A stretch of 26,225 bases of DNA, from positions 1 to 26,225 of IMG/VR virus record IMGVR_UViG_3300025120_000463; one strand, 5' to 3'. Each line of letters starts with the position of its first letter. Position 1 is the first letter of the stretch. The notes beneath the pieces were generated by a model that did no database searches, was not told where the DNA came from, and saw only the letters and a list, made by a program, of their open reading frames with translations. Below, piece by piece: positions 1 through 26,225 of the stretch. Source of the stretch: a virus. Position numbers and translations under genes: made by a program.

Positions 1-41
1 CCCGCCAGTTTACCCGACATAGTCGACAGTTTAATTTTCAC
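1..41 (-). CDS. Start of a phage protein of unknown function (partial, runs off the window)
   Basis: Only the first 13 full codons are visible, beginning with GTG at 41-39 and reading MKIKLSTMSGKLA. A strong Shine-Dalgarno, GAGGAG, lies at 51-56, nine bases before the GTG, which makes this start convincing despite the short piece. The protein continues beyond the left edge. It follows the DUF932 gene on the same strand but is separated from it by an intrinsic terminator, so it probably has its own promoter. From memory, similar short N-termini occur next to DUF932-like genes in other phages, but I cannot name a function. Confidence 0.6.
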   Translation of the reverse strand, partial: MKIKLSTMSGKLA

Positions 42-50
42 GTTTATATA

Positions 51-103
51 CTCCTCTATAGAATGAATATAAGAGTATATCGGCTTTATATGCGTAAAGT
101 ATA
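51..103 (-). promoter_or_regulatory. Leader with two TATACT -10-like elements before the partial gene
   Basis: On the minus strand TATACT occurs at 103-98 and again at 78-73, between the terminator at 111-133 and the Shine-Dalgarno at 51-56. Each matches the sigma70 -10 consensus at five of six bases. No convincing -35 was found at 16-18 bases upstream of either. A promoter is expected here because the preceding unit is terminated, so this is the likely place. The second element reads TATACTCT, the same octamer as before the terminase gene at 2906-2899. Confidence 0.35.
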
Positions 104-110
104 GGCATGC

Positions 111-133
111 AAAAAAGGGGCCAAAAGGCCCCT
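111..133 (-). terminator. Intrinsic terminator after the DUF932 gene
   Basis: On the minus strand a GC-rich stem (AGGGGCC with GGCCCCT, plus-strand arms 116-122 and 127-133, loop 123-126) is followed by a run of six T (plus-strand A at 111-116). It lies about 30 bases past the DUF932 stop codon. The T run exists only in the minus direction, so it is unidirectional. Confidence 0.85.
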
Positions 134-162
134 CACATGCGTTTAAAGGAAGGATTAAAAAA

Positions 163-1344
163 CTAGGCGGCAGCCGCGACCCGGTCCCAATCCCGGCGGG
201 GCAGATCTAGAACCCGGCCTCCCAATTTCTGCCAATCGTCCACCTGATCAGCGTCGACGTTATTACCTACGGCCGTTACAGCGTTAACTAGGGTGGCGCG
301 AGATACGGGGTTGCCCGCATAGCCGGACTGGCCGACGGTCTGCAATAAACCATCGAGTACACTGCTAGTCTGAGATTTCGTTAAATTTAAAACGGTCCCC
401 AGATTAGTCACAGCCGTTTGCGCGTCGCCTTCGACGATATCCCCGGCGGCTGTTTTAAACTTTTGTAGGGTATTATCGAAATTTTCCCGGCTAGAATACG
501 CCGCGACATAATCGCGCATTTTCAAACTGGTTAATTCATTGTCTTTTTGCTTAGTATCGTCGGCGAGTAAACCGAAGGAAGCCTCACCACGTGCGGACTG
601 AATATGCGCCGACCGTTGCACATTCTGAGTTTGCATTCCATTTAGACAAACTAAAGTCCAGACCAATTCCGCGACAGAGACAGAACCCATTCCGACCTCA
701 CTATTAGAGATCACTATTCCGGCTGCCATATGATCACCGACGGCGGCGCCTTCACCCACAAAATTTTCGGATTTCAAACGAATATACATTTTTTGGTCGG
801 TAACGGTCGCACGTACGGTGCGCCAATCGGCCTCAGTATTATCTAACAATGGCGGCAATGCGGCTTCCAAAAGATCATAATTGTCATAAGTCTTGAAAGC
901 ATCGCTAACAAAAGCACGTCCCAGAAAATAATTATCGTCGGCACTGGTATAAGCCCTAATCATACGATTGTTAGTCTCGCGCTGAAAAATTGCGTTTACC
1001 AAGCTATCGAATTCCGCCGGGTAATGATCTTGAAATCGGCGGGCATCTCGCGTGGCAATTCCGGCCTTTTGGGCTAACTGGTTAAATGCTACCGGATTAA
1101 GTGCGGTTGTAAGGGTAGGCATACCGCGATCGGCTTCGATGATGATTTCCGATACATTCTCTTTATCCCCTTTGTAGGCGGCGGAATGGTGGGGGAGATA
1201 CCCGGCGGTGGAAGTGCGGAGTTGCATATTGCCAGTGGATTGCACAATATCCGCCTTCCGACCTTGATTTGCGCTCAATTGAGACAAAAGGCCCGCAAGC
1301 GAACCGTTAAAACTATCTACCTGATTAAATCTATTTATATCCAT
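163..1344 (-). CDS. DUF932 family phage protein
   Basis: A 393-aa protein of the DUF932 (phage/plasmid-related) family. Recognisable landmarks are SNSEVG at about residues 213-218 and VCLNGM at about 232-237, a pairing typical of the family, with a preceding region containing YDNYDLLEAALP. The biochemical role is not established. The family is often seen in phages and plasmids and is sometimes linked to DNA metabolism or anti-defence, which I treat as speculation here. The reading frame is open 54 codons further upstream, but the ATG at 1344 is chosen because GGAG sits six bases before it and the upstream extension would cross a terminator hairpin. The gene ends the transcription unit, with a terminator just downstream. 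Ala-rich C-terminus. Confidence 0.85.
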   Translation of the reverse strand: MDINRFNQVDSFNGSLAGLLSQLSANQGRKADIVQSTGNMQLRTSTAGYLPHHSAAYKGDKENVSEIIIEADRGMPTLTTALNPVAFNQLAQKAGIATRDARRFQDHYPAEFDSLVNAIFQRETNNRMIRAYTSADDNYFLGRAFVSDAFKTYDNYDLLEAALPPLLDNTEADWRTVRATVTDQKMYIRLKSENFVGEGAAVGDHMAAGIVISNSEVGMGSVSVAELVWTLVCLNGMQTQNVQRSAHIQSARGEASFGLLADDTKQKDNELTSLKMRDYVAAYSSRENFDNTLQKFKTAAGDIVEGDAQTAVTNLGTVLNLTKSQTSSVLDGLLQTVGQSGYAGNPVSRATLVNAVTAVGNNVDADQVDDWQKLGGRVLDLPRRDWDRVAAAA

Positions 1345-1359
1345 AATTAACTCCAAGTT

Positions 1360-1391
1360 AAAAAAAAGGGTGTTACCAAACGGCAACACCC
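1360..1391 (-). terminator. Terminator or attenuator hairpin directly before the DUF932 gene
   Basis: On the minus strand a ten-base-pair stem (plus-strand arms 1368-1377 and 1382-1391, one G-U pair, loop 1378-1381) is followed by eight T (plus-strand A at 1360-1367). The shape is that of an intrinsic terminator. It ends only about 16 bases before the DUF932 start codon and overlaps no room for a promoter downstream, so it either terminates the upstream unit while DUF932 is read through, or works as an attenuator or protective 5' hairpin. Confidence 0.75.
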
Positions 1392-1442
1392 ATATTATGC
1401 ACATCAAATTCTTATATGTATAGTAATTTCTAAAAATACCCT

Positions 1443-1670
1443 TTACTGGCAAGCCCCCACAATCTCGACCGGGTCGTGGGTTTGTATCCAGACCTTCGCT
1501 CCGCATGGCAGGGGTTTGTCGGGAGAGTAAACCAAGCGAGCTTCGCCCTTAAAAATGACCTCGTTACATTTTCGATTTTGTTTGTAATCCTTAACGGTTA
1601 AGACGGGCAGATCGGCGCCCTTCGCATTCGCCCGGATATTATGTTGATTTACGTGGATTAAAGTTTTCAT
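1443..1670 (-). CDS. Conserved small phage protein (MKTLIHVNQH type), unknown function
   Basis: A 75-aa protein starting MKTLIHVNQHNIRANAKG and containing VYSPDKPLPCGAKVWI near the C-terminus. I recognise this as a recurring small protein in diverse phages, usually left as hypothetical; no catalytic motif is visible. An in-frame ATG also exists at 1676, overlapping the upstream stop codon as ATGA. The ATG at 1670 is preferred because GGAG lies eight bases before it but only two bases before the first ATG, and because the remembered family begins at MKTLIHVNQ. It lies in the same minus-strand unit as the nuclease and terminase genes and is followed by the hairpin at 1360-1391. Confidence 0.75.
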   Translation of the reverse strand: MKTLIHVNQHNIRANAKGADLPVLTVKDYKQNRKCNEVIFKGEARLVYSPDKPLPCGAKVWIQTHDPVEIVGACQ

Positions 1671-1672
1671 TC

Positions 1673-1897
1673 TCATTTCTCCGCGTTAAGTTGCGAGGGG
1701 AATAGATGGCAAGCCTTGGATAACGCCTCGACCGTTGGCTCAATATCCCACACGACCATATAAAGAACGTGGTCGCGGCAGCGGCGGATTTCGGTTCGGC
1801 GCCCCGTTTGACGAAAATAGTAATCGGCTGAGTACGGCCTAATCGGCGGTTTTTTCTTAAACGATCGTTCATACTTATTTGCTAACCACATTAGCAT
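1673..1897 (-). CDS. Hypothetical small phage protein, 74 aa
   Basis: A 74-aa basic protein beginning MLMWLANKYERSFKKKPP. I do not recognise a family. The middle is rich in Arg and aromatic residues (YYFRQTGRRTEIRRCRDH), which could fit nucleic acid binding, but this is only composition. AAGGGAG lies seven bases before the ATG, a strong ribosome site. Its TGA overlaps the first ATG of the next ORF as ATGA, and it follows the nuclease gene by 46 bases, so it is part of the same unit. Confidence 0.6.
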   Translation of the reverse strand: MLMWLANKYERSFKKKPPIRPYSADYYFRQTGRRTEIRRCRDHVLYMVVWDIEPTVEALSKACHLFPSQLNAEK

Positions 1898-1943
1898 AGT
1901 GAAACTCCCTTTTTAATTTATCGGAAGCGTATAAGATATGGGA

Positions 1944-2390
1944 TTATGCGGGATTAATCAAGTCCAATAACGGCAGCCAATCTGGCGGGGTAATTTGTAA
2001 TTCCGGGGTATGCTTCAACCCTATCCGAGCCAGTTCCATAACGTCGCGGGCGTGGTAGGCATAAATGCTCTCCCCTCCCGGGGTCGCCGCGCAAACCAGA
2101 AACCAGACAGAATAGTTTTTATGACTTTCCGCAAAGGCGATTTGATGGGGGGAAATGCGGACGGCGTTGGCGCGGGTGACTTTTAACTCCCACATGCCGA
2201 ACTGGCCTTCCGCCGCGATCAAAACATCCGGGATGCCGAGCGAAGCCGTACTTTCTAGCCTAATTGGATGCCATTGCGGCCGATGCTTTTTTATCGCTCT
2301 CTTTAGTTGCTTCCAAAAGCTCGATTCGCTCTTGCGTTTCAGAAGTTTCGTTTTCGCTATCGACTCGCTCCAAGGTAGCAACTGGCTCAT
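1944..2390 (-). CDS. VRR-NUC-like PD-(D/E)XK nuclease
   Basis: A 148-aa protein with the layout of small phage VRR-NUC/Holliday-junction-resolvase-like nucleases. An N-terminal SFWKQLKRAIKK helix leads into RLEST (Glu46), then GIPDV (Asp55), then WELK (Glu68-x-Lys70) and a downstream Gln83 in SPHQIAF. These are the E...PD...ExK...Q residues expected of the fold and argue for a working metal-dependent endonuclease. The start at 2390 has AAAGG six bases upstream and is needed to keep the SFWKQLK helix. This means its first 131 bases are shared, in another frame, with the 3' end of the terminase small subunit gene. Adjacent position suggests a role in packaging or junction processing, but a homing or recombination role is possible. 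Confidence 0.8.
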   Translation of the reverse strand: MSQLLPWSESIAKTKLLKRKSESSFWKQLKRAIKKHRPQWHPIRLESTASLGIPDVLIAAEGQFGMWELKVTRANAVRISPHQIAFAESHKNYSVWFLVCAATPGGESIYAYHARDVMELARIGLKHTPELQITPPDWLPLLDLINPA

Positions 2391-2892
2391 AACTAGCCTT
2401 TATTTCATTTAAAGCTTTCATCACTTCCGCCCGATCCATTTGATCGATCGAGCCATGCCGGATTTCGCTTTTGTTGATATAAATAGATCCTTCCGCTTGG
2501 CCTCTGGCTTTTTCCGCCGCGACCGCCGCAGAATAGGCACCATTGTCTAAAGCTTCGTCGCGGATTCTTTGCAAATCTTTAACGTGTCTGCCATAGCTAA
2601 CCGAATATTTTTTATCCAGTTCCGCTTTATATTTTCTGATAGCTTTACAAACGTGGGGACTTCGCTTGGGGTTGGTCAGATCGTTAGCCCGGGCGTGTGC
2701 CGATTTCGGCGGATACCCTGCGGCAATGGCGCAGTCTCGTTTAGTCGATTGACCATCGGTTGATACCCACTCTTTGACAAAAAGTTCCTGCCTTTTCGTG
2801 AGCTTTTGATTTTCGCGTTCTTCTAACGTCCGGGGAGGCCGGCCTCTTTTGGCATTGCGATCGGAAGCCGGTATAAGATATCGGTTATTCAT
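2260..2892 (-). CDS. terS: Terminase small subunit
   Basis: A 210-aa protein of the Terminase_2 type, which recognises phage DNA and recruits the large subunit for headful or site-specific packaging. A basic N-terminus (residues about 12-21) precedes a helix-turn-helix region at about 30-70 with LTKRQELFVKEW, then AIAAGYPPKSAHARA. The middle helices (HVKDLQRIRDEALDNGAYSA) and AEKARGQAEG fit the oligomerisation core of this family. The C-terminal 40 residues are Glu/Ser/Lys-rich. The large subunit gene is not in the window. No Shine-Dalgarno is visible before the ATG. Instead a promoter -10 lies about 9 bases upstream, suggesting a leaderless or nearly leaderless mRNA. The last 131 bases overlap the nuclease gene. 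Confidence 0.85.
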   Translation of the reverse strand: MNNRYLIPASDRNAKRGRPPRTLEERENQKLTKRQELFVKEWVSTDGQSTKRDCAIAAGYPPKSAHARANDLTNPKRSPHVCKAIRKYKAELDKKYSVSYGRHVKDLQRIRDEALDNGAYSAAVAAEKARGQAEGSIYINKSEIRHGSIDQMDRAEVMKALNEIKASYEPVATLERVDSENETSETQERIELLEATKESDKKASAAMASN

Positions 2893-2900
2893 GTCAGAAG

Positions 2901-2929
2901 AGTATAAAGCACCATCTCTATAGAGTCAT
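2901..2929 (-). promoter_or_regulatory. Sigma70-like promoter for terS with a palindrome in the spacer
   Basis: On the minus strand ATGACT (-35, four of six, at 2929-2924) is followed after exactly 17 bases by TATACT (-10, five of six, at 2906-2901). Transcription would begin near 2894, two or three bases before the terS ATG. A perfect 10-bp palindrome CTCTATAGAG (2916-2925) covers the end of the -35 and the start of the spacer and could be an operator. Confidence 0.55.
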
Positions 2930-2937
2930 ACAGAAAT

Positions 2938-3160
2938 ATAAAAAAAATAAAAAAAACTTTTCAAAACCCCTATAACGGGATTCTTCGATTAAGGATCTTG
3001 TTTTGAGTTTATGTAACTTGTGTAACCTTTTCGCTAACCTCCCGTAACCTCCAAAAGCACCGTGGGCCGTGGTCCCCAGACCGATAGTTACACAAACTAC
3101 ACCAGTTACGCCCTTTTTATGATTTTTTTTTATTTTTTTTTATTTATTTCCCCACGACAC
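2938..3160. other. Noncoding region with GTAAC repeats and AT-rich flanks: candidate origin or packaging site
   Basis: This is the largest gap between genes. Four close copies of a GTAAC-like word lie in one direction (GTAAC at 3013 and 3022, CTAAC at 3034, GTAAC at 3044). Two lie in the inverse direction (GTTAC at 3087 and 3105), and the larger units GTAACTTGTGTAAC and GTTACACAAACTAC form an imperfect inverted repeat. Between them is a GC-rich core with GGTC-CCCA-GACC. The cluster is flanked by an A-rich stretch (2938-2956) and a T-rich stretch (3115-3147). Iterons beside AT-rich, easily melted DNA are typical of replication origins. The place just upstream of terS also suits a packaging recognition site. 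The sequence does not decide between them. Confidence 0.45.
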
Positions 3161-3167
3161 TATATAG

Positions 3168-3914
3168 TTAGCCCTTTTTACGTTTCTTCTTTTTCGGCAT
3201 AACCGGACGTTTGAGCAAAGTGGGTTCGGGAGTCGCGCATTTTTTGCAAAATTCAGCGATTCTGGTGACGTATCCGCTCATCATATGATCGGTGACCGAG
3301 TCCTTGGCTTTCCAATCTTCCTGTTTTATTTGAGCATCGGGATTGACGAAGTCTTGACCGTTATTGGCAAACCACAGTTGCCGGAGGTTGTCACCTGTTG
3401 ACGGTCGATACCCGATCCGGGGGATTCGGGCGACGATATCGGAACCGTGGACCACGGAGTATTGTGATTGCAGATGGTCCATGCGGCATTTCTTAAAGCG
3501 AGAAAAGGTGTTGGGCTTGCCTAGCGCAACGAGGTGCAGATTTTTAAATTCCCGGGAAAGATGACAGGCGATTTCGGAGCAAGCACCCCCGAGCGAATGC
3601 CCGATTTGGACGGTCTTTTTAGCCGGGTTCAACTCTTTGCGGACATCTTTCCACACGCCCTGTTGATGTCGATAGAAACCCATGTGTATCCATGCGCCGC
3701 GTATAGGGCGGGGTATGAATAAAATATTGTAGAGCCAATCGCGTTTTGATTCTGTGCCGCGCCAGACCACGTAATCGACTTCGGTGGTTTTTAGCACGAA
3801 ACAGGTAGTATCGGTTTTCTTGTTTTCAAATTTCTTGGCGCCGGGGATATCGGCATCGTAAGCTTGGTCCGCGAGGTGTGCGGCTTTGGTCAGTAGCGCG
3901 GTATCGTGTTGCAT
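3168..3914 (-). CDS. Class 3 lipase-like alpha/beta hydrolase
   Basis: A 248-aa protein with the signature of class 3 lipases (Lipase_3). The nucleophile elbow is GHSLGG with Ser107. The other likely triad members are Asp159 in GSDIVARIP and His210 in TDHMMSGY, both in the usual order and spacing. VVWRGTE at about 49-55 matches the conserved strand that supplies the oxyanion hole. Expected activity is hydrolysis of acylglycerols, phospholipids or other esters; the substrate cannot be read from sequence. No signal peptide or membrane segment is seen. The last 15 residues are strongly basic (KKKKRKKG end). AGGAG lies about seven bases before the ATG. It is a single-gene unit, with a terminator upstream. 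A lysis, membrane-remodelling or superinfection role is possible but is inference. Confidence 0.85.
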   Translation of the reverse strand: MQHDTALLTKAAHLADQAYDADIPGAKKFENKKTDTTCFVLKTTEVDYVVWRGTESKRDWLYNILFIPRPIRGAWIHMGFYRHQQGVWKDVRKELNPAKKTVQIGHSLGGACSEIACHLSREFKNLHLVALGKPNTFSRFKKCRMDHLQSQYSVVHGSDIVARIPRIGYRPSTGDNLRQLWFANNGQDFVNPDAQIKQEDWKAKDSVTDHMMSGYVTRIAEFCKKCATPEPTLLKRPVMPKKKKRKKG

Positions 3915-3931
3915 CGTTTATCTCCTAAAAT

Positions 3932-3966
3932 AAAAAACCCCGGATCAAGTATACCTCAATCCGGGG
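3932..3966 (-). terminator. Intrinsic terminator with a TATACT element in its loop
   Basis: On the minus strand CCCCGGAT (3966-3959) pairs perfectly with ATCCGGGG (3945-3938), with a 13-base loop, and is followed by six T (plus-strand A at 3932-3937). It ends the unit of small genes at 4024-4887. The loop contains TATACT (3953-3948), which could be the -10 of the lipase promoter. A weak -35 (AAAACA) lies 17 bases upstream. The Shine-Dalgarno of the lipase starts only five bases after the T run. Confidence 0.85.
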
Positions 3967-4023
3967 CTTCTGTTTTACAAGGAGTTAAAAACGAATAACA
4001 AAGAGCGAGAAAAGGTAGTTAAC

Positions 4024-4251
4024 TTACTCTTCGGGGATAGAGTACCCCTCCCGCCTTGCGGCGTCAATTAATTTGACCAAATCGTCAAGTAAAGCACTTG
4101 TGTTGTGTTCTACGCTGACGTGCTGAATTAACAGCATACAAATTTTCATGCGGTCATCGTTAGCGATAAACTCTCTGATAGGCGCTTGCGCGTTTTCCGG
4201 CGCAAGGTTGTGAAGAGTAATTAAGCTCTCAGGAAGTTCGGCTAGGTTCAT
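4024..4251 (-). CDS. Hypothetical small acidic phage protein, 75 aa
   Basis: A 75-aa protein starting MNLAELPESLITLHNL, predicted by eye to be mostly helical with Leu/Ile-rich stretches (LLDDLVKLIDAARREG). No family recognised. GGAG lies seven bases before the ATG, inside the end of the 48-aa ORF upstream, with which it overlaps by 23 bases. It is the last gene before the terminator at 3932-3966. Confidence 0.6.
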   Translation of the reverse strand: MNLAELPESLITLHNLAPENAQAPIREFIANDDRMKICMLLIQHVSVEHNTSALLDDLVKLIDAARREGYSIPEE

Positions 4252-4375
4252 TCCTTTTCTCCTGTTTCTTAACGATTACATCGGACAACAGGTCTTTAAG
4301 ATCCTGTTGCGACTTAACGTCGGTTAGTTTTACGGTTTTTTTGCCTTTCGGCATGTCGAATATTACTTTTGTCAT
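4229..4375 (-). CDS. Hypothetical 48-aa lysine-rich phage protein
   Basis: A short ORF starting MTKVIFDMPKGKKTVKLTDV, rich in Lys and Asp. Its ATG overlaps the TGA of the 171-aa gene upstream as ATGA (4372-4375), and its end overlaps the start of the 75-aa gene. The gap it fills would otherwise be the only unexplained space in this unit, and termination-reinitiation would allow translation without a strong ribosome site. No family recognised. Confidence 0.55.
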   Translation of the reverse strand: MTKVIFDMPKGKKTVKLTDVKSQQDLKDLLSDVIVKKQEKRNEPSRTS

Positions 4376-4887
4376 AGTGTTGCCTCTTCTGTGGTTAATG
4401 AATCGTTTACTGGCGGATGGTATTTCTTGGCCAGTTGTTCGTAATAAAAGTACATAAGATCGTTGCCTTTAATCTTGGTAAGGAAAAGGCTTACCTTTTT
4501 TTGGAAAGCCCGCTGTTCTTCGTTCGTCGGAAGTATCGCTACCCGCCATTCTTTAAAAACCGCTTCGATGCTGTCCATGCTCCGTTGTTCTCTCTTAGAA
4601 AGCGGCGGCGCTGATTTTTCCCAAGCTTTCTGGCGGCACTCAAAGCACACGCTACCGATGCGGCGATGGCCTTTTTGATCCGGGACAGTGGGGCGACCAC
4701 ACTTGGTTGCTGAATCATAGCCGTAGCACCGCGTTGGCCGGGTTTCAAACCATCGGGATACGGCATAAAGGAACTGCTTGTCATTGTCGGTAAAGTCTTC
4801 TTCTCTTTCAGTGTGCGCCTCAAACATGTTTATCATGTTCCGCAAAATGTGAAGCTGCCCACTGTGGTTAGGTCTGTCCCAGTTCAT
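4372..4887 (-). CDS. Four-cysteine putative zinc-binding protein, 171 aa
   Basis: A 171-aa protein with four cysteines placed like a zinc ribbon or finger: Cys54 (TRCYG), Cys63 (TKCGRP), Cys81 and Cys84 (VCFECRQ). Helical segments with many charged residues lie on both sides. The function is unknown; DNA- or RNA-binding is a reasonable guess. GAGGAG lies about seven bases before the ATG. Directly upstream are a 15-bp palindrome and one copy of the 22-bp direct repeat, so this gene probably starts a controlled unit of three genes (171, 48 and 75 aa). An alternative-frame ORF at 4539-4823 is judged a shadow. Confidence 0.65.
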   Translation of the reverse strand: MNWDRPNHSGQLHILRNMINMFEAHTEREEDFTDNDKQFLYAVSRWFETRPTRCYGYDSATKCGRPTVPDQKGHRRIGSVCFECRQKAWEKSAPPLSKREQRSMDSIEAVFKEWRVAILPTNEEQRAFQKKVSLFLTKIKGNDLMYFYYEQLAKKYHPPVNDSLTTEEATL

Positions 4888-4906
4888 AGTTGTTCTCCTC
4901 TTGTTT

Positions 4907-4921
4907 TATGAGAGTCTCATA
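4907..4921. promoter_or_regulatory. Perfect 15-bp palindrome (operator candidate) before the 171-aa gene
   Basis: TATGAGA and TCTCATA form a perfect inverted repeat around one central base, 20 bases upstream of the 171-aa start codon and five bases from the 22-bp repeat copy. The spacing suits binding of a dimeric repressor over or just after a promoter. No T run follows, so it is not a terminator. Confidence 0.5.
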
Positions 4922-4925
4922 CCTT

Positions 4926-4947
4926 ATGTGTAAACGCAAGCTTTTTA
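4926..4947 (-). repeat. 22-bp direct repeat, copy A
   Basis: An exact match to 5828-5849 in the same orientation; on the plus strand it begins ATGTGTAAACGC and contains the HindIII-like AAGCTT. Read on the minus strand it contains TTGCGT followed by TTACACAT, giving -35-like words (TTGCGT or TTTACA), and it lies upstream of the 171-aa gene. It is probably a promoter or operator element rather than a mobile repeat. A weak hairpin (GCAC...GTGC, then TTTT) just upstream at about 4949-4965 may end the cysteine protease transcript. Confidence 0.7.
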
Positions 4948-4975
4948 AAAGGCACGTCCCTGTGCGGTGTAGCTC

Positions 4976-5719
4976 CTAGTATCTAACTTGAGTCAAAAGA
5001 CTTTTTTCGGGGTCCGGGTGTGTACGCATATCGTTGGCTGTGCCAATCTCAGCGATGTACATTTCCAAAAGCCCAAGCACTTCTTCCCAATCAATCCCAT
5101 AATGGCAATCAGTAGGGTCTTTATGAACCCAATCAGGACAGCCTACATATCGGGTCCAACCATCCAACCGATCGTCCTCACACGTTAGATCGTGGGCCTC
5201 CCCGTACTTTTTTAACAATCGATAGGCTTTAGCCCGTTCTTTACTGTAAGTGGGTTTTTTGTACTGGGGTTCTGGGATAGTAAGTTTGTCCCGGATCACC
5301 AGTTCCCACACATAAGTAACTCTTGCTCGACGTTTAACACCCTTATCTTTGATCGAGACAATCGCGCCAATGCGTCCGCAAGCGTAACGTCGGCCAGTAA
5401 CTAACTGGTAATGATTGCCCGCGATAATTAAGTAAACGCGGCCCGGGGTTCTTTTCTCTTTGTTTTCCCGAAGCCATCGAGCCAACGTCGGCCCTTTGCC
5501 TCTAGGGTAAACGTGAAGAGGAACGTAATCGATCCCGAGCTTGGTTAACACCAATCGCAGATTGCGGTCGTTAGCCCCGCGTACCGCGCCTCGATGGTTA
5601 CTAAAACGTCGAAACCACGAAGCACACTCGCTTGTGTCTTGCCCGGTCAAAAACGATAACACGGCAGGGCCGCAGTATCGGTTTGAACGCGCAGGACGGT
5701 TTAATGAAAATAATTTCAT
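4976..5719 (-). CDS. Papain/C39-like cysteine protease-like protein
   Basis: A 247-aa protein. Residues 13-19 (NRYCGPA) carry the Cys-Gly-Pro nucleophile motif (Cys16) of papain-like C39 peptidases. GNHYQLVTG at 101-109 supplies the matching His103, and the strand after it (IGAIVSIKDKG) fits the position of the third triad residue. The second half, from about residue 150, is a separate Lys/Tyr-rich then Cys/Asp/Trp-rich segment (YVGCPDWVHKDPTDCHYG) that I do not recognise. Similar C39-like proteins recur in phages without assigned function. Cleavage of a host or phage protein, or a catalytically repurposed fold, are both possible. The ribosome site is AAAGG about nine bases before the ATG. 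The gene is the first one leftward from the divergent control region. Confidence 0.65.
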   Translation of the reverse strand: MKLFSLNRPARSNRYCGPAVLSFLTGQDTSECASWFRRFSNHRGAVRGANDRNLRLVLTKLGIDYVPLHVYPRGKGPTLARWLRENKEKRTPGRVYLIIAGNHYQLVTGRRYACGRIGAIVSIKDKGVKRRARVTYVWELVIRDKLTIPEPQYKKPTYSKERAKAYRLLKKYGEAHDLTCEDDRLDGWTRYVGCPDWVHKDPTDCHYGIDWEEVLGLLEMYIAEIGTANDMRTHPDPEKSLLTQVRY

Positions 5720-5827
5720 AGAGTTCTACCTTTTCTCTAATTGTTAAAAAACTTAACTGCTTCCAAAAAGAAACAGCTATCGAAACGCTGAATGGTTTAT
5801 TCAGCTAAAACCATTATCCCATAAATC

Positions 5828-5849
5828 ATGTGTAAACGCAAGCTTTTTA
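5828..5849 (-). repeat. 22-bp direct repeat, copy B
   Basis: Exact copy of 4926-4947 in the same orientation, 902 bp away, with the flanking bases different. Here its minus-strand TTGCGT is spaced 17 bases from GATAAT, giving the better promoter fit of the two. Both copies precede minus-strand genes, which supports a shared promoter or operator role. Confidence 0.7.
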
Positions 5850-5885
5850 TTTTACCTTTAAAATCAACAACTTAGGGGTACTTGA

Positions 5886-5923
5886 TTATCACATAAAAAT
5901 ATGATAAGCTATAAGCTTGATAA
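5886..5923. promoter_or_regulatory. Three TGATAA half-sites before the HTH gene (operator candidate)
   Basis: TTATCA (5886-5891) and TGATAA (5902-5907) form an inverted repeat with a ten-base spacer, and a third TGATAA follows at 5918-5923. They lie 20-60 bases before the start of a small HTH protein gene. A natural reading is autoregulation by that protein, but no binding evidence exists in the sequence itself. Confidence 0.4.
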
Positions 5924-5943
5924 TTTAACTAGGAAAGGGAATC

Positions 5944-6135
5944 ATGGGCAGACCGAGCAAATGGCCGGACGCACTAGTGGCCGAAATTCGGCACCAACGA
6001 TTTGAACAGAAACGGAAAGTGGCGTGGTTAAGTGAAACATATGACGTACCTATCGATACCGTTCGGGATTGGCTCTTTCGAGGCCGAAGAACCGAACCCA
6101 CTAAAGACAACGCATCATTGCACGAAATGCGATAA
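5944..6135 (+). CDS. Small helix-turn-helix DNA-binding protein
   Basis: A 63-aa protein starting MGRPSKWPDALVAEIR, with a clear helix-turn-helix at about residues 26-47 (VAWLSETYDVPIDTVRDWLF) and a basic RGRR just after it. The MGRPSK...LV.EIR start is familiar from small phage regulators. It probably binds DNA and controls the neighbouring divergent promoters. It is one of only three plus-strand genes and opens a short rightward unit. The ribosome site is AGGAAAGGGA a few bases before the ATG. Its 3' half overlaps the next ORF in the +1 frame. Confidence 0.7.
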   Translation: MGRPSKWPDALVAEIRHQRFEQKRKVAWLSETYDVPIDTVRDWLFRGRRTEPTKDNASLHEMR

Positions 6136-6280
6136 ACCTTTTCAGATGGACGCTAATTTAGATTTAGTCGTTAAAGAAGAGGGCATGACGGTCGAAGCGG
6201 TGGTGTGCTTGACGTGCCTGAGTAAAATGATATGGGCGTGGGACGTGGTCTATCCAGAGTCACCCAAGGACTACAGCTAA
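6041..6280 (+). CDS. Zinc-ribbon ORF overlapping the HTH gene
   Basis: A 79-aa reading from ATG 6041 (a GTG at 6032 is also in frame). The C-terminal part has a clear zinc-ribbon pair, HCTKC (Cys27, Cys30) and VCLTC (Cys56, Cys59). The first 25 residues look unlike a domain and are encoded over the HTH gene in the +1 frame. No good ribosome site precedes either start, and no start codon lies between 6044 and the first Cys pair. So the Zn part is either a separately started overlapping gene or the C-terminal half of an HTH protein reached by a +1 frameshift. It converges with the RHH-like gene, with one base between the two stop codons. Confidence 0.55.
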   Translation: MTYLSIPFGIGSFEAEEPNPLKTTHHCTKCDKPFQMDANLDLVVKEEGMTVEAVVCLTCLSKMIWAWDVVYPESPKDYS

Positions 6281-6281
6281 C

Positions 6282-6512
6282 CTAGTTAGATCCCAACGCC
6301 TTGTCATCAAGCCGTTCTTCTTGCAACTTCTTCTCGCGCATCTCGGCTTTTAGAAATTTCTGATCTTGTTCTGTTAAATTCTCGCGCTTCCATGCATCAA
6401 AAATAATGCGTAACTGTCCGCTGATCGTGCGTCCTTCGACGTGCGAAATAACCACAATCTCTTCATATATGTCTGTGGGTACTAAGACCGACTTCCATTT
6501 CTTGGTATCCAT
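6282..6512 (-). CDS. Ribbon-helix-helix-like regulator, 76 aa
   Basis: The N-terminal 45 residues fit a ribbon-helix-helix (Arc/MetJ/CopG) fold: a strand KWKSVLVPTD, a helix IYEEIVVISHVEG, then RTISGQLRIIFDAW. The C-terminal 30 residues are a charged helix (LKAEMREKKLQEERLDD). Such proteins are dimeric repressors. AGGAG lies about six bases before the ATG. Two tandem TAAGATT words lie in the short space upstream. It is convergent with the HTH/zinc pair and follows the DNA polymerase gene by 37 bases. Confidence 0.65.
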   Translation of the reverse strand: MDTKKWKSVLVPTDIYEEIVVISHVEGRTISGQLRIIFDAWKRENLTEQDQKFLKAEMREKKLQEERLDDKALGSN

Positions 6513-6526
6513 TGCTCTCTCCTATC

Positions 6527-6569
6527 TAAGATTGTATAAGATTATATCATCATTTTATTTCTTTAGCAT
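6527..6569 (-). promoter_or_regulatory. Promoter and tandem TAAGATT operator before the RHH-like gene
   Basis: On the minus strand a perfect TATAAT (6546-6541) lies 17 bases after ATGCTA (6569-6564, three of six to -35), which is inside the 3' end of the polymerase gene. On the plus strand TAAGATT occurs at 6527-6533 and 6537-6543, exactly ten bases apart. Tandem sites one helical turn apart are a common arrangement for ribbon-helix-helix repressors, so autoregulation is plausible. Confidence 0.45.
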
Positions 6570-8460
6570 CGCCCCAGTTAGGTCCAAGGTCGATATCACA
6601 CCGATTAGGAACCTCTAAAGGTACGGCCTCTTCCATCATCTTTGCCAAGCCCCGAGCTTCGTCGGCATCTTTTACCGAGAAAGCCAACTCGTCGTGGACC
6701 TGTAGCAACGGAATTTTCCCCGCTTCGCACACGTCAACCATTGCTTGTTTGGTCATGTCCGCCGCACTGGCCTGTATTAAACGATTTAGACTTTTCCATG
6801 TGTAAGCCCTTCTCAGTTTTGTTGTAGGGCCGTAGGCGTTCACAGCCTCGTCGTAGGGCAAAGCTTTAGTCATCCCGAACGTATCAGGTTCATACAGGTT
6901 AAAACGGCACTTACGCCCTCTCAGAGAGCGGATGCAGCCCCCAGACCGTGGATCGTCAAGATAGCGTTGTACGCCTTGGGTCAATTGTTTTACAAACGGT
7001 ACTTTTTCATGGTACTGATCGGTCAGATCCTTGGCCTCATCTAACGGGATATCCAGTTGCTGACTGAGCTTGTTAACACCCATGCCGTACATAAGCGCAA
7101 GGTTGATGGTCTTTGCCGTTTTGCGAGGCAGTCCTGATAGCTCCGCTACCATGCTATGAAAATCTGCATCCGGGTTCTCTTGATACTCTTTAATAAATTC
7201 AGACACGCCGCCCATTGCCGTTTTGCGCCAAATGCCAAAGCGTTTAGCGTATGAAGTTAGTATGCGTGGCTCTTGCTGAGAATAATCTATGGCCGCCCAT
7301 TGCTCTCCCTCTTCCGGGAGAAACAGACGGCGTATCATCGGACCCAGTTCTGGATCGCGGGCCGGGATTTGTTGGAGGTTGGGGTTGTTGACGGAGATTC
7401 TTCCCGAGATGGTTCCCCCATCATCCGAGCGGACTTGATTAATATGACTGTGGATTCTTCCGCTCTTGCCGACATACCGCAAGATGCTATCTATAAAAGT
7501 GCCTTGGATCTTATTCAGATTCCGGGCCTGTACGATAAGCTTTGCGAGTTCATGCGGATGCTCCGACAAAAATAGTTTGGTGAAACTGGGCGATCCTTTT
7601 TCCGTAGAAGGATAACTTAGCCCCGCTTTATCGAAAGCCTTGGCAATGGATGCGGCTGCCCAAACTTCCACAGACATGCCCGCCAATTTGTTAATCTTGG
7701 CATACGTGGCCTTCTCCCGTTTTAACAGTTCCTGTTTAGTGCGTTCGGCCTGATCTACGTCTACCCGTATCCCGCGCTCAGTCATGCTCACCAGATGCGG
7801 CAGCAGTGCGGTTTCAAGCTTCCACACGTCCCACAAATCTTCGGTATTGAGTACCGTCTTAAAATGGCTCCATAACTCAAGCGTGATCTCGGCATCGACT
7901 TCCCCGTAAGGCCCAACGTACATAGCGGGTAGCTTGTACATCTCACCTTTTGGGTCCACGCCAAACTCCCGGGCGGCTTCCACCAACGTCTTCTCTGACT
8001 TGGTTTTCCCCAGATAGTCATAGCACAGTGCGTTAAGCGAATAAGAAAAGCGGTTCTCATCGATCAAGGCCGCTGTCATCATCGTGTCGATAATGCGACC
8101 TTTAACCTCAAAGCCCATCGCTCTTATCCAACCTAAATCGTACTGAGCGTTGTGCATAATCTTGTCGCCGGGAGAATCAAACACCTTCTTTAAGTATTTG
8201 CCAATCTGTCTCGCGTCCATGTTGCCGCCGCCTTGATGCCCCACTGGAAAATAACCCTTCCATCCCGGAACGGCTATTCCGTATCCCACTACTTCTCCGT
8301 TTTTTGTAGGCCACCCCGGTCCCCGGTGTTTAAGGTCCGGGTCCCGTGTTTCGACATCGATAGCTATCTCAGGCGCGTCAAAGATCTCAGGGAAGGGATG
8401 CTCTGGAGGAAGCCAATCAGACTTCGGCGGAAACATCGCCATTTGCAATTTGGTTTTCAT
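6550..8460 (-). CDS. Family A DNA polymerase with 3'-5' exonuclease
   Basis: A 636-aa polymerase. Exonuclease motifs: AIDVET (Asp35, Glu37), NAQYD (Asp108) and YGEVD (Tyr185, Asp189). Polymerase motifs: A at IDYSQQEPR (Asp392), B (O helix) at RKTAKTINLALMYG (Arg446, Lys450, Leu454, Tyr458) and C at QVHDEL (His589, Asp590, Glu591). All catalytic residues are present, so replication with proofreading is expected. The residue equivalent to E. coli Pol I Phe762 is Leu454. No 5'-3' exonuclease domain is attached. The start has AAGG seven bases upstream and overlaps the zinc-ribbon ORF stop as ATGA. Length is near that of T7-like phage enzymes (about 700 aa) but somewhat shorter. Confidence 0.95.
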   Translation of the reverse strand: MKTKLQMAMFPPKSDWLPPEHPFPEIFDAPEIAIDVETRDPDLKHRGPGWPTKNGEVVGYGIAVPGWKGYFPVGHQGGGNMDARQIGKYLKKVFDSPGDKIMHNAQYDLGWIRAMGFEVKGRIIDTMMTAALIDENRFSYSLNALCYDYLGKTKSEKTLVEAAREFGVDPKGEMYKLPAMYVGPYGEVDAEITLELWSHFKTVLNTEDLWDVWKLETALLPHLVSMTERGIRVDVDQAERTKQELLKREKATYAKINKLAGMSVEVWAAASIAKAFDKAGLSYPSTEKGSPSFTKLFLSEHPHELAKLIVQARNLNKIQGTFIDSILRYVGKSGRIHSHINQVRSDDGGTISGRISVNNPNLQQIPARDPELGPMIRRLFLPEEGEQWAAIDYSQQEPRILTSYAKRFGIWRKTAMGGVSEFIKEYQENPDADFHSMVAELSGLPRKTAKTINLALMYGMGVNKLSQQLDIPLDEAKDLTDQYHEKVPFVKQLTQGVQRYLDDPRSGGCIRSLRGRKCRFNLYEPDTFGMTKALPYDEAVNAYGPTTKLRRAYTWKSLNRLIQASAADMTKQAMVDVCEAGKIPLLQVHDELAFSVKDADEARGLAKMMEEAVPLEVPNRCDIDLGPNWGDAKEIK

Positions 8461-8630
8461 ATCCGCACCTTTTTTATTTCGTGGATTACTGTTTCTCGTA
8501 AAATGGCTTTTTCAAAATAATGACACTTGAGGCAATACCACCCCACACGCTTGCGTGTTTCCATGTTCAAAACTTCTTCGCTTGTCGCTTGGCACTTGGG
8601 ACACGTGTTTGTGCTGAGATCATCACTCAT
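8457..8630 (-). CDS. 57-aa zinc-ribbon protein between helicase and polymerase
   Basis: A short ORF with two Cys pairs, CPKC (10-13) and CLKC (33-36), ending in a basic helix (HEIKKVRI). Its ATG overlaps the helicase TGA (ATGA, 8627-8630) and its TGA overlaps the polymerase ATG (ATGA, 8457-8460). That perfect fit on both sides is strong support for a real gene translated by coupling. A DNA-binding accessory role in replication is likely but unproven. Confidence 0.75.
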   Translation of the reverse strand: MSDDLSTNTCPKCQATSEEVLNMETRKRVGWYCLKCHYFEKAILRETVIHEIKKVRI

Positions 8631-10126
8631 ATTTCATAGGCTCTTGTGTAATCGTCGGGGTCCACAAGATACAAGTCTTGTTTGGTACGTGTAACTGCCA
8701 CGTAAAAAACCCGGTGTAAATCATCCGGGGAACCTTTTAAAGCAGCAGCCGTTAAATCTAAAAACACCACTACAGACTCGGCTTCCCCGCCCTTTGTTTG
8801 ATGGATCGTTGACAAACGTATACGGGGCTTAGAATTAAACTTCTCTCCACGTCGCAGCAAAGCGGTAATGTACGCTCTGTCTACCGCCGGGAGCTTGTCC
8901 AAAGCCTCGTGCCAAATCATCGAAGTCGTAGCCAACAAACCGTGTTCCAGTTGTAGCTTCTCCATTGAAAAAATATCATCGGCCTCGCCTGTTATTTTTT
9001 TATGTCCCCGAGCAATTTGTCCGCCGTTGCCCGACATGTAATAGTAAATCGCTTGAACCGTGGGCAGTGAAACGTGATTACCTTTGCGTAGCTGCTCCCA
9101 ACCATTGATAGCAGTAGACATCTTTTCGCTAACGCTGCGGGAGCCGTTTCGTTCAAACAAAAAACCAAGGCTCTTCAGTTCATTAGCTAACGGGGAAAGC
9201 ATGTAGTTGGCTTGTGCCATGATTAACCACGTGCCGTCACTCATATCCAGTTCTTGAATAGAAGCTAACCGTCGTACTGTGCCTTCTTCCGGTTTAGGTC
9301 GGTAAACTTTAGGGAAACGTCGATGTATGCGAGAAACAATCTTCTGCGCGACGGCATGAACCTGTCTAGGAATACGATAAGACTGCTCAAGCACTTCGGA
9401 CCCGCTATCCAAACTTTGGAAATACTCTACGTCTGCACCACTCCATCGGTAAATAGCTTGGTCATCGTCGCCCGCTACATACATCTTCTTGGCCTTACGG
9501 TCGAGAATATGAGCAATGTCCCACTGTAGTGGCGATAAATCTTGCGCTTCGTCCAAAAAACAAAAATCAAACTCAGGGCAAATGCGCGGAGCTTCTTCGG
9601 CAAACATCGAAAGCATATCGGTGTAATCAAGCAAACGATGCGTCTGCTTGTATTCCGAATAAGAACGATCAATAAAGTCCACTTCTATCCAAGGAAGCTC
9701 TAATAAACTAGCGTTGTATTCTGATTTAAGGTTGGTCTTTTTCAACCGGGATAGATTAATCAAACCAAGAACAGGGTGTTCCATCGTGGCCGCAGGGCCG
9801 TCTTCAATGTTTAAGTTGTTAGTGACGTTTAGCTCTATGCCGATTTTTTCAGACAGGTCATCAAAATGATCCCGCTGCATCAGGTCTTGCTTTTGTATGG
9901 CGAGAGATCGATAAGCAAAACTGTGCAAGGTTCTAAAAAAAGGAAGATCGTCAAAGCTTAAACCAAAGCGTTCGGCTGCCCGCTCTTTAGCTTCGGTTGC
10001 TGCTTTTCGAGTAAACGCTAGAAACGCTATGCGATTAGGAGGAATCCCTTTACCTAGCGCACCGTCCACCATATCAAGCAATCGAGTAGTCTTGCCTGTC
10101 CCGGGAGGACCAAAGATTCTAAACAT
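8627..10126 (-). CDS. UvrD/Rep-like superfamily 1 DNA helicase
   Basis: A 499-aa helicase when started at MFRIFGPPGTGKTTR. Motifs in order: Walker A GPPGTGKT (residues 6-13), motif Ia-like LAFTRKAA, Walker B FLDEAQDLS (Asp192-Glu193), motif III-like GDDDQAIYRWSG (219-230), motif IV-like QSYRIP, motif V TIHQTKGGE (440-448) and motif VI VAVTRTK (476-482). These define an SF1A 3'-5' helicase. The frame is open to a GTG at 10192, but that start lacks a ribosome site and would overlap the 54-aa gene fully. The ATG at 10126 has GGAG 11 bases upstream and overlaps the end of the 54-aa ORF. It likely unwinds phage DNA during replication or recombination, next to the polymerase. Confidence 0.9.
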   Translation of the reverse strand: MFRIFGPPGTGKTTRLLDMVDGALGKGIPPNRIAFLAFTRKAATEAKERAAERFGLSFDDLPFFRTLHSFAYRSLAIQKQDLMQRDHFDDLSEKIGIELNVTNNLNIEDGPAATMEHPVLGLINLSRLKKTNLKSEYNASLLELPWIEVDFIDRSYSEYKQTHRLLDYTDMLSMFAEEAPRICPEFDFCFLDEAQDLSPLQWDIAHILDRKAKKMYVAGDDDQAIYRWSGADVEYFQSLDSGSEVLEQSYRIPRQVHAVAQKIVSRIHRRFPKVYRPKPEEGTVRRLASIQELDMSDGTWLIMAQANYMLSPLANELKSLGFLFERNGSRSVSEKMSTAINGWEQLRKGNHVSLPTVQAIYYYMSGNGGQIARGHKKITGEADDIFSMEKLQLEHGLLATTSMIWHEALDKLPAVDRAYITALLRRGEKFNSKPRIRLSTIHQTKGGEAESVVVFLDLTAAALKGSPDDLHRVFYVAVTRTKQDLYLVDPDDYTRAYEI

Positions 10127-10283
10127 CGGGGTTAATACTCCGCGAAGTATTCTTCTGCCCACGAAAGCCAGTGCCTTTATCGTTAGAAACACCTTTAGGT
10201 ATTTTTTTTATTGTGCCGCCACTTTCCAAAAACTTAGCAACGTCGGCTTCTAATTTAACCCTAGCCTTTTCCTGTTGTGTCAT
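10119..10283 (-). CDS. 54-aa conserved-looking small phage protein
   Basis: A short ORF starting MTQQEKARVKLEADVAKFLE and containing FLESGGTIKKIPKGV. The pattern FLxxGGxIxxxPxG is one I have seen in small phage proteins of unknown role. The ATG overlaps the primase stop (TAATG, 10281-10285) and the stop overlaps the helicase start by eight bases, so it exactly fills the gap. A small SF1 helicase partner is a guess from position. Confidence 0.65.
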   Translation of the reverse strand: MTQQEKARVKLEADVAKFLESGGTIKKIPKGVSNDKGTGFRGQKNTSRSINPDV

Positions 10284-11821
10284 TAGAAAGGCGCCTCTTC
10301 GTTTTGGCCCATGTCCGGGACACTTATAACTACATTAGATAAGTCGTAAGACGGTATTGCCCAAACGCGAATAGTTTTTCCTTTGATCTTCATAGAGGTA
10401 GCTTCGCCATTTATATCGCGCAACCGTTGAGCTATTCGATGAGACTTATACTCAAAAAAGCGCGACTTCTTTAAAAACGCTTCAAAGTCTTTTAAACGGA
10501 AATAAGTTCTGTTTTCTTCTTCATCCGTCCAAGGACGGCGCAGTAAAAGCTCCTCTTTAGCTTGAGCTTGTTGCATCAACGTACAGAACTCTTCTAAGAA
10601 ATCATAAAACTGCCCTTCAATACTGGCGTCTTGAGACACCTCTATGATCGAACCATCATGCTCAGACATCTCTTGCAACAAAGTGTTAATGCGTCCTTCC
10701 CATTGATCCATTTTCATCGTGCGTGGCATAAAATCAAGCTGCTCTACACAGGATCGTTGAAAGGCTTTTTGATTCATTAGCGCATCCGTCTCAAGTTCCA
10801 AGGGCCGTGATCCGACATCCACAAACCAAACCGGAGGGGTGCTGTTGTATTTTCTAAGGTTGGCTATCACCACGCCAGAGGTAGCGGCTTCTATTCCGTA
10901 CTTGCGTGTTTTACACAATTCCACATTGCAGTGATTGCAGATCGGAGTGTCCTTACACTTGTAAGCGTAGTCCTTCTTCTGTAATTGTTTAGCCACGATG
11001 TTAACTTCATCCAAGCCTAACGGCGGATCAAGATATTGCGCGTTGTAATTTAAAAACTCGCTCTCCCAAGAATCGGGATATGCCTTACGCAAGTACACAC
11101 CTAGGTTAAACAAACCGTTGTTACGGCCGCCTTCTGATATTTTTTCTCGTGCCAGTATCTGTAAGCACGGAGGGCCGTCTTTTACGGGAGTCGTTGTTTC
11201 GGGTTCGATGGTTAAACTGCCTACTTGCTCTGGAGTCTGAGCATAGGTCTTGTGCATATCAAAGAATTCGTGAAGCGAGGCTGATTGCCCGTCGTCTTTA
11301 ATGCCGTACCGTAAACCGTCTTCGGCATCATAATATGGCATGTTAAGAAAATTTCCCACGTCGCCCCTATCGAGGAACAGTCTCACCTGTTTGGGAAAAA
11401 TTTCACAGCCTCCGTAACCTAGCGAGGCTGCGATATGTTGCAGGGTTTCCTGCATCTGCTCTGCACTGATCCAATCTGTGGTAAACAGGAAACAGTGTGC
11501 CCCACCACTCTTGCTCCGACAAACAACAAGTGGCAGGTCGAGCTTTCTTATTTTTATTATTAGTTCTTTATGATCCAGTGGGTAAGTATCGATGTCAATA
11601 CATCCCCACACGCAAGAGTTATCCTCGTTTATAGGAATAATCCCCATAGCATCTCCCTTTCCAGAGAGATGCCCTTCCCAGTTATCTAGGTTGCGAGGCG
11701 CTTTAACAACTTGAGCTTTGCCTACGGATTTACCGTTTTGAGACTTACGATCTATCCGGTAAGTGCCAAATGCTGTCTTCAAGCCGTCAAAGATTTTAGA
11801 AAAAATCTCTGCGTCTTTCAT
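10283..11821 (-). CDS. Archaeo-eukaryotic-type primase (AEP) with cysteine cluster
   Basis: A 512-aa protein. The AEP catalytic core is visible as CIDIDTYP (Asp76, Asp78), CRSKSGGAHCFLF (His109) and a third acidic position in RLFLDRGD (about 148-154), the DxD...H...D arrangement of primases of the TOTE/PrimPol-like group. A helical PriCT-like region (GRNNGLFNLGVYLRKAYP, 232-249) is followed by four Cys (Cys289, 295, 298, 303) that could bind zinc or an iron-sulfur cluster. The C-terminal half is not recognised. The last residues are NEEAPF, an acidic tip ending in Pro-Phe. No ribosome site precedes the ATG, which lies two bases after the SSB-like stop codon, so translation is probably coupled. 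It is expected to make primers for the phage polymerase. Confidence 0.85.
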   Translation of the reverse strand: MKDAEIFSKIFDGLKTAFGTYRIDRKSQNGKSVGKAQVVKAPRNLDNWEGHLSGKGDAMGIIPINEDNSCVWGCIDIDTYPLDHKELIIKIRKLDLPLVVCRSKSGGAHCFLFTTDWISAEQMQETLQHIAASLGYGGCEIFPKQVRLFLDRGDVGNFLNMPYYDAEDGLRYGIKDDGQSASLHEFFDMHKTYAQTPEQVGSLTIEPETTTPVKDGPPCLQILAREKISEGGRNNGLFNLGVYLRKAYPDSWESEFLNYNAQYLDPPLGLDEVNIVAKQLQKKDYAYKCKDTPICNHCNVELCKTRKYGIEAATSGVVIANLRKYNSTPPVWFVDVGSRPLELETDALMNQKAFQRSCVEQLDFMPRTMKMDQWEGRINTLLQEMSEHDGSIIEVSQDASIEGQFYDFLEEFCTLMQQAQAKEELLLRRPWTDEEENRTYFRLKDFEAFLKKSRFFEYKSHRIAQRLRDINGEATSMKIKGKTIRVWAIPSYDLSNVVISVPDMGQNEEAPF

Positions 11822-11823
11822 CG

Positions 11824-12648
11824 CTAGAACGGTATGTCGCTATCGTTAACAGAAGCAGGTATCTCTTCTTCACCTTCATGTTTAACCGCAATCTCACCCG
11901 CCGTTACTGCGTTGGCAAAATCTTTAGCCTTTTTATAAAGGTCTACCCGGTTTTCTTCTATCAAAGAAGAATCAAGCGTCACATTAACTTGCGCCCATCG
12001 ATTACCATCTTTCTCCCGTGCAAAAGTCTCCAACTTATAAACGTGGCTGTACCTTGCGGGAGTAAACGGGCCATTCTTGCCTTCTGCCACACGACTGCCG
12101 ACAAGTGAATTCCACGCCCGAGACGGCTTCAACCCGGTTTTCTTCATACTATGACAGGCCATTTGCGTCATGCCGTTCTCAAGAAGCAATAACACGTAGT
12201 GATTATGGGTTTCTTCTAAGTATTCGCCGTTGTTACACGGACTACCATCAATCTCCTGAGTAATAATGTCCTTGTTTTGAACGTCCCTTACCGTAGTGGG
12301 CATCGGGCCTTCTGGCAAATACTCCGCTATCGGAGGGGATGTGCCACGTACTGCGGGCCAACGTAAAAAACGACGTTGATAAACACAAGGGATAACCTTG
12401 ATGCCATCCGAACCTTTGAAAAAGTCCAAGGTCGCGTCATTATAAAAATCCCCATCCGCAATTCCGGGCATACTTTGTTGACCTTCACCCACTTTATTAC
12501 CTTGCAAGATTTTAAGTCTCGGAAGCTGTATGTCTTCCCTGCCCATTGCAACGCCTTCACCCGCGTCTTCCTCAAACATAGCCACGTTGGCTAATGCCGT
12601 TGAGGCTTCCTCTGTTTCTTTTTCTGTTACCGCTTTTTTGTTGCTCAT
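11824..12648 (-). CDS. Single-stranded DNA-binding protein-like, with SSB-type C-terminal tip
   Basis: A 274-aa protein whose C-terminus, EEEIPASVNDSDIPF, closely copies the acidic tail and Ile-Pro-Phe tip of bacterial SSB. The body (from about residue 38, DIQLPRLKILQG) is beta-rich with aromatic residues and resembles phage proteins annotated as SSB-like or hypothetical. No classical SSB OB-fold signature was identified by eye. The tail is the part that recruits helicases, primase and polymerase in bacterial SSB, and the gene lies directly upstream of primase, helicase and polymerase. AAGGGG lies six bases before the ATG, which overlaps the stop of the 191-aa gene as ATGA. Role: coating replication-fork ssDNA, inferred. 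Confidence 0.7.
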   Translation of the reverse strand: MSNKKAVTEKETEEASTALANVAMFEEDAGEGVAMGREDIQLPRLKILQGNKVGEGQQSMPGIADGDFYNDATLDFFKGSDGIKVIPCVYQRRFLRWPAVRGTSPPIAEYLPEGPMPTTVRDVQNKDIITQEIDGSPCNNGEYLEETHNHYVLLLLENGMTQMACHSMKKTGLKPSRAWNSLVGSRVAEGKNGPFTPARYSHVYKLETFAREKDGNRWAQVNVTLDSSLIEENRVDLYKKAKDFANAVTAGEIAVKHEGEEEIPASVNDSDIPF

Positions 12649-13220
12649 TTTGAACCCCTTTTAATTGATGCTCGTTGACCCGTAAAAACCCCAAATAAAT
12701 CCATCGGGACTTCTTGTCCTTTTTCTAACTGTTCCTTCACAAACGCTTTCAAAGTTTGCGGATGGACCTCTTTTTTCTGATCGGGGATATACCCGTTCTT
12801 CTGAGCAAGCTCCATAAAATCAGTCGCTGATGAATCTTCACCTCGTCCAAAAGGCACCGACACTAAATTCTTGATGATGTCGTCGTGTCCTTTCTCTTTC
12901 AACCACGCAAAAGCCGCATCCCGGTGTGCAACCGGAATCCTAGCTCCATACGTTTGTTTGACCTCAAGCTTACTACCGTCGGCTAATGTAAAAGTAGTGA
13001 TGCCAACCTCCGCCATCATATCGGGGAGATCACGATCGGTAAGTTCAAGTAATTTTGCTTTCGCGGTTTTAAGTTGTTCATCTAGTTCAGCAACCTTCCC
13101 CTCCCAATTTGAGACTTCTTGGGCGAGACTACTAACTGTCTTCAAACCGTCCGTGGTAACATTGTTGAATTGAGACGCGGCTTCCATATCCGCTTCCATT
13201 TCTTCTAACAAATCATTCAT
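12645..13220 (-). CDS. Conserved phage protein of the replication block, 191 aa
   Basis: A 191-aa protein with an N-terminal coiled coil (about 25-63, WEGKVAELDEQLKTAKAKLL) and a conserved-looking body: FTLADGSKLEVK, then AWLKEKGHDDIIKN, VSVPFGRGED and PQTLKAFVKEQLEKG. I recognise this pattern from widely distributed phage proteins in replication modules that are usually hypothetical. No catalytic motif is evident. It is the first gene of the leftward replication unit. GAGG lies seven bases before the ATG, and the divergent promoter region is immediately upstream. Confidence 0.75.
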   Translation of the reverse strand: MNDLLEEMEADMEAASQFNNVTTDGLKTVSSLAQEVSNWEGKVAELDEQLKTAKAKLLELTDRDLPDMMAEVGITTFTLADGSKLEVKQTYGARIPVAHRDAAFAWLKEKGHDDIIKNLVSVPFGRGEDSSATDFMELAQKNGYIPDQKKEVHPQTLKAFVKEQLEKGQEVPMDLFGVFTGQRASIKRGSK

Positions 13221-13241
13221 ATATTTTCCTCTTCGTGATTA

Positions 13242-13260
13242 AAGGGTAGTTTTTACCCTT
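13242..13260. promoter_or_regulatory. Inverted repeat AAGGGTA/TACCCTT (operator candidate)
   Basis: A perfect 7-bp inverted repeat with a five-base spacer, just downstream of the leftward promoter and touching the -35 of the rightward one. A third related site, GTCAAGAGGGTA, lies at 13294-13305 on the other side of the promoters. The sites could let one regulator act on both promoters. In the minus-strand transcript it would also form a hairpin in the leader of the 191-aa gene. Confidence 0.5.
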
Positions 13261-13286
13261 GACTTCCCCATATTCTCTCATATAAT
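13259..13286 (+). promoter_or_regulatory. Strong sigma70-type promoter for the SNF2 helicase
   Basis: TTGACT (13259-13264, five of six) and a perfect TATAAT (13281-13286) are separated by 16 bases. Transcription would start near 13293, giving a leader of about 20 bases before the ATG at 13315. This is the best promoter match in the window. Confidence 0.75.
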
Positions 13287-13298
13287 CTTTTATGTCAA
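13270..13298 (-). promoter_or_regulatory. Sigma70-type promoter for the leftward replication unit
   Basis: On the minus strand a perfect TTGACA (13298-13293) is followed after 17 bases by GAATAT (13275-13270, three of six, keeping the important second A and last T). It occupies nearly the same DNA as the rightward promoter, so the two cannot be fully used at the same time on one molecule. Confidence 0.5.
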
Positions 13299-13314
13299 GA
13301 GGGTAATTAAAATA

Positions 13315-14772
13315 ATGTACAACTTTAAAACTGAACCATATGACCATCAAAAAACAGCATGGGAAGACTCGTGGACCAAGAACTTCTATTTTCTAGCTAT
13401 GGAAATGGGAACGGGTAAATCCAAGGTTGCCATTGATTCCATAGGTGCGCTTTACGAACAAGACAAGATAGACACTGTCTTAATCGTTGCCCCTAAAGGA
13501 GTCTTTGACAACTGGATTCAACAAGAGATCCCTAGACATTTGCCCGATCGCATAGAAAGGACCGTGGTCCGTTGGCAACCAAACTGGACGGAAAAGTTTA
13601 AAGCCGAGATTTCTGCCGTTGCTGTGCCTAAAAACAGAGAGAAGAAGCAGTTAGTTTTTTTGGTAATGAACGTGGAAGCTATGTCCACACAAAAAGGACA
13701 AAGCACCGCGCTGCGTTTTCTGGAGCTAAACCCTAACAACATGATGATTGTGGACGAGTCTACGACGATTAAAAACCGCAAGAGTCAACGCACCAAAGCT
13801 ATTGTGGCTTGTGGCCGTGCCGCCAAATACCGCCGAGTGTTGACAGGCAGCCCGATTACCAAGAGTCCTTTGGACCTGTTTAGTCAATGCGATTTTTTAG
13901 CTAACAAAGCTTTGGGCTACGATAATTTTTTTGCTTTCCAAGCGCGATACGCAGTGATGCAAAGACGGCCTAGACCCGGGGGAGGTCATTACCCGCATCT
14001 TATGGGGTACAGACGATTAGACGAACTTGGGGACAAGCTTGATAAGTTTACTTGCCGCATTTTAAAAGAAGACTGTCTTGATCTACCCGATAAAATTTAC
14101 ACGCGACGTAATGTGCCTTTAACGGACGAACAGGCTAAAGCTTACAATCAAATGAAAAGCTTTGCGTTGGTACAGTTGGACAACGGAGAGATGGTGACTA
14201 CCGCCAGTATTTTGACGCAAATCATGCGACTTCAACAAATTACCTGTGGTTTTATCAAGCCGGACGAAGATGCTCCGATCCAGACTTTAAAGAACAACAG
14301 GCTTTCTCAACTGATGGAAATTATCGAGGAAACCTCTGGAAAGGCCCTAATATGGGCGACTTACACTCATGACATCTACGCTATCCGGGAAGCGTTGGCC
14401 GGGGTCTATGGAGAAGACAGCGTCGCTACTTATCATGGTCCTACGGCACAGGAAGACCGTCAGAATATTGTCGTTGAGTTCCAAAAAATTGACTCTCCCT
14501 TACGTTTTTTTGTGGGTCATCCTAAAACAGGCGGATACGGCATCACTTTGACTGCTGCTAACACGGTGATTTACTACAACAACAGTTACGATTTAGAGTC
14601 TCGATTGCAGTCAGAGGACAGGGCACACCGTATTGGTCAGGAAAAGTCGGTTACTTACATAGACTTAGTTAGTCCCGATACGATTGACGAAAGAATTTTG
14701 GAAGCGTTACGGAGTAAAATAAATCTGGCTCAGACCGTTTTGGGCGAAGACTTCCGGGGTTGGCTTGTCTGA
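13315..14772 (+). CDS. SNF2-family helicase/translocase
   Basis: A 485-aa SF2 protein. Motifs: an N-terminal Q-like PYDHQ, Walker A EMGTGKS (30-36), motif Ia VAPKGVFDNW, Walker B as DEST (147-150, in place of DEAH/DEGH), motif III LTGSP (177-180 region), motif IV-like LIWATY, motif V GGYGITLTAA and motif VI SEDRAHRIGQ (433-442). The RxHRxGQ form of motif VI is characteristic of SNF2 proteins, common in phages. It likely translocates on double-stranded DNA, helping replication or remodelling bound proteins. It is the only large plus-strand gene and is placed alone between two leftward blocks, with its own strong promoter. Its ribosome site (AGAGGG, 11 bases away) is distant. No terminator is visible after it. 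Confidence 0.9.
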   Translation: MYNFKTEPYDHQKTAWEDSWTKNFYFLAMEMGTGKSKVAIDSIGALYEQDKIDTVLIVAPKGVFDNWIQQEIPRHLPDRIERTVVRWQPNWTEKFKAEISAVAVPKNREKKQLVFLVMNVEAMSTQKGQSTALRFLELNPNNMMIVDESTTIKNRKSQRTKAIVACGRAAKYRRVLTGSPITKSPLDLFSQCDFLANKALGYDNFFAFQARYAVMQRRPRPGGGHYPHLMGYRRLDELGDKLDKFTCRILKEDCLDLPDKIYTRRNVPLTDEQAKAYNQMKSFALVQLDNGEMVTTASILTQIMRLQQITCGFIKPDEDAPIQTLKNNRLSQLMEIIEETSGKALIWATYTHDIYAIREALAGVYGEDSVATYHGPTAQEDRQNIVVEFQKIDSPLRFFVGHPKTGGYGITLTAANTVIYYNNSYDLESRLQSEDRAHRIGQEKSVTYIDLVSPDTIDERILEALRSKINLAQTVLGEDFRGWLV

Positions 14773-14891
14773 GTTTTTTTGAGTTCACGAATAAACTCCA
14801 CACACTCTTCTAAGTCTGCTTCTATCTGAGACAGACGGTCAATGAAGGCTAACGCTTCGTCGCCACTAATTTTTATTTTTATTTCGTTCAC
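14730..14891 (-). CDS. 53-aa helical ORF ending the virion block
   Basis: A short ORF starting at GTG 14891, which overlaps the TGA of the 1404-aa gene as GTGA. It encodes MNEIKIKISGDEALAFIDRL and then a charged helix (EADLEECVEFIRELKK). Its last 43 bases overlap the 3' end of the convergent SNF2 gene. The coupling overlap and coherent helical sequence support it, but there is no family match, and it could be a chance ORF. Confidence 0.5.
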   Translation of the reverse strand: MNEIKIKISGDEALAFIDRLSQIEADLEECVEFIRELKKTQTSQPRKSSPKTV

Positions 14892-17800
14892 GACATTAAC
14901 GAGGCAATGCCTTCCCGGCCTTTAATGACTTCACTGGCAGTGTCGTAAGGGAACATGGCCGCGTACTGAGAACGAGTGGTAGGGGAAGCCGCTTGTTGTC
15001 CTTGAGCCGGGGGAGGTGGAGTGGGAGCCATAGGCATAGGCGCAACCGCCGGTTGAACCAAAGGTTCGCTAGATTGTGGCGCGGGCCGTGGTGCGGCCGC
15101 TACAGGCACTTCTTCGATTGTTTCGGTTTCTTCCATTTCAAATTCAGGAGACTGTAAATATTCAGCAATGTTTTGATAAGTAGTCGAACCCAAAATAGTT
15201 TCTAATTGAGGTTGTAGCGCAAGATGAAAATCACGCACGTCTTTGGGGTTGCGTATTTTTCGCATCATTTGAGCGGCGACTTTTGGATCTTGAGCAGTTT
15301 CGATCATCAACGCCAAAGCAGCTTCGCTAGGTAACTTTTCTAAATATCTACTTGCTAATTCAGAACCTAATTTTGCTGAAACAAGCGACCCTGACGACCC
15401 CCTCAATCCAATCTTTTCTTGAATACTTCGTATAAAACTACTAAACGTGCCAGCGCCCATTGCTCTTGCACCGGCTGAAACAAACATGTTGTTATCCAAG
15501 ATTTCTTGAACAAATGCTTGGTCACCCTCAAGAGTTTGTCCGCGCATAAGACTTTTGTTAATCCGTTCTCCTATATCCGTAATGGTAACTAAACCGTTAC
15601 GAAACTGATCATCTATTACATTTTCTTCAACTAATACGTCTAAAATAGTTTTAGGATTTTTCTGATTGCGATTAAGCGGTGCGGTTAAAAAATTGCCGAA
15701 CGCGGCAAAGTCTATAATTCCAGTGTTGGGGTTGCGTGATTTTTCAATCGCTGCATTAAGAACAACCTCTTTAAAACCGCGCACGGAGTTACCGGCGGCT
15801 GTTCCAAACTCTCCGCTGTCGGCTCTCTTGGCTATTTTTGCCAAACCCCTTAAACTTGCTTCAGGCGCATTAGTGCGTTTACTTCCATCTAAAATTGCAA
15901 GCATAGCTTCTACAGGTCTTTCGGGCACGTCTAAAAACATACGAAAAGCATCAATGTCTGCTTTCTGCGGTCCGTTGTAAATTCCTGCAAAATCTCTAGC
16001 CGGTCCCGTGGCACGTTGTACGCCCACACCACGCTTATCTTTTTTGAGTTTAAAACCGGAACCTACAATGTCGTCGCGGTATTTATCTAACTGGGCTTGC
16101 AAAGTAGAAGCGTTTTTTAAATCTTCTTCTATTGCTTTCATCCCCGGCAGTTCTAAAACTTTTTGGTATTTATTAAGGACCTGATCTAACGCATTTAGGT
16201 TTATTTCGCCGCGTTGTTTGCCTTTAGACCGAATGATTCCTTCTCGATTAGCAAACACGTCACGCAAAATGATTTCTTTTGCCCCACCCAATTCGTATTT
16301 CTTTAAAGCGCGTAACTCGTTAGCTTGCGCGGGCGTCACGTTTTTAATGGCAACGTCCATCGCTGTATCCAGTTGTTTAAAGTTTTGTGCGGTCATCGAA
16401 CCCGACGTAACAATAAATTTACGAGCAAGCTCTAAAGGGTCCACGCGCTTTGCGCCGCTGGCATCCTTCGCAAGAAGTGTTCCACCAAAAGCTCTGTCAA
16501 AAACTTCGTTTTTAGCATACGACAGTGCCCGCGCATTGTTAATGGCTTGTATTTGTTTTTCTACCGCTTCAATATTTTTGGCCGTAAAGCCAAGTTCTTC
16601 TAAAGATTCTCGCGTAGGAATAGCGCCAGACTTATCAAATTTTCCACCAATCGTCATTATGTCGTTTAAAGCCCGCCGTGCCATTCCGCCGTAATAACCG
16701 GTTTGGTTTCCTCCGGCTTCTGTAGAGCCTTTTGTCCGGGCATTTCTTAACATTTGAGATCGAAACTCTAACAAACGATTAATCGGCACATAAGTATTGT
16801 CTATAATTTTTTCAATTTTTTTATTAGAATTTTTTACTAGTTTGTCGAGATTTGTAATCGAAGTGTCAATGCTGCCAAGGCGGGTAATTTTTTCATTTAA
16901 GTTGCGTTCTATTTCGTCAACGCCGCTGTTAATTTCACTAAGTTTGGAGTCATATTGACTTGCAATGTCCATTTGCTCGTCTGTCATGTCAAGCACTGCA
17001 AGACCTGTCGTTTTTTCCGTTTCTTGACGTGGGCCAAGCTCGACTAAGGCACGTTGTGCGGTTGTTTCGGCTTCTTTTAAATCACTGTTTAAAACATTAA
17101 CTTGACGTTCTAAAACACTTTTCTCTCCGCGTAAGCTAGAAAGCTGTCCAAAATTGTTTTCGATTTCAGTCAGTTGTTTTTTGTAAGTGTCACGATAAAG
17201 AGGGTCTATCGATTCTTTCATAAAATCTTGAAGGTACTTTATGTATAAACCTTCGGCTGCTTGCGAACCACCTCGTGCCGGGTTAGTTTTTTCTAGCCAA
17301 AAATTAAAAATTTGTTTAACCGGCGCTTCAATACGTTTATCTATTTTTTTCCATGCCCTGTTTTCTGCTTGTTCGATTAGTTTATAGGGTCGTTCTATTC
17401 CGCTTTCTATCAAAATAGCAGCGGCGTTATCCGCATCCCCTAACACATCGCCTTCAGGCACATATTTAAAAGTGCCATCTTCTGTCACACGTTTAACACG
17501 ACGACCATCTTGTCCTTTAGTGGCTAGTCGCTCACCTTGTTGCATGGCCCGTGCAATGCTGCCATTGAGAGCCGCTTCCATAAGCTGTCGATAATATTCT
17601 TCTGCACTAAGGCTGACCGCTTGCATGACGGCAGGACTATCAAACTGAGCAAGGTTGTCTAAAATTGCCCCCATTTGTTGTACCGCTTCGGTAGATTGTC
17701 TAGCTAACTGTTTTTTACCACGATCAAGAGCGGGCGATCCCGACATGTCTGTTAACGTCGCTTGAAATATTTGCATAATTTCATCGCCAGTTTTTTCATA

Positions 17801-19102
17801 ACCTGAAAACGGCGGAAGATTTTTTTCTCCTAACAACTCTTTGGGTATGCCCACGTCATCGGACTCTAATCTTCTGGCAATTTCTGCTGTGTCCACACCT
17901 TTGTACTCAGGAGGTTTAGGCCCCCTATCTGCTACGGGAGTAGCGTTATAACGAGCCAATCGTTGTTCGTGAGCGGCTTGGCGTCCTGCGTCAACGTCAT
18001 CTACTATTTGAGTTAAAACTTTAATCACTTGGTTTTCAGCAGCACCTTCGCCCGCCGCTGCCGCACGTGCAGCTTCCCGTCTACCAATAGCATAAGCTAT
18101 CCCTACCGGAGAAAAACCCGTTGCAATTTCAGCAGGAATTCTTAAATACAAGTTGCCCGGATCAACCGTTTCAGCGACGGCTCCGGCTGCGCCCATTGCC
18201 GTACCTGCCGCCACAGCACCTGTTGCGCCTAGTTTAGGTGAACTAGCTCTCGCCGCTCTCGCCGTAGTCGCGCTTTTTTCTAAATTTCTTACCGCTTTTG
18301 CTAGGCTTGTTGCCATGCCTACATTGCTGGCCGCGTTTTCAAACAAAAAAGTTGAACCTAAGTTGACAGGACTTACGTTGGGTACAAAGGCCCCTGTGCC
18401 CGCTTGTTGGATTTCTCCTCGGAGACCCAAACCTAATGCTTTCCCTAACCCTGTTTTAGCAGCACTTTCAATGGCACGGGTGTAAGCGAAAGGCGAGGCT
18501 AATGCGCCAATGGTAAACCCGGCAGTTTCGCCAAAGACCCGGCCCTTTTGTGCAGAAGGGAGCAATTGTTGATCTTGACGACCAAGGTCTAAAGTTTCTT
18601 TAAGTTTATCTATACCCGCACGAGCCGGTATTGCGGCAGCCGTTGTGCCCCCGATAAGTCCGATCAAACCTCCTGTGACAAAACCAAGTCCTGCACCAAT
18701 AGTAGAGCCAACGCCGTAACCTGCTGCTGCTCCAAGGGGACCACGCCCGACAATAGTTCCTAACCCCGATCCTATTCGCCCGCCAATATCCGCACCAACA
18801 CGCGCCCCGGTTCGTGCGCCAATACCACCGGCTGTTGTTCCTGCCGTACCACTAACTACACCAACGGGAAGGGTAGTCGCTAATTCTTCAAAGGCCGCAC
18901 CATATGCTCCTTGATCACTTACATTAGCCACGTTGTATTGGATAATGTCTTCATCTGTTAACCCTGCTTTGCGGGCCGCGTCGTAATCGTAGTTGCGCCT
19001 TTGAGAAACGTATTGGGCAATGTCCGCTGCGTTCAGCCCTTCGACTTGTGCGGCACGAAGGTCGTACTGAAGTTGCGGATTGTTGTCAAAAGGAGAAGCC
19101 AT
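14888..19102 (-). CDS. Very large internal virion/ejection-type protein, 1404 aa
   Basis: The longest gene. The N-terminus has two related motifs, GLNAADIAQY (22-31) and GLTDEDIIQY (47-56), similar to the GYSDEEI-type motifs of phage internal virion proteins. Residues about 79-160 are a Gly/Ala-rich hydrophobic tract (GIGARTGARVG..., FVTGGLIGLIGG) able to enter membranes. Long coiled-coil-like regions follow (around residues 640-800). A Pro-rich linker (PMAPTPPPPAQ) and a terminal SQYAAMFPYDTASE close it, a tail I associate with marine phage proteins. No lytic transglycosylase motif was seen. Position and size match the last of the T7 core proteins (gp16), so DNA ejection is the best guess. 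The ATG overlaps the previous stop as TAATG; AAGG is nine bases upstream. Confidence 0.65.
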   Translation of the reverse strand: MASPFDNNPQLQYDLRAAQVEGLNAADIAQYVSQRRNYDYDAARKAGLTDEDIIQYNVANVSDQGAYGAAFEELATTLPVGVVSGTAGTTAGGIGARTGARVGADIGGRIGSGLGTIVGRGPLGAAAGYGVGSTIGAGLGFVTGGLIGLIGGTTAAAIPARAGIDKLKETLDLGRQDQQLLPSAQKGRVFGETAGFTIGALASPFAYTRAIESAAKTGLGKALGLGLRGEIQQAGTGAFVPNVSPVNLGSTFLFENAASNVGMATSLAKAVRNLEKSATTARAARASSPKLGATGAVAAGTAMGAAGAVAETVDPGNLYLRIPAEIATGFSPVGIAYAIGRREAARAAAAGEGAAENQVIKVLTQIVDDVDAGRQAAHEQRLARYNATPVADRGPKPPEYKGVDTAEIARRLESDDVGIPKELLGEKNLPPFSGYEKTGDEIMQIFQATLTDMSGSPALDRGKKQLARQSTEAVQQMGAILDNLAQFDSPAVMQAVSLSAEEYYRQLMEAALNGSIARAMQQGERLATKGQDGRRVKRVTEDGTFKYVPEGDVLGDADNAAAILIESGIERPYKLIEQAENRAWKKIDKRIEAPVKQIFNFWLEKTNPARGGSQAAEGLYIKYLQDFMKESIDPLYRDTYKKQLTEIENNFGQLSSLRGEKSVLERQVNVLNSDLKEAETTAQRALVELGPRQETEKTTGLAVLDMTDEQMDIASQYDSKLSEINSGVDEIERNLNEKITRLGSIDTSITNLDKLVKNSNKKIEKIIDNTYVPINRLLEFRSQMLRNARTKGSTEAGGNQTGYYGGMARRALNDIMTIGGKFDKSGAIPTRESLEELGFTAKNIEAVEKQIQAINNARALSYAKNEVFDRAFGGTLLAKDASGAKRVDPLELARKFIVTSGSMTAQNFKQLDTAMDVAIKNVTPAQANELRALKKYELGGAKEIILRDVFANREGIIRSKGKQRGEINLNALDQVLNKYQKVLELPGMKAIEEDLKNASTLQAQLDKYRDDIVGSGFKLKKDKRGVGVQRATGPARDFAGIYNGPQKADIDAFRMFLDVPERPVEAMLAILDGSKRTNAPEASLRGLAKIAKRADSGEFGTAAGNSVRGFKEVVLNAAIEKSRNPNTGIIDFAAFGNFLTAPLNRNQKNPKTILDVLVEENVIDDQFRNGLVTITDIGERINKSLMRGQTLEGDQAFVQEILDNNMFVSAGARAMGAGTFSSFIRSIQEKIGLRGSSGSLVSAKLGSELASRYLEKLPSEAALALMIETAQDPKVAAQMMRKIRNPKDVRDFHLALQPQLETILGSTTYQNIAEYLQSPEFEMEETETIEEVPVAAAPRPAPQSSEPLVQPAVAPMPMAPTPPPPAQGQQAASPTTRSQYAAMFPYDTASEVIKGREGIASLMS

Positions 19103-22100
19103 TAAGAGCGCCTTCGGTTTATAGGTCCGCCTTGACTAGCCAAAATAGCGGACCTAAGTGAGCTTTCTTCAAAAGACCTGTCTTCCATTCCCGGAAGGGG
19201 TAGCATCCTGCGTGACAATAGAGCTTGGCCCACGTTACCCTGCGCGTTACCCAAACCTCGTTCAAACATGGACGGATCAGGCTTGTCTAATTTGCCTAAT
19301 CCGATCTCATACGACTTAATTATTTTGTTGTAGTTATCAAGCAAAGGAGTCAAAGAAGTTAAATCTTCTCGCGCCCCAATAATTACTTTTTGATTATAAG
19401 CTTGTGGTGCTTCTAGCACACTTGTAGCCAAACTTTGAACCTCTTGCAGTTGATTCCGCATAGTCTGCAATTTAACAAGCGTAGTCTCGTCCATTTTAAA
19501 CGCACCCGGTTGAGCGATTTCTTCAGCCAACGCTTGAATTTCAATAGCTAACGGTCGGCCAGACGTTGAAGAGTTTCGTATAAAGCGTTGCGTCATGTTA
19601 GATACGGCTCTTAATTGCTCGGAAGCTTGGTCTACCTCTATAAATGGCGCAGAGGTAGGTAACCCAAATTCTCGTCCAGTTTCTGCACCTACGTTTAAAA
19701 CTCTTTTTAACCCACTTATGGGGCCGGTAGCATCTTCAAAACTTAACGTCTCATCAACAATAAAACCTTCTGGAGGAGGGGTAGGTTCCAAGGCTGAACG
19801 AGGTTGCTCCATCATTCTTTTTTGAAAGGCTGTCATTTGAGGGTCACCTCCTTCAGCCATTTTTACAACAGCACCCCCTTGAGCAAACATCGGTCCGACG
19901 TTTTGTTCATAAAGCCTAGCTGCTTCAACCACGGCACTTGGTAGAGAGGGATTGCTATACGTGGACATTCCCGTACTAGGATCAAAAACGCGAGAAGGGC
20001 GGCTCAAAACTTCAATAGACTGAATAATTTGTTGCGCTTCGCTGGGTGAGGACAAGCCTCTACCAAATCGGTCTAAGGCGTCCGTATTAGATAAAACGCC
20101 GCGCATAATACCTTCTTGACTGCCCCCAAATAGTTTACTGTAATCTGTTTGAAGACTTTGAATAGCTTCGATACGATCTGTTCCTGCTTGATATCCCCGA
20201 ATGCCAAGATCTACACTTTCATTTTCTACTTTAGCTCTAGCCAGTTCTTCCGAAAGTTTACGATTTGCCTCTCGGAATCGTTGCATAAAGCTTGCTTCTT
20301 CTTGTTTTAACTGCAAAGACTCCTCTTGAATATTAAAACCAAATTTTTGAGCTTCGCGGGCTATATCAAAAGCAGTGGTTCCTACTCCAAAACCTGTATC
20401 TATTCCAAGTACACTATTTGCAACTGCGTTAATTATTCCACGTTCTCCACCACGCAACGCTTCTCTCTGGCGTACTAACTCTGTGAACTGATCCCTGCCT
20501 AATTCTTCGGCAAACTCATCATTAGCTAACAGTCTATCCAACTGACGAGTAAATTCACTTTCTCCTTGGGCAATTCTTTCTCGTTGCATTTCTAATTGAT
20601 GTAGCTGCTCGTCATCTTGCAAGTCGGCCCGCTTTTGTAAGTCCAAACGCATAGAAGCACGTTGTTCCAGACCGCGCAGACCTATCAAATCTCCTTCAGC
20701 TATCTTTCGAGCTTCAATCTGACCCAGTTCAAATTCATTTAGTTGTCCATCACGTTTTAGTTGAGCAACCATCCGGTCGTCAATAAGCCCCGTTTCAACT
20801 TCCCCTCTTTCGTTAATAAGATCTATTTCAACCCCGCCGCGTTTTAAAATTTCTTCTATACGTCGGGTCGTGTCTTTATCAAACAAGCGTTCAGTTAAGC
20901 TGTTTCTTTCTGTAGCTAATCGTTCTTGAAGTTGCCGATCGCTTTCACCTTCGGTTCGTTGAAACCTTCGATTAAGTTCGTTTTCACGTCCCGTAAAGCG
21001 TAGCCCCTCTACTTGACTCGCTAAAGCTCCTGCGCCCCGGAACATATCGGATTGAATGCCCCGTGCAGCGCCAATTCTAGCCGCCTCGGCCGCTTCAGCG
21101 GACTGTAACGCTCCCGCTGCTGCCCCACGCTCTATGTTACGCAATTCCCTAGCTCCGGCTCCTGCGCTTGCGACTACTGGTTGAGCAGCAGAAGCAAGCT
21201 GCGAAGCTAAAGGCTTGCCCGCCATCGACTGCCCTGTGCGAGGGTCTGTGCCAGAAGCAAGGTTCAAACCCGCTTGAGCAATATCAAAATAAAGTTTGGA
21301 CTGTAAATCTTGTTTAGTTTGATCAGTATCGCCCAACAGGCGTTGATAAATGGGCATACGCGCATCCACCATTGAACCAAATTCATCTGCCGTGGAAGGA
21401 GCCGTAAGTGCTTGATATTGATTTAAAATATTAGAAAGGTCAGGAGTCCCTCCGTTAGCAAATCTTTGCACCGGACCACCTGCGTTCATTTCAGGTATGA
21501 CTTCCTCTACGGACTGACTCATCATTAGTTCGCCAATGCCCTGCCCCATCGGAGTAGGTACGCCCATCTCGGTTTCCATGTCAACTTCGCCAGAAATGCC
21601 TTGCATCAATTCGCCAATGCCAGAGTCCATTGCGCCCTGCTCTGTCATCATAATCGTAGGCTGAACAAGCGTTAAAACAGATTCAGGAGTAGCCGAAGCG
21701 TCACGTTCTCCTACAAAGTTAGCCAGTTCGTCATAACGCTCTTGTAAAGTCCGGTCATCACCACGCATGGCGTCGATCAATTCTTCGGTGCTGTCAGCGG
21801 TGTCTATACCCGTCATCATTTCGTCAAGATATTCTTGACCTAACGCTTCTCCCTGTTGTGCCGCCGCATTTTCTGCCACTTGCACTTGAGCTTCCGGGGC
21901 TGGACCGGGAGCCGGGAGCATAGGAGGGGGCATCATTGCCGGGTCCATCATGGGCATAGGTTGGCCGCCATTTGCCAAACGGTTCATTTGAGCGCGTAAA
22001 TAATCTTTTTCTCGCAGATCACGGGCATATTCTTCCCGTGCATCAATCCGTCCCGCGCCACTACCGTGTGTTCTCGGTGCAATTCGGTAAATCTCGTCGT

Positions 22101-22179
22101 CAACATTACGGATGGTGCGCTCGTCATGACGCATCAAGCCGCCGCGATTCATAAACATTGGTCGATTGAGTATTGTCAT
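19102..22179 (-). CDS. Large virion protein with repeated Gly-Gly motifs, 1025 aa
   Basis: A 1025-aa protein. Gly-Gly motifs recur at MNRGGLM (10-16), LANGGQP (68-74), MNAGGPVQRFANGG (231-244) and MFAQGGAVVKMAEGG (764-778). A Met/Pro-rich linker is at 73-95. A stretch LYFDIAQAGLNLASG (296-310) is familiar from virion proteins of marine phages. The middle (about 400-660) is extremely charged, rich in Arg, Glu and Gln, and probably a long helical rod. No enzyme motif seen. It sits between the 386- and 1404-aa genes with minimal spacing, matching the place of T7 gp15 in the internal core cassette; the assignment is by context. Confidence 0.6.
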   Translation of the reverse strand: MTILNRPMFMNRGGLMRHDERTIRNVDDEIYRIAPRTHGSGAGRIDAREEYARDLREKDYLRAQMNRLANGGQPMPMMDPAMMPPPMLPAPGPAPEAQVQVAENAAAQQGEALGQEYLDEMMTGIDTADSTEELIDAMRGDDRTLQERYDELANFVGERDASATPESVLTLVQPTIMMTEQGAMDSGIGELMQGISGEVDMETEMGVPTPMGQGIGELMMSQSVEEVIPEMNAGGPVQRFANGGTPDLSNILNQYQALTAPSTADEFGSMVDARMPIYQRLLGDTDQTKQDLQSKLYFDIAQAGLNLASGTDPRTGQSMAGKPLASQLASAAQPVVASAGAGARELRNIERGAAAGALQSAEAAEAARIGAARGIQSDMFRGAGALASQVEGLRFTGRENELNRRFQRTEGESDRQLQERLATERNSLTERLFDKDTTRRIEEILKRGGVEIDLINERGEVETGLIDDRMVAQLKRDGQLNEFELGQIEARKIAEGDLIGLRGLEQRASMRLDLQKRADLQDDEQLHQLEMQRERIAQGESEFTRQLDRLLANDEFAEELGRDQFTELVRQREALRGGERGIINAVANSVLGIDTGFGVGTTAFDIAREAQKFGFNIQEESLQLKQEEASFMQRFREANRKLSEELARAKVENESVDLGIRGYQAGTDRIEAIQSLQTDYSKLFGGSQEGIMRGVLSNTDALDRFGRGLSSPSEAQQIIQSIEVLSRPSRVFDPSTGMSTYSNPSLPSAVVEAARLYEQNVGPMFAQGGAVVKMAEGGDPQMTAFQKRMMEQPRSALEPTPPPEGFIVDETLSFEDATGPISGLKRVLNVGAETGREFGLPTSAPFIEVDQASEQLRAVSNMTQRFIRNSSTSGRPLAIEIQALAEEIAQPGAFKMDETTLVKLQTMRNQLQEVQSLATSVLEAPQAYNQKVIIGAREDLTSLTPLLDNYNKIIKSYEIGLGKLDKPDPSMFERGLGNAQGNVGQALLSRRMLPLPGMEDRSFEESSLRSAILASQGGPINRRRS

Positions 22180-22180
22180 A

Positions 22181-23341
22181 TTAGAAGCCCATTCCCATAG
22201 TCCGCGCTCCTTGTACTGCGCCGAGTCCTGCTATGCCGAGTCCCAAAACCTGTTGTGCTGTAGAAGGTTGTTGCCCGCCGCCTTGCGTCGTAATAGTAGC
22301 TTGGCTAGTCGGTGTACCGCGAGAAATGTCCGACAAGAAACCAAGCTGTTGATAAGGGGCGGCTAGTCTTTCTACGTTGCTTTGTCTGACCGCATCTAGC
22401 TCTGCCTGTTGCTGTCCACGTTGCATAGCACCTAATGCGGTAAGCGTTTGAATGTCACTTAGGTTTGAGCTTTGTGCTAACTGGCCTAACCCGGCCTGTT
22501 GTAAACCAAGGTTGGCGGCCTGTGTGCCGAGGCCCGCGTACTGTCCAGCAAGAGAACCGAGTCCTTGCCCAATGCTTTGCATCTGCCCAATATCAGCCTG
22601 ACTAAGCTGCCCGTAACCAATTCCCAAATCGCCAATACCCTGAGAGGCCGCTAACCGACGGTTCTGCGTGTTCTCAAACGCCTGTTGTGCCGCGTTCCGT
22701 GCAGACTCATAACCTTGCTGACGCAGGTTACCGGCGGCTCTACCTTGCTCTCGTAATATATTGGCAGCCAGTTCAGAATCCATAATGCCGGAGCGCGATC
22801 CACCAAACGCACCACTAGCCACGGCATTGGCGCGTTGCTGTTGAAGCTGCACATCACCTTGATTTTGGATATCTTGCAAGGTTTGTTGGACCACTGCATC
22901 TTCATAAGGGTTTTCAAAACTAGACACTTGCGTAGAAGGGTCGAACGTCCCGGCACTGGCAAGCATTCCTTCGCCCGCAGCCGTTTGATACTGATAAGGA
23001 ATCTCACGTAGCTGTTGAGCTAACCGTCCAGACTCTAATAAATACTCTTGGCCCTGTCCTAACGTAGGAAGCGCCGCGTTTTGAATCATGCCTTGCCCAG
23101 CAGTAACTTGATTTAAGCCACCTTGCAGATAAGGAGCGTAAGCGCCTAGCCCTGCTTGTCCCATCGTTGCCGCTTGTTTTTCTAATCCGGTAAGCCCCGC
23201 TACTTGATACGCAGGAGGAAGCGCCGACTCGTCTGTCAATCGGGCGGTTACAAGGTCTTTAACGTCTTTGAGAGTGCCCAGACGGTACGCTTCGACCCTA
23301 GGATCTTCTCTGACTATCTGTGTGGTGGTTTCATTAGCCAT
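22181..23341 (-). CDS. Ala/Gln/Gly-rich virion protein with AFGGSR motif, 386 aa
   Basis: A 386-aa low-complexity protein rich in Gln, Ala and Gly. The segment NPYEDAVVQQTLQDI (144-158) followed by ASGAFGGSRSG (176-186) is a combination I recognise from conserved structural proteins of marine phages. The second half contains many short GLG/QAGLG/GLGSLA repeats and ends in a hydrophobic Gly-rich segment (QVLGLGIAGLGAVQG), possibly membrane-active. It precedes the 1025- and 1404-aa genes and may correspond in role to T7 gp14, an outer ejection protein; this is inference from order and composition. The ATG overlaps the previous stop as TAATG. Confidence 0.6.
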   Translation of the reverse strand: MANETTTQIVREDPRVEAYRLGTLKDVKDLVTARLTDESALPPAYQVAGLTGLEKQAATMGQAGLGAYAPYLQGGLNQVTAGQGMIQNAALPTLGQGQEYLLESGRLAQQLREIPYQYQTAAGEGMLASAGTFDPSTQVSSFENPYEDAVVQQTLQDIQNQGDVQLQQQRANAVASGAFGGSRSGIMDSELAANILREQGRAAGNLRQQGYESARNAAQQAFENTQNRRLAASQGIGDLGIGYGQLSQADIGQMQSIGQGLGSLAGQYAGLGTQAANLGLQQAGLGQLAQSSNLSDIQTLTALGAMQRGQQQAELDAVRQSNVERLAAPYQQLGFLSDISRGTPTSQATITTQGGGQQPSTAQQVLGLGIAGLGAVQGARTMGMGF

Positions 23342-25179
23342 TAGGCAACGCCCTCGTAACTACGCATTATTTCATACATTTTTTTAACGCCTTGATTTCT
23401 GTTGCCGTTTCCTGCACCGCGCACCGCTTGTGCGGTCATTACAAATTCGCCGTCAGATAACATGGCCGGAATGTCGTCAGAGGTCCCTGTACCGGGTCCC
23501 GCTATTGCGCCATCCCTACGTGGAAAGTCTGAAGTAGAGCCACCTTCGGCGGCGCCGTAAGGCTTGCCTCCTAAGTTATAAGGCGCTCCGGCATAAAATA
23601 CTCGATAAGCTTGTGGATCGGCGGACAGTAAGTCGAAACCACTTTGACCGCCCATATCAAAAGGATCGGGTGGCGCGGGAATGTCCTCGCCTTCAAAGCC
23701 TCCGCTTAAACCTAATGCCCCAAGTCCCGCAGCCGCTAATGGGCCATATTGACGTAGCATGTTAGGGTTAAAACCTTTTGTTTTTCCGTACATCTCTACT
23801 AAGGCCGGATAATCTTTTAAAGTAATTGTTTCGCCTAATTGTTCAAAAACTTTTTCTTTTACTTGTCCAAAAGTTGCTTCAGGACCTAACCCAAATTTAG
23901 AACGCATAATTTCGTCTGGCGAATAACTGGAAGGTAAAAAAGCGTCTTTACCCGCTTCAAAAAAACTTTTATCTCCCGGCGTAACCATATCCTTTAAAGA
24001 GCTAAAAAATCCCGGTGGTTTTTGAACAGGTTGCGGTCCAAATCTTTGAGCCATATCGTCTGCAAAATTAAAAGCAGTATCCGCAACTACGTTAGTTTCT
24101 GCGATACCTCCTCCCGTAGGTTTAACAACGGGTTGTGCTGTGCCGCTTGCTGCACTTGCTGTATCCGTTCCCGATACGCCTCCCCTAAACCCTTGGTTGA
24201 CGTTGTCTGGAGCAAATAAATCCGTTGTCGTTGGCGTCATTACGGTTTTATTAGCCGCAGGAGCAGCAACTGCTGTTGGTCGAGGGGCGGTTATCGTCTG
24301 CTGCATGTTCTGAGGTAGCGAGACGTTTGGCTGTCGTTGAGCCGCCGCTAAATTTTGCGTTGTATTTGCGCCCGGTATATTGGCTACAGGAGCATTCGTA
24401 GCTCCTGTTACCGTAGTAGACCCTGCCGGAGCAACCGGAGGCGGTAACGCTTGATTAGCCGCTTGTGCCGCAGTTTGATTAAGCGCCGCTGCTTGTGATG
24501 CTCTCATTGCGTCGGGTAAGCCAGACTGCACCCCCGCTCTAAAGCCCGCCCCTAATGTGCCGCCTTGCATTTTAGAGCCAATGGCTCCGGTAACGCCTTT
24601 AAACAGTCCTGCGGTTAAACCGCCTATAGCACCCATCTTGAGCGCGTCTTTGAGACTGCCGCCCTGTATCAAGGTGCCTATGCCGCTACCTAAAGCAGAA
24701 CCCGCAATCACACCAAGCGGTGTAAAAGATAACCCAATAGATAACGCAATGGGCGCTACCTTCTTAATAACTTTGACTACTTTCTTAACGGCTTTTTTAA
24801 GCCCTCTAAACAGCTTTTTGAGAAAAAACTCAGGCTGGCCGGTTACAGGGTTAATTGAATTAAGTTCGCTACCCACCACGTATCGTTCGGGATCTATGCC
24901 CATTGAACGCATTTGATTAAATAACGTAGCTTTTAATCGTGGGTTTTCATCAAACACTGCCATCGGGATAACTGTTTCTCCCTCGGCGGCGTGAACCATG
25001 TAGGTATCTTCATAACGGCCGTATTCTGCAAGCTGATCAGCTACAGACCGAACGCTACCAATACCGCTTGCAGGTATTCTTTCGTCGGTGTCTGCCCAAT
25101 CTCCGGTCGTTGCCGTAAGAAAAGAAGCAATACCGCCTTCGGGAACTTCCATTGATTCTGGTCGCACAAAATCGTTCAC
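23341..25179 (-). CDS. Virion protein with cationic amphipathic helix and SDDIPAMLSDGEFV motif, 612 aa
   Basis: Starts with GTG at 25179 (GGAG nine bases upstream). Residues about 59-118 (TYMVHAAEGETVIPM... through NPVTGQPEFF) form a conserved-looking domain of marine phage structural proteins. Residues about 120-141 are a strongly cationic amphipathic helix (LKKLFRGLKKAVKKVV then KVIKK), followed by a hydrophobic Gly-rich segment (142-173) and another at 183-200. A long Ala/Pro/Thr-rich linker leads to a C-terminal GPGTGTSDDIPAMLSDGEFV (about 560-580), a motif frequent in phage tail and tape-measure-like proteins. The layout suggests a virion protein that touches or crosses the cell membrane during infection. 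No enzyme motif seen. Confidence 0.65.
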   Translation of the reverse strand: MNDFVRPESMEVPEGGIASFLTATTGDWADTDERIPASGIGSVRSVADQLAEYGRYEDTYMVHAAEGETVIPMAVFDENPRLKATLFNQMRSMGIDPERYVVGSELNSINPVTGQPEFFLKKLFRGLKKAVKKVVKVIKKVAPIALSIGLSFTPLGVIAGSALGSGIGTLIQGGSLKDALKMGAIGGLTAGLFKGVTGAIGSKMQGGTLGAGFRAGVQSGLPDAMRASQAAALNQTAAQAANQALPPPVAPAGSTTVTGATNAPVANIPGANTTQNLAAAQRQPNVSLPQNMQQTITAPRPTAVAAPAANKTVMTPTTTDLFAPDNVNQGFRGGVSGTDTASAASGTAQPVVKPTGGGIAETNVVADTAFNFADDMAQRFGPQPVQKPPGFFSSLKDMVTPGDKSFFEAGKDAFLPSSYSPDEIMRSKFGLGPEATFGQVKEKVFEQLGETITLKDYPALVEMYGKTKGFNPNMLRQYGPLAAAGLGALGLSGGFEGEDIPAPPDPFDMGGQSGFDLLSADPQAYRVFYAGAPYNLGGKPYGAAEGGSTSDFPRRDGAIAGPGTGTSDDIPAMLSDGEFVMTAQAVRGAGNGNRNQGVKKMYEIMRSYEGVA

Positions 25180-25237
25180 AAAAAGACTCCGTTATTATTC
25201 TGTCTATTATTGCTCAAAGTAGAGATATTGTCACTTC

Positions 25238-25534
25238 TCATACGGTAACTGTTACCTGCCCAACTGCCGTCGTAGCCGACGTGCCCGCTAGGTAGGCTTG
25301 ATTCGCTAATGTAATGTGCAGGACTCCGTTAACTTGGAACACTGCGCCTATTTCTAAGCCTTGGTTATTCTCTTGTAAATTCGTCAGCGTAAGGGTCGTG
25401 GCCCGTAGATCGCCGGGATTCTGCACCTGTTGAAGAAACACAGAGAACGCTCTAACAACCTCGGCGGTGTAGTTCTGGCTGTAATCAGCCGGAGCTTGCG
25501 GAAATAACGGCCTTACGACCTTGCGGGTACTCAT
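25238..25534 (-). CDS. Small conserved virion-type protein, 98 aa
   Basis: A 98-aa beta-rich protein with AFSVFLQQVQNPGDLRATTL and LEIGAVFQVNGVLHI. This pattern (FLQQ.QNPG...LTLTNL...LE.G..F) is one I associate with a recurrent small structural protein of marine phages, function unknown. The ATG overlaps the stop of the 225-aa gene as ATGA. A 58-base space with no visible terminator separates it from the 612-aa gene. Confidence 0.65.
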   Translation of the reverse strand: MSTRKVVRPLFPQAPADYSQNYTAEVVRAFSVFLQQVQNPGDLRATTLTLTNLQENNQGLEIGAVFQVNGVLHITLANQAYLAGTSATTAVGQVTVTV

Positions 25535-26208
25535 CGAGGCCGATTCCTGTCATCGCGGTCTTTTGGATTTTCGTAATCGTCAAAGCGCCTTGGTTCGGGT
25601 AAAACACGGCGATTGGCGTTTACCTTTCTATTAGGGTCTTTAACCGTTTGTTCTAGCCTAGCCATGCTTTCTTCAAGTCTAATATCTTCCGCTAATTGGT
25701 TAGGTGTTTTTGCTTTTAGACGGCTTATTCTAGGAATCCCCGGAATAATACTAAGCACCGATAACGTGGCTAACTGTTTTAAAGAATCAGAAGCGGCTAT
25801 GTCCCCTATTTTTTCTGCTTCTAAAGCGCGGGCCGCTAACATATTTGCGTCGGCTATCCCTGCGGCTATCCCTACTGGAGGCACAAAAGTCTCTAACGCG
25901 GCTTGTAACGGCGCTTCTTTTAAACCCTGTAAAGTACCTGTAACCATGTTTTTAGCGTCTTCCATTACGCCCGATGGAGTTTGTTCTTGGATATATTCAA
26001 ACACGGTTTCGGGCATTTCTTTAGCCCCCGCAAAAAAAGCTTTTACTTTTTCAGAAATGCTGCCTATACCTCGGTCTATATCTGGCATCACCAGTCCTCC
26101 GTCAGCCATAGGGTTTGACGACCTAAAATAATCTTCATTTGTTTTTGTTTTAAACAACTCTTTTATCTTACTGGGTATAAATGCAGAAATTGTTGTAAAA
26201 ATATCCAT
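25531..26208 (-). CDS. Hypothetical virion-block protein with ADGG motif, 225 aa
   Basis: A 225-aa protein: an N-terminal helix, then SNPMADGGLVMPDIDRG (31-47) resembling the Gly-Gly motifs of the 1025-aa protein, a hydrophobic/Ala-rich middle (ETFVPPVGIAAGIADANMLAA) and a very charged Arg/Asp-rich tail (RRFDDYENPKDRDD). It is not recognised as an enzyme and is probably structural from its position. The ATG overlaps a possible upstream stop (TAATG), and GGGG is near. Confidence 0.55.
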   Translation of the reverse strand: MDIFTTISAFIPSKIKELFKTKTNEDYFRSSNPMADGGLVMPDIDRGIGSISEKVKAFFAGAKEMPETVFEYIQEQTPSGVMEDAKNMVTGTLQGLKEAPLQAALETFVPPVGIAAGIADANMLAARALEAEKIGDIAASDSLKQLATLSVLSIIPGIPRISRLKAKTPNQLAEDIRLEESMARLEQTVKDPNRKVNANRRVLPEPRRFDDYENPKDRDDRNRPR

Positions 26209-26225
26209 TAACCCCGTTTCTTTTT
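26208..26225 (-). CDS. Possible 3' end of the next upstream gene
   Basis: On the minus strand five codons and a stop (KKKRG, then TAA at 26210-26208) run in from the right edge and overlap the ATG of the 225-aa gene as TAATG, the same junction used elsewhere in this block. Too short to be sure. Confidence 0.3.
   Translation of the reverse strand, partial: KKKRG

Follow-up and report, generated by a model that had tools for sequence, protein, structure and literature searches.

A phage class 3 lipase gene in two genomic slots of related phages, and its possible part in host lysis

The stretch of DNA analysed here (the window; 26,225 nucleotides of the virus record IMGVR_UViG_3300025120_000463) encodes a class 3 lipase of 248 aa on its minus strand (positions 3168-3914; ORF call, profile matches, selection). 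The new observation is that this lipase family is found at two slots in the genomes of related phages, each slot with its own clade, and that the two clades are sisters. One slot adjoins the terminase small subunit gene (terS, minus strand, 2260-2892; profile matches, flank comparison), the fixed downstream neighbour of the lipase, and the other lies in the late module. The best-supported role of the lipase, to which we give about an even chance, is that of a membrane-attacking accessory of host lysis, used late, as the gene association in sister phages and the analogy to mycobacteriophage LysB suggest. It is the likeliest role because the sister-phage homologues head a lysis cassette; the window-clade lipase stands outside such a cassette, so that the case for a lysis role depends on homologues about 40% identical to it.

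A nucleotide search of the window against phage records yields no match. The window DNA polymerase shares 50-53% identity with its counterparts in DSL-LC04 (annotated as a freshwater phage with a gammaproteobacterial host), 023Pt_psg01 and the pelagiphage HTVC023P, and judging from related phages the window virus is probably from marine bacteria. The contig G001 (56,748 bp) is 88-99% identical over most of the window; window bases 4884-5371 span both of its ends, so that G001 serves as a near-complete genome. A search of HTVC023P, HTVC027P, DSL-LC04 and 023Pt_psg01 for the lipase gene finds it absent in all four, and it is therefore not required across the phage group. At 14888-22179 (minus strand) the window also encodes two very long proteins of 1404 and 1025 aa without a PHROG match, at the place taken in DSL-LC04 by the annotated 'DNA transfer protein'; these may be ejection proteins.

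The earlier note on this DNA gave no strand for the gene; its description of a probably active class 3 lipase with an intact triad and lacking a signal peptide is borne out by the following comparisons. The protein matches Pfam Lipase_3 (E 3.9e-15, 56.4 bits vs a curated cutoff of 22), phrog_21992 'esterase/lipase' (E 7.6e-13) and, with a profile built from 21 sequences, fungal class 3 lipases in PDB (E down to 8.5e-14). A hydrophobicity scan reveals no segment at transmembrane or signal level (maximum Kyte-Doolittle 0.66). A position check places the codons of Ser107 (in GHSLGG; 3594-3596), Asp159 (3438-3440, also by profile comparison) and His210 (3285-3287), all on the minus strand, where the earlier note had put the catalytic residues. 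GHSLGG, Asp159, Asp209-His210 and Arg163-Ile-Pro-Arg166 (RIPR) are invariant in the 24 homologues compared, and the oxyanion residues G53-T54 are unchanged across 21 homologues. A structure model from a 10-row alignment was poor (pLDDT 67); a 21-row alignment raised the mean pLDDT to 82 (the final 20 residues score below 50), and the model resembles feruloyl esterase A (FaeA) and the Rhizomucor (RML) and Thermomyces (TLL) lipases (TM about 0.5-0.67). Profile, model and conservation together make the encoded protein very likely a catalytically active class 3 lipase.

Pfam PF01764 (Lipase_3) comprises the fungal Rhizomucor, Rhizopus and Thermomyces lipases, feruloyl esterase A and plant phospholipase A1. 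The window lipase shares with them the alpha/beta-hydrolase fold (as predicted in the model), the GHSLGG nucleophile elbow, the Ser-Asp-His triad and the RGT oxyanion/lid segment. Unlike them it is phage-encoded, possesses no secretion signal and ends in a basic disordered C-terminal tail, and it is only about 20% identical. It is also similar, at about 29% identity across 69% of the protein, to phrog_21992 and the 'lipase' of Prochlorococcus phage P-SSM2, a phage class 3 family. P-SSM2 differs as a T4-like cyanophage whose lipase has neither recognised lysis neighbours nor a basic tail. A scan of bacterial genomes for cellular relatives returns no close ones.

Relatives of the lipase occur in 20 IMG/VR loci at 56-99% identity, and a pairwise omega of 0.03-0.18 indicates purifying selection. 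The gene is not decaying; recent chance acquisition with decay and absence from all relatives, which the earlier note had named as refuting evidence, is ruled out by these relatives, by omega and by the conserved gene position. The polybasic tail to which that note drew attention (residues 234-248, minus strand, 3171-3215; predicted disordered in the model) does exist, with a net charge of +9 over the last 18 residues, and recurs in most homologues of the TerS slot, where its sequence varies and the net charge of the last 18 residues stays at +7 to +12. However, it is missing from L007 and L012 and short or even acidic in the sister clade (L124, L126), which weakens its standing as a key feature. 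From charge comparison the tail may aid membrane binding but does not define the lipase. The earlier note had also proposed a block of superinfection. A tail able to bind acidic membranes and the accessory position beside terS would suit a factor for superinfection exclusion or against competitors that acts at the membrane, but neither a transmembrane segment nor a signal is present in the protein, conservation does not extend to the tail, and the sister copies stand in the late module, which leaves this proposal improbable.

Comparison of gene position among relatives bears most directly on the role. Within the 20 IMG/VR loci, terS follows the lipase in all nine whose inspected flanks reach far enough. 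The close relative G002 has a terS slot without lipase; its initial classification as a lipase-less relative was overturned by a whole-contig search, which found a 41%-identical lipase in its late module. A search with this copy recovers 15 further loci. In the late-module homologues L114-L119, L121, L124 and L126 the lipase gene is followed by that of a 69-79-aa lipoprotein, with an overlap of 8 nt. A holin-like protein comes after the lipoprotein in L114, L119, L124 and L126, and a lysozyme-like gene, whose product is similar to the G001 lysozyme, after the holin-like gene in L114, L119 and L124. The usual order in the sister clade is lipase - lipoprotein - holin-like - lysozyme, with the lipase at the head, and proteins with a hydrophobic helix and a coiled coil are usually encoded upstream. 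The sister-clade neighbours carry a lipobox and an N-terminal hydrophobic segment, as would a putative two-component spanin (an outer-membrane lipoprotein with an inner-membrane coiled-coil protein), and match Rz-like spanin families weakly (E 0.03-0.15); a separate match to a holin family is also weak (E 0.016). The G002 late-module lipase precedes a stabilization-like protein, not a lipoprotein.

G001 has its lipoprotein, holin-like and lysozyme genes at 41.6-42.8 kb, outside the window, with no lipase among them; the lysozyme assignment is firm (Pfam E 6.6e-8), and the sole lipase of G001 stands at the TerS slot. The lipase thus lies beside holin and endolysin genes in the sister clade but not in the clade of the window. 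The earlier suggestion of an action on membranes at lysis accordingly gains from the homologues that head the cassette, and the position of the window-clade copy outside it counts against the suggestion. TerS-slot and late-module lipases form two sister clades, so one relocation is enough, and the sequences are consistent with a single such event between the two slots.

The same positions can be read in two other ways. The lipase might be an auxiliary (moron-type) enzyme that alters host lipid metabolism, in line with the change of host lipids suggested in the earlier note, e.g. by fatty acid release or a change of membrane composition, and takes no part in lysis. Its place at the TerS slot, where it stands by itself after a terminator with replication-side and accessory genes around it, its clean presence or absence between relatives and the distant P-SSM2 lipase without lysis neighbours all point that way. 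Yet the sister homologues are part of a lysis cassette and overlap its lipoprotein gene, and no other lipid-metabolism gene is recognised among the window proteins scanned; we regard such a purely metabolic function as rather unlikely. A lipase carried in the virion or ejected, helping DNA entry, would agree with sister copies among the tail and stabilization genes of the late module. The overlap with the lysis-cassette lipoprotein fits lysis better, however, and in the window the lipase gene is not part of the structural module, so that this function has very little probability.

As a lysis accessory, the lipase, which lacks a signal peptide, would be synthesised in the cytoplasm. Opening of the inner membrane by the holin could then give it access to the membrane phospholipids and, once the peptidoglycan has been cleaved, to the outer membrane from the inside; phospholipid hydrolysis by such a lipase or phospholipase would weaken these membranes. 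Both the activity on phospholipid and this order of lysis events are inferred, as is the assumption that the TerS-slot copy would keep the same job as the cassette copies.

The closest functional parallel is LysB of mycobacteriophages, a mycolylarabinogalactan esterase that serves as a lipolytic third lysis enzyme in a spanin-like role (PMC5707550). The likeness is functional only and holds if the lysis role is right; homology is not claimed. Unlike the case of LysB, the host envelope is a different one, and a spanin-like lipoprotein is also present in the relatives of the window lipase. A literature search of incomplete coverage for phage lipases in lysis brings up no precedent besides LysB. 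The opening of the outer membrane by phages is only partly solved, and a survey found 91 of 677 phages without a recognisable spanin (PMC6139136). A lipase gene that overlaps a lipoprotein gene and heads a holin-lysozyme cassette suggests an enzymatic route through the outer membrane, approachable with four small genes; if true, the LysB principle would hold beyond mycobacteriophages, in phages whose marine hosts are presumed to be Gram-negative.

The leader of the window lipase contains a terminator-type hairpin directly upstream of the gene (minus strand, 3971-3933), with a U-run, ending 18 nt short of the ATG. A terminator scan between the lipase and the next gene detects none, and the earlier description of a single-gene unit between terminators is therefore only half right, the upstream half. 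With a dG of -33.1 kcal/mol (mean -13.9, sd 5.0 kcal/mol) the lipase leader is the most stable in G001. In a hand alignment, five of the eight positions in the lower stem of the hairpin have changed on both sides between clades, and the outer helix shows two-sided changes between the window and L002. The Shine-Dalgarno sequence (SD) AGGAG (3922-3926, minus strand) lies 8-12 nt before the ATG and is predicted by RNA folding to be paired in read-through RNA, with an unpaired probability of 0.01, against 0.65 in a shorter RNA whose 5' end is the GGGG in the 3' arm; the corresponding values for L002 are 0.00 (long RNA) and 0.48 (short RNA). Predicted SD occlusion is clear in the window and L002, partial in L006 and weak in L007 and L012, where the SD stays unfreed in the short RNA; the remaining subclade has no SD. 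Left-flank shuffle fractions are 0.008 for the window, 0.020 for L002, 0.07 for L006 and 0.20 for L007. The hairpin loop includes the hexamer TATACT (3948-3953, minus strand; TATAAT in L002), 6 nt ahead of the 3'-arm GGGG, a putative promoter element judged from sequence and enrichment; the lipase leader offers the -10-like element only, with no -35. TATA[AC]T is enriched in intergenic DNA of G001 (6 of 23 sites within 2.5% of the sequence, p 1.7e-5); the intergenic regions were picked out by eye, so this p value serves as a guide.

In G002 the lipase-less terS slot aligns with both flanks and possesses the same terminator, the same left flank and the same anti-SD arm ACTCCTTGTAA. The hairpin is therefore primarily an operon terminator, and the idea of a device evolved for the lipase is weakened. 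The predicted SD occlusion may be a by-product. That the hairpin is nothing but the terminator of the preceding operon, without a role in lipase timing, and that the lipase is expressed by read-through, is the account we consider probable, all the more as SD occlusion is not general among relatives. It has to contend with the low shuffle fractions of the left flank in the window and L002, with the outer helix changed on both sides between these two, and with the -10-like loop, which is absent from the lipase-less site; lipase carriers differ from it in this loop and in the SD.

Delayed lipase translation by way of the hairpin is plausible from the folding predictions, and we put it forward tentatively. 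In the window clade the lipase is located just behind an operon terminator, with its ribosome site predicted to be occluded in read-through RNA; transcription from the -10-like loop hexamer could yield a shorter lipase RNA open to translation, and translation restricted to the late phase would prevent a harmful enzyme from acting early in infection, on the pattern of T4 lysozyme. Long early RNAs of T4 gene e hide the lysozyme start, which late promoters upstream free (PMC3014915, PMC2988022). As in the leader of gene e (also soc, 49 and I-TevI), a stem is predicted to occlude the SD in the long RNA, and a -10-like hexamer is placed so that a short RNA would free it. Unlike in gene e, the lipase hairpin serves as a terminator too and occurs even where the lipase is missing, and the putative promoter is not of the T4 late type. 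Taken as a whole, a scheme in which the class 3 lipase serves this marine phage group as a dedicated lysis protein that hydrolyses envelope phospholipid from the inside, either alongside spanins as an enzymatic partner or in their place, and, outside the cassette, came under a terminator hairpin doubling as a late-translation switch, is speculative and on balance unlikely.

Several features of the neighbourhood are of minor note. The non-coding stretch between lipase and terS (minus strand, 2893-3167) is conserved and is kept in G002, which has no lipase here. It carries ATAAATAAAAAAAAATAAAA, followed by GTAAC/GGTTAC-like segments, and might be a site recognised by the terminase or else a promoter region. 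In a second TerS-slot subclade (L008, 3825-3900; similar in L009-L011, L013, L014 and L021-L026) a reading frame with the motif WIQKAIKNPGALRKKLGV meets the 3' end of the lipase; a 65-aa ORF similar to this frame is located in G002 near long late genes (L108, 15192-15389), with weak PHROG matches. A small P-loop kinase-like gene (L111, 3000-3440; G001 22997-23440, minus strand; phrog_10255 kinase, E 9e-28) adjoins a gene that has a homologue ahead of the lipase in L126. In 023Pt_psg01 (MW574966.1, 12990-13511; L019) a peptide deformylase gene occupies the region before terS, which suggests that this site accepts accessory genes.
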